From: Gordonibacter massiliensis (ex Traore et al. 2017)
GTDB lineage: Bacteria > Actinomycetota > Coriobacteriia > Coriobacteriales > Eggerthellaceae
Reading direction: 5' to 3'
NCBI GenBank assembly: GCA_900170005.1
Contig: LT827128.1
Span: forward strand, 1,488,001 to 1,552,000
DNA: 64,000 bases
Both the position numbers and the translations under genes were made by a program. Position 1 is the stretch's first letter; each line of letters starts with the position of its first letter. The notes under the pieces are model-generated. The model was not told the origin of the DNA and searched no databases. It worked only from the letters and a program-made list of their open reading frames with translations. Shown piece by piece: positions 1 through 64,000 of this stretch.

Positions 1-2665
1 ATTTCGGCAGGTCGTTCACATAGAGGTGCCAGGGGCTGGTTTCGCGATCGTGCACCGTACCGTTGAGCGTGTAGACGCGGTCGGCCATGGCCTTGCCGTT
101 CTGGTAGATGCCCACCGTGATGGACGCACCTTCGGGGGCGGCTACGGTGTTGCCGCTCGCATCCTTCCACACCTTGTCGATGGTGTAGTCAACCGTGCCC
201 GCTATGCGGTTGACCACCCAGGTTCCCTGGTCGGGGTCGTTCGGATTGATAGGCTCCACACTCGATGCGAAGTGCTCGGGGGCGTTCTCGTCGGCCTCGC
301 TCGTCGCCTTGCTGCAGGCGAGCTGAAACGTACCGTCGGACTGGAGCAGCTCTTCGTCGCCGTCCCCCTCCTTCACCGACGTTTCCATCCAGCGGTACTC
401 CAGCTCGCGCCCGAGCGCATCGTAGAGCGTCGCGCTCGCCTCCGCCGTGCGCGTCATGATCTCGGCCTTGAAGTCCGTCAGCACCTGCGACGTGATCGTG
501 TTCGTCCAATCGCCCTCGCCCGTGCCCTTCGGGCGCGACTGGAGCGTCATCGTCACCTTGGCGTTGGCGATCTGGTTCTGGTAGACCGACGCCTTCCACG
601 TCTTCATCGAGGACGTTGACGTGGTGCCGGTGCGGCGGTTGCTCAGCGTGCCGCCGTTGTACAGGGAGCGATCTGCGCCGTCGCGCGTCCAGCCGTCGCG
701 ACTATCGGGCGCGGTGTCGCGCACTGTGCCGTTTTCGTGCACCTCGCCGAACACCTGCTCGTAGGAGCACGCACCGCCCGACAACGTCTCGCGCGTGAGA
801 TAGACGTAGGGGTAGCCCTCGGCATCGTACTTGGGCAGGCTTTGCAGGGTGCTGTCGGGCGACTTGTCGCCCTTGACCATGAACCCGAACGTGTCGTATC
901 CCTTGTCGTCGCCCGTCAGCTTGACTTCGATGGGCGTGTTGTTGTCGTCGCGCACCTGCGCGGCTTCCTTGAAGCTGTTGTTACCCTTGTCGGTGTAGCG
1001 CCACAGGTAGAACGCGGCGTCGGGGCGATCCTCCGCCTGGGCATGATCGTCCAGCCACGCCTTCGTGCCCGTGTACACCGCTTCGCCCGCCAGCGTGAGG
1101 TTGATGGTGCCGCCGTCATAGCATTCGGTGACGTTCGTGCCGTGGTTCACCACGGCGGCGTTGTCGTATTCGGGATAGTAGTAGTCCTCGGTCGGCTCGT
1201 CGGGCGCATCGGGTGCCTTCGCGCAGTAGGTGATGGGCTTGCCGTCGAGGTCGTACATCGGCAGGTTCAGCGCCGTGTAGGTGCCCGTGCCGTCATTGTT
1301 GTTGAACTCCCAGGTTGACTCGAAGCCCTCGATTGGCGAGTCGGAATCGGGGGCGTTGTAGAGTTGGAACTTGCCTACGGGCTCCGGATCATCGTGCTTC
1401 CCGCCGTCGCGCACGGTCACCTTCGCCGTGAACTCGGTGGTTTTCACGTTGTAGAGCTGGTTGTCGGCGTCGAACTGCTGCACGTAGCCATGGCCGAGCG
1501 CCTTATCGGGGCCTTCCTTGATGGTGTAGGTTATGGGCTTAGACGTGCCGCCCACCTTCACCGTGCTCGGCAAACCCGTGCACGTGTAGTCGGTATGGCT
1601 CGTGCCGTTCGGCGTCGCCGTTATCGAGGGGATGTCGCCCGTGATGCCCACTTGGTCTTTCGTGTCGACGGTGAGCAGGGTTTCGGTGCCGCCGTCGATG
1701 CTGAACCACACGCCCAGCGTGCCGTCGGTCGCGATCTTCTCCCACGGACGACCAACATCGTTGTTGTCGCGCCATTCCTTCCCGAGCGTTACCGTGGCGC
1801 CGTTGGCGGCGAGGGCGTTCGCGGACGCGGCCAGGGAGGCCGACGCGTCCGACGTCTCGGGCGCGGGCTTCGCCGGCAGCACCAGCGTAGCGGCTTCGTC
1901 GCCCTGCAGTGCCAACGCCACCTCGGAGGGCTCGCCGGCCAGGTCGGCGGCCGCAAGCTCCACCGGCACCCGCACGTCCAGCTCGAAGGGCTCGGCGGCG
2001 GCGAGCGCCTCCTCGGTCGGCTCCACGCGCACCGCGCCCTCCACCAGGGAGAGCGCCGCCAGCTCGGCGACATCGGCGTTCGCTTCGGCCAGCGCGTCCT
2101 CGGACGCAAGCGAGAGCGGCGCGGGCGGGGCGACCAGCGTGAAGTAATCGCCTGCGGCCGCTGCGACGGGATCCACTGTCGCGCGGTAGACCAGCTCCCA
2201 GCCGGTCGCCGCAGCTGCATCGGCGCCGGACACGTCGGCGCGGCCGTCCTCGGCCTCCACCAGCACCCACTCGCCGTTCGCATCGACGTAGGACGCGCCT
2301 ACGAACACGAGGCCGAGCGCGTCGGCATCCTCCGCAAGGTCGCGGGGCGTCGGCAGGCCGGACGCGTCGCCGTCGCCGTTGGGTGCCGCGCCGTCGGACG
2401 CGTCGCCGCTGCCGCCGCCGCTGCCGGAGGACGTCGCGCTGCCGGACGCGCCGGCGTCGGACGGGATGCTCGGGGATTCGGATTGCAGCAGATCGCCCGC
2501 AGAGGTTCCGCCGCCCTCCCCGTCCGTCGCCGCAAGCGGCGCGTCGGAGGCCGGCGCATCGTCGGCAAGTGCCATCAACGGCTGGAACGTGGCGCTGTTG
2601 CAGGTGAGCACCAGCGCAAATGCCATAAAGAGCGAAAAGACACGGTGTGCGTTTCGATGCTGCAT
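1..2665 (-). CDS. Cna_B-repeat surface protein, C-terminus beyond window
   Basis: Probable exported adhesin or pilin-like protein. The reading frame is open from an ATG at 2665 (ribosome site AGGGGA just upstream) to the window edge, 888 codons without a stop. Residues 1-35 form a signal peptide (hydrophobic LFMAFALVLTC, cleavage near ALADDA). Residues about 36-85 are Ala/Gly/Ser/Asp-rich low complexity. The remainder consists of beta-rich modules typical of Cna protein B-type repeats, for example TGTKAWLDD, FYLWRYTD and TIDKVWKDASG, with Tyr-rich ends such as LHLYVNDLP-type strands (WHLYVNDLPK near the edge). Such repeats form stalks of Gram-positive surface proteins, usually ending in a sortase signal, which would lie outside the window. 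Overlapping frames on both strands are Arg/Pro-rich shadows. The family assignment is by pattern only; the ligand is unknown. Confidence 0.8.
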   Translation of the reverse strand, partial: MQHRNAHRVFSLFMAFALVLTCNSATFQPLMALADDAPASDAPLAATDGEGGGTSAGDLLQSESPSIPSDAGASGSATSSGSGGGSGDASDGAAPNGDGDASGLPTPRDLAEDADALGLVFVGASYVDANGEWVLVEAEDGRADVSGADAAAATGWELVYRATVDPVAAAAGDYFTLVAPPAPLSLASEDALAEANADVAELAALSLVEGAVRVEPTEEALAAAEPFELDVRVPVELAAADLAGEPSEVALALQGDEAATLVLPAKPAPETSDASASLAASANALAANGATVTLGKEWRDNNDVGRPWEKIATDGTLGVWFSIDGGTETLLTVDTKDQVGITGDIPSITATPNGTSHTDYTCTGLPSTVKVGGTSKPITYTIKEGPDKALGHGYVQQFDADNQLYNVKTTEFTAKVTVRDGGKHDDPEPVGKFQLYNAPDSDSPIEGFESTWEFNNNDGTGTYTALNLPMYDLDGKPITYCAKAPDAPDEPTEDYYYPEYDNAAVVNHGTNVTECYDGGTINLTLAGEAVYTGTKAWLDDHAQAEDRPDAAFYLWRYTDKGNNSFKEAAQVRDDNNTPIEVKLTGDDKGYDTFGFMVKGDKSPDSTLQSLPKYDAEGYPYVYLTRETLSGGACSYEQVFGEVHENGTVRDTAPDSRDGWTRDGADRSLYNGGTLSNRRTGTTSTSSMKTWKASVYQNQIANAKVTMTLQSRPKGTGEGDWTNTITSQVLTDFKAEIMTRTAEASATLYDALGRELEYRWMETSVKEGDGDEELLQSDGTFQLACSKATSEADENAPEHFASSVEPINPNDPDQGTWVVNRIAGTVDYTIDKVWKDASGNTVAAPEGASITVGIYQNGKAMADRVYTLNGTVHDRETSPWHLYVNDLPK

Positions 2666-2722
2666 GCGAATCCCCTTCAGTTGCATTTGGGCATGACAAT
2701 GCCCGAGCGTGCTCTTAAGTGG

Positions 2723-2772
2723 ATTTTACGCCACCCCCCATTGCATTAATATTGATTCAATATTTATTGAAT
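2723..2772 (-). promoter_or_regulatory. Candidate promoter and operator of the Cna_B gene
   Basis: An 18-bp perfect palindrome, ATTCAATA-TT-TATTGAAT, occupies 2755-2772 in an AT-rich patch, and TAAAAT (minus strand, 2728-2723) could be the -10. The AT-rich patch stands out in a GC-rich genome. No regulator is identified. Confidence 0.3.
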
Positions 2773-3029
2773 GCCTGATCAGAAGTTTGTTTTTCCTTGA
2801 CAAGCGCCTGCGGTACCGCTCTGCCCGCGCGCCTTCGCGCCGCACGCCGCGTCTCGGTTCCCGGCGGATCCCAGCATCGGCGTCCGCCGCATGTGCTCGC
2901 ACCGTGCGCTTGCCGCAGGCCTCGCCGCCCTCGCAGCCCATCGCACCGGGCGGGCAGCAGCCTGCCCCTACGGCGCCCCCTTTCCTGCGGGCGTTCCCGC
3001 GCGGGGCTTCCCTGTTCGAGCAACCGCGA

Positions 3030-3149
3030 TAGCACAAAATCACCCTTATGAACGATTATTCGGCCTCGTTTCCAACTGGACGCTGCATTATCCCAGGTCG
3101 CGTATTTCAACAAAGGTCAAGAATCGTTCATAACGGTAATTTTGCGCTA
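3030..3149. repeat. Imperfect 32-bp inverted repeat pair
   Basis: Arms at 3030-3061 and 3118-3149 are inverted copies with about five mismatches, including a perfect 12-bp core TTATGAACGATT / AATCGTTCATAA. They flank 56 bp. No gene is visible from 2780 to 3530; this stretch consists of repeats. It could be a small non-autonomous element or a structured intergenic repeat. Confidence 0.55.
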
Positions 3150-3165
3150 GGCGAACAGTCGTTCG

Positions 3166-3395
3166 CTGTTAAACCACCGATGGCATTCCGCAAGCCAGCG
3201 CGTTGTCACCCTGAGCGAGCGGAGCGAGTCGAAGGATCCCGTGCGGTGCCAACCGAAGGCGCTTGCTGCTGCCGCCGCGCGGGATCCTTCGACTCCGGCG
3301 GCTTTCGCCGCCTCCGCTCAGGATGACAACCTGAGCAGGTGCATGTCAATGCTGGTTTAACAGCGGAAACAGACGCTCTATGTTAAACCAGCGTT
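3166..3395. repeat. Nested palindromic intergenic repeat
   Basis: Outer arms CTGTTAAACCA (from 3166) and TGGTTTAACAG (to 3363) enclose a palindrome whose arms start GTTGTCACCCTGAGC (3203) and end GCTCAGGATGACAAC (3330), both meeting at GGATCC-containing stems. A further hairpin with 15-bp arms (3349-3363 and 3381-3395, loop 17) follows. The GTCA[CT]CCTGAG type of palindrome is a dispersed intergenic repeat in several bacterial phyla. Confidence 0.6.
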
Positions 3396-3470
3396 GATAT
3401 GGAGGACAGGTGGGCGGCAGCCCGCCCTGCGGAAGACACCGCGCTTGCAGATCGCCGCGACGGGGCGGGC

Positions 3471-3503
3471 ATAAAAAAATCCCCCGCCGAAGCGGGGGAT
3501 TCG
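3471..3503 (-). terminator. Terminator of the arc operon
   Basis: On the minus strand, ATCCCCCGC - TTCG - GCGGGGGAT is followed by a run of T residues, about 50 bp after the antiporter stop codon. Confidence 0.85.
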
Positions 3504-3552
3504 AAGCGCGGTTCCGTGCGCGAGCGCTACGTCAGCCTAGCATGGCCAACGC

Positions 3553-5175
3553 CTAAGCCGCACCAGGTATGATCACCATCGCCGCCGTGAGGATAATGGC
3601 GCAGACCACGCCCAGGATGATGAACAGCTTGCCGCCGAACTTGAGCCAGGTGGAGTACTCGATCTTCGCCAACGCGAGGCCGCCCATGATGGCGCCGCTC
3701 GTGGGGGTGAACAGGTTCACCAGGCCGTTGCCGGCGCTGTAGATCATGATCATCACGTCGGTGGAGAACCCGAGCGAGTTCGCCAGCGGGCCCATGATGG
3801 GCATGGACACGGTGGCCATGCCGGACGACGACGGGATGAGGAACGACAGCACGATGTAGAGCAGGAACGACAGCGGCGCGAAGATGATCGCCGACATGCC
3901 GGCCAGCGCGTTCGCCGCGTTCTCGAGGATCCAGATGTCCAAGCCGGTCTCGCCCATGAGCACCGTGATGGAGCGCGCCATGGCGATGATCAGCACAACG
4001 CTCATCATGTCGGCGGTGCCGTTGATGAACGCCTTGATGAAGCGGCTCTCGGACAGACCGCCGATAACGGCGATGACGATGGCCATGAGCAGGAACCACG
4101 TGGTGGCCTCGTCGAAGTACCACTGGCCCAGCGGCACGCCCGTGAGGAACGCGGACCAGCCGTCGGAGATCTGCTCCTCGGCGGTGACGGTGCCGGACAC
4201 CTCGCCCGTGAACGTCAGCTCGCCGTCGACCGCGCCCGCGTCTGCGGCGTCGGCCCACGAGGCCGAGATATCGTCGCCGCTCACCTGCGTGGTCACTTCT
4301 TCCGTAGCAGCGCCGGCGTTGAACACGTCGATGCCGAAGTCCTCCCAGGGGATGAAGCTGACGATCATGACGACGAACGTGAGGGCGAACACCACGAGCG
4401 TCCACTTCTGGCGTCCCGTCATGAGCTTCTTGTTCGGGTTCGCCTCAGCGTCTTCGGTCTCCTGCTGGGCCTCGCCGAACTCGGCCTTCATGGTCTCCTG
4501 CTCCTGCAGCGACATGATGGTGGAGCCCTTGTTGGCCTTGACCTTCTTCGCGTAGCGCATGACGAACACGATGGAGATGGCGAGCGTCACGAGCCACAGG
4601 ATCACGCCGAGCATGATGATGGTGCCCTGGTTGACGACGATGCCCGTGCCGGACAGCGAGTCGACGGCCGCGCCCACGGCGAACGGGTTCACCGTCGAGC
4701 CCAGCACGCCGCAGCCGGCGCCCAGCAGGACGACCGCCGCGCCGACGACGCTGTCGAAGCCGGCAGCCACCATCGTGGCGGCCAGCAGCAGGTAGAACGG
4801 CACCGTTTCCTCGCACATGCCGTACGTCGTGCCGCCGATGGAGAAGATGAACATGAGGATGGGAATGAGGATGAGCTCATTGCCCTTCAGCTTCTTCACG
4901 AGTGCCGCGATGCCGGCGTCGAGAGCCCCGGTCTCCGTCACGATACCCAAAAAGCCGCCCAAGACGAGGACGAACAGGCAAACGGGCAACGCGTCGGTAA
5001 AGCCCTTGACCGGTGCCGTCGCCACGTTGGCGATCGTCGCACCCGTGACACCCTCCACTCCGGTCGCACCCATGATCACCGTGATGACAGCCAACACGAT
5101 GAGGATGATAGCCAGAATGGTGAATGAAGATATAGATCGCTTCTTTCTGCTTTTTTCCTTCGTTTTCTCGGTCAT
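3553..5175 (-). CDS. YfcC-family antiporter, probable arginine/ornithine exchanger
   Basis: A 540-residue polytopic membrane protein with about 12 hydrophobic segments, a basic N-terminus (KEKSRKKR) and a central acidic extracytoplasmic-looking insert around residues 285-340. The sequence pattern (GGFLGIVTETGALDAGI, IPSSSGMATVSMPIMGPL) is that of the YfcC/DcuC-like carrier family. It is the last gene after arcA, arcB and arcC on the same strand, 143 bp below arcC. In other bacteria YfcC-type carriers take the arcD slot and exchange arginine for ornithine, so that role is inferred from position. The ATG is preceded by AAGGAGG. Short-chain dicarboxylate transport is the alternative. Confidence 0.8.
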   Translation of the reverse strand: MTEKTKEKSRKKRSISSFTILAIILIVLAVITVIMGATGVEGVTGATIANVATAPVKGFTDALPVCLFVLVLGGFLGIVTETGALDAGIAALVKKLKGNELILIPILMFIFSIGGTTYGMCEETVPFYLLLAATMVAAGFDSVVGAAVVLLGAGCGVLGSTVNPFAVGAAVDSLSGTGIVVNQGTIIMLGVILWLVTLAISIVFVMRYAKKVKANKGSTIMSLQEQETMKAEFGEAQQETEDAEANPNKKLMTGRQKWTLVVFALTFVVMIVSFIPWEDFGIDVFNAGAATEEVTTQVSGDDISASWADAADAGAVDGELTFTGEVSGTVTAEEQISDGWSAFLTGVPLGQWYFDEATTWFLLMAIVIAVIGGLSESRFIKAFINGTADMMSVVLIIAMARSITVLMGETGLDIWILENAANALAGMSAIIFAPLSFLLYIVLSFLIPSSSGMATVSMPIMGPLANSLGFSTDVMIMIYSAGNGLVNLFTPTSGAIMGGLALAKIEYSTWLKFGGKLFIILGVVCAIILTAAMVIIPGAA

Positions 5176-5279
5176 GAGAACCCCTCCTTATAAGAGGATC
5201 GAGGTGAATACGTTTGGCGAACGAGAAACCTAAACGGGCTGGCCGGAAGCATAACCGCCCAACTCGCGGATACCCCAAA

Positions 5280-5312
5280 GCGGCGGCGGGACGCATCCGC
5301 GCCCGCCGCCGC
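5280..5312. other. Strong intercistronic hairpin between arcC and the antiporter gene
   Basis: Perfect 11-bp arms GCGGCGGCGGG and CCCGCCGCCGC separated by 11 nt. There is no long T-tract, so it is more likely an mRNA-stability or attenuation element that sets antiporter level than a full terminator. Confidence 0.5.
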
Positions 5313-5318
5313 GAAACA

Positions 5319-6272
5319 CTAAGCGGTGATGACCGTGCCGGTCTTGCCCTTCAGGCCGTCGGCGGCGCACTCGAGCGACGTGATGAGCGCGCGTCCCTCG
5401 GGGTGCTGCTGGACGAACTCGATGCAGGCCTCCACCTTCGGCAGCATGCTGCCGGGGGCGAACTGGCCCTCCTCGATGTACTTCTCGGCCTCGGCCACCG
5501 TCATGGAGTCGAGCTCCTTCTGCTCCGGCGTGTTGAAGTTGATGCACACCTTCTCCACGGCCGTGAGGATGACGAGCATGTCGGCGCGGAAGTCCGCGGC
5601 CAGCTTGGCGGACGAGCGGTCCTTGTCGATGACGGCCGGCACGCCGTGGTAGCTGTCGTCCTTCTCGACGACCGGCACGCCGCCGCCGCCCGTGGAGATG
5701 ACGATGTAGCCGTCGTCCATGAGGTCCTTGATGGCGTCGAACTCGACGATGCGCTGCGGCTTCGGGGAGGCCACCACCTGGCGCCAGCCGCGGCCGGCGT
5801 CTTCCTTGTAGGTGTAGCCGGTCTCCTCGGCGCGCTTCATGGCCTCCTCCTCGGTGAGGAAGGCGCCGACGGGCTTCGTCGGGTTCTGGAACGCCGGGTC
5901 CTCGGGGTAGACCACCGTCTGCGTGACGACGCAGGCCGTGGAGCGCATGATGCCGCGGCGCTTCATCTCGTTCAGGATGGCCTGCGACAGCTGGTAGCCG
6001 ATGTAGCCCTGGCTCATGGCGCCGCACTCGGGGAACGGCATGGCCGGCGTCTTGCCGTCGTGCGTGGAAGCGTAGTCGAACGCGTTGTTGATCATGCCGA
6101 CCTGCGGGCCGTTGCCGTGGGAGACCACGACGTTGATGCCCTCGGCCACCATGTCCACGATGTGCTCGGCCGTGTTCTTCACGAGCTCCAGCTGCTCCTG
6201 CGGCGTGTTGCCCAAGGCGTTGCCGCCGAGCGCGATGACCACGGACTTGCCTTCGCCTTTCTGGTATGCCAT
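5319..6272 (-). CDS. arcC: Carbamate kinase
   Basis: Converts carbamoyl phosphate and ADP to ATP, CO2 and ammonia, the energy-yielding last step of the arginine deiminase pathway; cytoplasmic. The 317 residues match the family length. Diagnostic segments are VVIALGGNALG at the N-terminus, SHGNGPQVG around residue 51-59, VVASPKPQRIVE in the middle and STGGGGVPVV. The start ATG follows AGAAGGAGATAGCT. It lies 34 bp below arcB, so it is co-transcribed. Confidence 0.97.
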   Translation of the reverse strand: MAYQKGEGKSVVIALGGNALGNTPQEQLELVKNTAEHIVDMVAEGINVVVSHGNGPQVGMINNAFDYASTHDGKTPAMPFPECGAMSQGYIGYQLSQAILNEMKRRGIMRSTACVVTQTVVYPEDPAFQNPTKPVGAFLTEEEAMKRAEETGYTYKEDAGRGWRQVVASPKPQRIVEFDAIKDLMDDGYIVISTGGGGVPVVEKDDSYHGVPAVIDKDRSSAKLAADFRADMLVILTAVEKVCINFNTPEQKELDSMTVAEAEKYIEEGQFAPGSMLPKVEACIEFVQQHPEGRALITSLECAADGLKGKTGTVITA

Positions 6273-6306
6273 AGCTATCTCCTTCTTTCCTCGTCGGTGC
6301 TTTTAC

Positions 6307-7302
6307 TTAGGAGAGCGTGGCGTACATGACGGCCTTGATGGTGTGCATGCGGTTCTCGGCCTCGTCGAACACCTTGGACTGGCTGGACTCGAAGACCTCG
6401 TCCTCGACTTCCATCTCGGTCACGCCGAACTGCTCGGCGATCTCGGCGCCGATGGTGGTCTTCGTGTCGTGGAACGACGGCAGGCAGTGCATGAAGATGG
6501 CGTCGTCGGAGGCCATGGCCATGACTTCCTTCGTCACGCGGTAGGGCTCCAGCAGCTTGATGCGCTCGGCCCAGAGCTCGGCCGGCTCGCCCATGGACAC
6601 CCAGATGTCCGTGTAGATGACGTTGGCGCCCGTGCAGGCTTCCTTGACGTCCTCGGTGAGCGTGATGGTGGCGCCGGTCTCGGCGGCAACCTCGCGGCAC
6701 TGCGCCACGAGATCGGCCTTCGGCATGCGGGCCTCGGGGCCGCAGGCCACGAAGTGCAGGCCCAGCTTCGCGCACACGACCATGAGCGAGTTAGCCACGT
6801 TGTTCTCGGCGTCGCCCATGAACACGAACTTCAGGCCCTTGAGGCCCTGGGGGAAGTTCTCCTCGACCGTCAGCATGTCGGCGATCATCTGGGTGGGATG
6901 GAACTCGGTGGTCAGGCCGTTCCACACCGGCACGCCGGCGTTGGCGGCCAGGTCCTCGACGATCTCCTGGGAGAAGCCGCGGTACTCGATGCCGTCGTAC
7001 ATGCGGCCGAGCACGCGAGCGGTGTCCTCGATGGACTCCTTCTTGCCCATCTGGGAGCTGCCGGGATCGAGGTAGGTGACGCCCATGCCCAGGTCCATGC
7101 CGCCGACTTCGAAGGCGCAGCGGGTGCGCGTGGAGGTCTTCTCGAACAGCAGAACGATGTTCTTGCCTTCGAGGTAGCGATGGGGGGTACCCGTCAGTTT
7201 CAGGTTCTTGAACTCCTTGGACAACTTGATGAGGTAGCGGATCTCGTCAGGCGTGAAATCCAGCAGCTTCAGGAAGTTGCGTCCGCTCAGGCTCGTGGGC
7301 AT
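6307..7302 (-). CDS. arcB: Ornithine carbamoyltransferase, catabolic
   Basis: Phosphorolyses citrulline to ornithine and carbamoyl phosphate in the arginine deiminase pathway. 331 residues. The carbamoyl phosphate motif STRTR lies near residue 58, HPTQ near 134, [12 protein letters not shown] in the second domain and HCLPSFHD near residue 270 for ornithine binding. A catabolic rather than biosynthetic role is inferred from the arcA-arcB-arcC order. The start is supported by GAAAGGAATT before ATG. Confidence 0.96.
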
Positions 7303-7389
7303 AATTCATTCCTTTCGTCGTTCTTTGCCAAGTTTTTTCTTTCGTGCGAACCGTGCAGGCGGGCGTCGCCAAGTTGAAACCGCCCGCCT

Positions 7390-7438
7390 CTTTTCAGCCT
7401 TCGAGGGGAACCCAAGGCCCCCCTCTCGGCTGGAAAAG
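7390..7438. other. Hairpin in the arcA-arcB spacer
   Basis: Arms built from CTTTTCAGCC with CGAGGGG, opposed by CCCCTCTCG with GGCTGGAAAAG, in the 178-bp spacer between arcA and arcB. A probable processing or stability structure, since both genes read through it on the minus strand. Confidence 0.45.
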
Positions 7439-7480
7439 ACAAAGGGTTGCGGTCCGACCGGCGGCCGGACCTGTGCGAAA

Positions 7481-8698
7481 CTAGTCCTCGCGCCAAATGG
7501 GCATGCTCATGCAGCGTGGGCCGCCACGGCCGCGGGACAGCTCGGCGGAGGGGATCACGATGAGCTTGATACCCTTCTCCTCGAGCACGGCGTTCGTCAC
7601 GTCGTTGCGCTCGTACACGCACACGACGCCCGGAGCGATGCACAGCGTGTTGCTGCCGTCGTTCCACTGCTCGCGCTCGGCCGCGATGCGGTCGCCGCCG
7701 CCGCAGGGGATGAGCTCGACCGGATGGCCCATGTAGGTCTCCAGGATGCTCTCCAGCTTGCCGGACGTCTCCTTGACCTTGATACCGTCGCCTTCCGGCG
7801 TGATCTCGAAGACGGTCAGCGGGCCCATGATGCCCGGGTGGATGGTGAACTTGTCCGTGTCGATCTGCGTGAACACGGTGTCGAGGTGCATCATGGCGCG
7901 GTTGTTCGGGATGTTGAACGCCAGGATGGTGTCGATGGGGCTGGTGTCGTCGTTGAAGATGTTGTGGGCCAGCGCGTCGATGGCGTCGGGCTCGGTGCGC
8001 TGGGAGATGCCCACGGCCAGCACGTGCTCGTTGAGGTTGAGGATGTCGCCGCCCTCGATGTGGAACGTGTTGTAGCGGCTGTAGTACTGCGGAACGTCCT
8101 TGAAGTCCGGATGGTACTCGAAGATGTACTCGCCGTAGATCGTCTCGCGGTTGCGCGTGACGGAGTACATGCGGTTGATGGACACGCCGTTGCCGATCAT
8201 GGCGAAGTTGTCGCGCGTGAAGTACAGGTTCGGCATAGGGGCCACGACCATCTTGGAGGCCTCGGACACCAGGTCCACCAGCGAGTTGGACTTGTCGGTG
8301 TGAAGCTCGGTGAGGTTGATGCCCTCCATCGTCTTCAGCACGAGGTCCTTGTTGTTGGGGTAGTTGTCGTTCAGGTAGTCGAAGATGATCTTCTGGTAGC
8401 GGTCGGTGCGGATGCCGGCCTCTTCGATGAACTGCTTCAGGAACGGCTCGCGCACATCGGGGTTCTGGTCGAGCACTTCGGTCATGAGGTCCTCGAGGTA
8501 CACGACCTCCACGCCGTTGTCGCGCAGAGCCTGGGCGAACGCGTCGTGCTCCTCCTGGGCGACCTTCAGGAACGGGATGTCGTCGAACAGCAGCTCTTCG
8601 AGCGTGTTCGGCGTCAGGTTCAGAAGCTCTCGGCCCGGGCGGTGCAGCAGGACTCGCTTCAAAGGCTTGATCTCGCTTTTAACGTTGACACCAGCCAT
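7481..8698 (-). CDS. arcA: Arginine deiminase
   Basis: Hydrolyses arginine to citrulline and ammonia, the first step of arginine fermentation. 405 residues, standard for the family. Visible signatures are the N-terminal LKRVLLHRPG, FTRDNFAMIGNG around residues 160-170, EGGDILNLN with its substrate-binding acids, and the C-terminal GRGGPRCMSMP, whose Cys (about residue 396) is the expected nucleophile. Ribosome site AAGGAGGG precedes the ATG. First gene of the arc operon, with about 540 bp of regulatory DNA upstream. Confidence 0.97.
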   Translation of the reverse strand: MAGVNVKSEIKPLKRVLLHRPGRELLNLTPNTLEELLFDDIPFLKVAQEEHDAFAQALRDNGVEVVYLEDLMTEVLDQNPDVREPFLKQFIEEAGIRTDRYQKIIFDYLNDNYPNNKDLVLKTMEGINLTELHTDKSNSLVDLVSEASKMVVAPMPNLYFTRDNFAMIGNGVSINRMYSVTRNRETIYGEYIFEYHPDFKDVPQYYSRYNTFHIEGGDILNLNEHVLAVGISQRTEPDAIDALAHNIFNDDTSPIDTILAFNIPNNRAMMHLDTVFTQIDTDKFTIHPGIMGPLTVFEITPEGDGIKVKETSGKLESILETYMGHPVELIPCGGGDRIAAEREQWNDGSNTLCIAPGVVCVYERNDVTNAVLEEKGIKLIVIPSAELSRGRGGPRCMSMPIWRED

Positions 8699-9211
8699 TG
8701 CAACCCTCCTTTTCTTTATGCATTTTCCAGATTTTCAGACTCGAGGGCAGCCGTTGCGCACCGTCTGCCCGTTCGATAGGCCCAAAATCTCACGGTTCGA
8801 TTCGAATTGCAACCACATTTCCGCAACAAAACCGTACCCCGTTTGATATCGGGTGCTTTTTCGGTGAACGGTAGCTTTTAACAACCTCAAAATTCACCGT
8901 TTCATCACATTTGCTTTGCCACAACAGAGCGCTGAATCGAACGAAACAACGCTTTTCACACCTCGAAGCGAGCCCTCGCTCCCCCGTCGCCGCGAAAGCT
9001 GATAAATTGGAATGCATAAACGGGGGCAAACATGCATTCCTGGCGCAAACGGCTCATCGATGGTCCGGCGCCCAGGAGCGCCCGCGGGCCGCGCAAGCGT
9101 CTTCCCCGGTTGGCGTGATGGGAAAATGTAGTTTTTCACGTGCGGTTTCTCCGCAGGGAATAGTTCGGGAACCTTTCCCGCCTCTTCCATATGCGCTTAG
9201 GCGTTTTACGG
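8699..9211. other. arcA leader and promoter region, no gene seen
   Basis: No plausible reading frame. Opposed near-copies of ACGGTGAA (ACCGTTTCATC and GGTGAACGGT) between about 8862 and 8915 could be part of an operator for the arc operon, but I cannot assign a regulator or a clear -35/-10 pair. Confidence 0.35.
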
Positions 9212-9217
9212 TATAAT
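9212..9217 (+). promoter_or_regulatory. -10 box of tRNA-Arg
   Basis: TATAAT in the small palindrome GGTATAATACC, 18 bp before the tRNA. The -35 is weak. Confidence 0.6.
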
Positions 9218-9235
9218 ACCGGTGCTGAACCAAAC

Positions 9236-9311
9236 GCGCTCGTGGCTCAATGGATAGAGCAACGGACTTCTAATCCGTCGGTTGCAGGTTCGAGTCCTGC
9301 CGGGCGCACCA
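9236..9311 (+). tRNA. tRNA-Arg (TCT)
   Basis: Cloverleaf folds fully: acceptor GCGCTCG with CGGGCGC, anticodon stem ACGGA/TCCGT with loop CTTCTAA (anticodon TCT), T-arm GCAGG-TTCGAGT-CCTGC, and an encoded CCA end. Confidence 0.97.
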
Positions 9312-9321
9312 GCATGTGCCA

Positions 9322-9353
9322 GCCGCATCCCCGAAGGGATGCGGCTTTTTTAT
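9322..9353 (+). terminator. Terminator after tRNA-Arg
   Basis: GCCGCATCCC - CGAA - GGGATGCGGC followed by six T. Confidence 0.9.
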
Positions 9354-9646
9354 CTTTTCGATAAAAAATTTTTAATTATACCATATTTTTTAAAAATATG
9401 AAGCAGTTTTTGAAAATTAGTTGCCAGGCGTTCGCGCGGCCGAAAGCTTCCACCGCCAGCGTCGGTGCGTGAAGGGTGCGCCGGGCCGCCTTGGACCGCA
9501 CCATCATATTTTCTTAATATATGTACTACTCTTAAACGATTTGCCTGCTGAACGCAAAAAACGACGGGTTATCGATTATGATTAAGCTTCCGTTCATATA
9601 GTTATCGCCGAAAGAGCCTCTGCGAGCGATAAGGAAAGGAACGCCC
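9354..9646. other. AT-rich spacer before the glutaredoxin gene
   Basis: About 290 bp without a gene. It contains AT-rich runs near 9360-9400 and 9505-9530 in contrast to the GC-rich surroundings. The glutaredoxin promoter must lie here but no convincing box pair was found. Confidence 0.4.
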
Positions 9647-9889
9647 ATGCCTTACCTGGAAGACCACACCCTCTACTACAAGAAATCGTGCCCTTACTGC
9701 CAGAAAGTCCTGCGTTTCATGCAGGATAACAAGATCAACTTGGACATGCGCGACACGCTCCAGCCCGGAAACCAGAACGATCTCATCCGCATCGGCGGCA
9801 AGAAGCAGGTGCCCTGCCTCGTGATGGGCGGCAAGGCCATGTACGAGTCGGACGACATCATCGCGTACCTGCGGGGGAAGGCGCTCTAG
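9647..9889 (+). CDS. Glutaredoxin-like protein
   Basis: An 80-residue single-domain thiol oxidoreductase with thioredoxin fold. The redox motif CPYC is at residues 15-18, the cis-Pro turn VPCLV is near residues 54-58, and YESDDIIAYL forms the final helix. The length matches class I glutaredoxins. The ATG follows AAGGAAAGGAAC. Monocistronic, with its own terminator. Partner thiol and substrate cannot be told from the sequence. Confidence 0.9.
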   Translation: MPYLEDHTLYYKKSCPYCQKVLRFMQDNKINLDMRDTLQPGNQNDLIRIGGKKQVPCLVMGGKAMYESDDIIAYLRGKAL

Positions 9890-9921
9890 CCCTTCCCGTC
9901 ACGCCGGCCGCGCAGCTTCGC

Positions 9922-9950
9922 AGCAACCCGCGCAAGCGGGTTGCTCTTTA
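9922..9950 (+). terminator. Terminator after the glutaredoxin gene
   Basis: AGCAACCCGC - GCAA - GCGGGTTGCT followed by CTTTAT. Confidence 0.8.
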
Positions 9951-9996
9951 TACGCGGGAAAACGCGCGCAACGCGCGTGACGCGCCTACGGGTGCG

Positions 9997-10905
9997 TCAC
10001 GTCCGGAGGCGCGCGGTGGATTCCCGCGCGCAGTTCGCCACGTACGCGGCGAACTCCTCTTCGCGCTCGCCCATGGTGCGGGCCTTGAGGTGCGACACGC
10101 CGAACCCCCACGCGCAACCCTCCATGGGCACGGCCACTACGTCGTCGCTGCCGTTGAACACCTCGAGCTTGGCCAGGTGCGGCAGCGTGAAGCCCACGCC
10201 GCCGCCGTGCAGCACGAACTCGTAGATCCAGAATATCTCGGAATGCTCGACTATGGCGGGCTGGCCGAGTCCCTCGCTCTCGAAGCGCCTGCACAGCTGC
10301 TGGCAGCACTTGAACTCGCGGCCGGGTATGGCTATGCGGCGGCCCGCCAGGTCGTGCGCGTCGATGGACTCCTTGGCGGCCAGCGGGTCGTCGCGGCGCA
10401 CCCAGTACAGCACCGGCGAGGAGTACAGCTCGCAGGTGGCGAAGTCTCCCCCGGTGGGCGTTATGGTGAGCGCCAGGTCGTACAGGCCGTCGCGCACGAC
10501 GGCCTCGCACAGGGAGTCCGGCAGCTCGTTGAGCGTGATGGACACGTCGAGATGCTGGGCGGCGAACCCTCCCGGGAAGTCGGGGCCGAGCAGCCCCGGC
10601 ACCCCCAGCGCGGACGCCACGCGTATCTCCACGTAACCGCTCGAGGCGATGCGCTCGAAGGAGGCCTGCAGCAGGTTGCGCTCGGCCTGCACGTGCTTGG
10701 CGTACTCGTAGAACTCGTGCGCGTAGGGCGTGGGGCGCCGGGTGCCGTCGCCTTCGGTGGCGAACAGCGGAACGCCCAGCTCGCGTTCGAGATTGTGGAT
10801 GGCTTTCGTAAACCCTTGCGGCGACATGGGCACTTTGGCGGCGGCCGCGCTGAAGCTCGGCGAGTCGTACGCCAAGATGAAGTAGTCGCACTTGTCGTTC
10901 AGCAT
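9997..10905 (-). CDS. LysR-family transcriptional regulator
   Basis: A 302-residue DNA-binding regulator. The N-terminal winged helix-turn-helix (residues about 8-60; FILAYDSPSFSAAAAKVPMSPQGFTKAIHNLERELGVPLF in two overlapping parts) is followed by a periplasmic-binding-like effector domain (residues about 95-295). It is divergent from the FAD reductase gene, the usual LysR arrangement, so it probably controls that gene in response to the reductase substrate. A TATAAT on the minus strand at 10958-10953 is a candidate -10. The second-helix sequence VPMSPQG is less canonical than typical LysR. Effector unknown. Confidence 0.9.
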   Translation of the reverse strand: MLNDKCDYFILAYDSPSFSAAAAKVPMSPQGFTKAIHNLERELGVPLFATEGDGTRRPTPYAHEFYEYAKHVQAERNLLQASFERIASSGYVEIRVASALGVPGLLGPDFPGGFAAQHLDVSITLNELPDSLCEAVVRDGLYDLALTITPTGGDFATCELYSSPVLYWVRRDDPLAAKESIDAHDLAGRRIAIPGREFKCCQQLCRRFESEGLGQPAIVEHSEIFWIYEFVLHGGGVGFTLPHLAKLEVFNGSDDVVAVPMEGCAWGFGVSHLKARTMGEREEEFAAYVANCARESTARLRT

Positions 10906-11155
10906 GCAGGACCCCTCCCGTCCCCTTCTGAGCGCTTTCGTGCAGCCTCTCCATTATACGCCACCTCTTCGAGGGCCGGTTGTATCCAACCGATTCAACC
11001 TTGAGCTTTTCGCTCAACCCGAAAGCGTTGCGGGTCGACGCGGCGAAGGCCCATACTGCACCCAAGCCGCAGGAGGGCGGCTGCCCGCAGGGGTGCCGGA
11101 ACGGCGCAGGGCGTCGAACCGGCTGTCGCGGGGCATTTCGTCAAGGAGGTTTTCC
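10906..11155. promoter_or_regulatory. Divergent control region, lysR / FAD reductase
   Basis: 250 bp shared by the two divergent genes. It holds GGTTG-TATC-CAACC (about 10978-10991) and TTGAGC-TTTTC-GCTCAA (about 11001-11017), both candidate LysR-type sites, and TATAAT for lysR. Confidence 0.45.
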
Positions 11156-12871
11156 ATGTTCGAGAAAACGCAGAACCTGAGCAGGCGTTCGTTCCTCGCA
11201 GGCGCCGGCGTGCTCACGGCCGGCATAGCCGGCGGGGCGCTCGTCGGCTGCTCGCCGAAGGAAACCGAGCCGAAAGCCGGCGAGGCCGAGCCCGCCGCCG
11301 CAAGCGGTCCGGCAGCGGAAAGCACGCAGGTCGACGTCATCTGGAGCATCCCCGAGCTGGGAGAGCCGAAGGAGACCATCCAGGCCGACGTGTGCATCGT
11401 GGGCGCGGGCGGCACGGGCACGGCGGCGGCCATCCAAGCCATCGACCTGGGCCTGAAGCCGGTCGTCATCGAGCGCTTGAACGGCTACGGCGGATCGTTC
11501 ATCGGCACCGAGGGCATGACGGGCCTCGAAACGCACTTCACCGAGGCCGACGGCGGCGTGACGTTCGCCGGCGCGTACAACCCCAACGCTCCCTACGGCG
11601 TGAAGAACGCCATCAACACCTGCCTGAACTTCCACCATTGGATCCCCCAGCACAAGCTCTACGAGAACTTCTTCGGGCAGACGGCCGAGACCATCGACTG
11701 GCTCGAGAGCCACGGCATCGAGTTCGAGGGCAACATCTCCATCGGCGTGGGGCCGAAGGTGTGGCACGTCTACGACAAGGGCGACAACGCCAGCCCCGGC
11801 GGCTACTTCATGCAATGCTTCGGCAAGGAGGCCGACAAGCTGGGCGTGGAGGCGCGCTTCAACACGTTCGGCCGCAAGATAGTCATGGAGAACGGCAAGG
11901 TGGCAGGGCTTCTGGCCGAAACGGACAAGGGCGACGTCATCAAGGTCGAGGCGCCCGTCGTTATCGTGGGCACCGGCGGCTACGCGAACAACTCCGACAT
12001 GCTCTACAGCGTGTCGGAGACGAAGAACGCCAACATCCAGGCGCTCGGCATGGACTGCCGCGACGGCGACGGCCTGAAGATGGCCAAGGACGCCGGCGCC
12101 GAGTTCGCCGAGGGGCTGGGCACGGTCATGTGGTGCGGCCCGGTCACCATCGGCGCCGTCACCGCCACGTGGACGACCGACGCGTACTCCGCCGGCGTGC
12201 AGCCCACGCTCTGGCTCAACGAGAAGGGCGAGCGCTTCTGCAAGGAGGACCTCTGGCTCGACGACTTCGCGGGCGCGGGCATCTGCGTGCGCAACCAGGA
12301 GAAGACGTTCGCGCTGTTCACCGAAGCGGACATGAAGCGCTGGGAGACGGACGGCCCCGACGGGCAGGTGTTCTCGTTCGGCACGCCCGGAACGCCGCTC
12401 GCGAAGGCGCGCGAAGTGCTGGAGAAGGCCGAGGGCTGCCACGTGGGCGACTCGATCGAGGCCGTGTGCAAGGAGGTCGGGCTCGACGCCGCGGCCGTGC
12501 AGGCGACCCTCGACCAGTACAACGGCTACTGCGACGCAGCCGCGGGCCTGGACGGCGACGACCCCAGCGCCGACGCGGAGTTCGGCAAGCGCGCCAAGTA
12601 CCTGCACAAGATGGACGCGGGCCCCTACTGGCTCTGCGAGACGGCCGACGGCTTCTACACCACGTGCGGCGGCATCAAGGTGAACGAGAAGACCCAGGTT
12701 CTGGACGCCGACGGCCAGGTCATCCCCGGCCTGTACGCAGGCGGCTCCGACGCGGGCGGCCTGTACGGCGACTCCTATGACGTGAAGTTCGCCCCCGGTT
12801 CGCAGGCCGCGTGGGCCGTGAACTCCGGCCGTTTGGCCGTGAAGGACGCCAAGGAGTACCTGGGCAAGTAA
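11156..12871 (+). CDS. Tat-exported FAD-dependent reductase lipoprotein (fumarate reductase-like)
   Basis: A 571-residue flavoprotein of the fumarate reductase/urocanate reductase FAD-binding superfamily. The start ATG at 11156 has AAGGAGG 6 bp upstream; longer in-frame extensions lack one. Residues 9-16 (SRRSFLAG) are a twin-arginine signal and LVGC at 29-32 is a lipobox, so the folded protein is probably exported and lipid-anchored. The dinucleotide motif GAGGTG is at 83-88. Near the C-terminus GGIKVNEKTQVLD and LYAGGSDAGGLYG match the second FAD contact. There is no CxxCH haem motif and no FMN-binding domain, so electrons must come from a separate donor. Eggerthellaceae carry many such reductases, each tuned to a different organic acceptor; the acceptor here is unknown. 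Confidence 0.9.
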   Translation: MFEKTQNLSRRSFLAGAGVLTAGIAGGALVGCSPKETEPKAGEAEPAAASGPAAESTQVDVIWSIPELGEPKETIQADVCIVGAGGTGTAAAIQAIDLGLKPVVIERLNGYGGSFIGTEGMTGLETHFTEADGGVTFAGAYNPNAPYGVKNAINTCLNFHHWIPQHKLYENFFGQTAETIDWLESHGIEFEGNISIGVGPKVWHVYDKGDNASPGGYFMQCFGKEADKLGVEARFNTFGRKIVMENGKVAGLLAETDKGDVIKVEAPVVIVGTGGYANNSDMLYSVSETKNANIQALGMDCRDGDGLKMAKDAGAEFAEGLGTVMWCGPVTIGAVTATWTTDAYSAGVQPTLWLNEKGERFCKEDLWLDDFAGAGICVRNQEKTFALFTEADMKRWETDGPDGQVFSFGTPGTPLAKAREVLEKAEGCHVGDSIEAVCKEVGLDAAAVQATLDQYNGYCDAAAGLDGDDPSADAEFGKRAKYLHKMDAGPYWLCETADGFYTTCGGIKVNEKTQVLDADGQVIPGLYAGGSDAGGLYGDSYDVKFAPGSQAAWAVNSGRLAVKDAKEYLGK

Positions 12872-12931
12872 CCGACAACCCCCTCCCCTCGCGCCGCCGC
12901 ATCCTCCCTCCCGCGACGGCGCAAGCACGAA

Positions 12932-12960
12932 AACGGCCCCGCCTGGTTGACGGGGCCGTG
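12932..12960 (-). terminator. Hairpin between the reductase and tRNA-Gly genes
   Basis: ACGGCCCCG and CGGGGCCGT arms. On the minus strand it is followed by TTTTCG, ending the tRNA-Gly transcript; it may also slow read-through from the reductase. Confidence 0.65.
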
Positions 12961-12968
12961 GTGTTTCG

Positions 12969-13042
12969 TGGAGCGGGTGACGGGAATCGAACCCGCGTCA
13001 TGAGCTTGGAAGGCTCAGGTTCTACCATTGAACCACACCCGC
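12969..13042 (-). tRNA. tRNA-Gly (TCC)
   Basis: Minus-strand cloverleaf beginning GCGGGTG, anticodon loop CTTCCAA (anticodon TCC), T-arm GCGGG-TTCGATT-CCCGT, and an encoded CCA end. Confidence 0.95.
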
Positions 13043-13311
13043 GTTTTTGCGCGGCGCCTATTGTACCGCAAGTTCGCCGTTCGCGGGCGAGATTCACCGA
13101 GCATTCCACGAGCAACCCTCCATCCTCTAGCGCGGGCGGGCTCCCCAGCCGTGAGAAAGCGGCGCTCGCCCGCGTTACGCCGCGTCGAACGCGCCTATTC
13201 GCCCCGGTGCCAATATCGCCCGCAGCCGCTGCGGCGAGGCCGGATCGTCTACCCTCGACAGGCGACGGACGCCGTACCGGCGTCGAAGCCCGCGACAGAG
13301 GAAAACCCGCC

Positions 13312-15759
13312 ATGCCCCAAACCGCCAAGCTCAGCGCGTACAAAAGCAAGAGGAACTTCGACAGAACCGCGGAGCCCGAGGGCGTCGTCGGGCAACAGGG
13401 CGATCGCCTGCGGTTCCTCGTGCAGCATCACCATGCTCGGCGCGACCACTACGACCTGCGCCTCGAACGGAACGGCGTGCTGTTGAGCTGGGCGGTGCCC
13501 AAGGGGCCCTCGTACAACCCGCGCGACAAGCGGCTGGCCGTGCGGGTGGAGGACCATCCGCTGGACTATCGCAACTTCGAGGGCACCATCCCGAAAGGCG
13601 AGTACGGCGGCGGCACGGTGATGCTGTGGGATGAGGGTTTCTGGGAGCCCTTGGGCGACATCGACGAGGGCCTGAGCAAGGGCGAGCTGAAGTTCGAGCT
13701 GGACGGAAAGCGGCTTCGAGGCGCCTGGGTGCTCGTGCGCTTGAAGGCGAAGCCGGGCAAGGATGCCGACGACTGGCTCCTCATCAAAGAGAAGGACGGC
13801 CGCGAACGGATCGATGACGGCGTGGCCGCGTTCGACACGAGCGTGCGCACCGGGCGCACGATGGCGGAGATAGCCGAGGGCGCGGACGGGAAGCTCGCGC
13901 GCAACCCCTTCTCGCACGCCGACGTGCAGCTGGCCCGTCTGGTGGATTCGGCGCCTAAGGGCGACGGCTGGGTCTACGAGGTGAAGTACGACGGCTACCG
14001 CATGCTCGCGTTCATGGAAGAGGGCGGCGCGAGGCTCGTCACCCGCAACGGCAACGACTACACCGACCGGTTCCCCACAATAGCCGCCTCCCTGGCCGGC
14101 TGGGCGGACGGGCGGGCCATGGTGCTGGACGGCGAGCTGGTTGTCGCGGACGAGGACGGCCGCACGGACTTCCAGGCCCTGCAGGGCTATCTGCGAAACC
14201 CGGAAGGGCCGCAACCCGCCTACCTGGTGTTCGACCTACTGGCTTTGGACGGCGAGGACCTGCGAGACCGCCCCCTTTCCGAGCGCAAGGAGGCGCTCGA
14301 GGCCCTGATGGCCGACGCGCCGGCCGACGTCCGCTACAGCAGGCATGTTGCCGGACGCGGCGAGGACAGCCTGCGCGCGGCGTGCGGGCTTCACTTGGAG
14401 GGCATCGTGGGCAAGCGCGCCGACGCGCCCTACCGCGGCGCGCGCAACGGCGACTGGATCAAGCTGAAGTGCGGCAACGTCCAGGAGTTCGTCATCGGCG
14501 GCTACACGCAATCGTCCAAGCGGGTGCGCGGGGTGAGCTCCCTTCTGCTGGGCCATTACGAGCACGGCGAGCTGGAGTACGCGGGCCGGGCGGGCTCGGG
14601 CCTGGGCGCGGCCGAATCGCGCGAGCTCCTCGCAGCGTTCGCGGACCTCGAGCGGACGGACCCTCCGTTCGCGCAGGCGCCGAAACCGAGGGCGGGCGAG
14701 CGCGTCGTCTGGCTCGAGCCGAAGCTGGTGGCCGAGGTGAAATTCGCCGAATGGACCCAGGACGGCCTGCTGAGGCACCCGAGCTACCAGGGCCTGCGCA
14801 CGGACAAGGACCCGCTCGACGTGCACCGCGAAACCGCCGAGGCGCCGACCGCGCCCCCTCGACCCCGCAAGAGATCGGAGCGTACCATGGAAGCAACCGA
14901 CAAGGACGTGCGCGTCGACGGCGTGCGCATCACGAACCCCGGCAAGCTGCTGTTCGAGAACCCCGCCGTCACGAAGGAGGACGTGGCGCGCTACTACGCC
15001 CGCGCGGCCGAGCGCATGCTGCCCTACGCAGGCGGCCGCATACTGAGCATCGTGCGCTGCCCGCGCGGCGCAGCGTCAGCGTGCTTCTTCAAGAAGCATC
15101 CCGGAGCCGACACAGCCGGCGTCGTGGCCGCGACCGTGCCTGCGAGCGACGGCGAGGACGAGGAGTACTTCTACGTCGACAGCGCCGTGGGGCTCGTGTC
15201 GGAGGCGCAGATGGACACGATCGAGTTCCACGTGTGGGGCAGCAGGGTGGACGAGCTCGAGCACCCCGACATGATGGTGTTCGACCTCGACCCCGACAAG
15301 GGGCTGGAGCTTTGGCAGGTGCGCCGGGGCGTGCGCGACCTCAAGGGCCTCCTGGACGATCTGGGGCTGAGCTCGTTTCTGAAGACGAGCGGCGGCAAGG
15401 GCTACCACGTGGTGGTGCCGTTCGAGCCGTCCGCCTCGTGGGACGCGTTCCACGACTTCGCGCGGCGCATAGCCCGAACGATGGCCGAGAAGTGGCCCGA
15501 CCGCTACACAAGCAACGTGCGGCTGGCCAAGCGCAACGGCAAGATATTCATCGACTGGATGCGCAACGGCCGCGGCGCCACGAGCGTCGCCCCCTACTCC
15601 CTGCGCGCGCGGCCGGGCGCCCCGGTGTCCATGCCGATAGCGTGGGACGAGCTGGACGAGATCGCCCCCGACGGCATCGATCTGGAAGCCGCCTTGTCCC
15701 GCGCCGCCGGCCCCGACCCCTGGGCCGGCTACTTCGACGTGGACCAGGGGCTGAACTGA
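13312..15759 (+). CDS. ligD: Multifunctional ATP-dependent DNA ligase LigD
   Basis: Bacterial non-homologous end-joining enzyme of 815 residues with all three modules in the order phosphoesterase - ligase - polymerase, as in Pseudomonas rather than Mycobacterium. Residues 1-150: 3'-phosphoesterase (HHHARRDHYDLRLE, PKGPSYNP). Residues about 200-510: ligase with adenylated lysine K225 in EVKYDGYR, then GKRADAPYRG and WIKLKCG. Residues about 530-815: primase-type polymerase with metal acids D658 and D660 in FDLDPD and SGGKGYHV. The ATG at 13312 follows AGAGGA; upstream in-frame sequence is non-homologous. No Ku gene lies within the window. Confidence 0.95.
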   Translation: MPQTAKLSAYKSKRNFDRTAEPEGVVGQQGDRLRFLVQHHHARRDHYDLRLERNGVLLSWAVPKGPSYNPRDKRLAVRVEDHPLDYRNFEGTIPKGEYGGGTVMLWDEGFWEPLGDIDEGLSKGELKFELDGKRLRGAWVLVRLKAKPGKDADDWLLIKEKDGRERIDDGVAAFDTSVRTGRTMAEIAEGADGKLARNPFSHADVQLARLVDSAPKGDGWVYEVKYDGYRMLAFMEEGGARLVTRNGNDYTDRFPTIAASLAGWADGRAMVLDGELVVADEDGRTDFQALQGYLRNPEGPQPAYLVFDLLALDGEDLRDRPLSERKEALEALMADAPADVRYSRHVAGRGEDSLRAACGLHLEGIVGKRADAPYRGARNGDWIKLKCGNVQEFVIGGYTQSSKRVRGVSSLLLGHYEHGELEYAGRAGSGLGAAESRELLAAFADLERTDPPFAQAPKPRAGERVVWLEPKLVAEVKFAEWTQDGLLRHPSYQGLRTDKDPLDVHRETAEAPTAPPRPRKRSERTMEATDKDVRVDGVRITNPGKLLFENPAVTKEDVARYYARAAERMLPYAGGRILSIVRCPRGAASACFFKKHPGADTAGVVAATVPASDGEDEEYFYVDSAVGLVSEAQMDTIEFHVWGSRVDELEHPDMMVFDLDPDKGLELWQVRRGVRDLKGLLDDLGLSSFLKTSGGKGYHVVVPFEPSASWDAFHDFARRIARTMAEKWPDRYTSNVRLAKRNGKIFIDWMRNGRGATSVAPYSLRARPGAPVSMPIAWDELDEIAPDGIDLEAALSRAAGPDPWAGYFDVDQGLN

Positions 15760-15773
15760 TGGCGTGCCCTTCC

Positions 15774-16016
15774 TTAGATACCCGGTGCCTTGGGGGCTGC
15801 CGGAGCTGCCGGGGCGCCGGGCGCAGAAGGTGCCCCCGGCGCCGCGGGGACGCCTGGAGCCGTCGGCATGCCGGGAGTGCCCGGCATTTCGGAAGCCGCG
15901 AGGGCCTCGGGCAACCCGGCGCCGCATCGGGGACATACGGTATCCGCAGAACCGCATTTCTCCCCACAGCTCGGGCAAGCTCTCTCCATCGAAATAGCCG
16001 TTGGTCTAAAACACAT
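15774..16016 (-). CDS. Small zinc-ribbon protein with Pro/Ala/Gly-rich tail
   Basis: 80 residues. A zinc ribbon CPSCGEKC...CPRCG (residues about 14-32) is followed by a repetitive tail of GTPGMPTAPGVPAAPGAP type, collagen-like in its G-x-P rhythm. The start ATG at 16016 has AGAAGGG 8 bp upstream. It lies downstream of the two PucR-type genes on the same strand, separated by about 220 bp. Function unknown; zinc-ribbon plus disordered tail suggests a scaffold or partner protein. A second small Cys-rich protein lies at 22518. Confidence 0.65.
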   Translation of the reverse strand: MCFRPTAISMERACPSCGEKCGSADTVCPRCGAGLPEALAASEMPGTPGMPTAPGVPAAPGAPSAPGAPAAPAAPKAPGI

Positions 16017-16237
16017 TTGTCGATCCCTTCTACTCTGTTATCGTCTCCAACCTTGGCATACGGGCGCATGGCCAGCTCTGCAAGAGCATGCGACGGAAAA
16101 GCCCCCTCGACGCAAACCCTTCTCGATCCTGCCTCGCCCTATCGAATGATACGGGAGCCAACCAGCTACTTTCATCGAGCAAGGTGGTCGCGACTCGGGT
16201 TTATTTCGAGCAGGAAGCCAAACAAGAGACCCCTCTG

Positions 16238-17779
16238 TCAACATTCGGTTCGACGGGCAAAATCCCGCAGGGCCACCGACGTCGCAACATGGTCGAACAC
16301 GGCGGCGTCCGAAAGGTCGATGCAGCAGAGCTGCTCGATTCTCTCAACGCGATATTGAAGCGTATTCCTCTTTATATCCAGATCCTCCGCGGTAGTCGTT
16401 TTGTTGCCGTAATTCGCCACCAGACATTCGAGCGTCGGCATCAGCGGAGCATGCGAACACCTGTCGTGCTCTTCGAGTATTTCCAAGCACGAATGAAGGT
16501 AGCGCCTCCAATCCCCACGCTGCACGCAGAGGTCGAACAAATAGTATCGTCTGCAGTCATCGTAATCGAGTACAATCCGTTCGGGATACTGCCGCCGACC
16601 CACTCGCAAAGCGATCTGGGCCTGCCGAACAAGGTCGTGGAGCGAGCAGTCATCGCCGCGCGAATCGCTAGCGCCGGCAACAAAGCCCCCTTGCTCCAAG
16701 TAGAGCTCAAAAGCCTCCCATTCGCTGCGGTCGAGCCTTCCGATATGGTTTATGAAGCAGATCAGGGTGCGCGCATGTATGACGCAACGCGCATCGGGAA
16801 GAACGCCTATCAGGTCATCCTCGATCCGACAAAGCTGATGGTACTGGAGAAGCCCCGTTTGCGAAGCTATGACGAGAACGGTGAAATTCGGAAGCACATT
16901 GATCCACTTCTCGCCAAGCCTGGCTCTGAAGTCGTCCGCATTGACAAGGTTGCCCCTCACCACATCATGAAGCAATGCATCGTAGCAGTTTGAGGAATCC
17001 TGCCAGGTGAACTCTATCGCCCTCATTTTCGAACCGATGATTTTCCCAAAATACCTCAAGCACTCGAGGTCTCCGTCGGTAACGGGCCTGTTCTTGCTTA
17101 TCACGTTCACCGCAACAAGGCCGTCGTCTTCGCTCCTTGCAAGGCAAGCCGTAACCATGGTGCCTATGGCCGTCTTGAAATCATGGAGTACGCCACGCGC
17201 CCTCAGCTCTTCAAGGTACCCCAAGAAGCCGGCTTCCTCAATGCAGGTCGCAGGAACCCCGGAGCCGCCCAAGACGTCTTCCCCTTCGGTAGCGGCCACC
17301 CACAGGCAATCGTCCATGCAGTCCGTTCTCGAGTACGCTATCACCCGGTAATTGTGATCGATGATGGTCATGGGATTCTCGAACAAGCCATGGGCATAGT
17401 CGACCATCTCCTCGAGACCCGCACCGTGGACGTCGAGCTCGAGCAGATCATTGGCCCAAATGGTGTAGGCGTTGATCACCCTCGCAACCTCGTTGCAGAG
17501 CTGGGCTGGGTTCGATATGCCCGATACGGCGATTGCGCAGGGAGCACCCTGCTCGCACGTCGGAAAACCGAGGACGACGCTCTCGCTCAAGACACCCGGC
17601 CTTCGAGCCTCAACCGGATCGCAGCTCACATTGCAAAGGTCGCGCCCCTCGCTTCCCGGAAGGCAATCAGAGATCAAGCGGGCTCCGACAACCGGGCACC
17701 CGGGCATGTAATACGTCCCCTTTGCGCACTCGAAACGCTTGCTGAGGCCATCGAGAACCATGGCCATCGTCACGATCAT
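16238..17779 (-). CDS. PucR-family transcriptional regulator (copy 1)
   Basis: 513 residues. The C-terminus (LECLVANYGNKTTTAEDL, then RNTLQYRVERIEQL) is the PucR helix-turn-helix, and the central part (NPMTIIDHNYRVIAYS) resembles a GAF-like sensor. The ATG at 17779 is chosen because MIVTMAMVLDGL aligns with MKTTMALVFDGL of its neighbour; a GTG at 17788 is the alternative. The stop of copy 2 lies 30 bp upstream, so the two are co-transcribed. It probably controls the adjacent molybdoenzyme operons. The ligand is unknown. The N-terminus has an unusual Cys content (CAKG, PGCP, CNVSC). Confidence 0.85.
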   Translation of the reverse strand: MIVTMAMVLDGLSKRFECAKGTYYMPGCPVVGARLISDCLPGSEGRDLCNVSCDPVEARRPGVLSESVVLGFPTCEQGAPCAIAVSGISNPAQLCNEVARVINAYTIWANDLLELDVHGAGLEEMVDYAHGLFENPMTIIDHNYRVIAYSRTDCMDDCLWVAATEGEDVLGGSGVPATCIEEAGFLGYLEELRARGVLHDFKTAIGTMVTACLARSEDDGLVAVNVISKNRPVTDGDLECLRYFGKIIGSKMRAIEFTWQDSSNCYDALLHDVVRGNLVNADDFRARLGEKWINVLPNFTVLVIASQTGLLQYHQLCRIEDDLIGVLPDARCVIHARTLICFINHIGRLDRSEWEAFELYLEQGGFVAGASDSRGDDCSLHDLVRQAQIALRVGRRQYPERIVLDYDDCRRYYLFDLCVQRGDWRRYLHSCLEILEEHDRCSHAPLMPTLECLVANYGNKTTTAEDLDIKRNTLQYRVERIEQLCCIDLSDAAVFDHVATSVALRDFARRTEC

Positions 17780-17809
17780 CTTTCGCACCCCCGGTTCAGC
17801 TACCGAACG

Positions 17810-19348
17810 TCAAGCCCCTTTGCCGCAGTACTCCTCCAAGACGATGGAGTGTCGAATATGGGCGATAACGGACGGATCGGACAAATCGATTCCGCAAAGA
17901 GACTCGATGTCTCCGATCCGCGACCGCAAGGTATTGCGCTGCATGTACAGCTCCTTGGCTGTATTCGTGCGGTTGCCCCCATTCAGAGCAAGGCATCTCA
18001 GCACGGGGTACAACTGATTCTTCGAATCCCTGTCGTGGCTTGCGACGACCTTGATCGAAGGATGCGCGTAGAAATCGTCATCGCCTTCAGTAGAGCAGAC
18101 CTCGTACAAATAGTACCGCCGACACTCGGCGAAAAAGAAAAGGCTAGTGTCGGGCATCGCCTTTCGTCCTATATTCAGCGCATGCCGCGCAGTCTGATAC
18201 AATTCCCGCAGCGGCACCGTCTTCGGGCAGTCCTCCGAAACGCCCGCTATCAGGCTGCTGTTTTCAAGGAATACGCCGAACCGTCGAAAATCGGACGCAT
18301 TCGGCCCTTTGCCACCATCGTACGAGGCAAAGAACACAAGAAAGCCTTCATAGTAAACGCATTTCCCGAAGGGGAAGTTGTTCGAAACATCCCCCATAAG
18401 GCGGTGCGCCTGCCTATCGTTGAAGCATCCTTTGCGAGGCGCGGAAACGATAATCCTTGCCCTCTCCTTCAAGTTGCAGCCCAAAGCCCTCATGCGATTG
18501 CCTAGCTCGATGCTGCTAACGAGCCTGCCCTCGAACGCGTCCACAAGCATGCCGCCGTAGCCGATGCCTTCCTGCGCCGCATTGCCGCTTGCTCCCACAA
18601 GGAAGGTCTCTACCATGGCGCATACAAGCTCGAGCAAGGCAACATCCCCGTCCGATACCTCCCTGTTCTTTTCAATCAGGCAGATGAAAAGAAAGTCTTC
18701 TCCGATGAGCCGCGTGCGGCACGCGGCAAGCCTCTCCCCATTGGCCATAACGTAATCGGAAACAACCCTGCCTTTGTCGAAAAGTTTGAGAAAATCGGCG
18801 AAGCCGGGCATATCGGCTGAACCCGAGAACGCCTGGGTGTTTGAATCGAGGGGCGTCCAAAACTCGTCATCCATCACATCGTCGGCTGTGCATGCCCTCA
18901 CGCGCAGGGCCCTGTCCAGTACCAGCATGGGGTTTCCCAAGGCAGCGTGGCCACGGGCTACGAGCTCGTCGAGGGAAGATCCCTCCAACGCGCAAGCGAT
19001 CAAGTCGTTCGACCACTCCTGACAACGATGCAGCGTATCTTCCACAACCCCGACGACCTCCGATGCCGAAGCGTCTGCTATAACGGCTATCGCGTACGCC
19101 ACCGACGGAGAGCATCCTGGAGGACAGACCAAAATTATCTTTTTCGAAGGAACTCCATCGACCGTCGAGACGTTCTCAAGCACATCACGCTCGTCTAAGA
19201 CGAAAACCCCGTCGTCGAACTCCCCGTCGTCGCCCGTCGGAAGCGAATAGACAGACAGCGCTATGCCGTCCGCTTTGTAAGACACGCCTTTTTCGCAGAC
19301 GTATTCCCTGTTCAAGCCATCAAATACTAGCGCCATCGTCGTCTTCAT
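17810..19348 (-). CDS. PucR-family transcriptional regulator (copy 2)
   Basis: 512 residues, a diverged paralogue of the gene just downstream. The PucR-type C-terminus reads LRCLALNGGNRTNTAKELYM then RNTLRSRIGDIESLCGIDL; the sensor part has NPMLVLDRALRVRACT. The start ATG at 19348 follows GAGGG and matches the paralogue; an in-frame ATG-like start at 19405 would add 19 residues. It lies 150 bp below the first ferredoxin gene, behind a terminator hairpin. Two linked, diverged regulators beside two molybdoenzyme operons suggest one regulator per operon or a heteromeric pair; this is inference. Confidence 0.85.
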   Translation of the reverse strand: MKTTMALVFDGLNREYVCEKGVSYKADGIALSVYSLPTGDDGEFDDGVFVLDERDVLENVSTVDGVPSKKIILVCPPGCSPSVAYAIAVIADASASEVVGVVEDTLHRCQEWSNDLIACALEGSSLDELVARGHAALGNPMLVLDRALRVRACTADDVMDDEFWTPLDSNTQAFSGSADMPGFADFLKLFDKGRVVSDYVMANGERLAACRTRLIGEDFLFICLIEKNREVSDGDVALLELVCAMVETFLVGASGNAAQEGIGYGGMLVDAFEGRLVSSIELGNRMRALGCNLKERARIIVSAPRKGCFNDRQAHRLMGDVSNNFPFGKCVYYEGFLVFFASYDGGKGPNASDFRRFGVFLENSSLIAGVSEDCPKTVPLRELYQTARHALNIGRKAMPDTSLFFFAECRRYYLYEVCSTEGDDDFYAHPSIKVVASHDRDSKNQLYPVLRCLALNGGNRTNTAKELYMQRNTLRSRIGDIESLCGIDLSDPSVIAHIRHSIVLEEYCGKGA

Positions 19349-19412
19349 AGGACGCCCTCGCAATCGCGACACCATCACCCGGCTCCCCTGATCACTGCGA
19401 AACAAGGAACGC

Positions 19413-19445
19413 GAGAGCGATCCGGAATGACTCCGGATCGCCCTC
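19413..19445 (-). terminator. Terminator of the first molybdoenzyme operon
   Basis: Arms GAGAGCGATCCGGA and TCCGGATCGCCCTC in the space between the ferredoxin stop and the PucR gene. On the minus strand it is followed by a T-richer GTTCCTTGTTTC. Confidence 0.6.
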
Positions 19446-19497
19446 GCTCAACAAGCTTGCGGGACAGGGGGCCCGTTCGCTTGGGCACGAGGCCCCG

Positions 19498-19836
19498 TCA
19501 GTCTTTCAGCCTGAACATCACGCTGTTCGGCTTCCCCTCAACGACCTCGGCCATTTCCTCAACAGTTCCGAAGTCCATGATGCCCGCTTGGCAGTGGTGC
19601 ACGCATTTCGGCAATCGACCTTCCGCAACGCGGTCGGCGCACAGGTCGCAAAGCGATGTCGGCATCGGAAGATAATTGTACTCCCATTTCCCGCTCTCGA
19701 GCTGACGTGGACCATCCTGCAGTATCTTGATGCCGTATTGCCCCGCAGCAAGATTATGCTCAACCTGACAGGCAACCTCGCAGGTGTGGCACCCCGTGCA
19801 GTACTCATAGTTGATAACCAAAGCGTTTGTCGACAT
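19498..19836 (-). CDS. Two-cluster [4Fe-4S] ferredoxin subunit (copy 1)
   Basis: 112 residues with eight ligand cysteines: C13, C16, C19, C23 and C63, C66, C78, C82, so two [4Fe-4S] clusters. It resembles a shortened DmsB/PhsB-type electron-transfer subunit without the usual four clusters. It follows the molybdoenzyme gene by 35 bp with ribosome site AAGGAGG, so it is the enzyme's electron partner. No membrane anchor gene follows and there is no signal peptide, which points to a soluble cytoplasmic complex. Confidence 0.9.
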   Translation of the reverse strand: MSTNALVINYEYCTGCHTCEVACQVEHNLAAGQYGIKILQDGPRQLESGKWEYNYLPMPTSLCDLCADRVAEGRLPKCVHHCQAGIMDFGTVEEMAEVVEGKPNSVMFRLKD

Positions 19837-19871
19837 GCAAACGCCTCCTTCCTTAAGGGTTGACCAGGCTT

Positions 19872-22316
19872 CTACTCGTCACCGCGACCGGCATACAGGG
19901 CTTCGTTCAGCTCGTTGCCGTTCACGTCGGCATTCTCGGCCTCGCGGACGTTGGGCTGTGCCATTTCGTACTCCCATCCCCCCAACTCCGTGACCTGAAC
20001 GCCAGGTAAGACCTTGCTGTTTTCCTCCGTGCACTTGTAGATCTTGCACATCAGGCAGCAGTAGGGTGCTCCGTAGCCCGTCTCCCCAAACTGCATCTGG
20101 GAGGTAAGGTTGTTGATGTTCGAGTCGAACACGCCGTACAGGCTCGGAGCCTCGGGGTCGCGCTCGGGGAACCACCAGCCATGGTCGGCTGCGATCACGC
20201 GGGGATCATACGTCACGTCGAAGACCACCTTCTGGCGGCAACGTCCACGATGGTTCTCGATCCAAACCCAGTCGCCTTCTATCACCCCGTACTTTTCCGC
20301 CGTCTCAGGATTCATGCGAACCTGCGGGTCGGGCTGGATTTGGCGCATGCGCGGGAACTGCCGGTGCTCGGAGTGGAAATACTGCCACATGCGGGCTCCG
20401 GTGGTCAGAACCAGCGGGTACTCTTCCTTGTAAGCCTCGTCGATCTTGTCGGAATACGGACTCTCGGGCGGTTCCTCGAAATACGGGACCGGCGGCATTC
20501 CCCATTGCTTGAACGGATAGATGGAGAACTCGAAACGCCCGGTCATCGTCATGAACCCTACCGAGCCGTCGGGACGGCACAGCCCCTTCTCGTACTTCTT
20601 GTACGGCAGCTCGGGGTAGTTGAAGACCTCTTCCTTCAAATCATGGAAGTCGCGCCCCAGCTGTCCCCCGTAGTCGGAGCGCTCGCGCAAGAAGAAGTCC
20701 AGTAGCTCCACGTCGTCGTGGATGCCGAAGCGCTCGAGCAGCTCGGGATTGCATTTGCCGACCACCTTGACGATAAGCTCTTCGTCCGAAACAGCCTCGC
20801 CCGGCGCCTCGCAGACCTTGGTGATAGCTCGCATCGGGGTGTACCAGGTGCGGAAGCTGTTGCGCTCGGGACACATCGCAATAGGGAGCACCAAATCGGC
20901 ACAGGCCATCGCAGTCGGCGTCATGAATATGTCCGCCACGGCCACGAAATCGAGCTTCATCAGGGCCTTGTAAACGCGCGGGGCCTCGGTGCCCATGTTC
21001 GCGATCGGGTTGGTGGACTGGAACCACATCATCTTGATGGGATACGGATCGTCCGTCTCTATCGCGTGCAAGATCATATCGCTCATGGCCGTTGCGGAGA
21101 AGCCGAACGTGTGAAGCGGTGAGATCTTGTCGCCGATGCGCTTGGCGCGAATTTCCTCGGGGACGTCCTGCAGGCCGCAATTGTACGCCATGTCGGTACG
21201 ATACGGCTGGTCGGTCTGGATGTTTCCGCCGGGAACGTCGTAGTTGCCGGTCAAGGCAACAAGGTTGTTGATCGCTTGGGCGCAGGGAATGCCCGTAGGA
21301 GACTGGTCCACCTTCAGACCCCATTGCATGGCTGCGGGATGCAGTTCGGCGTACATGCGTGCAGCCTTGCGGATGTCCTCTGCATCGACCCAGCAGATCT
21401 CGGCGACTTTCTCGGGCGTGTATTCCTTTGCCGCCTCCACCAACTCGTCGAACCCGTACGACCAACGGGACACGAAATCGTGATCGTACAGATCCTCTTC
21501 GATGATAACATGGGTCATACCCATCGCCAGAGCCGCATCGGTGCCGGGACGCAGGCGCAGCCAGACATCGGCGCGAGAGGCCATCCAAGTCAGCTTGGGG
21601 TCGACCACGATGGTCTTGGCGCCGCGCTGCATAACGTCGACGATCCAATGGCCGAGGAACGCGTCGGAGTTGGACACGACCGGATTGTTCCCCCACATAA
21701 TAACTAGCTTTGGAATCTCGTATTCGGGATCGTCCTCGTAGCGCAGGGGATGGCTCTGCGACATATCGGCGATCAGCGCCCCGCCGTTCTGAGCGAAATT
21801 CAGGGTCGAGCGCGGCAACATGCAAGCATCGCCGGACAGGAAGCCAAGGCAGAAGTTCGGCGACTGGAAGGCCCAATAGCAGATAACAGGGCACTGCCAG
21901 CAAACATTGCGCCCCGTGCCCATCATAGCGGCAATAGACTCTGGTCCGTACTCGCGTTGGATGCACTTGACGTTCTTGTCGATGATGTCAAGCGCCTCGT
22001 CCCAACTGATCTGCTCCCATGCATCCTTGCCGCGATCCTCCTTAGCGCGCTTCATAGGATGAAGCAAACGCGTCGGGCTGTTGATCTGCTCGACGTAGTT
22101 CAGGCAGCGCAGGCAGAGGCGGCCGCGACTGAACGGACTGTTTGGATCGCCCTCGATGTTGACCAGCTTTCCGTCCTTGTCGGTATAGTAGATCACCGCG
22201 CATCCGTTATGACAGCCAGGCCCTCCCCATGCGGTCGTGCGCGTAGCGGTTAGCTCTCCTTCCTGCCATTGGTACACATCGTCCCGGTAAAGCTCCTTGT
22301 TGTATTCAAGCGCCAT
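19872..22316 (-). CDS. Molybdopterin-dependent oxidoreductase, catechol dehydroxylase/acetylene hydratase-like (copy 1)
   Basis: 814 residues, DMSO reductase superfamily. The N-terminal cluster cysteines are C35, C39, C68 and C71 (GCHNGC then LCLRC), an unusual spacing with no Cys before GCHNGC. A Cys in SGDACMLPRS aligns with the usual Mo-ligand position. Later segments MWGNNPVVSN, VVDPKLTWMASRAD, GTDAALAMGM and DHGWWFPERDPEAPSLYG are cofactor contacts. No Tat signal, so cytoplasmic. Family knowledge: enzymes of this kind with one small ferredoxin and an MFS transporter nearby include catechol dehydroxylases of gut Actinobacteria. The substrate is inferred only. ATG follows AGAGGAGG. Confidence 0.85.
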   Translation of the reverse strand: MALEYNKELYRDDVYQWQEGELTATRTTAWGGPGCHNGCAVIYYTDKDGKLVNIEGDPNSPFSRGRLCLRCLNYVEQINSPTRLLHPMKRAKEDRGKDAWEQISWDEALDIIDKNVKCIQREYGPESIAAMMGTGRNVCWQCPVICYWAFQSPNFCLGFLSGDACMLPRSTLNFAQNGGALIADMSQSHPLRYEDDPEYEIPKLVIMWGNNPVVSNSDAFLGHWIVDVMQRGAKTIVVDPKLTWMASRADVWLRLRPGTDAALAMGMTHVIIEEDLYDHDFVSRWSYGFDELVEAAKEYTPEKVAEICWVDAEDIRKAARMYAELHPAAMQWGLKVDQSPTGIPCAQAINNLVALTGNYDVPGGNIQTDQPYRTDMAYNCGLQDVPEEIRAKRIGDKISPLHTFGFSATAMSDMILHAIETDDPYPIKMMWFQSTNPIANMGTEAPRVYKALMKLDFVAVADIFMTPTAMACADLVLPIAMCPERNSFRTWYTPMRAITKVCEAPGEAVSDEELIVKVVGKCNPELLERFGIHDDVELLDFFLRERSDYGGQLGRDFHDLKEEVFNYPELPYKKYEKGLCRPDGSVGFMTMTGRFEFSIYPFKQWGMPPVPYFEEPPESPYSDKIDEAYKEEYPLVLTTGARMWQYFHSEHRQFPRMRQIQPDPQVRMNPETAEKYGVIEGDWVWIENHRGRCRQKVVFDVTYDPRVIAADHGWWFPERDPEAPSLYGVFDSNINNLTSQMQFGETGYGAPYCCLMCKIYKCTEENSKVLPGVQVTELGGWEYEMAQPNVREAENADVNGNELNEALYAGRGDE

Positions 22317-22517
22317 GCAAAGCCTCCTCTAACTCTCGTCTTTTGCCCATTGTGCTGAACCCTACCTTGAATTCTAGGAAACGAGCGTTCGCCGAACAAC
22401 GAACGCCCTGGTAGAAAAAACGGCGGACTTTGAGCAAGCTGTCTAATGAACGCGCCTTGTCGCTCCTCTAGCATGATCATCGATTTCGATACCGTTCGAA
22501 AGGAGGGGCGAGCAGGC

Positions 22518-22727
22518 ATGTGCTACCAATGCTCAAAGTGCAACCGATGCGGCAAGTTCTCTTATCGAGCTGCCGTTTTCTGCAAATCATGCGGCGGCGA
22601 GGTTCCGGCAGGAGCGGGAACTTGCCCGAACTGCAAAGCCGAGACCGCAGGAAACCTGCGCACAGGCGAGATGACGCTCGATCCAAATGCCCCCGTCAGG
22701 GGGAAGGATCGGGTCGATCTCTCCTAG
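22518..22727 (+). CDS. Small Cys-rich zinc-ribbon protein
   Basis: 69 residues from ATG 22518. Four Cys pairs are visible (CYQC, CNRC, CKSC, CPNC), enough for two zinc ribbons, followed by a polar tail (LRTGEMTLDPNAPVRG). An AGGAGG lies about 12 bp before the ATG, a little far. It is divergent from molybdoenzyme copy 1 and converges on the transporter gene. With the zinc-ribbon gene at 15774 it brackets the regulatory half of the locus. Function unknown; a redox or metal-handling accessory is possible. Confidence 0.6.
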   Translation: MCYQCSKCNRCGKFSYRAAVFCKSCGGEVPAGAGTCPNCKAETAGNLRTGEMTLDPNAPVRGKDRVDLS

Positions 22728-22759
22728 GCTCGCCAACTTGGCAGGCAGAACTGGAAGCA

Positions 22760-22797
22760 ATCGGGCCCGGCAACGTGCTTGCACGGCCGAGCCCGAT
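22760..22797. terminator. Hairpin between convergent genes
   Basis: ATCGGGC and GCCCGAT arms with an inner CCGGC/GCCGG-like stem, between the zinc-ribbon and MFS stops. No strong T-tract. Confidence 0.4.
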
Positions 22798-22824
22798 CCT
22801 TGAGAAACTAGAAGCCGATTCGCG

Positions 22825-24060
22825 CTATTCCGACACCTTCCCTTCCTCGAGCTTGACAACTGTTCCCGTGTCACTCGGGAGAAACAGGATGAACACCCCC
22901 GCAAGAGCAACGGCGATGCCCCCGCCGATCATCAGAGACAACGGCGTTCCACCAGCTACCGAAGTCGCAACGGGAGCAATGATGTACGCGGGAAGAATCC
23001 ATGCGCCCAGGTTCTGGAAACTGGACTGGATGCCTCCGACGGCACCGAGATGCTCGGGCCTGACCCCGGGAATGAGCGCAGGGAGCGTCTTTCCCATCGG
23101 CAAGATAACGCCCATGAAAAAGCCCTGCAGAATCACCATAGCCCACGTTATCGCACCGAACGGCAGCCAAAAAATCAAAACGTCGGTGACCGCCATGAGC
23201 AGTGCTGCAACGAAGAACACGGGCTTGAGCTTTTTGACGTTGCCAAGCAGGATCGGCATGACGACGCCGCCCACGCCAACAGCGATCATGTTGGCCGCGG
23301 ACACGGATCCGGCGACGCCGGGATCGCCCGTGTACTCGACCAGCCCAGCCGTCAGAAAGTTGTTCTCAACAATGCTCGCGCCGAACGCGCAGAACATGAC
23401 GAACGAGATGATCCACACGTACTTGTTCTTCAGGACAACGCCCAGATACTTGGTCATCGGCTCCGCCGCTTCGCCGCCGTTTTCCCCGCCTGGATACGTG
23501 CGGCCGAGGAATATCCACAGGACCAAGCAGGCAATCGCGCAGCCGGCACCGATCATGAACCCGGTATGGGGATCGGTCAGCATCGGGCCGACCTTCATCG
23601 CAATTGCGCCGCCGCCCGCAGTCGCGCCCAAGATATAGATGCCCATGGCAATGGACGTCCACTTTCCAGGAAACCACAGCCTGAAGAGCTTCGCGGAGTT
23701 CGCGTTGAGCGCAGCGAGGGCGAATCCCAATAGGAAGCTTGCGAGAAGCAAAATCGGAAACGACATGCTCACCGTACGCATTAGGCCACCGACCACCGCC
23801 ACCGACAAACCGGATATCATCACGACGCGAATAGATTTGCGGTCGGCCCAAGCCCCACCGACGATGCCGAACAGGAAACCCGTTAAATACGGCATCGTCG
23901 ATATCATCGAGAACTCCGTGACGCTCAAACCGACATCGGGCCCCATCATCAAAGAGCCCATACCCATGGTGATGAGGATCGCCACTTGCAATCCGCAATG
24001 CACCAGAAAAGCCAGAGCAAGAATAACCCAGCGATAACCGTACACTTTAGCTTCTGCCAT
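22825..24060 (-). CDS. MFS transporter
   Basis: 411 residues with 12 predicted membrane segments. The MFS loop signature GGAWADRKSIRVVM follows segment 2 (residues about 68-82) and an equivalent lies after segment 8. The start ATG at 24060 follows GAGGGG. It is single between the two molybdoenzyme operons, with a possible -10 on the minus strand at 24226-24221 that would give a leader of about 150 nt. By position it imports the molybdoenzyme substrate or exports the product (inference). It has no substrate-defining motif I can name. Confidence 0.88.
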   Translation of the reverse strand: MAEAKVYGYRWVILALAFLVHCGLQVAILITMGMGSLMMGPDVGLSVTEFSMISTMPYLTGFLFGIVGGAWADRKSIRVVMISGLSVAVVGGLMRTVSMSFPILLLASFLLGFALAALNANSAKLFRLWFPGKWTSIAMGIYILGATAGGGAIAMKVGPMLTDPHTGFMIGAGCAIACLVLWIFLGRTYPGGENGGEAAEPMTKYLGVVLKNKYVWIISFVMFCAFGASIVENNFLTAGLVEYTGDPGVAGSVSAANMIAVGVGGVVMPILLGNVKKLKPVFFVAALLMAVTDVLIFWLPFGAITWAMVILQGFFMGVILPMGKTLPALIPGVRPEHLGAVGGIQSSFQNLGAWILPAYIIAPVATSVAGGTPLSLMIGGGIAVALAGVFILFLPSDTGTVVKLEEGKVSE

Positions 24061-24220
24061 AATACCCCTCGATTCAATGACTAGTAAGACGGGCTGGATT
24101 TCGAGCAGAATCCCATCTCCTCGCAATGTTGAAAACGTCTATGCGCCGGCAATCGATACGCTTGGTTCAGGGTTCAGCAAATCTCGTTTGCCGCAATGCG
24201 CACACGGTCCAACTGAGGCG

Positions 24221-24226
24221 ATTATA
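24221..24226 (-). promoter_or_regulatory. Candidate -10 of the MFS gene
   Basis: TATAAT on the minus strand, about 155 bp before the start codon; -35 not convincing. Confidence 0.35.
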
Positions 24227-24412
24227 AAAAGGCGAGCGCGCGGTTTCATCCGTCAACGCGTTCACGAATCGTGCACTATTTGAGCGACCTGACCAATATC
24301 TGATCTGGGGTATCATAGTAATTGAGGTTTTGCCGCCAGGGGAATTCGGCCTTGGCTTCCAAGCACGCTCTTGCCGCACGCGCCTCGCGCATGGTTCTGC
24401 GATGACACACCG

Positions 24413-24452
24413 AAGGGCGGGGCTAAGCGGCTTCCCGCTTAGCCCCGCCCTT
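24413..24452. terminator. Strong hairpin after the second molybdoenzyme operon
   Basis: Perfect 18-bp arms (AAGGGCGGGGCTAAGCGG and its complement) with a 4-nt loop, 38 bp below the ferredoxin stop. T-tracts are poor on both sides, so it may act as a roadblock and transcript end. Confidence 0.65.
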
Positions 24453-24489
24453 CTTCCCTTGCTACCCAACGACGAAGGCGATCTATGCC

Positions 24490-24825
24490 CTACGGACGGA
24501 AGATGAGGCTCTTTCGCTTGCCGGCCATCTTTTCCGCCAGCTCCTCGTAGGTTCCGAACTCAACGACTTTCGCCTGACAATGCTGCACGCACGAAGGCTC
24601 TCGCCCTTTCTCGAACCGTTCAACGCACAGATCGCACAGATCCGACGGGACGGGGATATAGTTCCAATTCCAATGGCCGTCCTCTTTTTTCCAAGGCTTG
24701 TCTTCTAAAACCTTGATACCCCATTCCTCGCGTCCAAAGCCGTGCTCGTTTTTGCATGCCAGCTCGCACGATTTGCAGCCGGAGCAAAACTCGTAATCAA
24801 CGTACAGCGCATATCCTTCCAGCAT
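24490..24825 (-). CDS. Two-cluster [4Fe-4S] ferredoxin subunit (copy 2)
   Basis: 111 residues, clearly homologous to copy 1. Cluster cysteines are C14, C17, C20, C24 and C64, C67, C79, C83. The start ATG at 24825 follows GGGGGAG and lies 8 bp after the stop of its molybdoenzyme gene, so translation is likely coupled. A longer in-frame reading upstream lies inside the molybdoenzyme gene and is rejected. Its role is electron supply to copy 2 of the molybdoenzyme. Confidence 0.9.
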   Translation of the reverse strand: MLEGYALYVDYEFCSGCKSCELACKNEHGFGREEWGIKVLEDKPWKKEDGHWNWNYIPVPSDLCDLCVERFEKGREPSCVQHCQAKVVEFGTYEELAEKMAGKRKSLIFRP

Positions 24826-24833
24826 AGCTCCCC

Positions 24834-27095
24834 CTACCTCTCGTCTTTCGTCACTTTGCAAAGATTGGCTTTGAACGTGTCGCCGAATCCAAGTTTGCCA
24901 ATGTAGCCGTTCGGAAGAAGCGTGTTGATGTTGGATTCGTACGCGCCGTACAGACTGGGCGCCTCGGGGTTTTTCTCGGGATACCACCAGGCGTGCATGG
25001 CATGCACGACACCTGGCAGAATGGTCGACGTTACATTCGCCCGCTGCCTGCAGCTGCCGAACTGGTTCTCTATGAGCACCCAATCGCCGTCTTTGATCCC
25101 GAGCCTCTCGGCATCTTCGGGGTTGATGTCGAGCAATGGGTCGGGCACCATATCGCGCAGGCTCTGGATCTGGCGATGCTCTGAATGGAACGAGACGTAG
25201 GTGCGCGCACCCGTGGTAAGGATAAGGGGGAAATCCTCGGCAAGGTCCGGACGGCTGATCGGAGTAAAGGGGCCTTCCTTGTAGTACGGCAACGGATCTT
25301 CGCCAAACGAGGCGAATGCCGTCGAATACAGCTCGAAGCGACCGGTGCTGGTCAGGAAGCCCAACTGGCCATCGGGGCGCAGCATCCCTTTTTCGTACTT
25401 ACGGTAGACCTCGGGCGGCTGGAGCACCCCCGCCTCCCGGAACGCATCGAAAGACATGCCCTTCGGAATAACTCGCTTCTCGAGGTAATCCACCACGTCT
25501 TCGTACTGGTTCCAGTACTCAGGGTGCATCCTCTTGCCCAGATCCATCATGATCTCGATATCGCATTTGCATTCCCCGACGGTGACGGCCTTGTTGATGG
25601 CAGCCTCGAATGCAGCGTTCAACCCGTAATGAGGCTGAACGTGCCCATCGTGTTCGGCGAACGTCGTCAAAGGCAGAAACACATCTGCAAGCGCCATGGC
25701 CGTCGGGTTCATGAACACTTCTTGGGCAACGCCGAAATCGATGTCCTTCAGAGCCTCGTACCAGCGATCGGGCTGCGCAGCGATTGCGCCGGACACGACG
25801 TTCGAGCTGTGGAAATAGGCCATGTGAATCTTGTAGGGCTTCCCAGACTCGAGGACGTCCAAGGTGAAGTCGGGATGACATTGATTCATGATCATGCTGA
25901 ATCCCGGATATTCTTTCGCGCCGAGACGCTTCTCCCATACTTCGGGCTTCAGGATTCCCGACTCGAAGCCCCACGTGGCCATATCGCGCGCAGGATCATC
26001 ATCCCCCGCGATAGGCGTTCCCAAGGTGCATCCACCAGGAACGTCCAGGTTGTCCGTAATCGCCATCAAGCTTAGAAGGCACTGCGCAAGTTGCACGCCG
26101 TTGGGGTTCTGATCCACCGCGAGCCCCCATCCCAAAGCGGAGTGCCTGCTGGTTGCAAACTTCCGGGCAACATCGACGATCTGCTCTTTTTTGACCCACG
26201 TGATAGGCTCCGCCCATTCCGGCGTGTACTGCTTCACCCGATCGGCAAACTCGTCGAACCCGTAACACCATTTATCGACGAAATCATGATCGTACAGGTC
26301 TTCCTCAACGACCACGTTAAGCATGGCAAGAGCCAGAGCGGTATCGGAGCCCGGACGCAGCTGAACAACCTGCTCGGCGCGACTGGCAAGCCAATGCACG
26401 CGCGGATCGACCACGATGAGCTTGGTTCCCCTGCGCATGAGATCGATGACAGAGTGCCCCCAGAACCCGTCGGGATTAGACTTGAGAGGTTCTTTTCCCC
26501 ACATCAGGATATACTTAGGAGCCTCCCAACCAGGATGGTCGTAGCGATCCGGATAACGGCAGGCGTTGTCGATCTCGGGATAGCCCCCACCCATAAGATG
26601 GGCCGTGATCGTAGCGCGGGGACCGTAGCACGACCAGCCGCTCTGCGCATAACAGGCATTCGGAGAGCCGAACACCATGAACGCCATGAGAGGATAGTAG
26701 GTGTTCGCCTGCCGACCCGTTCCACCGAACACCATGATGGACTCCTCGCCGTGCTCGGCGATGATCTTCTTTGCGTTCGTGACAATGATGTCGTACGCCT
26801 CATCCCACGTGACCTGCTCCCATTTGTTCTTGCCGCGATCCTCGCGCGCACGTTTCATAGGGTGGACGATGCGGTCGGGGTGGTAGATGAACTCCTTGAG
26901 CGCCAAGCAACGGGGGCAAAGCGCGCCCCGCGTGATGGGATGGGACGGATCTCCTTCGACTTTCACAACTTCGCCGTCCTTCACATGGAGCTGCAGTCCG
27001 CACCCCACCGGATGGCACCCCGGAGGCGACCACGCATGAGTTCTGATGATCGTCTCTTCGTCGGTAACCGTTTTCCACTCGAAATTCTCGCTCAC
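24834..27095 (-). CDS. Molybdopterin-dependent oxidoreductase, catechol dehydroxylase/acetylene hydratase-like (copy 2)
   Basis: 753 residues from a GTG at 27095 that has AAGGAGG 5 bp upstream; no nearby ATG fits. Cluster cysteines C27, C32, C60, C63 (GCHPVGC then LCPRC), one residue wider in the first pair than copy 1. A Cys in SGWSCYGPR sits at the Mo-ligand position. The middle reads GKEPLKSNPDGFWG and VVDPRVHWLASRAE, and the C-terminal domain HAWWYPEKNPEAPSLYG, all aligning with copy 1. No signal peptide. The strong divergence from copy 1 in substrate-facing regions suggests a different substrate. Confidence 0.85.
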   Translation of the reverse strand: MSENFEWKTVTDEETIIRTHAWSPPGCHPVGCGLQLHVKDGEVVKVEGDPSHPITRGALCPRCLALKEFIYHPDRIVHPMKRAREDRGKNKWEQVTWDEAYDIIVTNAKKIIAEHGEESIMVFGGTGRQANTYYPLMAFMVFGSPNACYAQSGWSCYGPRATITAHLMGGGYPEIDNACRYPDRYDHPGWEAPKYILMWGKEPLKSNPDGFWGHSVIDLMRRGTKLIVVDPRVHWLASRAEQVVQLRPGSDTALALAMLNVVVEEDLYDHDFVDKWCYGFDEFADRVKQYTPEWAEPITWVKKEQIVDVARKFATSRHSALGWGLAVDQNPNGVQLAQCLLSLMAITDNLDVPGGCTLGTPIAGDDDPARDMATWGFESGILKPEVWEKRLGAKEYPGFSMIMNQCHPDFTLDVLESGKPYKIHMAYFHSSNVVSGAIAAQPDRWYEALKDIDFGVAQEVFMNPTAMALADVFLPLTTFAEHDGHVQPHYGLNAAFEAAINKAVTVGECKCDIEIMMDLGKRMHPEYWNQYEDVVDYLEKRVIPKGMSFDAFREAGVLQPPEVYRKYEKGMLRPDGQLGFLTSTGRFELYSTAFASFGEDPLPYYKEGPFTPISRPDLAEDFPLILTTGARTYVSFHSEHRQIQSLRDMVPDPLLDINPEDAERLGIKDGDWVLIENQFGSCRQRANVTSTILPGVVHAMHAWWYPEKNPEAPSLYGAYESNINTLLPNGYIGKLGFGDTFKANLCKVTKDER

Positions 27096-27396
27096 TTTCT
27101 CCTCCTTGCACACCGCTCTCGCTCGGGCATCATCTTGGCGAGCAACGTCAACCACGCATTCCCCGCTGGCCAGATTCTATGCACCGAACGAGCGGATAGC
27201 ATGGGGCAGTGTGCGCGAAACGATGGAAGAGATTTAAACAGCGTGACAAAAACCGCAGATAGGTTAACCGTTTAACCCATTCACATCTAGGCGGCTATTC
27301 AAGGTTGTTGACAAGGGAGGATCTGTTAGACGGTGAGTAGTATCTAAACGAAGCGCATATCGCACAAAGCCCTTACCGTCGTTGGCGAGTGCATCA
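27096..27396. promoter_or_regulatory. Upstream region of molybdoenzyme copy 2
   Basis: 300 bp without a gene. GGTTAACCGTTTAACCC near 27258-27275 is an imperfect inverted repeat that could bind a regulator. No box pair was assigned. Confidence 0.35.
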
Positions 27397-27473
27397 TGGT
27401 CGGGGCGACAGGATTTGAACCTGCGGCATCCTGCTCCCAAAGCAGGCGCGCTACCAAGCTGCGCCACGCCCCG
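27397..27473 (-). tRNA. tRNA-Pro (TGG)
   Basis: Minus-strand cloverleaf beginning CGGGGCG, anticodon stem CCTGC/GCAGG with loop TTTGGGA (anticodon TGG), T-arm GCAGG-TTCAAAT-CCTGT, encoded CCA end. Confidence 0.96.
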
Positions 27474-27493
27474 ACGCCGAGACAGCAACGGGT

Positions 27494-27540
27494 ATTATAG
27501 CAGAACAGCCGTCGCTGCGAGAGAATTCTTGCAGCGACGG
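27494..27540 (-). promoter_or_regulatory. tRNA-Pro -10 box with upstream hairpin
   Basis: TATAAT on the minus strand at 27499-27494, 20 bp before the tRNA. Just upstream, CCGTCGCTGC (27509) and GCAGCGACGG (to 27540) form a perfect 10-bp hairpin, which may end transcripts arriving from the Hint gene. Confidence 0.5.
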
Positions 27541-27689
27541 CCCGCTCACAGCATCCCAGCAACCCTACAGCATCCGTGCAACGTCCCGCAGCGTCGACCC
27601 GCCGCATGACCAAGCGTTTCCCGTAAATCCTTCGCCCGTCCCAGTGTCGGCAGTCGACGGAAGACGCAGGCCCGAACCTTCCTCCCTCC

Positions 27690-30600
27690 CTATGCGACGA
27701 CGAGTCTCATGCCGGCCAGGTTGGAAGCCTTGGCGTAATCGTCCAGGAGCTTCTTCTTCTCCAAGTAGAACTGCGACGGTGCCGGAAGCCGCTCGATAAA
27801 AGGCCTGCCCACGTTCGCAACGTACTTTTCCGACGTGGACGGCTCGTGCTTCTTGGGCAGGAGCAGCAGGAAAACCTGGCAGACGATGCTCACCACCACG
27901 CACACCCCGCCGATCGCGGAAACCAGGGGACAGGCGAGGCCGACGAGCTCGATGAGGGCCACCCCGAACAACACGGTGTTCGCCACGGCGTCGATGACCG
28001 CGAACGCGCGGCGTGCCGGCGTGTCGCTCTCCCACCCGTCGATGACGTCGACTATGGAAAGGCACGCGAACACGGCCGAAAGCCCTACGTTCAACAGCTT
28101 CAGGAAGGCTCTCGTCAGCTTGAAGCCCTTAACCTTCACGATGTTGCCCACCGTGTCGTCGAACACGAGATCACCGCCGCCGTCCGCGAAACGCCTCATG
28201 GGCGGCAGGCCTCTCTCCGCGTACTCGAGCGCCTGCAGCACGTCCTCGACGGTCATATCGCTCGCCTTCACGATTTTGTGCAAGCTGTAGAGCGAATACA
28301 CGTCCGCCGCACCGCCCAAGGTCTCCAAAACGGTGGCGATGATGTTCGTCAGCTCCTTGCCGTTCAAAGACTCCGGCGTCGAGTATATGAGCGCGACGAT
28401 GGACGCCGCGCTCAGCAGGCCCATGAACACGACGACCTTGGCGGTGCCGCTCGTGTTCATCCAACGGAACCATTGGTCCTCTCCCAGCTGCGTGGCCATC
28501 AAACCTGCCTTGATGGTGGAGGCCGAACCTTCGATGTAGTCGTCGCGGCTCACGCCCTCGGCCTCTTGGCGCACCTCGGCGGCCAGCGCGTCGGGAAGCT
28601 GCGAGCCGCAGTAGCTCGAACCCTTGAAGGCGGCGTCGTACAGCTGCCCCGCCAAATCGCGTGCGGCGGGCATGAAATCGTCGGGCGCGAGGTGGCTGGG
28701 CAGCGAGCTGAACATGCGCGCCGCGCAGGCTGCTTGGCAGTCGAAGATCGCCGACTCGTACGCGGCGGCATAGGACACCGTGCGCTCGCCCACCTGCACC
28801 TGCGAAGCGGCGTCCAGCACGTCGAGCATGTTGGACACGTGCTTCACGTCGCCTTTCGCCTGATCTTCCAAGCTGCAGAGCAAACCGCGGTTGTTCTTGT
28901 TCTCTTCGCGCAGGCCGTACGCGTAGAGCTCCGCACCCCAGTTGCGAGACGAGTCGTTCGCGTACTTGGCAAGATCGGGAATGCAGGTTCGGTAGTGCAT
29001 GACGTTGAGCTTCGACATGATAGCGCCGTAATCGGCCGAAGCGCCCAACGTGGCTGGGTCGTCGTCGCCGTTGAGGTAGTAGTCGAGCTTCTCGGATGCC
29101 TGGGGAATGGAGGCGAACAGATCCTTGAGGTACTCGTCGTCCCACGCTTGAAGCGAGTTGCAGGTATAGCCGGCCGCGAAATCGTCCTTCAGAAAATCGC
29201 CGTGCCCATCGGCTAGGGCTCCCTCCTCCGGGCTCAGCTCCCCGCCCTTTCCCACGGTGGGGCGGGTGCGGCCGAATATCTCCAGAACGGCATCGTCGGC
29301 CCGGTAGTACATCATGTTCATGAGCGAGGCGAAGCTGTTCTGGTGGATGGCCGACAGCGACTCGGGCACCGGCAGGCTGTACAGCTCCTCGACGCACAGC
29401 CCGAGCGCGCTCACGAGGTCCTCCTCCTGCCGGGCCTCAAGCAGGGGCTTGGGCAGGCCGTACAGACGGTGCGCGAGCGGCGACTCCGCGCAACCCTGGC
29501 AGGTGATGGCCGCATCGAAGCGCTCGAGGTCGTCGTCCTCTATCAGCTCGGCGGTTATGCCGTGGGTCTCGCCCAGACGGCCGTCCTCGCAGGCGGTCAT
29601 GAACAGGGCGTCGAACAGCAGGTAGACGTGGTTCGGCAGGGACACGCGCGCGCAACCGAGCAGCTGGGTGCCGAGCACCGGGATGTTCACGTCGATGCAG
29701 CGGCGATGCGTCACGGTTCCCGACGAGCTTGCGAGCGTCCTCGTGCCGATGGAGCACGTGCACCCCGCAGCGCGCGCGTAAGAGCCAGTGTCGGGATCGA
29801 GCAGGTACAGAACGACCGCCGGAGCCGAAGCCGCTCGCTCGGCGTCCTCGATGTGCTCGATGGCCAGCTTGCCGACAAGCTCGCCGTTCGCCCGAAGGGC
29901 GAACTGATCGTCGTTGAAAGCCGTGAACCGGCGCACGGTGCCGTTCTCCATGAGCGCGCCCTTCGCCATGAGGCCGTCGTGCACCAGATTCAACACGCCC
30001 GCCCCGGGTTGCCCGTCGGACAACGACGGCAGCGAGAAGAACACGCGGCGCCCCCGCCGCTCCATGTCGAGGGGTTCCGCGCCCCGCGACCCGAACAGGC
30101 GGTTTCGATATAGCGACAGGCCGTCTGCCACGGAAGGCGACGGAGACGAGCATGCCGGCCCATCGTCGAACACGACGCGCCGGAAGCGCAGGCGAGGCGC
30201 CTCGCCGCCCTCCAGCAGGCCGTTTTCCGCCACCTTGAGCTCGGGAACGGGGTTGGCAACCATCTGCTCGAGATAGGCCACCGTGGTGTCCCCCACGATG
30301 CGGCGCAATGCGTCGTCTGAGGCGAGCCGCTTGAGGATGCCCCGGCGCTCCTCGCGGTTGAACAGGTACGACAAACGCTCCTCGGCGCTCGCAACGGTGA
30401 GCGCAGGGTAGTTGAGCAGGCAGGCGTACCCGTTCGCATGGTAGGAGTTGTACCCTTCCTTGAAATGCAAGTCGTAGCTGACGACGCCCTCCACGTGCTC
30501 GGTTCGGATGCGGCGCACCACCTCGGTGGAATAGACGACGGTCCCGTCCGCGTCGAGGCGGGAGCGGTTGACCACATCGCCCACGCGCAGAAGCGACACC

Positions 30601-31814
30601 GGGGCGTCGGGCGAGATCATGCGCGCCGTATCGGGGTCGAGGCACTTGAAGCCGTCCTGCGTGAGGATGGGGTGCTCGAAAGAGAGGAAGGGCTCGTCGT
30701 CGTTGACGGCGTAGAAGTCCGTGACAGTGTCGTTGCGCACGAGCTCCGCCGACGTGAAGCTCACCGCGCCGCCCACGCTGTAGACCGGCGTGCCCTCGGC
30801 GATGTCCTCGATGGGAACCATGACGTTCGGGGCCACCATGATGAGCGTGCCGGCCTTGACGCAGCCCCCGTGGTGCTCGCTCGTGGTGTTGTTCGGGTTC
30901 GTGTTGACGAAGTAGTCCGACGAGTTGCTGGACAGCCAGCTTTTCATATCCTCGCCGATGCGGGTGGTGGTCGTGCCGCCGGAATAGGGGATGATGGGAC
31001 CGTACTCGTTGTAGTACGTCTCATGGGGCACGCTGTCCGGCGAGGACGTCGTCCTCACGCTCACCATGGCAAGGCGCACGGACGGTTGCAGGGTCTTGTA
31101 TTCCGCTCCCTCAGTCTTGAAAGCCGCCGCAATGCCGGCAAGCCAGTCGTATTCGTCGTAGCCGGCGACGAACGAATAGTAGGGGCCCTTCGTATCCGTG
31201 AGAAGGTCAAGCCGCAGCTTCTGGATCTCTGCATCGGCGGCGTACCACGCTTCCAACAGCAGCATGAGCAGCTTGACCGGCACCACGACCGAGCCGGAAG
31301 GAGCCTCCCCCGCCAAAGCAGCCAGCAACCGGCCGTCGCCCAGGCGACGCTTGAGCTCGTCGGCGAAGCCGTCGCGGGCGATGAGCTGCTGGCACGTCAC
31401 CGTCGCACCCGACGCCAGCGGATCATCCCACGTCACCTTTTTCAGCAGGTGCTGCACGGCGAGCGCGTTGCCCACCTCCTGCCCGTGGGCGGCGAACCAT
31501 GCCTCCAGCTCCGTGTTGCCGTTGAGCTTGTTGAAGCAGTCCCCGTAGATGGTCCCGGCCGTGTGCGAGGCGCAGTAGGCCACCATGAGCAGGGAGAAGT
31601 CCTGCAGCGCGTCGCGCACCGATGGAACCACGAGATCGTCGTAGAGATTCGCCGCCTCATCCGAAGAGAAGAGCGCCGTCTTCGTGAGCACGCCCCCGTG
31701 CACGACGGCGGCATGCAAGTAGGCGGTGAGCGAGGAGGTGGGCGTGGAGGTAACGCTGTTGAGCATGTCCACGAATATTTTGAGGTTCGTGGAGTTGTCG
31801 GCTTCACCGGGCAT
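27690..31814 (-). CDS. Large protein with central Hint (hedgehog/intein) domain
   Basis: 1374 residues from ATG 31814 (AAGGGG 8 bp upstream; a GTG three codons earlier overlaps that site). Residues 1-315: unrecognised, mostly helical, no signal peptide. Residues about 318-470: Hint domain, beginning at C318 in GGCVKAGTLIMV, with VPIEDIAEGTPVYSV, the block FEHPILT, and ending YNSYHANGYACLLNYP. Residues about 470-1100: unrecognised. Residues about 1100-1330: several hydrophobic segments (KVVVFMGLLSAASIVALIY, VFACLSIVDVID, VVSIVCQVFLLLL). The end lacks the His-Asn of a splicing intein, so self-cleavage rather than splicing is expected. Hint domains in bacteria usually cut secreted polymorphic toxins; the central position here is unusual. 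Function not known. Confidence 0.75.
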   Translation of the reverse strand: MPGEADNSTNLKIFVDMLNSVTSTPTSSLTAYLHAAVVHGGVLTKTALFSSDEAANLYDDLVVPSVRDALQDFSLLMVAYCASHTAGTIYGDCFNKLNGNTELEAWFAAHGQEVGNALAVQHLLKKVTWDDPLASGATVTCQQLIARDGFADELKRRLGDGRLLAALAGEAPSGSVVVPVKLLMLLLEAWYAADAEIQKLRLDLLTDTKGPYYSFVAGYDEYDWLAGIAAAFKTEGAEYKTLQPSVRLAMVSVRTTSSPDSVPHETYYNEYGPIIPYSGGTTTTRIGEDMKSWLSSNSSDYFVNTNPNNTTSEHHGGCVKAGTLIMVAPNVMVPIEDIAEGTPVYSVGGAVSFTSAELVRNDTVTDFYAVNDDEPFLSFEHPILTQDGFKCLDPDTARMISPDAPVSLLRVGDVVNRSRLDADGTVVYSTEVVRRIRTEHVEGVVSYDLHFKEGYNSYHANGYACLLNYPALTVASAEERLSYLFNREERRGILKRLASDDALRRIVGDTTVAYLEQMVANPVPELKVAENGLLEGGEAPRLRFRRVVFDDGPACSSPSPSVADGLSLYRNRLFGSRGAEPLDMERRGRRVFFSLPSLSDGQPGAGVLNLVHDGLMAKGALMENGTVRRFTAFNDDQFALRANGELVGKLAIEHIEDAERAASAPAVVLYLLDPDTGSYARAAGCTCSIGTRTLASSSGTVTHRRCIDVNIPVLGTQLLGCARVSLPNHVYLLFDALFMTACEDGRLGETHGITAELIEDDDLERFDAAITCQGCAESPLAHRLYGLPKPLLEARQEEDLVSALGLCVEELYSLPVPESLSAIHQNSFASLMNMMYYRADDAVLEIFGRTRPTVGKGGELSPEEGALADGHGDFLKDDFAAGYTCNSLQAWDDEYLKDLFASIPQASEKLDYYLNGDDDPATLGASADYGAIMSKLNVMHYRTCIPDLAKYANDSSRNWGAELYAYGLREENKNNRGLLCSLEDQAKGDVKHVSNMLDVLDAASQVQVGERTVSYAAAYESAIFDCQAACAARMFSSLPSHLAPDDFMPAARDLAGQLYDAAFKGSSYCGSQLPDALAAEVRQEAEGVSRDDYIEGSASTIKAGLMATQLGEDQWFRWMNTSGTAKVVVFMGLLSAASIVALIYSTPESLNGKELTNIIATVLETLGGAADVYSLYSLHKIVKASDMTVEDVLQALEYAERGLPPMRRFADGGGDLVFDDTVGNIVKVKGFKLTRAFLKLLNVGLSAVFACLSIVDVIDGWESDTPARRAFAVIDAVANTVLFGVALIELVGLACPLVSAIGGVCVVVSIVCQVFLLLLPKKHEPSTSEKYVANVGRPFIERLPAPSQFYLEKKKLLDDYAKASNLAGMRLVVA

Positions 31815-31852
31815 AGGGCGCACCCCTTTCGGTTGGGGATTTCGTTGCCCTA

Positions 31853-31858
31853 ATTATA
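31853..31858 (-). promoter_or_regulatory. Candidate -10 of the Hint gene
   Basis: TATAAT on the minus strand, about 40 bp before the ATG, in a locally AT-rich gap between rdgB and the Hint gene. Confidence 0.45.
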
Positions 31859-31905
31859 TCTACTTATATCATGTTATGCGCTTGCACACCCTCGGACGGT
31901 CGCAA

Positions 31906-32508
31906 TCAGACGATCGAGACCAGCTTGTCCTTGAGCGCGCGCAGGGCGTTGCCGCGGTGCGAGACGGCGTTCTTATCGTCCTGGCTCACCTCGGCGAGCG
32001 TGCGGTCGCCCCCGAACACGTCGGGCAGGAGCAGCGGGTCGTAGCCGAAGCCCTCGCTCCCCCGCTCCTCGCGGCCCATACGCCCCTCGATGGTGCCGCG
32101 CGCGACGGTCTCGGAGCCGTCCTCGTCGACGAACACGAGCGTGCTCACGAAGCGCGCCGCGCGCTCGGCGTCAGGCACGTCGGCCAACGCGGCCAGCAGC
32201 TTGGCGTTGTTCGCGGCGTCGTCGCACGGCTCGCCGGCGTAGCGCGCCGAATGCACCCCGGGCGCGCCGTCGAGCGCGTCAACTTCCAAGCCGGAGTCGT
32301 CGGCCAGCGCCGCGAGCCCGCCGGACGCCTCGTGCGCCGCGCGGGCCTTGATGCGCGCGTTGCCCTCGAACGTGTCGGCGTCCTCCGCCGGGTCCGACTC
32401 GATGCCCAGCTCCCGCAGCGTGCGGAACTCCCAACCGGGAAAATCGAGCGCCGTGGCTATCTCGGAAACCTTGTGCGTGTTGTTCGTGGCCAGCACCACC
32501 GTTTTCAT
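31906..32508 (-). CDS. rdgB: XTP/dITP pyrophosphatase (HAM1/RdgB family)
   Basis: Hydrolyses non-canonical purine triphosphates (XTP, dITP) to monophosphates, keeping them out of DNA and RNA. 200 residues, standard length. N-terminal VLATNNTHKVSEI binds phosphate, TFEGNARIKA follows around residues 45-55, LADDSGLEVDAL around 66-78, and the C-terminal SHRGNALRALK is diagnostic. It follows murI by 55 bp on the same strand, a common pairing. Confidence 0.95.
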   Translation of the reverse strand: MKTVVLATNNTHKVSEIATALDFPGWEFRTLRELGIESDPAEDADTFEGNARIKARAAHEASGGLAALADDSGLEVDALDGAPGVHSARYAGEPCDDAANNAKLLAALADVPDAERAARFVSTLVFVDEDGSETVARGTIEGRMGREERGSEGFGYDPLLLPDVFGGDRTLAEVSQDDKNAVSHRGNALRALKDKLVSIV

Positions 32509-32563
32509 GCAGGTCTTCCCTTCCCTCGATGCGTCTTGCCAGCGGCCCTGCGCCGCGCCGTTC

Positions 32564-33496
32564 TCAAACCAGGTCGACGTGCGCCACCGTGTCGATGGGC
32601 TCGCGGAACACGCGGCTGCCGAAGCTGCGGAACTCCTCCACGTCGTCGCCCGTCGTGAAGAACTCGTAGCGCGCCTCGTGGCCGTCGCGCGCGTAGGCGC
32701 CGCGGCGCCCGAGGATCTCGGCCACGTCGCGCGCGGCCTCCGTCGACGACGATATGAGCTCCACCTCGCGCCCCATGACGCCGCCGATGAGCGCCTTGAG
32801 CAGCGGGAAGTGCGTGCAGCCTAGCACGAGCGTGTCCACGCCCGCGCGCCGCAGAGGCTCCAGGTACTCGCGGGCGATCTCCTCGAACGCCGGGCGGATG
32901 TAGACCTTCGAGGCGAGCGACGTGTAGTTCTCCAGCGGGCCCTCCGCCATGCGGATGCCCTGCTCGGCTATCTCCACGAAGCGCGGCGTGGCCGTGGAGA
33001 ACACGGTGATGCCCGCGTCGAGATGGCGGATGGCCGACGTGTAGGCGTTCGACTCCACCGTGCCCTTCGTGGCGATGACGCCCACGCGGTTGTTCCTCGT
33101 GGCCATGGCAGCCGCCCGCGCGCCCGGCTCCACCACGCCGATGACCGGCACGGGGAACGTCCGCTGCGCATGCGCGAGGCCGGCCGCCGTAGCCGTGTTG
33201 CAGGCGATGACGATCATCTTCACGCCGCGCTCCACCAGCCAGCCGCCGATCTGCTGCACGAAGCCGTCGACCTCCTGCAGCGTGCGCGGGCCGTAGGGGC
33301 AGCGCGCCGAGTCGCCCAAATACACGATGGATTCGCTCGGAAGCGCCTTCGCCAGTTCGCGCGCCACCGTGAGGCCGCCGAAGCCCGAGTCGAACACGCC
33401 GATGGGCGCGTCGTCGAAGGTGCGCGGGGCGCTCGCCAGGGGCTCTTGCGTCGTTTCCGTTTCCGGCGGGAGGGGGTTTGTATGCATGTCGTCCAT
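32564..33496 (-). CDS. murI: Glutamate racemase
   Basis: Makes D-glutamate for peptidoglycan. 310 residues from ATG 33496, with a roughly 30-residue N-terminal extension before the family start (PIGVFDSGFGGLTV). The two catalytic Cys are in IACNTATAAG and LGCTHFPLL. A TATACT (minus, 33508-33503) ends 6 bp before the ATG, so the mRNA may be leaderless; an ATG three codons on (MHTNPL) is the other choice. It is co-directional with rdgB. Confidence 0.94.
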   Translation of the reverse strand: MDDMHTNPLPPETETTQEPLASAPRTFDDAPIGVFDSGFGGLTVARELAKALPSESIVYLGDSARCPYGPRTLQEVDGFVQQIGGWLVERGVKMIVIACNTATAAGLAHAQRTFPVPVIGVVEPGARAAAMATRNNRVGVIATKGTVESNAYTSAIRHLDAGITVFSTATPRFVEIAEQGIRMAEGPLENYTSLASKVYIRPAFEEIAREYLEPLRRAGVDTLVLGCTHFPLLKALIGGVMGREVELISSSTEAARDVAEILGRRGAYARDGHEARYEFFTTGDDVEEFRSFGSRVFREPIDTVAHVDLV

Positions 33497-33502
33497 ACGG
33501 CC

Positions 33503-33508
33503 AGTATA
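33503..33508 (-). promoter_or_regulatory. -10 of murI
   Basis: TATACT on the minus strand; predicted transcription start coincides with the murI ATG. Confidence 0.45.
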
Positions 33509-33609
33509 GCGTAGGGTTCGTTCGTTGTTTGCAGTCGGCACCGGGCTGCCATAGTTTCTGCTAATCTGAGATGCGAGAGAAACGGAAGCGTCGAAGACGA
33601 GAGGATGGC

Positions 33610-34230
33610 ATGCCCATGAAGGTTCTGCTGATCAACGGAAGCCCGAACGAGGAACGCTGCACGCACACCGCGCTCGCCGAGGTGGCGGGCGCTCTCGAGG
33701 TCGAAGGAGTGGAGACCGAGATGGCCTGGATAGGCCGCGATCCCATTCGCGGGTGCATCGGCTGCGGCGGCTGCGCCAAGCGCGGCGACGCCCGCTGCAT
33801 CTTCGACGACGACGTGGTGAACGGCCTTATCGAGAAGGCGGAGGCCGCCGACGGCATCGTGGTGGGAACGCCCGTGTACTACGCCGGCGCGAACGGCGCC
33901 CTGTTGGCCGTGCTCGACCGCATGTTCTACGCCGCCTCGGCCAACCTGCGCTTCAAGCCCGCGGCGGCCGTGGCCTCCGCACGCCGCGCGGGCACGACGC
34001 CGGCCATCGACCAGGTGAACAAGTACTTCCAGATCAACTGCATGCCCGTGGTGTCTTCGAACTACTGGCCCATGGTGCACGGCAGGAGCGCCGAGGACGT
34101 GCAGCAGGACGAAGAGGGCCTGCAGATCATGCGCGTGCTGGGCCGGAACATGGCTTGGCTGCTGAAGGCCACGGCCAGCGTGCCCGCCCCCGACGTGGAG
34201 CCGAAGGTGACGACGAACTTCATCAGGTAG
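33610..34230 (+). CDS. Flavodoxin-fold NAD(P)H-dependent reductase (FMN reductase/iron-sulfur flavoprotein type)
   Basis: 206 residues. Flavin phosphate loop LLINGSPNEERCTHTAL at residues about 5-21, Cys-rich GCIGCGGCAKRGDARC around 49-64, and GTPVYYAGANGALLAVLDR around 88-106 are hallmarks of the NADPH-dependent FMN reductase family. The four Cys could hold a [4Fe-4S] cluster as in iron-sulfur flavoproteins, or be redox thiols. ATG at 33610 follows GAGAGG. Monocistronic, divergent from murI. Substrate unknown. Confidence 0.85.
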   Translation: MPMKVLLINGSPNEERCTHTALAEVAGALEVEGVETEMAWIGRDPIRGCIGCGGCAKRGDARCIFDDDVVNGLIEKAEAADGIVVGTPVYYAGANGALLAVLDRMFYAASANLRFKPAAAVASARRAGTTPAIDQVNKYFQINCMPVVSSNYWPMVHGRSAEDVQQDEEGLQIMRVLGRNMAWLLKATASVPAPDVEPKVTTNFIR

Positions 34231-34292
34231 AGGAGCTTGCGAAGCCCCTGCGCGAACCGCTGGAAGCCGGACGAAATGCAAGGTCAACCATG

Positions 34293-34321
34293 TTGCGCAC
34301 GGGCTGCGCGCCTCGTATAAT
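34293..34321 (+). promoter_or_regulatory. Strong promoter of an orphan small transcript
   Basis: TTGCGC, 17-bp spacer, TATAAT. Transcription would start near 34328, where there is no protein gene. Confidence 0.65.
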
Positions 34322-34327
34322 ACGAAT

Positions 34328-34425
34328 CACCGGCGGTGCCCAGGACGGCGAGTTATAGGCGCTCTACCATCCAGCTCGGGCGGCGCAGGTATTCGGGAGG
34401 CCGGGATTATTTCCCGGCCTTTGCT
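34328..34425 (+). ncRNA. Candidate small RNA, possible antitoxin RNA
   Basis: About 98 nt between the promoter above and the hairpin GGCCGGG-ATTATTT-CCCGGCC followed by TTTGCTATTTC (34399-34430). No start codon with a ribosome site is present. Its 3' end lies against the 3' end of a minus-strand gene for a 43-residue membrane peptide, so the two transcripts would be complementary at their ends. Not 4.5S, 6S or RNase P RNA by motif. Confidence 0.45.
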
Positions 34426-34555
34426 ATTTCAGCTTCTCCTTGGACCCCTCCCTGCTTCGTCCGCGTATCTTATGTTCCGTCCACAGATCGCGGAGAAAGC
34501 TCGCGATCGTGGCCACCGCTGCGTAGGCGTAAAGGATTTCAAGAACTACGTTCAT
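34424..34555 (-). CDS. 43-residue single-span membrane peptide, possible type I toxin
   Basis: Starts at ATG 34555 with AAAGGAG 8 bp upstream. The N-terminus MNVVLEILYAYAAVATIASF is one membrane helix, followed by a strongly basic, polar tail (KIRGRSREGSKEKLK). Size, one helix and basic tail resemble small membrane toxins of TxpA/BsrG/Fst type, and a convergent RNA overlaps its 3' end. TAGAAT on the minus strand (34619-34614) is a plausible -10, giving a leader of about 50 nt. No sequence match to a named toxin family is claimed. Alternatives are a small regulatory membrane peptide or chance. Confidence 0.5.
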   Translation of the reverse strand: MNVVLEILYAYAAVATIASFLRDLWTEHKIRGRSREGSKEKLK

Positions 34556-34766
34556 AGGCATCACTCCTTTGAAAGAAGCACCACCCGAACGCGGACACCG
34601 CCGGCACACTGGTATTCTACGCTGTCTTCGCCCTGTTGAAAAGATGCCATTTCACCTGATCAAGCCTATATTTACGTTGGTTTTTAGTTAGATTTGAGCA
34701 AGCTTTCAACGGCTACTGCGCAAGAAACGTGCAAGGTTTTGCCGGTTTGAACAACGCGAATATGAG

Positions 34767-35327
34767 CTAGTCGCGATCGTTCGGATCCCGGTTTGCAGAA
34801 GACGCCGACAGGCGTCGTCGAACCATCCTGCACACTCCCCCGACGGCGAAGACGATGGCGACGGCGGCAACGTAGCCGAGCGCGTCGAAGAGCAGGTCCT
34901 GCGCATCGAATTCGCGCCCAGGAACGAAAAGCTTGTGCGTCTGATCGAACAGGGAACATGCGACGCTGAACGCCAGCGACCCGATCGCAAGAGGGGCAAG
35001 CCGCCTCGACCTCCCGAAAACCGCAAGCGACGTAAGACTCGAGAACAACCCAACCGCGAAGAACTCGGCCGAATGCGCCCAACGCCTCACACCGGCCGCC
35101 TGCAGCCAAGCGGACGCCTCGCTGAGCGCGTCGGAGCCGATGCGGGCCACCGCCGCCTCGAGCGAGGTAACTCCGTCGGCAATGAAGCGGGCAGCCATCC
35201 CAGACAAAGACGAGGTTTGCTCAGGCGTCTGCTCGGTGAGCAGGAATATGGCGACCAGCGTCGCTCCGAGCCCGACGACGCAGACCGCTTTCAGAACGAA
35301 ACCCGATGCGGGCTTTCGGACCGCCAT
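34767..35327 (-). CDS. VanZ-like membrane protein
   Basis: 186 residues with four to five hydrophobic segments. The core RRWAHSAEFFAVGLF (residues about 80-95) and DQTHKLFVPGREFDAQDLLFDALG (given as its parts DQTHKLFVPGRE and DAQDLLFDALG, residues about 128-150) match the VanZ family signature. VanZ proteins are linked to low-level glycopeptide resistance or envelope functions, but most family members are uncharacterised. It stands alone near an XRE regulator gene. Confidence 0.85.
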   Translation of the reverse strand: MAVRKPASGFVLKAVCVVGLGATLVAIFLLTEQTPEQTSSLSGMAARFIADGVTSLEAAVARIGSDALSEASAWLQAAGVRRWAHSAEFFAVGLFSSLTSLAVFGRSRRLAPLAIGSLAFSVACSLFDQTHKLFVPGREFDAQDLLFDALGYVAAVAIVFAVGGVCRMVRRRLSASSANRDPNDRD

Positions 35328-35383
35328 CGCCTACGCCCGACGTTTTTCGCGCGACGCATGAGTACGCAAAAACAGCGAGCGCA

Positions 35384-35590
35384 TCAATCCGGAACGTATT
35401 CCATGATGTCGCCCGGCTGCACGTCGAACCGCTCGCAGATGCGCAAGATGGTGTCCGTAGTGACAGACTCGCCTTTGGAGAGTTTGGCAAGCGTCGTCGA
35501 AGACAAACCGACTTCCGCTTTGAGGTCGGTCTTTTTATAGCCCCTTCGAGCAAGCATATCGAAAAGCTTGTAGTAGCGAATGGATGCCAA
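35384..35590 (-). CDS. Small XRE-type (Cro/C1) regulator
   Basis: 68 residues forming one helix-turn-helix domain: DMLARRGYKKTDLKAEVGL, SSTTLAKLSKGESV, TTDTILRICERFDVQPGDI. The start is read as TTG at 35590 because GGAGG lies 8 bp upstream; the first ATG would remove helix 1. It is divergent from a 72-residue gene, and a perfect palindrome sits on the promoter between them, so it probably represses both. No toxin-like partner is recognised. Confidence 0.8.
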   Translation of the reverse strand: MASIRYYKLFDMLARRGYKKTDLKAEVGLSSTTLAKLSKGESVTTDTILRICERFDVQPGDIMEYVPD

Positions 35591-35689
35591 CAGACCACCC
35601 TCCAATCAGATTACGAACAAATTATGCCAGATCGAAGGCGAAAGAAGGCGATATCCATATTGCTACTTCATTTTCGTTTGAATATACGA

Positions 35690-35710
35690 TATAATATCTG
35701 AATATTCAGA
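35690..35710 (+). promoter_or_regulatory. Promoter with palindromic operator
   Basis: TATAAT at 35690-35695 is followed at once by the perfect 14-bp palindrome TCTGAATATTCAGA (35697-35710), covering the expected transcription start. Probable site of the divergent XRE repressor. Confidence 0.6.
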
Positions 35711-35748
35711 CTATAAATATTAAAATTTAGATTATGATAAGGATTTTC

Positions 35749-35967
35749 ATGTTTCGTCGAAAGCCACAGATTGACACCCTGCTCGAAGCCTTTGACGAAA
35801 TCCGCGATGTGCAAATGACGCTCTCGGGAGCGTCCGCACTTACTTTGGCTCTAGCCCAAAGCGACGCGGCCGAACCGGAAGCCATCAGGCTCATATCCTG
35901 CTTGCTGGACTACTGCTCCCTCACCGTCGAAAGCGCCTGCGAGCTCATTTGCAGCGAGCAGCAGTAA
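35749..35967 (+). CDS. Hypothetical 72-residue protein
   Basis: ATG 35749 has AAGGA 6 bp upstream. Sequence begins MFRRKPQID and is helical, mildly acidic, with no Cys pair, membrane segment or known motif (DEIRDVQMTLSGASALTLAL, then LLDYCSLTVESACELI). It is divergent from the XRE gene and shares its palindromic control site, so it may be that regulator's main target. Function unknown. Confidence 0.6.
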   Translation: MFRRKPQIDTLLEAFDEIRDVQMTLSGASALTLALAQSDAAEPEAIRLISCLLDYCSLTVESACELICSEQQ

Positions 35968-36133
35968 AGCTGCCTAGCCCGGTGTATGGCCCCTCAGTAT
36001 CTCGCAGTAAGCGATGTGATCAAATCGAGAGAATCGGCGATTACGGATAACTCGCGATCCTGCTGCTCGCTCCTGCCGGAAAAAAGATCGCACAAATGCG
36101 CCGTTGAGTCCGTTGCGCCAACAGGAGGAACAT

Positions 36134-36312
36134 TCACTCCGATTCAGAAAGCCGCTTGAACCCATATCGAGCATAGAAGGCTGCAGTGGTTTTTTCGACT
36201 AGGTCGACAAGCAAGGCGCGTGTGTCGATCTGCCTAGATGCATTCTGCGAGTACCGCGTCCTCGAGAAGAGAGCGATGCAAGCCCTTTCCCTTGAAACCG
36301 CTTTTCAACGCC
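36134..36312 (-). pseudogene. Remnant of a GNAT acetyltransferase gene
   Basis: The minus strand encodes GFKGKGLHRSLLEDAVLAEC in one frame and then, after a frame change, DTRALLVDLVEKTTAAFYAR and YGFKRLSESE to a stop at 36134. These are the acetyl-CoA loop (GKGLGxxLL) and the C-terminal AAxFYxRYGF of GNAT enzymes, often toxins of DUF1778-GNAT pairs. Frameshifted and lacking its N-terminus, so dead. Confidence 0.65.
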
Positions 36313-36627
36313 GTGCGTCTCTAAAAGCACAGCCGGTATTTGGTTGGGAGTGCTTCAAGGCGTTGTGCATCGGAGCGTCGAATACCCCATGACTTTCAAC
36401 TCTATAAAGACCGCTCGAAGCGAAGATAGAAAGTATTGCCTCGACGTTATACAGTTGCTCTTAGGTTTACAGCAGACTCAATAAATTATTGGCGCAAGCA
36501 CTAAACGCATCCCGTAAAGCTTTTAAAACCGAATGATTCATCCCATCAACTGCACTTACCGCCCATTATAGGACTAAAATGGTTATAGCATCATCCATCA
36601 GAATAGCCATACTACGAATGAGTGACC
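36313..36627. other. Low-GC spacer, no gene seen
   Basis: About 310 bp leading into the nuclease-NTPase gene. AT content rises steadily; no recognised motif. Confidence 0.4.
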
Positions 36628-37695
36628 ATGCTGAACTTCGCCAATCTCAGTTCTTATGAATTTGAACTTGTATGTCGAGATATCGCCCAGCGAAAAGCCA
36701 ATATTAAACTTTCCTGTTACACAGCAGGAAGGGATGGGGGAATTGATGCCAGCGATTGCTTCGAAGGCAACAAGAACAACCATCGGGTCATTGTTCAGGC
36801 CAAGCATTTCGTTCGTAGCAATTTCGCCCATCTTAAGAATGAGGCATCTAAATTCTCAACACAGATTGAGAATTTGCATCCCCATGAGATATATTTCATG
36901 ACATCACTCGGGTTAACCCCAGCAAACATCGCATGTCTACACGACGTTTTAAAGAATTGCGCAAATCACATCGAGGTATTTGGGCAACAGGATATCGATG
37001 ATTTCTTAACTCAGGCTTCAAACAAGGATATCCTACGAAGGCATTTCAAGCTCTGGCTCACATCTACAAATATATTAGAGAGCCAATTAAATCAAAGCAC
37101 ATTCTTCGATTGCGATGAAATTCTTTTTGATATCAGAGAAGGGAAGGATTTTTATATCAAAACGTCCGCCTTTGATGAAGCCAAGGAAAAGCTCGAGGAA
37201 GTTGGCGTCATCATGTTGACAGGCGATCCCGGTGTAGGCAAAAGCACTATATCGAAAATGCTTTTATTGGATTATGCGGAGCAAGGCTACAGAATCATTT
37301 ACTCAACCGACGGCGACACATCTCGCATAAAAAACGCTTTATCTAACGATCCAAATGTAAAAGAAATCGTTCTGCTAGATGATTTTCTCGGGCAGACATA
37401 CTGGAATAGCAGCGAGCAAAAGCCTAGTGAGCTTAAAACACTTGTGAGTCATTTTATTCACAGAAATGGAAAGCGGCTTATTCTAAACACGAGGATCTCG
37501 ATATACAACGAAGTCCGTCGAAAGTCGCAAACATTTGACTCAATTGCAACAAAGTGCGCAGAAGGGCACTATGTCATCGACATGAACAAAACGAGCGACG
37601 TAGAAAAGGCAATGATCCTCTACTCACATCTTGCTAATTCAAAAGTTCCCCAACCTCATCTCAATTCGATTCTTGAAAATGAGAACTATTTTTAA
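36628..37695 (+). CDS. Restriction endonuclease-nSTAND3 NTPase, N-terminal part (ends at in-frame TAA)
   Basis: First 355 residues of a defence-type protein. Residues about 5-130: PD-(D/E)xK nuclease of Mrr type, with D36 and D40 in GRDGGID and Q57-A-K59 in VQAKH. Residues about 165-355: STAND-type P-loop domain, Walker A GDPGVGKST (199-207), Walker B LLDD (D251, D252). A TAA at 37693 ends it, yet the same frame continues with matching sequence to 39012. Codon use is far more AT-rich than the neighbours, indicating transfer. ATG 36628 is favoured over GTG 36622; no good ribosome site. Such fusions are known in phage defence; activity here is doubtful. Confidence 0.75.
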   Translation: MLNFANLSSYEFELVCRDIAQRKANIKLSCYTAGRDGGIDASDCFEGNKNNHRVIVQAKHFVRSNFAHLKNEASKFSTQIENLHPHEIYFMTSLGLTPANIACLHDVLKNCANHIEVFGQQDIDDFLTQASNKDILRRHFKLWLTSTNILESQLNQSTFFDCDEILFDIREGKDFYIKTSAFDEAKEKLEEVGVIMLTGDPGVGKSTISKMLLLDYAEQGYRIIYSTDGDTSRIKNALSNDPNVKEIVLLDDFLGQTYWNSSEQKPSELKTLVSHFIHRNGKRLILNTRISIYNEVRRKSQTFDSIATKCAEGHYVIDMNKTSDVEKAMILYSHLANSKVPQPHLNSILENENYF

Positions 37696-39012
37696 CTCGT
37701 CAAACACGATAATTACAATCCTCGCATCATCCAATTTGCCTGTCGGAAAGCCAACTACGAAAAGATTGAAGCCAGCCGGTTCTTTACATATATCATGCAT
37801 CAATTCGACAATCCGGAAGACGTATGGAAAGATGAGTTTGAGTGCAGACTCCAACAGGAGGATAGGGTACTTATGCACACCCTATACTCTCTCGGCAATA
37901 CGGCTATCTCCGAAGATCTTTTAAAAAGAGCGTTTTTGGCTCGCATCGACAAGATACATGAAATCGACAAAACGACAGATGCATTCAGGAGAGTTACCAA
38001 GCGCCTCACCAATTCGGTGCTAAAAGGCAACGTCCGGCAAAAATGCGTCAGCTATTCAACCTGCAATCCTTCGGTCAACGACTATCTTTCCTACGAAATA
38101 TCCAAAAACCCATTGGAAATGGTAGAGATGACCCAATGTGCTATCTCCGTTGAGCAAATCGAAAGAATCGCCAAGCTCTCTAACGATCAACTATCCAAAG
38201 AAGCAATCATTGAGCGCATGAGAAGAGCTGACTTTTATTCATTAGAATGCAACAATACTTTCCACTCTCGTGAAGAGCGTTTTTTGGATTTGATCGAGGA
38301 ACTTGATGCTTGGGATGTCGACTTCGGTGATAACGGAATCGTTGCGCTCAACCAAATCCTCAATGCAAGTCCTTACGGGCACGACGCTTTCTCTAATTTT
38401 TTGTTCAATCTTTGTCAACATGAGAAAAGCATCGTCTACGGGAACGCAGTACCGACAATCCTGCAGAAAGACAATTACCTTCGCTACGCGAAGACGCTCA
38501 CACCAGATGGTCTTAATTCTTTGCTGCAACTGATCGACGCAAATATTTGCGGCCTTCATGAACGTTTCGCTAGAAAATATCACCTCTCTAAACTTGCTGT
38601 GGAAATTATTGGCAATAAAGTGACGAACGACCTGTATCTCTCATCAATTATCGAAAACGCCGTCTCTACTTGTTGCGATCACGACCAAGAAGGCAATCGA
38701 ACACTTTCCCGGCATGCACGAGCCCGCTGCGTGAAAATGGTCGTTAATGATACCGTTGAAGAAATTCAACAGGATATCGAATCAATACTGCAGGATTGCG
38801 ATAATTTCAAAAATTTGATCTTGATATCAGATTTCAAACTGAAAGACATCGCCACAAGCATACCAATCGACGAGTATGTCGACGAAGAACTTGAGGGAGA
38901 TTCCTCAGCACGGGTCGCACCTCGAGAGAATCGAAGCGAAGCCGAAGAGTTGCAGGAAATTCGGTTGATGTTCAACTCCCTTAAGGCTCAAACCGCAACC
39001 GAAAAGTTATAA
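37696..39012 (+). CDS. nSTAND3 NTPase, C-terminal part after in-frame stop
   Basis: Continuation, in the same frame, of the gene above. Directly after the TAA the translation LVKHDNYNPRIIQFACRK is the segment expected to follow ILENENYF in this family. The rest (about 430 residues) is a helical repeat-like sensor region with an acidic end (EYVDEELEGDSS). An internal ATG at 37795 could start a 405-residue product, but without a clear ribosome site. Together the halves give 794 sense codons plus the stop. Either a nonsense mutation, a sequencing error, or stop read-through. Confidence 0.65.
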   Translation, partial: LVKHDNYNPRIIQFACRKANYEKIEASRFFTYIMHQFDNPEDVWKDEFECRLQQEDRVLMHTLYSLGNTAISEDLLKRAFLARIDKIHEIDKTTDAFRRVTKRLTNSVLKGNVRQKCVSYSTCNPSVNDYLSYEISKNPLEMVEMTQCAISVEQIERIAKLSNDQLSKEAIIERMRRADFYSLECNNTFHSREERFLDLIEELDAWDVDFGDNGIVALNQILNASPYGHDAFSNFLFNLCQHEKSIVYGNAVPTILQKDNYLRYAKTLTPDGLNSLLQLIDANICGLHERFARKYHLSKLAVEIIGNKVTNDLYLSSIIENAVSTCCDHDQEGNRTLSRHARARCVKMVVNDTVEEIQQDIESILQDCDNFKNLILISDFKLKDIATSIPIDEYVDEELEGDSSARVAPRENRSEAEELQEIRLMFNSLKAQTATEKL

Positions 39013-39090
39013 TCCGATAGCCATCTTCGGGGATCCTCATCACTTTCAAAATGAACTTCGAACTCATGCCAAACAGCTTTCCAAAACAGC

Positions 39091-39171
39091 ATGACCGGGT
39101 GCGCAAGCCCTAGAAGGCAAAAAAAGGCGGCCTATGCGCGCGTCGACAGCCACACCTCCGAAAGTCGATAA
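39091..39171 (+). pseudogene. Possible serine recombinase N-terminal scrap
   Basis: A 26-residue frame reads RRQKKAAYARVDSHTSES, very like the start of large serine recombinases (KKVAAYARVSTD). It ends at a stop, and no recombinase domain follows. From 39172 to 39359 I see nothing. Confidence 0.35.
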
Positions 39172-39359
39172 TGCGAAGAAGGCGACCCCGCCCTCAAATT
39201 GACGAAGCGCTTGATATCAGGCATCGAGCGCACGCAGCAGACGTTCATGGTGCTCGCAGAAGGCACGACCTCATTTCAGCTTCAACGATCATCCATACCC
39301 GTGAGCCTACTCACTTCTTCAAGTCGCACATGTATCGGCAACGAACCACCATTCGTTGG

Positions 39360-40874
39360 CTATTTTTTACTCCCGCCGATGTGCATCTCGATAAAAGACA
39401 TCATCTTTTTTTTCTCAGTAGGAGCAAGAAACAGGATCCAAGTAAATATCAAGTACAAAACAGTGACAACAGTAAGCTCAATTAGTACTCCAAGCCAACC
39501 TACGGGAGCGATGATCCAATCAAATGCAAAAGTAAAGCCAACAGTCAAAACAGCAGGAATCGGCCATCTGCCATAAACATCCCTAAAGAAGCGCCCGATC
39601 TGCAAATTCAAAATTGAAGCATAGAGCACATTCATTCCGATGGTTCTCACACAATATGCAATGCAAATTGAAACGCAACCGCCGAGCGCGCCGTATGGCC
39701 CTACGAGAAAAATGCCCGTTCCAATATTCGTTATCGCCATCGCTAAATAAATCAGCGCCTTTTGTTTCATTGCCCCTGCCGCCGTAATGGCAGTATCTCC
39801 CACTATTTCTGGGGACTCAATCATCGAGGGGATAAGTACGAGAATTGTGCATGCATACAACATTGAAAACTCGCCGCCAACCCAACACGCAACAAACAAC
39901 CGCCCGATACCTATAAACCCTACAAAAATTGCCCCGAGGATGAACAGCTGAACACGTCCGACCTTTGTCATTAAGACTTGGAGTTGATTTCCTGCATTTT
40001 CACTGACAAGAGCACGAGACACCCGCGTCATAAACACGTTCCCTAACGCGGCTGCAACTCCATAAAAATTCCCCTCCAATGAAACAACCAGCCCAAAGAG
40101 AGCAATTTCCCAAGAATTAGAGAGCGCGGCGAGAATTGAGGGCATAATTGCAAAAATCATTCTCTGTGAGATAGACACCGCCGTTGTCCAAACAGAAAAA
40201 CTTACGAGTTCTTTCGTAAGCTTACTATTCTGCACGCCAAATCGAACATGTACGTTAGTGCTCCTTTTTATGACCAAGAATTTCAGACAACGAAATACGA
40301 GCACTGTTAGCGCGTTTGTGAACACTAGGGCAAAAACGCCATATCCTAGCAGCAAAAATACAACGATCAACGCAACGTTCGTAATACGTTCTAGTAAATC
40401 AAGGCCCTTCCATGCTACAAATTTTTCTTCTGAGTTTAGAATTCCGTCGAATGAGAGCATCGGAAATGATAAAACGCTATACAAGGCAACGATCATATAG
40501 AGAACTTGGAACTTACGTAGTTCTTCAACGGTGAGGTTTGCATATATTGCCGCAATAAGGAAATACCCGGCCACAAGGACCATAAGAATGACGATGTCAA
40601 TAATAAAATATACGCGATATACAATACCTAGAAATACAGCTGCATCATCCCAATCCCCCTCAACTTTATACTTCGAAAGAAAGCGAGACACTGCAGATCC
40701 CAACCCAAAATCCAGAAGGAACATATTAATTACCGAAATTGCTAAAGTGTATAAACCGTAATCAGAACTGCCGATACACGCAATTAACCAAGGCGTGTAA
40801 AGTAGTCCCGCTAACGCATTAAATACAACGCGCGCATACGAAAGAACGACACCCTTCTTTAGCTGAGATGCCAT
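39360..40874 (-). CDS. Polysaccharide flippase (Wzx-like)
   Basis: 504 residues with about 14 membrane segments, MATE/MOP-superfamily polysaccharide exporter type. N-terminal GVVLSYARVVFNALAGLLYTP and GLYTLAISVINMFLLDFGLG are characteristic of oligosaccharide-unit flippases. It would move lipid-linked repeat units across the membrane. Last gene of the operon; its ATG overlaps the preceding glycosyltransferase stop by 16 bp. Lower GC than housekeeping genes, usual for surface-polysaccharide loci. Confidence 0.9.
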   Translation of the reverse strand: MASQLKKGVVLSYARVVFNALAGLLYTPWLIACIGSSDYGLYTLAISVINMFLLDFGLGSAVSRFLSKYKVEGDWDDAAVFLGIVYRVYFIIDIVILMVLVAGYFLIAAIYANLTVEELRKFQVLYMIVALYSVLSFPMLSFDGILNSEEKFVAWKGLDLLERITNVALIVVFLLLGYGVFALVFTNALTVLVFRCLKFLVIKRSTNVHVRFGVQNSKLTKELVSFSVWTTAVSISQRMIFAIMPSILAALSNSWEIALFGLVVSLEGNFYGVAAALGNVFMTRVSRALVSENAGNQLQVLMTKVGRVQLFILGAIFVGFIGIGRLFVACWVGGEFSMLYACTILVLIPSMIESPEIVGDTAITAAGAMKQKALIYLAMAITNIGTGIFLVGPYGALGGCVSICIAYCVRTIGMNVLYASILNLQIGRFFRDVYGRWPIPAVLTVGFTFAFDWIIAPVGWLGVLIELTVVTVLYLIFTWILFLAPTEKKKMMSFIEMHIGGSKK

Positions 40875-42016
40875 GCTCTCTCGTTCTTTTCACCGCGAGA
40901 AGCAACAAAATCTTCAAGCGCACGTAAATGCTCTTGGACCATGTTTTCAATCGTATAATCGCGACTTTTGTTCAATAGGTATTCAGAATATCGCCTACGA
41001 TCACGCTCTTGCAGAGACAGACATTCTAGTAGTTTTGCCGCAAGGTCATCCGCATCACCAGGTTTTGCGAGAAAACGCATGTAATTTGGTGAAAGAATAT
41101 CCAATGCAGCACCAGCGCCATCGGTAGACACGATCGGAACACCGAAAGAGGCCGCTTCGTTTATCACGAGCCCCCAACACTCTTGACGAGAGGGTAGCAC
41201 GAAGCACGAGCAATCCGAATACGCGCGAATAAGTTCGTTTTGCGGCAAGTACTCCAAAACCCTTACGTTTCTAAGACTAAGTTTCTTAATGTTTTGAACA
41301 AGCAGCTCGGTTCGCTGATGCGTGCCTACAATCAAAAAATCGACCTCGGGTAGTTTCTTGGCGGCACGCAAAAGCACATCCAACCCTTTATATGCAAGGT
41401 ATTGAGCTACGCAAAGAACGGTGCGTTTATGCTGATCTCCTCTGATCTCTTTTGCATTTTTATCGACCTCGTCTTGAGTAAGCGACGTAAAATGATAGCG
41501 CTGAAGCGGCTTATCCACCACCAAAGGAAGTAAATCTTTCCCTGTATGCTCACCAGCTATTACATATCCCGATGCTCGCCCAATCAACCAATTCCGATAC
41601 ATTCTTTTTAGGGTTTTCTTTCCGCCAAAGAACTCTCCATCAATATTGAGCAAATATGCCCTACGGTGAAGAGCGAGGGCCATTTGCGCAAACACGCCAT
41701 TGGTTGAATTGAAGCAGCCAATGATGACTACGTCATATGCTTTATTAAGGACCTCTCGAACGATTCTATGGTCAAACCTCTTCACCTGGTCGATATCGTC
41801 TGCCAATATTATTTCATGATAAGAATGATTACCGACTTTCGAATAGTAATCCCCACCCCGGTTTTTCGTTTCTTTTGCCTCATACAAAACTGTAAGCTCG
41901 GTCTGCCGACCCAGCTGGTCAAAAAATTTTGTACGATAAAATGATGGCGTAGCTGTACAGTACAGTACCTTCACTATTTTTCTCTTCCTAAACGTTTTTC
42001 TAGATTTGCTTTTCAC
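40859..42016 (-). CDS. Glycosyltransferase, GT4-like
   Basis: 385 residues from a GTG at 42016 with GAGGGG 4 bp upstream. The C-terminal Rossmann half contains VLCVAQYLAYKGLDVLLRAA (donor-site entrance) and the acidic pair SRQECWGLVINEAASFG of retaining GT4 enzymes. Adds one sugar of the repeat unit; donor and linkage cannot be told. The N-terminus (VLYCTATPSFYRTKFFDQLG) is typical of GT4 acceptor domains. Confidence 0.9.
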   Translation of the reverse strand: MKSKSRKTFRKRKIVKVLYCTATPSFYRTKFFDQLGRQTELTVLYEAKETKNRGGDYYSKVGNHSYHEIILADDIDQVKRFDHRIVREVLNKAYDVVIIGCFNSTNGVFAQMALALHRRAYLLNIDGEFFGGKKTLKRMYRNWLIGRASGYVIAGEHTGKDLLPLVVDKPLQRYHFTSLTQDEVDKNAKEIRGDQHKRTVLCVAQYLAYKGLDVLLRAAKKLPEVDFLIVGTHQRTELLVQNIKKLSLRNVRVLEYLPQNELIRAYSDCSCFVLPSRQECWGLVINEAASFGVPIVSTDGAGAALDILSPNYMRFLAKPGDADDLAAKLLECLSLQERDRRRYSEYLLNKSRDYTIENMVQEHLRALEDFVASRGEKNERAWHLS

Positions 42017-42038
42017 GAAACCCCTCGCCTCAAAAGGA

Positions 42039-43292
42039 TCAATACGGCTTCAGACCTTGATCGCTCCGCGAAAATGTAAAACCTAGACACAAAGCGAGGT
42101 AGATGGCAAAGGGATTAAAAAAGGCCGACTCTGCAATACTTGAGATCAATAAATAAGAGAAGCAGAGAATCACACCCAGGCGAGCGCCTTTAACTTGATA
42201 GAGATGCTTAAAAATGAACATAAGAGACGCGGCGTATGTTGCCAAACCCAACCATCCGAATTGCCCAAGAACGGTTGGCCAGAAAGTATCGGATAAAAAT
42301 GTTGCATGGCCAGGTGCAAGCCCTTGCACGCCACTCAGCCCATACTGGAAATACAGGGGGGAGTATGTGTCCAAATTCGCCGTAACCGCAGAGCCGTATG
42401 AGGCAAAACCGCCGCCTATGGGAAAAAAATTGCCCGCAATGCTAAAAGCAGTATTTGTGAGTTCTCTTCGCGCATATCCATCCACAGTGAAATATCCTAA
42501 ATACTGGTCATAGCCCAAAAACGCTACGAATACCACTCCAAGGAAAATGTGGAACGCGGAAATTCTTTCATGTTTTCCATACACCAATAGGAAAAAGACA
42601 GCGAGTACAACGAAAGCGATACCCTTTGAACGTAAGGATAGGCAAATAACAGCAAGTATCATTGCCAACCATAAAGCATTTTGCATCCGCTTGTTGCTAA
42701 GGACTACAGCGAGGCCCGCTCCTGTCGCAACAACAGCAGTCGGATGCCCTAGAACAAATTCAAAACTAGCGCGTAGACCATATCGCGAATCATGTCCCAT
42801 CCCAAAGTCAGCAAACAGATTAGCAATCGCGAGAATGAACATTAGGAACGTAAGAAATTTGGCTTCGGCCTCAACCAAAACAAGGATTCTCTCGTTGTTT
42901 CGAAATATGGCACAAGCGGATAGTGCCGCAATTGGAAATTTAATACAGGTAAAAAAATCTATAGCTATAGCACTCAAAGAACCTTGAACGCTCCATCGCA
43001 TGTTTCCAAAAAAGCCAATCGCGCAGGTAAGCACTAGAAACGCGATAGCCAGCTTCATATTCTTACTCATCCCGCGCACATCCCAGTGTGTACCCAAGCC
43101 TTTGACACACGCCGCAAGACACAAAGCTACAGTGGCTATTTCGTCCGCAAGAGTGAAACCAAAAGTATTCTGAATCCACCCTTGAAAAAACAGCGTATTA
43201 AACGCCACTAGCCAAAGAATGTCGGAAAGACGTATTTTAGCCAGAAATTGCATTCTGCTATCTAGATAGTTTTCCCTAGATACTTCCATCAT
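42039..43292 (-). CDS. O-antigen/capsule polymerase-like membrane protein (Wzy-like)
   Basis: 417 residues, about 10-12 membrane segments with a long loop near residues 270-330 (GYARRELTNTAF, GGGFASYGSA, GHATFLSDTFWPTVLGQFGW). The pattern fits O-antigen ligase/polymerase proteins that join repeat units outside the membrane. Two adjacent ATG codons (43292, 43289) lie inside the end of the preceding gene, 17 bp overlap, so translation is coupled to it. Assignment by topology and context rather than motif. Confidence 0.8.
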   Translation of the reverse strand: MMEVSRENYLDSRMQFLAKIRLSDILWLVAFNTLFFQGWIQNTFGFTLADEIATVALCLAACVKGLGTHWDVRGMSKNMKLAIAFLVLTCAIGFFGNMRWSVQGSLSAIAIDFFTCIKFPIAALSACAIFRNNERILVLVEAEAKFLTFLMFILAIANLFADFGMGHDSRYGLRASFEFVLGHPTAVVATGAGLAVVLSNKRMQNALWLAMILAVICLSLRSKGIAFVVLAVFFLLVYGKHERISAFHIFLGVVFVAFLGYDQYLGYFTVDGYARRELTNTAFSIAGNFFPIGGGFASYGSAVTANLDTYSPLYFQYGLSGVQGLAPGHATFLSDTFWPTVLGQFGWLGLATYAASLMFIFKHLYQVKGARLGVILCFSYLLISSIAESAFFNPFAIYLALCLGFTFSRSDQGLKPY

Positions 43293-44433
43293 CCATGAAG
43301 TAACTCACCTCATACCCCCCCCCCGACGGCGTCCATAGGCGAATCTTTACAAGAATGCGCTTCACATCCTGCTTGAAACAGGACTTGGGAAGACAGCGAT
43401 GGATGTTTTTGTTGAAGGGCATGCCCTTTTGCATGCAAAACAAAAATTTATCATGCGACTTCGGCCTCGCATGGGGGCGACGCAATTGCTCATTGTTGGA
43501 GATCGCCCTTCCCTGATCTACCGAGCACAACGTCGCATCTATGCTTCTAAGTAATTCGGCGCCTTTCCCAGTTTGAACCAATATGAGGGAAATTCCATCA
43601 GGCATCTCTTGAGTAAGTTCACTACCCCAAGAATCCCCTAGCGTTATATCAGATACTCGGGCATACTGAGCATAGTAGCAGTGATAGCAATTCTCCGTAT
43701 ATGTGAGACCTTCCAAAAAGGAAGTCATATAGCAATCTGTCACGCCTTCAACGTCAATATTTTTTTCGCCTTCGCGCAATTGAAAACGAGCTTTTTTGCG
43801 AAAAGACACATCCGCCAAACCTTTAAGAGTTAACTGCTTTTGAACAAGAAAGTTTTCTAAAACCGATGAGTCCGGTGTGCCATGGCAAATAAGGTCGATT
43901 GTATACAAATTAATTTCGAGAGACTGGCCAACAATATTTCTCATAGCCGAAACTTGGCAAGGCAGGCCAATAAACAGAACTTTTGTGTTTGATTCGAGCA
44001 ATTTCTCAACCTGACGATACACACCATAGGGGTTGCTTTTTACATATTTCGAACCCTTAAACTGGTCTATTTCATCTGGAGTGCGCGCAAGAGCGAAACC
44101 AAAAATACCGTTCTCGAAAGTACACGAACACACTACACCGCCGAACTCTACAAAAGCTCGCGCGATCGCGGAAGCTAATCCGCCCGAAGAAGAAGACCGT
44201 CTTTCTTCATAGGCGTTCGCCCATCCTTGATACCATGCCGTGGGCATACGCACTGTTGCAGGATGTAATTGTTGGCACACTCGAACACAGCGCTCGCAAT
44301 CGATGCATTCTTGCTGGTTAATTTCAACTGCGTATGCTTTAGCATTTCTCAGGATAGAAATTGCCTTGGTTGGGCATGCTTCTGCACATGCCATGCAACC
44401 TGCGCACATATCATTTTCGCAAATCGTCTGCAT
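43276..44433 (-). CDS. F420 hydrogenase/dehydrogenase beta-subunit-like protein of polysaccharide loci
   Basis: 385 residues. Two [4Fe-4S] motifs at C10-C13-C16-C20 and C43-C46-C49-C53, then the FrhB/FdhB N- and C-domains (SSSGGLASAIARAF, LPCQVSAMRN, DLICHGTPDSS, ITLGDSWG). In capsule clusters such proteins sit beside polysaccharide pyruvyltransferases, as here, and are presumed to modify sugars by redox chemistry; the reaction is not established. ATG 44433 overlaps the pyruvyltransferase stop (TGATG). Its last codons contain a run of ten G (43315-43324); a change of one base would stop translation within a few codons, before the polymerase start. Confidence 0.85.
   Translation of the reverse strand: MQTICENDMCAGCMACAEACPTKAISILRNAKAYAVEINQQECIDCERCVRVCQQLHPATVRMPTAWYQGWANAYEERRSSSSGGLASAIARAFVEFGGVVCSCTFENGIFGFALARTPDEIDQFKGSKYVKSNPYGVYRQVEKLLESNTKVLFIGLPCQVSAMRNIVGQSLEINLYTIDLICHGTPDSSVLENFLVQKQLTLKGLADVSFRKKARFQLREGEKNIDVEGVTDCYMTSFLEGLTYTENCYHCYYAQYARVSDITLGDSWGSELTQEMPDGISLILVQTGKGAELLRSIDATLCSVDQGRAISNNEQLRRPHARPKSHDKFLFCMQKGMPFNKNIHRCLPKSCFKQDVKRILVKIRLWTPSGGGYEVSYFMDDGSI
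43315..43324 (-). repeat. G10 homopolymer in coding sequence
   Basis: Ten G on the minus strand encode Ser-Gly-Gly-Gly near the C-terminus of the FrhB-like gene. Frames with 9 or 11 G meet TGA within 2-3 codons. Confidence 0.8.
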
Positions 44434-45536
44434 CAGCTGCACAATTCCGCTTGAAGAAATGCAATAGAATGATATCTTTGTTTTGAAATAATCTCATTCG
44501 CATTCGAAAAATCAATCGGATCTTCGGCTATTGCAAAATTGGCTGGCGAACGTACGGCCCTATGGGACAGCCCCGTCATACGTAGAAGGCTTTCGTTCCT
44601 TTCCGAAGTTCCATTAGCTGGCAAAATTTCAACAAACGGAACATTGAACAGCAAAGAAAAAACGGTGCCGTGAAATGAATCCGTGACGACGCATTTTGCC
44701 TTTTTTATCAACGATAGGAACTCATCAACTTTTGGAAGATATTTGAATTTTCCAGGTCTTGTTATTTGATGCAACACGGGAGAAACCCGAACAAGTTTAG
44801 TACCCAGCCTTTTTGAGACATCGCAAGCGCAATCGTCTACCAGCTTATTATTGTGTATCTGATATACAAGGACGTAGTCGCCAATCGACTTGCTTGAGGT
44901 GAAACTATCCCATTCTCTCCTGTCGAGCAAAAGCGTTGGATCCAGCACCTGCGTTGATTCATAGCCCCAATCTGCAATTCTTTTTACTGCGGAGTCTTCT
45001 CGAACACCTAGCCAAGAGTATTCTGCCAATTCTGCGCAGAATACTTTCTCTGCTTCTTCAGAGGACACCTCTCTACCAAAACTTGCCGCATAGGCAATTT
45101 TTTTACTATTGTCTGGAGCAAACGAAAGAAGATAGGCTCGATCGCAGTCATCCAAGACCATGGGCCCCCAAACTTGATCGCTGCCGGTCATGTAAATGTC
45201 AGCAGGTGGCAAGTCAGTGCAAAGCTCCTCGAAAGAAGTATATCTCCGAGTTAGATTTAGGTAGCGGTTTCGTTCATTTGCAAAAGACAATCCCGCCGCT
45301 ATGCTTTCAGGTTGACGAAGGGCAAGATACAACAAACGCTTTATTGTAGACGAATTCCAGTTCTGCTTACCTTTAAGAAGAGATGGTTCTATTTTCAATA
45401 TACTTTCGTCTGCGCGAATATAATCCACTATTAAACAGTTGTGCCCCATATCTTCTAGTACTCTTTGTGTGGCTATAGCCTGCAAGAGAGAACCGTAATT
45501 TGCTACAGCATGACGGGTAATAACTAGAACTTTCAA
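44433..45536 (-). CDS. Polysaccharide pyruvyltransferase family protein
   Basis: 367 residues from a TTG at 45536. The family pattern is clear: N-terminal NYGSLLQAIATQRVLEDMGH, YMTGSDQVWGPMV near residues 112-124, YAASFGREVSS, VREDSAVKRI, and DSFHGTVFSLLFNVPFV near 285-302. Family members put pyruvate ketals on sugars, giving the polymer negative charge. It forms an overlapping pair with the FrhB-like gene downstream. The ribosome site is weak (GGAG 10 bp upstream), and 68 bp separate it from the radical SAM gene end. Confidence 0.88.
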   Translation of the reverse strand: MKVLVITRHAVANYGSLLQAIATQRVLEDMGHNCLIVDYIRADESILKIEPSLLKGKQNWNSSTIKRLLYLALRQPESIAAGLSFANERNRYLNLTRRYTSFEELCTDLPPADIYMTGSDQVWGPMVLDDCDRAYLLSFAPDNSKKIAYAASFGREVSSEEAEKVFCAELAEYSWLGVREDSAVKRIADWGYESTQVLDPTLLLDRREWDSFTSSKSIGDYVLVYQIHNNKLVDDCACDVSKRLGTKLVRVSPVLHQITRPGKFKYLPKVDEFLSLIKKAKCVVTDSFHGTVFSLLFNVPFVEILPANGTSERNESLLRMTGLSHRAVRSPANFAIAEDPIDFSNANEIISKQRYHSIAFLQAELCS

Positions 45537-45604
45537 TTAAAACGCTCTCCAGACTCATAAGTTACCTTTTGATTTCAATTACTAAAACAAGCTTTTTGCA
45601 TTTT

Positions 45605-46744
45605 TCACTTGCAGCGCCTCGACTGTTTCGAAAGAGCTGCGTCATATTTTGATGCTTCGGGGAGACCATCATTTACTGCGGCGTGCGTATTGCAGGTCGA
45701 ACAAGCATCGAGCTGCTCCTTCGTCACCCCGCCTTCCTCGTAATCGCGCACGACCTTAAGCTCGTGCATGTCGTATTTCTTGCCGAGTTTGAGCTTGTGG
45801 CGCAATACCCACCACGCCGGCTTCCAGATGTACTTGTGCATGGCTGGGCTTGCCGAGCCGATCATCCAGCAGGCCCGGTCACAGCGGCGCACCTTGGCGC
45901 GCACGGCATCCGCTTGCGGGGAGTTCCACAACTCGTCCCATGACTGGGTTTTAAGGTTTCCCATGACTTCTTTGTCCTCGGTGCCGTTGCAGGGCATCAC
46001 GTCGCCGTAAGGATCGATGAAGAACGTGTCGAAAGCCATATCGCAGGGCAGCAATCGTGGTTGGCCGTAAATGTAATTGATGAGCCCGTGGTTGAAATAT
46101 GCCCGAAACCATTTCTTGGGGCTATTCGATTTAAGCAGTTCGTTTACCAGATCTTCGATGCTTCGCGCCACCATAGGCCGGTCGTTGATTATATTTTTCG
46201 CCTCGACGAAGTAGAAGCTGTTGTGCAAACTTGCCGTGGCGAACTCCATGCCCATTTCATCGGATATGCGATAAAGCGGCGCGATATCCGCAGCGTTACG
46301 ATCCTGGATGGTCATACCGAAGCCGACATCGGGGTGCTTCATCTCAACAAGCTTCTTGAGCGTGGAGTAGCCTCGCTCAAAGCCGTTCTCTAAACCACGG
46401 ATGTCGTCATTGGTCTGCCGCAGGCCCTCGATGGATATGCGGATGCCCACTTGGGGAAACTCTTCGCACAGTTCGATAATGCGATCGGTGAAGAAGCCGT
46501 TGGTGGAAATGACGATGCGGTCGGACTTTTTGAAGAGCTCACGCACGATGTCGTTCAGGTCCGTTCTGATAAACGGCTCGCCTCCCGTGATATTGGTGAA
46601 GTACATCGAGGGCAGCTTCTCGATCGTCTCAAGAGAAATCTCATCCTCCGGCCTACTCGGCGCTTTGTAGCGATTGCACATGCTGCAACGCGCGTTGCAG
46701 CGATACGTTACGATAACGGTGCCGTTGAGTTTCTTGTCGGCCAT
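45605..46744 (-). CDS. Radical SAM/SPASM-like enzyme
   Basis: 379 residues. C16-x3-C20-x2-C23 (TYRCNARCSMC) binds the SAM [4Fe-4S] cluster, NITGGEPFIR is the SAM-binding GGE motif, and later Cys (LLPCDMAF, VMPCNG, RRCDRACWM, CSTCNTH) can hold auxiliary clusters as in SPASM proteins. Its ATG overlaps the previous stop as TGATG, so it belongs to the polysaccharide operon. A role in modifying a sugar, lipid carrier or peptide is inferred; the tail after residue 300 (WKPAWWVLRHKLKL) is unlike ordinary SPASM enzymes. Confidence 0.88.
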   Translation of the reverse strand: MADKKLNGTVIVTYRCNARCSMCNRYKAPSRPEDEISLETIEKLPSMYFTNITGGEPFIRTDLNDIVRELFKKSDRIVISTNGFFTDRIIELCEEFPQVGIRISIEGLRQTNDDIRGLENGFERGYSTLKKLVEMKHPDVGFGMTIQDRNAADIAPLYRISDEMGMEFATASLHNSFYFVEAKNIINDRPMVARSIEDLVNELLKSNSPKKWFRAYFNHGLINYIYGQPRLLPCDMAFDTFFIDPYGDVMPCNGTEDKEVMGNLKTQSWDELWNSPQADAVRAKVRRCDRACWMIGSASPAMHKYIWKPAWWVLRHKLKLGKKYDMHELKVVRDYEEGGVTKEQLDACSTCNTHAAVNDGLPEASKYDAALSKQSRRCK

Positions 46745-47961
46745 CAATTGATCCTCTCCAAAGATTTGGAGAGAGCGGCCGCATAATCGCGGGCAACTTT
46801 ATCCCATGAATACCTTTCGACGATGGCGTTTCGGGCAGTTTTCGAAAGCTCGATCCAATCGCTTGGCGGCAGAGAGAGAATTTTATCGAGGCATTCTGTG
46901 AACCCCACGTCCGAATGGTAGTCGATGAGTCCTTCGTCGGGCTCAGCAATAGACACGACCCGTGCCGACCCGTTGCGAATAGTAGGAATGCCGCAGGAAA
47001 GTGCCTCCAGAAGAGATACGCTGAAGGCTTCGTATTCAGAGGGGAACACGAAGCCTTCAGACGCAGCATAGAGTTCCGCCAGCTCTGCTCCGGGTCTCTT
47101 TTCTCCAAGGTAACTTACCTGGCCATCGATACCAGCGTTCCGGCAATACTCGACGACCTCGTCCGCATAAGCGCGGTCGACAACCCCACCGGCATATCCG
47201 AAGCAAAGGCTTGCATCAGCTTTCATCAGCGGCTCCAATGCCTTGACAGAGCGAAGTTGACCTTTGTTGGGGCATACCGAACCGCACTGGAACACGTATC
47301 TCGTTCCTGCGCCAAAATACTTTTCGCTAACAAGACGTGCCTCTCTTCGTGAAATGGGGTGATACGTGGCAACATCTACGCCGTTCGCGATAGGGACGAC
47401 AGCTTCAGGACGAACATTGGCATGTTCGATAAGATTTTCTACCGTCTTCTTATTCAAGGCAAAAACCAGATCGGCGCTCTTCTGCGCGCTCGCCTCTTGA
47501 AAATACTTCTTCCTGATTGTCGACTCTATTTGTTCCCAGTCGCCGTTCCATGCGCCGCTATGATTTGTGTAAGCAACAAGAGCCTTGGAGCGCGAGCGCT
47601 TCGGCACTAACCGATAGAAGAAATAGGCGTTGTATTGGTTGTGAAAATGAAGGACGACCTTATCCGTCTCTTTTTCGAGCAAGCGCTTGAGGGTCCTCGC
47701 AAGCTCAATGGAATAGACAACACGTTTGAGTTTGTGCTTGACTCCGAGAGCCGCATCGGTGTCCGAAAAGCCCCTCGGCATGGGCACCTCGACGATACCG
47801 AGATCCGTTGGAAGGCGTCCGGCATCCGCGATGTCGACGACCGTTACGTCATGATTTCGATTGATCAACGCGTGCGACAGGTTTTCAACCACGATTTCGG
47901 TAGCCGCACCCTTGTTCGCAGGTATCGACGTGTAGCCGGTCCCAATTTCGAAAATTTTCAC
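46744..47961 (-). CDS. Glycosyltransferase, GT4-like
   Basis: 405 residues from GTG 47961 (AAAGGAGG upstream; GTGA overlap with the previous stop). N-terminal GTGYTSIPANKGAATEIVVE with a Gly-rich loop, central YVFQCGSVCPNKGQLRSVKA, and the catalytic acidic pair SEYEAFSVSLLEALSCGIPT mark a retaining GT4 enzyme. The longer upstream reading lies inside the next gene and is rejected. Sugar donor unknown. Confidence 0.9.
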   Translation of the reverse strand: MKIFEIGTGYTSIPANKGAATEIVVENLSHALINRNHDVTVVDIADAGRLPTDLGIVEVPMPRGFSDTDAALGVKHKLKRVVYSIELARTLKRLLEKETDKVVLHFHNQYNAYFFYRLVPKRSRSKALVAYTNHSGAWNGDWEQIESTIRKKYFQEASAQKSADLVFALNKKTVENLIEHANVRPEAVVPIANGVDVATYHPISRREARLVSEKYFGAGTRYVFQCGSVCPNKGQLRSVKALEPLMKADASLCFGYAGGVVDRAYADEVVEYCRNAGIDGQVSYLGEKRPGAELAELYAASEGFVFPSEYEAFSVSLLEALSCGIPTIRNGSARVVSIAEPDEGLIDYHSDVGFTECLDKILSLPPSDWIELSKTARNAIVERYSWDKVARDYAAALSKSLERIN

Positions 47962-49190
47962 CGGCAATCCTCCTTTGCGTCCCCCTCGATAGCCGATTCG
48001 TAAACGCTCGTCAGCTCTCGCAAATACCTCGCGGGCGACATGGGCTCGAAAGTCGCGCAGTTCGCAGCGTAGCGTGCAAGTCTGTCGGGGTCGTTCCAAA
48101 GGGAGACGAGCTTTTGCTCAAGATCGCCCGGGTTGCGAAATTCGAACAGCTCGCCGGTCACGCCGTCACTCACCAGTTCTGGAATTCCGCCGACATTCGC
48201 CCCGAGCACCGGCGTACCGCAGCAGAGTGCCTCGAGAACCGCAAACGGCGAGTTCTCGAGGCACTCTGACGGCGTTGCCGCCAGAGTGCCTCGCCGAACT
48301 ATTTCCTTGAGGCGCTCTCCTGTGTTGAACCCCAAATCCTCGACGTTGGGAATTCCTTGCATAGCCGAAGACAACGGACCCTTCCCTGCGAATTTGAACT
48401 GGATCTCGGGATGCCTTCTCGCGATGTCGAGCAACGTTCCCACCCCCTTATCTCGGTTGTATGCACCGAGATACAGAACGTATCGCTCTTTTTCAGACGT
48501 ACATCGTTCCAAATTGGAGAAATTGGCAATATGCACGGTTCGACCCTGAAAGTCCTCGACTTCGTCGAACTTCCTCTTCATGAACGCACTAGGACACACG
48601 ACTTTGTCAAGCCTGCGATAAACATGTCCGCGAGCCCAGTATCCCGCTTCTATGGCGGCAATGACGCTTTTAGCACGCCCCCCTCGGGTGCAGCCTCGAA
48701 GCGCACAACGGACAAAGCGCCTATCGAGGCACATATCGCAAACCTCATACGTTCGATTGTTCATACACCCGTCGCACGGAACCACAGAATGGTAATCGTG
48801 CATGGTCATGATGAGTGCTACGGGCTTCGCTGCCGACCTTTTATACTCGTGCGAGGTTTCGATGACCGAGGGCGTCAGATGGTAATGGATATTATTGAAA
48901 TGAATCACGTCAGGCTTATACGCGCTGAGCAGCTTGGACATAAGACGGGCGTTTGTTTTGGAATCGATCACGCTAGCGACGCTTTCGATTTTCCCTCCAC
49001 CTTGCTTTCTGTCGAATTCGATCCTAGGCGCGTACACGCCCCATTCGTTTCCAACAACACGATCAGGGTCGTCCATACCGAAGTATTGGACTTCGTGGCC
49101 GGCTTCTTTAAGCAAGCCTCCCAAGCCAATAACATACGTTTCGACTCCACCACGTCGCACGAGAAACTTGCTAACCAAAAGGACCTTCAT
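47958..49190 (-). CDS. Glycosyltransferase, GT4-like, Cys-rich central insert
   Basis: 410 residues from ATG 49190 (ATGA overlap with the upstream stop). FLVRRGGVETYVIGL at the N-terminus, LYLGAYNRDKGVGTLLDIA in the donor domain and SECLENSPFAVLEALCCGTP as acidic pair. Residues about 150-185 hold CDGC, CDMC and CALRGC, a likely zinc or disulfide knuckle seen in a GT4 subgroup with glycan specificity unknown. Confidence 0.9.
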   Translation of the reverse strand: MKVLLVSKFLVRRGGVETYVIGLGGLLKEAGHEVQYFGMDDPDRVVGNEWGVYAPRIEFDRKQGGGKIESVASVIDSKTNARLMSKLLSAYKPDVIHFNNIHYHLTPSVIETSHEYKRSAAKPVALIMTMHDYHSVVPCDGCMNNRTYEVCDMCLDRRFVRCALRGCTRGGRAKSVIAAIEAGYWARGHVYRRLDKVVCPSAFMKRKFDEVEDFQGRTVHIANFSNLERCTSEKERYVLYLGAYNRDKGVGTLLDIARRHPEIQFKFAGKGPLSSAMQGIPNVEDLGFNTGERLKEIVRRGTLAATPSECLENSPFAVLEALCCGTPVLGANVGGIPELVSDGVTGELFEFRNPGDLEQKLVSLWNDPDRLARYAANCATFEPMSPARYLRELTSVYESAIEGDAKEDCR

Positions 49191-50338
49191 TGGCCGAAAA
49201 ACTCCCGAGCGCTTCCACGCTCCATCCGCACGCAACCTGAGAGCAATCCCTCGTACAGATCAAGCGTTTCGGACACCACCGTATCCCAGCCGAAGCTTTC
49301 CGCACGTAAAAGAGCTTTTTTTGAAAACGCAGAAACTTTTGCAGGGTTCTCCAGAAGCAGCCCAAGCTCAACTTCAAGAGATGTCGAATTCCCTGACTCA
49401 AATGTCGCACCGGCATTTCCCAACACTTCGGCACACTCGGAAATATTGCTGGTCAAACAGCACCGGCCATACGACATGGCTTCAAGAAGGCTTATAGGCA
49501 TTCCTTCAACATCGGAAGGCAGAACATATACATAAGCATTCGAGTAAAGCTCTTCGAGCTCGCGGCCTTGCACGAAACCAGTGAAAACGATCCTTTTATC
49601 ATCTTTGGCCAAAGCCCGCATTTCGTCATAATAGCCTCGCGAGTCAGACTGGCCTCCTGCCACCACCAGCCTCTTATCAGTTCTCAATTCCCCGAACGCC
49701 TCGATGAGGTAATGCACGCCTTTTTCAGGGACAATACGTCCGAGAAACAGCACGTATGACCCTTCTGACAAGCCGTACTTTTTCGAAATGACACTCGCCG
49801 CCAAACATTCCTTTGAATCTATCCCATTGGGAATGAGGCGGGTTGCACGACCATATTTTTCTTCGAAGTAGCACTGCATGTTGCGACTGAGGACGATCAC
49901 CTCATCAGCCCGCTTAGCTGCCGTCTTTTCGCCTCGCTTCAAATACCAAGAAGCGAGGCGGCCCCATTTGGCGCGCTGCCAATCAAGGCCGTGGATGGTC
50001 GCTACGGTGCGCACACCAGCAAGCCTCACCAGCGGGATCATCGCGCAGGGTCCTTCTGCGTGGAAGTGGGCCACATCAGGGCGGCTTTTGGCTACGGCTA
50101 GGGCCGCCGAAAAAGACGCCGTCATTGCCGCAAGACCCTTTTTATTGATCGTCGGCACCGTTTTGATCGCAATGCCTTCGAAAGAAGAAGACTTAGCTTG
50201 CATTCCGCCTTCCCGGCGATTGTAAACCGTCACCTCATGCCCAAGCTTCGCCATACGCGAGGCCAGCTCGCCTACAACAACTTCCACGCCGCCTTCGCGC
50301 GAAGGAATGCGCTTATGCCCCAACATGGCAATGCGCAT
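49187..50338 (-). CDS. Glycosyltransferase, GT4-like (rhamnosyl-type)
   Basis: 383 residues. MRIAMLGHKRIPSREGGVEV at the N-terminus, FHAEGPCAMIPLVRLAG, TIHGLDWQRAKWG, VLFLGRIVPEKGVHYLIEAF and the acidic pair SDVEGMPISLLEAMSYG. The N-terminal signature with GLDWxRxKWG is that of GT4 enzymes acting right after the priming step, often rhamnosyltransferases. Its ATG abuts the stop of the priming transferase (TAGATG), consistent with adding the second sugar. Confidence 0.92.
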   Translation of the reverse strand: MRIAMLGHKRIPSREGGVEVVVGELASRMAKLGHEVTVYNRREGGMQAKSSSFEGIAIKTVPTINKKGLAAMTASFSAALAVAKSRPDVAHFHAEGPCAMIPLVRLAGVRTVATIHGLDWQRAKWGRLASWYLKRGEKTAAKRADEVIVLSRNMQCYFEEKYGRATRLIPNGIDSKECLAASVISKKYGLSEGSYVLFLGRIVPEKGVHYLIEAFGELRTDKRLVVAGGQSDSRGYYDEMRALAKDDKRIVFTGFVQGRELEELYSNAYVYVLPSDVEGMPISLLEAMSYGRCCLTSNISECAEVLGNAGATFESGNSTSLEVELGLLLENPAKVSAFSKKALLRAESFGWDTVVSETLDLYEGLLSGCVRMERGSAREFFGQ

Positions 50339-51133
50339 CTAACACGCCCCTTTGCCGGAAAACATGACGGAAACCGTCTTCTCAATCACTTTGAGATCAA
50401 CAGAAAACGACCTTTCCTTGATGTATTTGATATCCAACTCCACCATGTCATCGAACGAGGTTTCGCTACGGCCCGATATCTGCCAATAGCCGGTGAGACC
50501 GGGTTTCACCGACAGGCGACGCATGGCGCGCTCGCCGTACTGGGAGACTTCGTTTGGCAGAGGCGGGCGGGGGCCCACCGTGGAGAGCTGGCCAAGTAAG
50601 CAGTTCACGAACTGGGGAAGCTCGTCGATGGAGTGCTTGCGGATGAAACGGCCGATGCGCGTCACGCGTGGGTCGTCTTTGATCTTGAACAGCGGTCCGT
50701 CGGCCTCGTTCATTTCCTGCAGCTCCGGCAGACGCTCATCAGCGTCGGCGTACATGCTGCGAAACTTGTACATGTCGAAGGTCACTACCTTGCCGTCGGC
50801 GCCGATGCGACCGACGCGCTTTTGGGAGTAGATCGGGCTGCCTGGCGATTCCAGGCGGATGGCGATGCATAGGATGATCGAAGGAATGAGCAGCAACGCT
50901 ATTGCCGTCGCGCTGAACACGATATCGAACGCCCGCTTCGCAACCCGGTAGCCTATGTGCCCCTTCGCATGCGCACCGTCCGCCTCGCCGAACGCGACCG
51001 GCTCGGCGGCTACCTCGCACGGCAATGCGCCCTCGTCGAAGGCAAGCTCATCCGTTGGCTCCATCTCCTGCATGAAGTAGCGACCGCAGCGGTCAGCACC
51101 CCCCCCCCCCGTCGGGCGGTGGGACTGCGTCAC
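50339..51133 (-). CDS. Priming sugar-phosphate transferase with G12 tract at the start
   Basis: 264 residues from GTG 51133, which overlaps the LoaP stop (GTGA) and has GAGGA 8 bp upstream. Polyisoprenyl-phosphate hexose-1-phosphate transferase (bacterial sugar transferase family): one membrane hairpin (FDIVFSATAIALLLIPSI), IYSQKRVGRIG, TFDMYKFRSM, DPRVTRIGRFIRKHSIDELP, GPRPPLP and KPGLTGYWQISGRS. It loads the first sugar-phosphate on the lipid carrier, so all later steps depend on it. Codons 8-12 are a run of twelve G; with 13 G a TGA follows at once, with 11 G a TAG about 30 codons on. ATG codons at 51073 and 51064 are in frame after the tract and could give a shorter product, but ribosome sites there are poor. 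Confidence 0.9.
   Translation of the reverse strand: MTQSHRPTGGGGADRCGRYFMQEMEPTDELAFDEGALPCEVAAEPVAFGEADGAHAKGHIGYRVAKRAFDIVFSATAIALLLIPSIILCIAIRLESPGSPIYSQKRVGRIGADGKVVTFDMYKFRSMYADADERLPELQEMNEADGPLFKIKDDPRVTRIGRFIRKHSIDELPQFVNCLLGQLSTVGPRPPLPNEVSQYGERAMRRLSVKPGLTGYWQISGRSETSFDDMVELDIKYIKERSFSVDLKVIEKTVSVMFSGKGAC
51099..51110 (-). repeat. G12 homopolymer at the start of the sugar transferase gene
   Basis: Twelve G on the minus strand, codons 8-12 of the gene. The only tract of this length in the window and a classic slippage target. Confidence 0.9.
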
Positions 51134-51642
51134 GCGGTCTTCCTCACTACTTCCAAGCCCACGCTGGCGGGGACGGTGCGGCCGAACAGCGTCACGTCCA
51201 AGTAGGCGCGGCGCTTGTGGCGGTCGATCTTGCGGATGTCGGCCTCGAAGCCCATGAGCGGGCCGCGCGTGACCGTGACCTTGTCGCCTTTGATGTAGCC
51301 CTCGCTCATGCGCACGATGTGCTCGCCGTCCATGAACGACAGGAACCAGTCCTGCTCTTTTTCCGTCAACGGGAAGAACGAGTTCTCCTCGTTGCCCAGC
51401 AGGCGGATGGGCATGGGCACCCGCAAAAGCTCCTTGTTGAGCTCTTCGGCGTCGCTCGTGACGAAGAACAGGTAGCCGGGGAACAGCAGTCGTTTGACCA
51501 GCCGCCACTCGCCGTGGATGCACCACATGGTCTCGTATTCGGGCATGAAGCACTCCTCCAAGACGTCCGGGGATACCAAGCGGCGGCAAAGATCGCGCGT
51601 GGCGGCTTCGCGTCCCGCTTGCACCTGCGCCACGTACCACAT
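51130..51642 (-). CDS. loaP: NusG-like processive antiterminator, LoaP type
   Basis: 170 residues from ATG 51642 with AAAGGAG upstream. NGN domain (MWYVAQVQAGREAATRDL, LLFPGYLFFVTSD) and C-terminal KOW motif (VTVTRGPLMGFEADIRKID), and a length like LoaP proteins. LoaP is a specialised NusG paralogue that lets polymerase read through terminators in long polysaccharide or antibiotic operons. It is first in this 12-kb operon, and a nested hairpin lies in its leader. Chromosomal NusG is longer and sits in the secE-rplK locus, so this is not nusG. Confidence 0.92.
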   Translation of the reverse strand: MWYVAQVQAGREAATRDLCRRLVSPDVLEECFMPEYETMWCIHGEWRLVKRLLFPGYLFFVTSDAEELNKELLRVPMPIRLLGNEENSFFPLTEKEQDWFLSFMDGEHIVRMSEGYIKGDKVTVTRGPLMGFEADIRKIDRHKRRAYLDVTLFGRTVPASVGLEVVRKTA

Positions 51643-51675
51643 CGCCTGCTCCTTTCCCGCCGTCCGAGGTTCCGC

Positions 51676-51762
51676 CAAAAGAAAAGAGGATGAACAGCTG
51701 CATGCCTCTCTCTTCCCGGCCCTCGGCCGGAAGGGAAATCGCCTGCACCTATTCATCCTCTT
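51676..51762 (-). terminator. Nested leader hairpin with T-tract ahead of loaP
   Basis: On the minus strand AAGAGGATGAA (51762-51752) pairs with TTCATCCTCTT (51694-51684), enclosing an inner stem CTTCCGGCC/GGCCGGGAAG (51733-51712), and is followed by TTCTTTTGG. This resembles an attenuator in the capsule operon leader and a target for LoaP. Confidence 0.65.
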
Positions 51763-51820
51763 GTCGATCGACGGAACGCGCTTCGCGACGATTGCGTCAT
51801 CTCAAGATATGTTCGTTTCC

Positions 51821-51848
51821 TCGTATGTTGTATTTACACAACATACGA
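51821..51848. promoter_or_regulatory. Perfect 28-bp inverted-repeat operator (site 1)
   Basis: Arms TCGTATGTTGT and ACAACATACGA, spacer ATTTAC, between loaP and the divergent XRE gene. Probable binding site of that regulator. Confidence 0.7.
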
Positions 51849-51900
51849 AGGCCAAAGAAAAGGCGCAGGGCGCCTTTCAATTGGGCAACGACTTCGGCAA

Positions 51901-51933
51901 TGTTGTATATAGTCCGTTGTTATACATACAACA
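51901..51933. promoter_or_regulatory. Related inverted-repeat operator (site 2)
   Basis: Arms TGTTGTAT and ATACAACA with a 17-bp spacer that holds TATACA as a possible -10 for the XRE gene. It shares the TGTTGTA half-site with site 1, which suggests autoregulation. Confidence 0.55.
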
Positions 51934-51951
51934 CACCCGTAGTCTGCGTTC

Positions 51952-52188
51952 ATGCGAAATTTACTGCAAACAAAAGTGGGCCTTAGGATCAAGGACCTGC
52001 GCGCAGCCGCCGGGCTCAGTCAAGAGCGGTTCGCCTTGAAGATTGGCATGGACCGCACGTACCTGGCCTCCATCGAAGTCGGCGACCGCAACGTCACGCT
52101 GCAGAACCTCTCAAAAATCGCCAACGGCTTCGACATGACCCTGTCGGAGTTCTTCGAGGGCATTCCCCGTATCGCTCCGAACGAGTAG
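51952..52188 (+). CDS. XRE-type (Cro/C1) regulator divergent from the capsule operon
   Basis: 78 residues. Helix-turn-helix: VGLRIKDLRAAAGLSQERFA, LKIGMDRTYLASIEVGDRNV, TLQNLSKIANGFDMTLSEFF. The fold and spacing are of the phage-repressor type. It is divergent from loaP and the 310-bp gap holds two related inverted repeats, so it very likely controls the capsule promoter and itself. It begins MRNLLQTKV; a clear ribosome site is not visible, and the transcript may start close to the ATG. From 52189 to 52410 I see no gene. Confidence 0.85.
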   Translation: MRNLLQTKVGLRIKDLRAAAGLSQERFALKIGMDRTYLASIEVGDRNVTLQNLSKIANGFDMTLSEFFEGIPRIAPNE

Positions 52189-52410
52189 CAAACCGCGCCG
52201 CGTTTCGCACTCGGCGTATCGATTATAGATAAACAGTTGTATAAAAGCAACAATTGAGTAACAGAGTCGCGGGCAAGCGGTAGGGGGAAAGACCGGCGAA
52301 ACACGTTCCCTCCTCCGCCGCAGCAGCAGAAACATCAGGAGAATGCGGTTCCCCGCGCCTTGTGCTACGCTGTTCGGGAAACAAGCCATCGTCCCCCGGA
52401 GGATCCGACC

Positions 52411-52899
52411 ATGCTCAAGGAACGCGACCACAAGACGAACGCCATGCGCGTGCTGGACGCGGCGGGAACGCCGTACGAGGCGCGGTTCTTCGAATGCCCG
52501 GAGGCGCTCTCCGGCACGGAGGTGGCGAGCCTGCTGGGCCTCGACCAGGACCGCGTGTTCAAGACGCTGGTCACGCAGGGCAAATCGGGCGAGCACTACG
52601 TGTTCATGATCCCCGTGGCGTGCGAGTTGGACCTGAAGAAGGCCGCCGCTGCCGTGGGCGAGAAGGCCGTGGCCATGGTCAAGTCGCGCGACCTGCTGCC
52701 GCTCACCGGCTACGTGCACGGCGGCTGCTCCCCCATCGCCATGCTGAAGCAGTTCCCCACCGTCATCGACGAGACGGCGGACCTTTACGAGCGCATCGCG
52801 TTCTCGGGCGGGCGCATAGGCTGCCAGGTGGAGATGGCGCCGGGCGACCTCGGCCGCGTGGTCGAGCCGCTCTCCCGCGCCGACCTGACGGTGGTGTGA
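52411..52899 (+). CDS. ybaK: Cys-tRNA(Pro)/Cys-tRNA(Cys) deacylase YbaK
   Basis: 162 residues. Hydrolyses mischarged Cys-tRNA(Pro). ALSGTEVASLLGLDQDRVFKTL, VACELDLKKAAAAVGEKAV and LTGYVHGGCSPIAMLK are the diagnostic segments of the YbaK/EbsC family. The ATG at 52411 follows GGAGGA; an upstream in-frame extension has no ribosome site. Monocistronic. Confidence 0.93.
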   Translation: MLKERDHKTNAMRVLDAAGTPYEARFFECPEALSGTEVASLLGLDQDRVFKTLVTQGKSGEHYVFMIPVACELDLKKAAAAVGEKAVAMVKSRDLLPLTGYVHGGCSPIAMLKQFPTVIDETADLYERIAFSGGRIGCQVEMAPGDLGRVVEPLSRADLTVV

Positions 52900-52930
52900 G
52901 GCCGGCCGCCCGGCAAAACGCGCTTGAACG

Positions 52931-52969
52931 AAAAACGACCCCGCCACCTTCGAGGGCAGCGGAGTCGTT
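52931..52969 (-). terminator. Terminator of the L,D-transpeptidase gene
   Basis: Minus-strand AACGACTCCGC...GCGGGGTCGTT with a CTCGAA loop and TTTTTCG tail. Also lies just after ybaK and may serve both. Confidence 0.8.
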
Positions 52970-52991
52970 CGATCGGCAAGTCGGTCCGATC

Positions 52992-54677
52992 CTACCAGTG
53001 GCTCACCACCACGTCGCCCGCCTGGATGATGCCGTAGAGTTCGGCGGCCTTGTAGGGCGGCAGGTTCACGCAGCCGTGGCTGCCGTAGCCGTTGGCGTAC
53101 ATGGAGCCGCCGAAGCTGGGCTGCCAGTCGGCGTCGTGCAGGCCGATGGCGTTGCCTACGAACGGCATCCAGTACTGCACGGTGGACTCGTATATCTTCT
53201 GGCCGTTCTCGTAGCCGATGAGCTTCGAGGGGCTGGCCTTCTGGTTGAGCCAGTACACGCCCACCGACGTGTCGTGCACGCCGTCGGGGATGCCCGAGAT
53301 GCAGGGCGACTCCCACACCAGCGCTCCGGACTCGTCGTAGAAGCGCACGTACTGCTCGGCCAGGTCGATGTCGCAGTAGCGCGCGCCCCAATCCTGCGCG
53401 CCGGCGCCGTTGTAGGCCGTGCCCGTCGTGGAGGCGGGAACGTCGAACGTGCCCACGGTGCCGTTCGCCACGCCGTCCTTCACCATGGCGAGCAGCGCGT
53501 CCTTGTCGACCGACCAACCGTAGATGCCGCCGGAAACCGTGATCACCTTGCCGTCGGGGCGCGTGTACGTGCGCGTCGTGCCCACGGTGTCGCACTTCGC
53601 AGCAAGTTCGTCTACCCAGGCCGTGAGCGCGCCTTCGTCGAGCGTGGCCGCAAGGTCGTCGCCCAGGTGCACCCACTGCGAGACGAGGTCGGCGTTCACC
53701 TCGCCGGCCGTGGAGCCGGCCATCGTGAGCACGAGGTCGGCTTTGATCATGGTGTTCGCTTGCTCGGCGGCGGCCGTGAGCTTCGCGTCGGTGGACAGCA
53801 CGGTGGGTTGCTGCAGCTCGTCCTTCGTGAGCTTCGCCGTGGGCTGCATGGCGAGGACGGCGTCGTCCACCACCTTGAGGACGGCGTCGTAGTCCAGCGC
53901 CGTGCCCACGGCCTCGGGCTCCACGACGAACGCGCTCTTGGCCTCGCTGTAGCCGACGGTCGCGTTCACCGGAGCCGTGGCGGTCTTGTTGAACTCGTCC
54001 ACCGCGGTGCGCACCGCAGCGCCCAGGCCGCTCTCGTTGTACGAGGCGGCCAGCTTCTCCGTCTCGTCGTGGGTCTTCACGATCTCCAACGGCCATGCCC
54101 ACGGGTTCGCGTCGGAGTGGATGGCGTCGGTGACGGCCTTCGCGTCGAGCTTCATGCCGGCATCGCTGGCCGACAGCGTGAGCGCGAAGCCCTGCCCGTC
54201 CACCTTGAGCTTGTAGTCGTCCACCACGTCGGAGAGCATGCCCTGCGCCTCGACGGACGATTTGAACGACAGGTCGAGGTCGCCCACCGTCGTGTTCGGC
54301 AGGAAGCGATCCATGAACACGAAGGCCCCGGCCAGGTACACCACGGCCAGAACGGCCACGATCACCCCGAGCACGATGCCGATCACCTTGGCGGGCCTGT
54401 GGCGGCCCTTGGCGTCGGCCTCGCTCACGTCCACCGGCAGCATGGGGCCGCCGGGCGCGAACCCGGGTTGGCCGCCCTGCGCGCCCGCAGGGGCGCCGTG
54501 CGGCATCACGGGGCGCACGGCCTGCGGCATGACGGCGGTTTGGCTGGGCGCCGGCGATGCCGGCTTCGCTGCCTGCCCGGCGGGCTTCGTCTCTCCCGAC
54601 GTCGCGCCGTCGCCCTCCGGAGCGGAGGGGGCGGCATGGCGGGCGTGCTTGGCTTTGCTGTTCTTGTTATCGTTCAT
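52992..54677 (-). CDS. L,D-transpeptidase (YkuD) with VanW-like/peptidoglycan-binding domains
   Basis: 561 residues. Residues 1-95: Pro/Ala/Gly-rich cytoplasmic part. 97-120: membrane helix (VIGIVLGVIVAVLAVVYLAG). About 125-420: repeated alpha/beta modules of the L,D-transpeptidase-associated type (VDGQGFALTLSASDAG, VSGGIYGWSVDKDALL). C-terminal catalytic domain with IGLHDADW and SHGCVNLP; the nucleophile is C536, preceded by H534. It makes 3-3 peptidoglycan crosslinks or attaches proteins to the wall. Transcribed alone towards ybaK, with TACAAT on the minus strand near 54739 as a possible -10. Confidence 0.93.
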   Translation of the reverse strand: MNDNKNSKAKHARHAAPSAPEGDGATSGETKPAGQAAKPASPAPSQTAVMPQAVRPVMPHGAPAGAQGGQPGFAPGGPMLPVDVSEADAKGRHRPAKVIGIVLGVIVAVLAVVYLAGAFVFMDRFLPNTTVGDLDLSFKSSVEAQGMLSDVVDDYKLKVDGQGFALTLSASDAGMKLDAKAVTDAIHSDANPWAWPLEIVKTHDETEKLAASYNESGLGAAVRTAVDEFNKTATAPVNATVGYSEAKSAFVVEPEAVGTALDYDAVLKVVDDAVLAMQPTAKLTKDELQQPTVLSTDAKLTAAAEQANTMIKADLVLTMAGSTAGEVNADLVSQWVHLGDDLAATLDEGALTAWVDELAAKCDTVGTTRTYTRPDGKVITVSGGIYGWSVDKDALLAMVKDGVANGTVGTFDVPASTTGTAYNGAGAQDWGARYCDIDLAEQYVRFYDESGALVWESPCISGIPDGVHDTSVGVYWLNQKASPSKLIGYENGQKIYESTVQYWMPFVGNAIGLHDADWQPSFGGSMYANGYGSHGCVNLPPYKAAELYGIIQAGDVVVSHW

Positions 54678-54890
54678 GTGCGGCTCTCATACACTCGGAC
54701 GGCACGGCGTTCGCTTCTCGTCTAATCCGTTGCATTGTACCAAGAGAAGCGTCATTCCCTTGTAAACAAAACGGTTCATCGTGCCCTAAGGTTACACTCG
54801 TCACAAATTCGCCATGGACGGCGGCGAATTTCGGCCGCCACCCTCAACGCGCGGATGAGGGTAACGGGCGCCTTCCGCCGCACACCGCGC

Positions 54891-54918
54891 TTGACAAACG
54901 GGGCGAGCGGGATAGAAT
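54891..54918 (+). promoter_or_regulatory. ssrA promoter
   Basis: TTGACA, 16-bp spacer, TAGAAT; start near 54925, so the precursor has about 115 nt to be removed from its 5' end. Confidence 0.8.
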
Positions 54919-55038
54919 GAACGTTCCGCGACGCCTTGGCGCAGCGGCGCCCTTCGCAGGGCGAGATCCTTGAAAAGGTGGGGCCATCCCCTCCCGACGG
55001 CTGCGGCAGCCCGCCACGGGCACCGCCGCCTTGCAACC

Positions 55039-55407
55039 GGGGGCGACTGGTTTCGACATGGTACGTTTGAAATGAGGAGCAGGTCGTGGTCTCCTCGCCA
55101 CGTTAAACAGGGGTAACGTCAATTTAATTGGCAAGAACAACACTCAGAGCGCTCCGGCGCTCGCCATGGCTGCTTAATAGCGCCTGGCTGTCGGCCTTGG
55201 GTCTTCCCCGCCCCTCGGTCCGGCATCAACTCAGGGGAATGCGCCTGGGCACGTAGCCGGTATGGCTCAGGCAAAGATCGAACCGACTAGGATGCGTCTC
55301 GTTTGTCAGTGGACCGGGCGCCTCCGAACCTCGACCACCGACTAAGCTTGTAGAGCCTCATGGATGATGTAGTATGGACCGGAGTTCGATTCTCCGCGCC
55401 TCCACCA
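55039..55407 (+). ncRNA. ssrA: tmRNA
   Basis: Rescues stalled ribosomes with SmpB. 5' end GGGGGCGACTGGTTTCGACA is universal; the acceptor GGGGGCG pairs with CGCCTCC at the 3' end before ACCA, and the T-loop GGAGTTCGATTCTCC is present. The tag reading frame starts at 55131 (GGC) and encodes GKNNTQSAPALAMAA, then TAA TAG. Its partner smpB lies 3.5 kb downstream on the other strand. The 3' end is an integration site (see the direct repeats). Confidence 0.97.
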
Positions 55408-55409
55408 CT
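55395..55409 (+). repeat. att-type direct repeat, left copy (inside ssrA 3' end)
   Basis: CGCGCCTCCACCACT, identical to 56320-56334. Integration at tmRNA 3' ends by tyrosine recombinases is common and restores the gene end, as here. Confidence 0.75.
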
Positions 55410-55417
55410 TACCAACT

Positions 55418-55457
55418 GGGCTTTCTATCGGTTTCACCTGATAGAAAGCCCTTTTTT
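55418..55457 (+). terminator. Terminator after ssrA, on the inserted DNA
   Basis: GGGCTTTCTATC and GATAGAAAGCCC with a 10-nt loop, then six T. Confidence 0.92.
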
Positions 55458-55491
55458 GTGTATATGCATCCACATAGCTTGTATTGGAATC

Positions 55492-55540
55492 TGGCAATTT
55501 CGGTAGCGATTGGGCGTTTTTGGTAATGAAATGGCAATGA
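55492..55540 (+). repeat. Short repeats resembling integrase arm sites
   Basis: Three near-identical units TGGCAATTT, TGGTAATGA, TGGCAATGA in 49 bp right after the att repeat and terminator, where tyrosine-integrase arm sites usually lie. From 55541 to 55679 I see no gene; no integrase gene remains. Confidence 0.4.
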
Positions 55541-55679
55541 GGCAGAGCTGCATCAAAAGCGCATTCCGTTTGTCTTGCAGGGCAAGGGCTCTGCAGAGCG
55601 ATCAAGAAGGGCGCACGTTACGAAGGCTTTTGATATAGCCTCTCGTCGTTCAGATAGCCATCACGGTGCGTGCAGCAAG

Positions 55680-55725
55680 TTGACAATGTACACTCTAGTG
55701 TTCATAATGAGTTTACAACGTAAAC
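55680..55725 (+). promoter_or_regulatory. RelBE promoter and operators
   Basis: TTGACA at 55680, 17-bp spacer, CATAAT at 55703. Palindromes ACACT-CT-AGTGT (55690-55701, in the spacer) and GTTTAC-AAC-GTAAAC (55711-55725, at the start site) are likely sites for the antitoxin. Confidence 0.75.
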
Positions 55726-55743
55726 CCATTTGAGGAGGCAAGC

Positions 55744-55965
55744 ATGGCTATGACGGCATCGGCCATCCGGTTCGCGCCGGAGGAGAAGGAGTGGATCGCG
55801 TCCTTTGCCGAAATGAACGGAACCACGTTTTCGGCGCAGGTGAGGCAATGGGCGCTGGAACGGCTTGAGGACGAGATGGACGCACGTGACCTCGCACAAG
55901 CCATCGCAGAAGACGGCGGCGAGCGCGTCGGGTGGGACGAGGCTAAGCGAGAGCTAGGATTGTAG
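55744..55965 (+). CDS. relB: RelB/DUF6290-like ribbon-helix-helix antitoxin
   Basis: 73 residues. The N-terminal strand and helices (SAIRFAPEEKEWIASFAEMN, TTFSAQVRQWALERLEDEM) form a ribbon-helix-helix DNA-binding unit, the acidic C-terminus (AIAEDGGERVGWDEAKREL) wraps the toxin. GAGGAGG precedes the ATG. The stop codon is followed at once by the toxin ATG (TAGATG). It sits in the micro-island behind ssrA and probably represses its own promoter. Confidence 0.88.
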   Translation: MAMTASAIRFAPEEKEWIASFAEMNGTTFSAQVRQWALERLEDEMDARDLAQAIAEDGGERVGWDEAKRELGL

Positions 55966-56241
55966 ATGGGCTATCGCGTAGAGCTCACCAAGCGCGCGCA
56001 GAAACAACTCGCCGCCCTCGACCGCAAAACGCTGCTCCTCGTGTCAAGCTTCATCGACCAGAACCTCGACGGATGCGACAATCCGTGCGCACTGCCGAGC
56101 GCGAAGAAGCTGCAGGGCATGGACAACGGCTGGCGCTGGCGCGTCGGGACGTACCGCATCCTCGGCACGGTAGACGACGGCCGAGTGGTCGTAGAGCTGT
56201 TCAAAATCGGCCACAGGCGAGACGTCTACCGGAACATGTGA
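55966..56241 (+). CDS. relE: RelE-type mRNA interferase toxin
   Basis: 91 residues of the RelE/ParE superfamily: YRVELTKRAQKQLAALDRKT, RWRVGTYRILGTVDDGRVVV, and the C-terminal FKIGHRRDVYRNM with the basic and Tyr residues typical of RelE nucleases. It cuts mRNA on ribosomes when antitoxin is lost. No gap to the antitoxin gene. Addictive behaviour would keep the small island in place. Confidence 0.9.
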   Translation: MGYRVELTKRAQKQLAALDRKTLLLVSSFIDQNLDGCDNPCALPSAKKLQGMDNGWRWRVGTYRILGTVDDGRVVVELFKIGHRRDVYRNM

Positions 56242-56319
56242 GAAAAGCAAGGAACTTCGCGCATTACGGACGAAACCCTCCGTTCTTCGATAGCGCCAAC
56301 TGAAGAATCGGAAGATTTT

Positions 56320-56334
56320 CGCGCCTCCACCACT
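56320..56334 (+). repeat. att-type direct repeat, right copy
   Basis: CGCGCCTCCACCACT, identical to the ssrA 3' end at 55395-55409. The 925 bp between equivalent points is the inserted segment. Confidence 0.75.
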
Positions 56335-56341
56335 CATGATC

Positions 56342-56379
56342 AGGGCCTCCCGTCGCATGTGCGGCAGGAGGCCCTTTTT
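56342..56379 (+). terminator. Displaced original ssrA terminator
   Basis: AGGGCCTCCCGTCGCAT and GTGCGGCAGGAGGCCCT arms followed by five T, right after the second repeat copy. Before insertion it would have ended ssrA. Confidence 0.8.
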
Positions 56380-56408
56380 GCGAACGCCCGCTCGTTGCGG
56401 GAAAAGCC

Positions 56409-56939
56409 CTACCCTACGTAGTCCGTGCCTATGCGCTGCGGTATCTCGCGCGGTGCGTAGGTCTCGTCGGACACGCCCAGCACGATCCCGCCGCAAGGCA
56501 CGAAACCCTCGGGCAGGTTCAACCGCGCCACCAGGGCAGGATTCGCGACGAGCGCCATCGTGCCGCCCCAGATGTAGCAGCTGCCGACGCCGAGGTCCGT
56601 CGCGGCCAGCGCCATGCTGTGGACGATGATGCCGGTGTTGGCGTAGTCGATGTTCCCCAGGGCGTCGCCGTAGGGCTTGGCGGAAACCGCGATGTAGGTG
56701 GGCGCGCCGTAGAAGATGCTGGCGCCCGGACGTCCGAGCGCCTCGGCCGCGCTTGCCTCGATTTCTCTCAGCAACTCCGGATCTTGAATCACGGTCAGGT
56801 GGGCGTTCTCGTACTTGCCCATGCCCACCGGCGCCGCGTTGGCGGCCTTCAGCACGGTTTGCAGGTCGCTGTCCGAGATGCTTTCACCGGTGTAGCTCCT
56901 GATCGACCTCCTGCTGGTGATGGTGCTCATCGTTTCCAT
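56409..56939 (-). CDS. Nitroreductase-family protein
   Basis: 176 residues. SRRSIRSYTGESISDSDL at the N-terminus binds FMN phosphate, AANAAPVGMGKYENAHLTV and YANTGIIVHSMALAATDLGVGS are family segments, and VPCGGIVLGVSDE lies near the end. GGAGGG precedes ATG 56939. Shorter than the 200-220 residues of classical NfsB-type enzymes. Divergent from the HxlR regulator, which probably controls it. Substrate unknown (nitro compound, quinone or flavin). Confidence 0.9.
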   Translation of the reverse strand: METMSTITSRRSIRSYTGESISDSDLQTVLKAANAAPVGMGKYENAHLTVIQDPELLREIEASAAEALGRPGASIFYGAPTYIAVSAKPYGDALGNIDYANTGIIVHSMALAATDLGVGSCYIWGGTMALVANPALVARLNLPEGFVPCGGIVLGVSDETYAPREIPQRIGTDYVG

Positions 56940-57059
56940 AGATTCTGCCCTCCGAGCGGTTGACGAATATCAATATGGAAACCATACTATATACGAATTA
57001 CAAATCAAGTACTATGTTTTGCCGTACCTGGTTCGGCCGAGCGTACCGAGGAGGCGATC

Positions 57060-57479
57060 ATGGACACCGCGAAGCTAGAGAACCTCACGTTCGAGGAGTA
57101 CCGGGAGCTCGTCGTGGCCCTCAACCCCGATCCCGAGGATGCGAACTGCCCGGTGAAAAGGGCGCTCGGCCTGTTCAGCGGAAAATGGAACCTGAAGGTC
57201 CTCTACGAGCTCACGAAGGAGGACTCCCTGCGCTTCGGCAGCCTCCAGAAGCGGATCGGCGGCATCACCAACGCCATGCTCTCGAGCACCCTGAAGGACC
57301 TCGAGGAGAAGGGATTCGTGATACGGCGGCAGTTCAACGAGATACCCCCGCACGTGGAGTACTCGCTGTCCGAGGCCGGCAAGGACCTGTACACCGTGTT
57401 CATCGCGGTGGCGAGCTGGTCGGCGAAGCACTTCCCGATGGGCGAGCGCCAAGGCGAACGGTCTGCCGACAAAAATTGA
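57060..57479 (+). CDS. HxlR-family transcriptional regulator
   Basis: 139 residues with one winged helix: CPVKRALGLFSGKWNLKVLY, LRFGSLQKRIGGITNAMLSS, TLKDLEEKGFVIRRQFNEIP, and PHVEYSLSEAGKDL. C36-like Cys in NCPVKRAL near the start of the domain is a typical redox-sensing position for HxlR regulators (as in HypR/YodB). GAGGAGG-like site upstream. Divergent from the nitroreductase; the 120-bp gap holds both promoters in an AT-rich patch, so a thiol- or electrophile-responsive switch is likely. Confidence 0.92.
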   Translation: MDTAKLENLTFEEYRELVVALNPDPEDANCPVKRALGLFSGKWNLKVLYELTKEDSLRFGSLQKRIGGITNAMLSSTLKDLEEKGFVIRRQFNEIPPHVEYSLSEAGKDLYTVFIAVASWSAKHFPMGERQGERSADKN

Positions 57480-57503
57480 GGGCGTGATCGAAGCGGGACT
57501 GAG

Positions 57504-57537
57504 AAGGCCTCCCGTCGCATATGCGACGGGAGGCCTT
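57504..57537. terminator. Perfect palindrome after hxlR
   Basis: 34-bp perfect palindrome with arms AAGGCCTCCCGTCGCAT / ATGCGACGGGAGGCCTT. Shares GGCCTCCCGTCGCAT with the hairpin at 56342, so the two are copies of one repeat. Confidence 0.6.
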
Positions 57538-57628
57538 AAACGCGCCTAGCCGGAACCTGTGACCACACCCCCGCCGGGAAGGACGCTTCGGAAAGCGCTC
57601 CCGCAGGAACTTCGTCGCAAAAACCCGC

Positions 57629-58369
57629 CTACTTCTTCAAAAACGAGAAGTCGAAGGCGCCCTTGATGTCATCGAACGCCTCTTTGAGCTCGGCCGCCAC
57701 GGCGATGCCGTCCTTGTAGATGGCGTTCATGTCGTTCGTGGCCTCGGCCACGCCCTCCTTGGTGATGCCCAGGTCGTACGGGTTGTCCTCGTCGCCTTCG
57801 TCGTCGGCATCGTCGTCCTCGTCGTCCTCGACGTAGAGGTACTCGGCCTCCTCGCCGTCCTCCATCAGCACGAAGCCGATGCGGTTGCCGTCGTCGTCCT
57901 CAAGGTAGCGCACGATGTCGTCCTCGTCCAGCTCCAGCTCGACCAGCTCGTAGCCGTCCTCGTTGTCGGCCGGCTCCACCACCGTCACGTCCTCGGTGTC
58001 GTCGGCCAGCTCCTCGCCGTCGTAGCCGTCGATGAGGCCCTCTTCGCCCAGCTCGGCGTCCACGTCGCCCGCGTCGCCGTCCACGATGTGGAAGCCCTCT
58101 TCGGACAGGTCGAGGCCCTCAGCGCGTTCCACCACCGCGGCCAGGCCGCCGTCGTCGCCCGAAAGCGACGTCTCGCCCTCGCCGTCCGGGCCCTCTTCGG
58201 CGAAGAAGCCCTCGTAGGCCTCCTCCAGATCGCTCTCTTCGGACTGGGGGTCGAACTCCTCGTCGTCTTGGAACTCTTCGAGGTCTTCGATCTCGGTTTC
58301 CTCGTCGATCTGCTCGGCCTCCGTCTCGGCGCCGTCCTCCATGCTTTCAAGCTCTTCGTCCAAGCCCAT
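57629..58369 (-). CDS. Hypothetical highly acidic protein
   Basis: 246 residues from ATG 58369 with AAGGAGG upstream. Very rich in Asp and Glu throughout (DEETEIEDLEEFQDDEEFD, then VEDDEDDDADDEGDEDNP), with a short conserved-looking C-terminal helix (ATNDMNAIYKDGIAVAAEL, then FDDIKGAFDFSFLKK). No known domain, no signal. Lies immediately downstream of smpB on the same strand. The acidic body is probably disordered and may bind basic proteins or RNA-binding partners; this is inference. Confidence 0.75.
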   Translation of the reverse strand: MGLDEELESMEDGAETEAEQIDEETEIEDLEEFQDDEEFDPQSEESDLEEAYEGFFAEEGPDGEGETSLSGDDGGLAAVVERAEGLDLSEEGFHIVDGDAGDVDAELGEEGLIDGYDGEELADDTEDVTVVEPADNEDGYELVELELDEDDIVRYLEDDDGNRIGFVLMEDGEEAEYLYVEDDEDDDADDEGDEDNPYDLGITKEGVAEATNDMNAIYKDGIAVAAELKEAFDDIKGAFDFSFLKK

Positions 58370-58419
58370 AGCAGGCCTCCTTCGAGTCGGGCGCCGCGGC
58401 GGCGGCGCGAATTCACGTA

Positions 58420-58884
58420 TCAGCGGCTGCGCTCTTTGAGCGCGCGCTCTATCTCGCGGCGGGAGTCGCGCTCGGCCATGCTGGCGCGCTTGTCGTGCAG
58501 CTTCTTGCCGCGCGCCACGCCCAGCTCCACCTTCACGAGCGAGTTCTCCTTGAAGTACATCTTGATGGGCACGAGCGCCATGCCCTTCTCCTTCACCTGC
58601 TCCTGCAAGGAGCGGATCTGCCGCTTGTGCAGCAGCAGCTTGCGCTTGCGGTCGGGGTCGGGGTTGGCGATGTTGCCGTTCGCGTACGGCGGAATGTGCA
58701 CGTTGTGCAGCCACACCTCGCCGCCTCGGATGATGGCGAAGCAATCGGTGAGCTGACAGTGGTTCTCGCGCAGCGAGCGCACCTCGGTGCCCGTGAGCTC
58801 TATGCCGGCCTCGTAGGTTTCCAGGATGTCGTACTCGTGGAAGGCCTTCTTGTTCTTGGCGATGGTGGAGGCTTCGCGTTTCAT
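58420..58884 (-). CDS. smpB: SsrA-binding protein SmpB
   Basis: 154 residues, family length. NKKAFHEYDILETYEAGIEL, TGTEVRSLRENHCQLTDCFA, HNVHIPPYANGN, LVPIKMYFKENSLVKVELGV and the C-terminal basic tail (KRASMAERDSRREIERALKE) are diagnostic. It binds tmRNA and places it on stalled ribosomes. ATG 58884 lies 5 bp after the stop of the M42 peptidase gene. Confidence 0.97.
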   Translation of the reverse strand: MKREASTIAKNKKAFHEYDILETYEAGIELTGTEVRSLRENHCQLTDCFAIIRGGEVWLHNVHIPPYANGNIANPDPDRKRKLLLHKRQIRSLQEQVKEKGMALVPIKMYFKENSLVKVELGVARGKKLHDKRASMAERDSRREIERALKERSR

Positions 58885-58889
58885 GACGG

Positions 58890-60056
58890 CTACTCCACGC
58901 CCGTCTCGTCGAACTGCGCCTGGGCGGCCGACTCGTCGTCCGCGGGCCCATCCTGGCGGTCGAGCAGGGTCGCGCCCGCCCCGGCCATGCCCGGCACGAA
59001 GCACGCGTCCTCGTCCAGGTCGCGCGCGAAACGCGCGACGAGCTTCACCGTGGCCTCCAGATCGTCCAGGCACACCACCTCGGTGGGCGTGTGCATGTAG
59101 CGCAGCGCCACGGACACGAGGCCCGTGGGAATGCCGCCGCGGGCCATCTGTATGGCGCGCGCATCGGTGCCCGTCACGCCGGGCTCGGCCTCCACCTGGT
59201 ACGGCAGCCCCTCGGCCTCGGCCGCGGCCACCAGGCGCTCGAACACCTCGGGGTTGATGTTGGGGCCGCGCGCGATGACGGGGCCGCCGCCGCACACGAT
59301 GTCGCCGTGCTTCGTCTTGTCGATGCCCGGGTAGTCCGTGGCGTGCGTCACGTCGAAGGCGATCCCCACGTCGGGGAACACGGAGTACGCGCTGGTCTCG
59401 GCACCGCGCACGCCTATCTCCTCCTGCACGGTGGCGGCGAATACGAAGTCGCCGGCCGAACGCTCGCCGCGCGCCAGCTCCTCCAGCACGCGCACGCCCA
59501 CCCACACGCCGGCCTTGTCGTCGAACGCGCGCGACACGGCCATGCCCGCGCCGAAGCGCTCGAAGCCCACGCCGAACGTGATGACGTCGCCCACGCGCAC
59601 GAGCTTCTTGACCTTCTTGGCGGGAAGCCCGAGGTCGATGACCAGCTTGTCGAGCGGCGTGACCTTTTTGCGCTCGTCGGGTTCGATGAGGTGGATGGGC
59701 TTGCGGCCCACCACGCCGCGCAGCGGCTCCACCGACTCCGAGGCGTGCACGTCCACGCGCATGCCGGGCAGCACGGCCGCGTCCACGCCGCCCACGGACG
59801 CCACCGAGAGGAACCCCTCGTCGGAGATGTAGGTGACCATGAGGCCGATCTCGTCCATATGGGCGGACAGCATGAGCGAAGGACCCGCGCCGGAGCCCTT
59901 CAGCGTGGCGTGCACCGAGCCCATGACGTTCGTCTCGACCTCGTCGGCAGAATCGGCCAACCGCTCGCGCACGAGCCGGGCGACGGCGATCTCCGTGCCG
60001 GTGGCCGAGGGCGTCTCGAGCAGCTTCTTGAGGAATTTCACCTGCTTTTTCTTCAT
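58890..60056 (-). CDS. M42-family metallopeptidase (glutamyl aminopeptidase/endoglucanase-type)
   Basis: 388 residues. Two-zinc aminopeptidase: LSAHMDEIGLMV (H), SRAFDDKAGVWVG (D), ATVQEEIGVRGA (catalytic E pair), AFDVTHATD (D) and ALRYMHTPTEVV (H) are all present, so all five metal ligands are intact. ATG 60056 follows GGGAGC. The last 40 residues (DEDACFVPGMAGAGATLLDR, then DESAAQAQFDE) extend the family domain. Operon with smpB. Confidence 0.93.
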   Translation of the reverse strand: MKKKQVKFLKKLLETPSATGTEIAVARLVRERLADSADEVETNVMGSVHATLKGSGAGPSLMLSAHMDEIGLMVTYISDEGFLSVASVGGVDAAVLPGMRVDVHASESVEPLRGVVGRKPIHLIEPDERKKVTPLDKLVIDLGLPAKKVKKLVRVGDVITFGVGFERFGAGMAVSRAFDDKAGVWVGVRVLEELARGERSAGDFVFAATVQEEIGVRGAETSAYSVFPDVGIAFDVTHATDYPGIDKTKHGDIVCGGGPVIARGPNINPEVFERLVAAAEAEGLPYQVEAEPGVTGTDARAIQMARGGIPTGLVSVALRYMHTPTEVVCLDDLEATVKLVARFARDLDEDACFVPGMAGAGATLLDRQDGPADDESAAQAQFDETGVE

Positions 60057-60239
60057 GGCGCTCCCTGCTTTCGCGCGCACCGCACGGCCGCGCGGGAGCC
60101 GCAGGGCCCGCCGCGCGCCGGGCGGCGCGCATCCAATGATATCGGGCCTCATTATAGCGCCTCGCGCAGGTCGAGCGGGCGTCTTTCGCGCAGACGACGC
60201 GCGCCCGTCACCGGCCCATCACGAAACGGGAAGGGGAAC

Positions 60240-60521
60240 CTACCACCATTCCTTCTTCTTCGCGCGGGTGCGCTGCTTCTTCGGGGGGCGGAAATCCAGC
60301 TCCAGCTGACCGTCCTGATGGGCCTCCGAGGCCTTCTTGCGCTCGACGCGGTCGACCGTCCACGACACGGCGTCCTTGCCGTACAGCTCGAGCATCCTCA
60401 GACGGGCGTCCCGGAGGTTGCCCTTCGATCCCGCGCGGGCGTCGCTCTCGAATTCGAACAGCCCCGTGGCGCGTGCGTCGGAGGCGGCTGGCGAGCGGTA
60501 GTGGGCGATGTAGGTCTGCAT
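60240..60521 (-). CDS. Conserved-looking hypothetical protein, 93 residues
   Basis: MQTYIAHYRSPAASDARATG, then FEFESDARAGSKGNLRDARL and RMLELYGKDAVSWTVDRVER suggest a small alpha/beta domain; the tail is basic (PPKKQRTRAKKKEWW). AAGGAAGGA precedes the ATG. No recognised family. Single gene between the peptidase and the trehalose gene. Confidence 0.65.
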   Translation of the reverse strand: MQTYIAHYRSPAASDARATGLFEFESDARAGSKGNLRDARLRMLELYGKDAVSWTVDRVERKKASEAHQDGQLELDFRPPKKQRTRAKKKEWW

Positions 60522-60692
60522 GTCCTTCCTTCACGGTCGAGCGGCGTTTCGGGCGATCATGGCATCATAGCACGACATGCCGCCGAATCGCCCGCCGACG
60601 GCGCGCGCCGCCTCGCCGCGTTCGCGGTCACGAGAGCGCTACGGCCCCGCAACGACCCCGCAACCGCTGGGCGGACGCGCGCGCAGCGCCCG

Positions 60693-60698
60693 TACAAT
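60693..60698 (+). promoter_or_regulatory. -10 of otsAB
   Basis: TACAAT 35 bp before the start codon; -35 unclear. Confidence 0.4.
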
Positions 60699-60732
60699 GG
60701 CTGAAAACGAGCGAAAACGTAAGGTGGACCGC

Positions 60733-63042
60733 ATGGACAATCCGAGCAACCGTCTGATCATCGTATCGAACCGCCTCCCCTACCGCATCGAGCCCGACGA
60801 GCGGGAGGGCTTCGCCTTCACGCGCACGGTGGGCGGCCTCGTAGCGGGATTGGAGCCGCTGCACGAGCAGGCGGGCAACGTGTGGCTGGGTTGGGCCGAC
60901 GAGCCGGCCGGGCTCGACGAGGCCGGGCGCGCGCGGTTCGAGCGAGCCCTGGCCGCGCGCTCCTGCGCGCCCGTGCGCCTGGACGAGCGCGACGCGGAGC
61001 TGTACTACGAGGGTTTCTCGAACTCCGCGCTGTGGCCCCTGTTCCACGGATTCCCCCAGCACACCCGCTTCGACGAGGAGGCGTGGGAGGCCTACGTGCG
61101 CGTGAACGAGCGGTTCCGCGACGCGGTGCTCGAGCTGGCGCGGCCCGGTGACACGGTGTGGGTGCACGACTACCACCTCATGCTGCTGCCGTCGCTTCTG
61201 CGCGAGGCGCTGCCGAACGCCTCCATCGGCTTCTTCCTGCACATCCCCTTCCCCGATTACGAGACGTTCCGCATGCTGCCGTGGCGACGCGAGCTCGTGC
61301 GCGGCGTGCTGGGCGCCGACCTCGTGGGCTTCCACGCCTACGACTACGTGCGGCACTTCCTGTCCAGCTGCCGCCGCATCGTGGGCGTGGAGAACGAGAG
61401 CGGCACTCTGTTCGCGGACGGCCGGCTCGTGCGGGCCGACGCCTTCCCGCTGGGCATCGACTACGAGCGGTACCGCACCGCCGCGCGCAAGCCCGAGGTG
61501 CGGCGGCTCGTGTCGGCGTTCGCCGAGGAGAAGGGGCACGAGGGCTGCAAGGTCATGCTGTCGGTGGAGCGGCTGGACTACTCCAAGGGCATCCCCGAGC
61601 GGCTGCTGGCCTTCGATGCGTTCCTCGACCGCTACCCCGCCTGGCGCGGCCGCGTGGTGCTGGTGCTGGTGACGGTGCCCTCGCGCGAGAACGTGGCGTC
61701 GTACGCCGCGCTGAAGAAGCAGGTCGACGAGCTGGTGGGCCTGGTGAACGGCAAGCACTCCACCATGGACTGGACGCCCGTGGACTACTACTACCGCTCG
61801 CTGCCGTTCGACCGGCTGGTCAGCCTGTACGCCGCGAGCGACGTCATGCTGGTCACGCCGCTGCGCGACGGCATGAACCTGGTGTGCAAGGAGTACCTGG
61901 CCTGCCACGACGGGGGCGGCGGCGCGCTCGTGCTGTCGGAGATGGCCGGCGCGTCCTACGAGCTGCACGAGGCGCTCACCGTGAACCCCTTCGACCTCGA
62001 AGGCGTGGTGGACGCCATGCGGCGGGCGCTTGAGATGCCGCCCGAGGAGCAGCGTCGCCGCAACGCCCCCATGCAGGAGCGCCTGGCGCGCTACACGTCC
62101 CAGAAGTGGGCGCGCGAGTTCCTGGACGCGGCCGACGAGGTGAAGCGCCGCCAGGCCGGCCTGAGCGCGCACCTGCTGGGCCCCACGTCGGCGCGCAACC
62201 TGCTCGCGGCGTTCGAGGCGGCGCGCAGGCGGATGCTGCTGCTGGACTACGACGGCACCCTCATGCCCTTCTCCGACGACCCGGCCTGCGTGGCCCCCGA
62301 CGAGCGGCTGCGCGAGCTGCTGCGGCGACTGGGCTCGAACCCGCGCACCGACGTGGCCGTGGTGTCGGGCCGCGACCGCACCACGCTGGAGGCGTGGCTG
62401 GGCGACCTGCCCGTCGACCTGGTGGCCGAGCACGGGGTGTGGTTCCGCGGGCGCCGCGAGCGCACATGGACGCTGGAGGAGCCGTTGAGCGCCGAGTGGA
62501 AGGACGCGGTGCGCCCGGTGCTGGCCGACTTCGTCGACCGCACGCCGGGATCGATGCTCGAAGAGAAGGATTACTCGCTCGCATGGCACTACCGCATGTG
62601 CAGCAAGGAGCTGGCCGAACGGCGCGTGGTGGAGGTGAAGAACGCCCTGGGCGACGGCTTGGAGGATCGCGGCATCGCGCTCATGGACGGCAACAAGGTG
62701 GTGGAGGTGAAGCCGCGCGGCGTGGACAAGGGCCATGCCGCCCACCGGTGGTTCCGAGACCCCTCCTACGGCTTCGTGCTGGCCGCAGGCGACGACCGCA
62801 CCGACGAGGATGTGTTCGAGGCCGCGCCCGCGAGCGCCTGGACCGTGAAGATAGGCGACGGCCCCACCCGGGCGCGGTTCGCCCTGAAGAACGCGGGCGA
62901 GATGCGCGAGCTGCTGGAGGCGCTGGCCGCCGCGTGCGCCGAGGAGCCCGCGGCCGCCGCCCTTCCGGCCGCCGCGGGACGAGGCGCGTCGCGCGCGGCC
63001 GCGGCGACGCCGTCGCGCGGGCGGGCGCTCGCACGGGCGTAG
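60733..63042 (+). CDS. otsAB: Bifunctional trehalose-6-phosphate synthase/phosphatase
   Basis: 769 residues. Residues 1-475: GT20 synthase (OtsA) with RLPYRIE, VGGLVAGLEPL, VHDYHLMLLPSLLREALP, FFLHIPFPDYETFRML, VERLDYSKGIPERLLAF and TPLRDGMNLVCKEYLA. Residues about 495-735: HAD phosphatase (OtsB) with the nucleophile motif LLDYDGTLMPF, VVSGRDRTTL and AGDDRTDEDVFE. The two usually separate enzymes are fused, so UDP-glucose and glucose-6-phosphate are taken directly to trehalose, an osmo- and desiccation protectant. ATG 60733 follows AAGGTGG. The Ala-rich tail (EEPAAAALPAAAGRG) is extra. Confidence 0.95.
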   Translation: MDNPSNRLIIVSNRLPYRIEPDEREGFAFTRTVGGLVAGLEPLHEQAGNVWLGWADEPAGLDEAGRARFERALAARSCAPVRLDERDAELYYEGFSNSALWPLFHGFPQHTRFDEEAWEAYVRVNERFRDAVLELARPGDTVWVHDYHLMLLPSLLREALPNASIGFFLHIPFPDYETFRMLPWRRELVRGVLGADLVGFHAYDYVRHFLSSCRRIVGVENESGTLFADGRLVRADAFPLGIDYERYRTAARKPEVRRLVSAFAEEKGHEGCKVMLSVERLDYSKGIPERLLAFDAFLDRYPAWRGRVVLVLVTVPSRENVASYAALKKQVDELVGLVNGKHSTMDWTPVDYYYRSLPFDRLVSLYAASDVMLVTPLRDGMNLVCKEYLACHDGGGGALVLSEMAGASYELHEALTVNPFDLEGVVDAMRRALEMPPEEQRRRNAPMQERLARYTSQKWAREFLDAADEVKRRQAGLSAHLLGPTSARNLLAAFEAARRRMLLLDYDGTLMPFSDDPACVAPDERLRELLRRLGSNPRTDVAVVSGRDRTTLEAWLGDLPVDLVAEHGVWFRGRRERTWTLEEPLSAEWKDAVRPVLADFVDRTPGSMLEEKDYSLAWHYRMCSKELAERRVVEVKNALGDGLEDRGIALMDGNKVVEVKPRGVDKGHAAHRWFRDPSYGFVLAAGDDRTDEDVFEAAPASAWTVKIGDGPTRARFALKNAGEMRELLEALAAACAEEPAAAALPAAAGRGASRAAAATPSRGRALARA

Positions 63043-63063
63043 GCCCGCAGGCGGGTTGGGCGG

Positions 63064-63660
63064 CTAGAACAAGGGCGACTCGAACCGCACGGTGCCGGTG
63101 CCCTCGCAGGGCGCCGAGTCGCCGTCCTGCGAGCCCTCCGCCGTTGCGACCGGCTCACCGGCCGGAGCCCCTTCGCCCAGCAAGAACGCCATGATGCGGT
63201 CCAGCAGCTCGGCCAACCCGTCGGGCGCGAGCGTGCGCGCAAGGCCGCTCTCCGACAGGTTCGCGAACCCGACGTCCTGGCAATGCCGCACGGCGTCGAG
63301 GACGAACGCCTTGCGGCGGTTCCCTCCGTCGCGCACCACCACGACGGTGCGCGCGGCCAGTTGGGCGTATAGCCGCGGCCCCACGCCGAGCTTCCGCTCG
63401 TACCATTCGGGGACGTTGCGCACGCCCTGATCGGCGAAGAACTCCCGGATCTCCCCGCAACCGGCCAGCGGATACGGCGGCAGCTCGTAGCCGGCGCGGC
63501 GGCCGTACTCGTAGACGTAGCGCGAAGCGTCGCCCACTTGGACTCGGTCCCCCAAAAGAAGCGACAGCACCTCCAGCGCGTCGCGCGGGCGCAGACGCGC
63601 GCGCTCCGCGAGGATCAGGCGCGCGAGGCGCCCCGCCACATCGGGCGCACCGGCCGTCAA
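63064..63660 (-). CDS. Hypothetical protein, 198 residues, coupled to the YhcH gene
   Basis: TTG at 63660 overlaps the YhcH stop (TTGA) and AAGGTG lies upstream, so translation is coupled. A longer in-frame reading enters the YhcH gene and is not needed. The middle reads LAGCGEIREFFADQGVRNVP then EWYERKLGVGPRLYAQLAAR, the end RKAFVLDAVRHCQDVGFANL. No family recognised. The pairing suggests a role in carbohydrate or sialic acid metabolism, by position only. Confidence 0.6.
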   Translation of the reverse strand: MTAGAPDVAGRLARLILAERARLRPRDALEVLSLLLGDRVQVGDASRYVYEYGRRAGYELPPYPLAGCGEIREFFADQGVRNVPEWYERKLGVGPRLYAQLAARTVVVVRDGGNRRKAFVLDAVRHCQDVGFANLSESGLARTLAPDGLAELLDRIMAFLLGEGAPAGEPVATAEGSQDGDSAPCEGTGTVRFESPLF

Positions 63661-64000
63661 GCCAGCACCTTCACCACGACCTTGCGCACGCGCGCCGGGG
63701 CACCCGCGGCGCATCCCGGCTTGTGCGCGTCCTCCGGCGCGAGCACGGCCATGTCGCCCGCGCGCAGCACGACGGAGCTCGGAGCCTCCGGCGTGGCGAA
63801 GAGGCCGAAGTCTATCGCCTCGTCGAACTCCCCGGCCGGCGCGAGCCCTTCGAGCGGCGCGTACTGAAGCAGCTCCTCCCCTTCCACGACGTACTGCACG
63901 TCGTAGTAGCGTCGATGAGCCTCCATCTGCTTCTGGTCGGCGGGCACGGTGTCGTACTCCTGCACGTTCGCGAACACCTCGTCGCCGTCGACATCGACGC
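63657..64000 (-). CDS. YhcH/YjgK/YiaL-family protein (5' end outside window)
   Basis: Cupin-like beta-sandwich family linked to sialic acid and other sugar metabolism. The visible 113 residues read DVDGDEVFANVQEYDTVP, EAHRRYYDVQYVVEGEELL, DFGLFATPEAPSSVVLRAGD, AVLAPEDAHKPGC and RKVVVKVLA, all conserved in the family, with the metal-site His and Glu. The frame is open to the window edge at 64000, and about 30-40 N-terminal residues are missing. Confidence 0.88.
   Translation of the reverse strand, partial: VDVDGDEVFANVQEYDTVPADQKQMEAHRRYYDVQYVVEGEELLQYAPLEGLAPAGEFDEAIDFGLFATPEAPSSVVLRAGDMAVLAPEDAHKPGCAAGAPARVRKVVVKVLA

Follow-up and report, generated by a model that had tools for sequence, protein, structure and literature searches.

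A run of twelve G within the first codons of a sugar transferase gene, directly behind the antiterminator gene loaP, probably flips a surface-sugar operon of Gordonibacter massiliensis on and off. The run keeps a fixed place in related species while its length shifts between in-frame and out-of-frame values, which makes an operon switch probable, and homopolymer phase variation of the transferase is, in our judgement, the best reading and a rather likely one. The features at the junction, all on the minus strand and numbered by the letters of the window (the whole stretch of 64,000 nucleotides that was analysed), are as follows.

51130..51642, minus strand: loaP, a NusG-paralogue antiterminator (NF033641, 166.8 bits, cut-off 125), the gene directly before the tract
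about 51139..51144, minus strand: AGGAAG, Shine-Dalgarno-like site of the GTG start (anti-Shine-Dalgarno duplex -6.4 kcal/mol)
51131..51133, minus strand: GTG start codon, sharing GTGA with the loaP stop; a start-forming overlap is kept in eight of eight genomes, the window included
51099..51110, minus strand: G12 tract, lying in codons 8-12 of the transferase (a run of twelve C on the plus strand)
51089..51098, minus strand: TGCTGACCGC, adjoining the tract on its 3' side, invariant in eight of eight genomes, with identity falling straight after it
51071..51073, minus strand: ATG at +25, a candidate downstream start that would bypass the tract; weak Shine-Dalgarno match (-1.3 kcal/mol), chosen by the ORF caller
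51062..51064, minus strand: ATG at +34, a second candidate downstream start seen in the sequence
50339..51133, minus strand: sugar transferase (phosphoglycosyl transferase) frame, in frame at G12 (PF02397, E 3.4e-60)
50360..50938, minus strand: Bac_transf catalytic domain (PF02397), 3' of every start considered

The TGA stop of loaP (51130-51132) and the GTG of the transferase overlap by the four bases GTGA, and from this GTG the frame reads V-TQSHRPT-GGGG-ADRCGRYFMQEMEP... for 264 residues, of which 65-257 form the PF02397 domain; with TIGR03025 the protein scored 263 bits, under the cut-off of 295.55. One G more brings a stop after 13 codons; with one G less the frame runs for 40 codons and stops about 29 codons beyond the tract. 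What the earlier note had said of the sequence was thus right: a G12 lies in codons 8-12 of the transferase, the gene opens at a GTG that overlaps the loaP stop and has a ribosome site, and the frame is lost upon gain or loss of one G. The assembled genome is in the in-frame state.

On these elements, a ribosome that ends loaP at the TGA would re-initiate at the GTG read there as its overlap, and would pass through the G12 within eight codons. Slippage during replication may add or remove one G. At an in-frame length the transferase would be made; at other lengths translation would end after 13 to 40 codons, so that the enzyme setting the first sugar on the lipid carrier would be absent or weak. 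Cells of one population would then differ in whether they start the LoaP-linked polysaccharide. The tract, its frames, its conservation and its change of length between species are observed; that slippage also takes place within a strain, that the upstream start is the one used and that polysaccharide is lost are what we infer.

Our search for loaP in 138 Eggerthellaceae genomes returned 33 matches at E <=1e-40 in 25 genomes, and 30 loci were read. Close loaP genes (79-100% identity) occur in ten genomes, and wherever such a gene is intact (nine of nine) a G10-G12 tract begins 15-32 bases after its stop. These nine genomes belong to genera g1, g8, g50 and g64 and comprise G000, which is the genome of the window, its sister species G003 of the same genus, and G001, G011, G084, G085, G086, G087 and G153. 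In the tenth, G002, the close loaP is frameshifted, followed by a different frame and without the tract. At the 19 other loaP junctions (located in 19 of 20 loci), no G run of seven or more was found from -60 to +250 of the stop; one other loaP junction, that of G073, has C11 at +149. A more distant loaP of the genome of the window, not among the loci above, is followed by a G10 about 50 bases after its stop, and the G002 counterpart by none. We read genus g50 (G084-G087) as Eggerthella, because all four genomes carry the 16-bp site of PMC13174815 and because G085 has three such sites spaced 2.06 Mb and 32.6 kb, matching the inversions in E. lenta DSM2243. A look-up of related loci gave one close relative among five. 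The junction pattern had no match in a scan of IMG/VR, plasmid records gave 19 matches, none over more than 80% of the query (those listed are five sugar transferases with 67-68%), and phage-collection records gave nine loaP matches, all below 60%.

The transferase is present behind the tract in eight genomes, and the lengths were compared with one genome per species. Counted from the start at the loaP stop, it is in frame in G000 and G003 (both G12) and in G011 (G10), and out of frame in G001, G084, G085 and G086 (all G11) and in G087 (G10). Length therefore varies beside constant bases, and both frame states exist among the relatives, as phase variation would have it, the variation being between species. 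Three in frame out of eight is close to the share that chance would give if frame were irrelevant, and this count alone says nothing about use. The ninth genome, G153, has a G11 within a 51-codon frame that ends in a TGA overlapping the ATG of the next frame, so that tract length there would decide translational coupling.

The kept position was set against 17 other tracts of at least 11 from the same genome as the window, a tract being counted as kept when a run of at least 9 stood at the matching place. Among the candidates scored (40 of 129 in G003, of 62 in G001, of 105 in G084 and of 78 in G085), at least five of the 17 were kept in G003, at least two in G001, at least one in G084 and none in G085, which makes at least one of 17 in the second genus; the loaP-junction tract is kept in all four genomes. 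With 40 of 62-129 candidates scored per genome, more of the control tracts may be conserved than were counted; spacers also diverge more quickly than loaP, and the control tracts are for both reasons an imperfect comparison.

Long G runs are abundant in this genome beyond what its short runs predict. The window holds 76 G/C runs of length 5, seven of 6, none of 7-9, one of 10 and one of 12, and extrapolation from the short runs would give 0.4-0.7 runs of at least 10 over the 3.95 Mb of the genome, where pattern counts find 34 (sixteen of 10, seven of 11, seven of 12, two of 13 and two of 14); the tract is longer than chance allows. A dinucleotide shuffle of the window, a weaker test, gave a mean of 2.32 G8 matches against 8 observed, with 2 of 100 shuffles as high. 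The six relatives examined have frequent G10 matches as well (32 to 138), and together with the excess of long runs this sets long G tracts apart in Eggerthellaceae as a class of their own. The genome-wide run statistics are made of pattern counts and of the stretches around tracts. According to a home-made ORF caller based on codon usage, a called gene overlaps six of the 34 tracts and 28 lie outside called genes, so that the genus may grow G tracts in spacers; the loaP-junction tract is counted among the 28 because the caller started the transferase past it, at ATG 51073. The six include a G10 near the end of an FrhB-like gene of the window (43315-43324). Two others stand in polysaccharide-type frames and are further candidates for phase variation: L085 (2276-3547), an internal G10, in frame, within a long frame with a C-terminal GNAT domain, and L096 (2537-4171), where a G10, again in frame, separates a hexapeptide acetyltransferase portion from a nucleotidyltransferase portion. 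In L079 (a LysR-type frame) and L098 (a Big_2/PASTA frame) the tracts lie near predicted starts, and for the sixth, L089, no protein-family match was found. Tracts are enriched near PF02397 genes to a modest and distance-dependent degree: within 15 kb lie five of 34 in this genome against 1.3 expected (p 0.009) and, among the matches listed, four of 21 against 1.4 in G085 (p 0.05) and two of 38 against 1.1 in G084 (p 0.31), and within 5 kb two of 34 in this genome (p 0.08).

Whether the tract matters for expression depends on which start codon is used. The upstream start has an anti-Shine-Dalgarno energy of -4.3 to -6.4 kcal/mol in all eight genomes, and the last loaP codon is an alanine codon, GCA or GCG, in all eight, which yields ATGA or GTGA; GCA makes up 3 of the 54 other alanine codons in these eight loaP genes, which are related, so that the start-forming codons are not independent. 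An in-frame ATG or GTG at +22 or +25 is likewise present in eight of eight, with a Shine-Dalgarno match of -0.9 to -2.2 kcal/mol in seven (-1.3 in the three Gordonibacter) and of -4.1 in G085, and three genomes have an ATG at +10 for which the G run itself stands at Shine-Dalgarno distance. We judge the upstream start to be the more likely one. Leaky initiation downstream is possible, in which case the switch may lower the amount of enzyme without removing it altogether.

The main alternative is that the tract is a hypermutable and harmless spacer, the transferase being translated from the ATG or GTG 22-25 bases past it. This would sit well with the presence of such a start in every genome, with a catalytic domain left intact from there, with the in-frame share of three in eight, and with the 28 of 34 tracts outside called genes together with the caller's own choice of a start past the tract. 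Base changes on either side of the tract are also mostly non-synonymous between the sister species (by eye), and the N-terminal codons of the transferase look unconstrained. The same reading has to accommodate downstream starts that, G085 apart, are weakly matched to the ribosome, an overlap at the loaP stop that forms a start in eight of eight, and a tract present in nine of nine genomes with intact close loaP against at least one of 17 control tracts kept in the second genus; we consider it unlikely, though the most likely of the rivals. Of the view in the earlier note that the tract is a phase switch, the recurrence in nine genomes with lengths of 10, 11 and 12 (three in frame, five out) holds, as does an upstream start with a Shine-Dalgarno match and a start-forming last loaP codon throughout; slippage within one strain is presumed, and the importance of the frame is less certain, given that each of the eight genomes has an in-frame start 22-25 bases beyond the tract and that the catalytic domain begins only at residue 65. 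On balance, the excess of runs, the kept position, the change of length, the control tracts, the upstream start and the in-frame tracts of other polysaccharide genes make phase variation of the transferase the best-supported reading, and the chance-like three of eight, the downstream starts, the start chosen by the ORF caller, the non-synonymous flanks, the 28 tracts outside called genes, the imperfect control and the modest enrichment near PF02397 genes speak against it.

A second possibility is that the tract tunes expression without any on/off state, as a pseudo-Shine-Dalgarno sequence, as the target of a small RNA or as a site of RNA-polymerase slippage, which in the last case would give mixed messages whatever the length of the DNA. 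Poly-G pairs with the anti-Shine-Dalgarno sequence at -9.7 kcal/mol, and in four of eight genomes its spacing to an ATG or TTG at +10 is usable (to an ATG in three), TGCTGACCGC after the tract is the same in all eight, and in Helicobacter pylori the RNA RepG is described as targeting a leader with a variable G-repeat (PMC8295292). The window, its sister G003, G001 and G085, however, lack a start codon at +10, and RNA folding shows no strong structure (z -1.84 in the window; +1.83, -1.11 and -1.58 for three other stretches, in which the frames are differently placed), and we regard tuning as quite improbable.

Identity drops after the invariant TGCTGACCGC, while loaP third positions agree at 60-97% among the genomes; the tract thus marks where a constant loaP module gives way to capsule genes that can be exchanged. 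As a caution on any function of the motif itself, 25 of 501 ten-base windows within loaP are invariant too. That tract and TGCTGACCGC are conserved merely as the recombining edge that joins different capsule gene sets to this module, and not through switching, would explain an identity of 10/10 after the tract and of 27-50% from +11 between most allele types, with transferases behind the motif down to 38% identity (window against G011), but it leaves the keeping and the variation of the tract unexplained and meets in G153 a tract with other flanks, so that we hold it very improbable, bearing in mind that a cassette boundary and phase variation can both be true.

Phase variation of the transferase would take effect in a putative LoaP-controlled polysaccharide operon: a LoaP above its curated cut-off adjoins genes of PF02397, PF00534, PF13439 and PF04230, and the cluster behind the tract encodes glycosyltransferases along with a polysaccharide pyruvyl transferase and a radical SAM protein. 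Five PF02397 genes are present in the genome, and the four paralogous transferases could soften any loss of capsule; the statement of the earlier note that the whole polysaccharide would switch is accordingly less certain. The same cluster contains a second tract, with these features.

43315..43324, minus strand: second tract, a G10 towards the 3' end of the FrhB-like gene
43276..44442, minus strand: FrhB/FdhB-like 4Fe-4S protein carrying the second tract (PF04432, PF04422)
42039..43292, minus strand: membrane-protein-like frame (polymerase-like by eye only), its ATG overlapping the end of the FrhB-like gene

When the second tract is out of frame, the FrhB-like gene no longer stops within the following gene but 12-17 bases ahead of that gene's ATG, and a change in the length of this tract could alter translational coupling to that gene, for which no NCBIfam match was found. 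Upstream of loaP, at about 51680-51764, a long inverted repeat, AGAGGATGAA ... TTCATCCTCT, is followed by a T-rich stretch (by eye); it is present also in G001, G003 and G011 and is possibly a leader terminator or a LoaP target. A look for tandem repeats of longer units over 36-53 kb of the window found one weak 10-base repeat only.

The nearest demonstrated case that we found is that of the sortase-pilus G-tracts of Bifidobacterium breve UCC2003, where populations with G11 and G12 are reported within one culture, the mixtures being measured by maximum depth sequencing, and frame is tied to pilus expression (PMC9187656). As described there, those tracts resemble ours in belonging to a gut actinobacterium, in their length, in their place in the first gene of a surface operon and in a frame that decides translation, polarity on downstream genes being proposed as well; they differ in serving pilus genes, not polysaccharide, and the accessible text of that paper mentions no loaP. 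Homopolymeric poly-G tracts are also described as switching surface genes in Campylobacter, Neisseria and Helicobacter (PMC6321876, PMC5320596, PMC2823697), which are members of other phyla, whereas the Gordonibacter tract lies at the start of a sugar transferase right behind loaP. Within the same family, megabase inversions that switch the capsule of Eggerthella lenta are reported to move capsule genes relative to loaP (PMC13174815), and in G084 and G085 we find their 16-bp sites in the vicinity of sugar transferase genes; this is site-specific inversion and not slippage. The terms homopolymer, poly-G and simple sequence repeat do not occur in the main text of that paper, which names slipped-strand mispairing once, as a general mechanism. 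As a cause at the present locus the E. lenta site, GATAAGCGCGGTTATG, was rejected, the window having no match with up to three mismatches; the genome has two-mismatch matches only. Among the matches listed in our literature search, in which subscription journals were mostly not covered, no work on G tracts in Eggerthellaceae was found.

Other candidate switches are found elsewhere in the genome. Outside the window there are 32 tract loci, and Pfam was run for 17 of them on 20 selected proteins, which is not an enrichment test; four tracts (G10-G12) were seen 37-73 bases before genes of c-di-GMP enzymes, on the same strand.

G000:C1:750780 (L076): tract before an EAL/GGDEF gene
G000:C1:908142 (L077): tract before a GGDEF gene
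G000:C1:1859894 (L084): tract before a GGDEF gene
G000:C1:2802433 (L093): tract before an EAL/GGDEF gene

At L077 the G12 directly precedes a -10-like TACAAT, and the same gene has G10 in G003 and G16 in G084; the arrangement suggests that c-di-GMP signalling may phase-vary here through promoter spacing. Away from the loaP-tract locus and outside the window, the genome also contains exactly two copies of GATAACCCGGGTTATG (allowing one mismatch), inverted and 1.32 Mb apart (loci L199 and L202).

G000:C1:1933179-1933194, minus strand: GATAACCCGGGTTATG, 220-260 bases upstream of a PF02397 domain
G000:C1:3249308-3249323, plus strand: GATAACCCGGGTTATG, 220-260 bases upstream of a PF02397 domain

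Within the roughly 2 kb read, a LoaP frame stands ahead of the copy at 3249 kb only, and the bases after GATAACCCGGGTTATG resemble those of an Eggerthella site (by eye). Since this layout matches the capsule inversion site of E. lenta, an inversion of 1.32 Mb is predicted. We would tentatively entertain, as a possibility and with some doubt, that G tracts and inversions belong to one surface-switching programme common to Eggerthellaceae, in which a toggle of the capsule-priming transferase, a tuning of c-di-GMP transcription and the 1.32-Mb swap would together afford a combinatorial and reversible choice of capsule and surface against phages or immunity. As to its c-di-GMP part, one of the four tracts stands before a -10-like box and was found again in a second genus.

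If our preferred reading of the loaP-junction tract is true, Gordonibacter and Eggerthella of the human gut would control the first enzyme of a surface polysaccharide by a slippage switch, alongside the capsule inversions recently reported for E. lenta. Reference genomes would be snapshots of different phases and not of different genes, and comparisons of phage sensitivity or surface phenotypes between cultures could be confounded by capsule state. The tract gains interest from being found in four genera and from lying among capsule genes, which in this family are linked with phage escape.

A few observations concern the G runs of the genome at large. Below about 1.35 Mb and past about 2.5 Mb most of them are on the plus strand, and in between most are on the minus strand; the GC skew of sampled stretches flips sign near 1.3 and 2.8 Mb, and the unequal arms would fit a rearranged replichore. 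At L090 (the G000:C1:2548169 region) a repeat of about 50 bases accompanies the tract and has dozens of matches in the sister species G003, several of them as inverted pairs. The intergenic G13 of L095 (G000:C1:3181941-3181953) corresponds to a run of 18 at the matching place in the sister species; in G001 the run there reaches 28, the longest encountered (loci L095, L172, L177).
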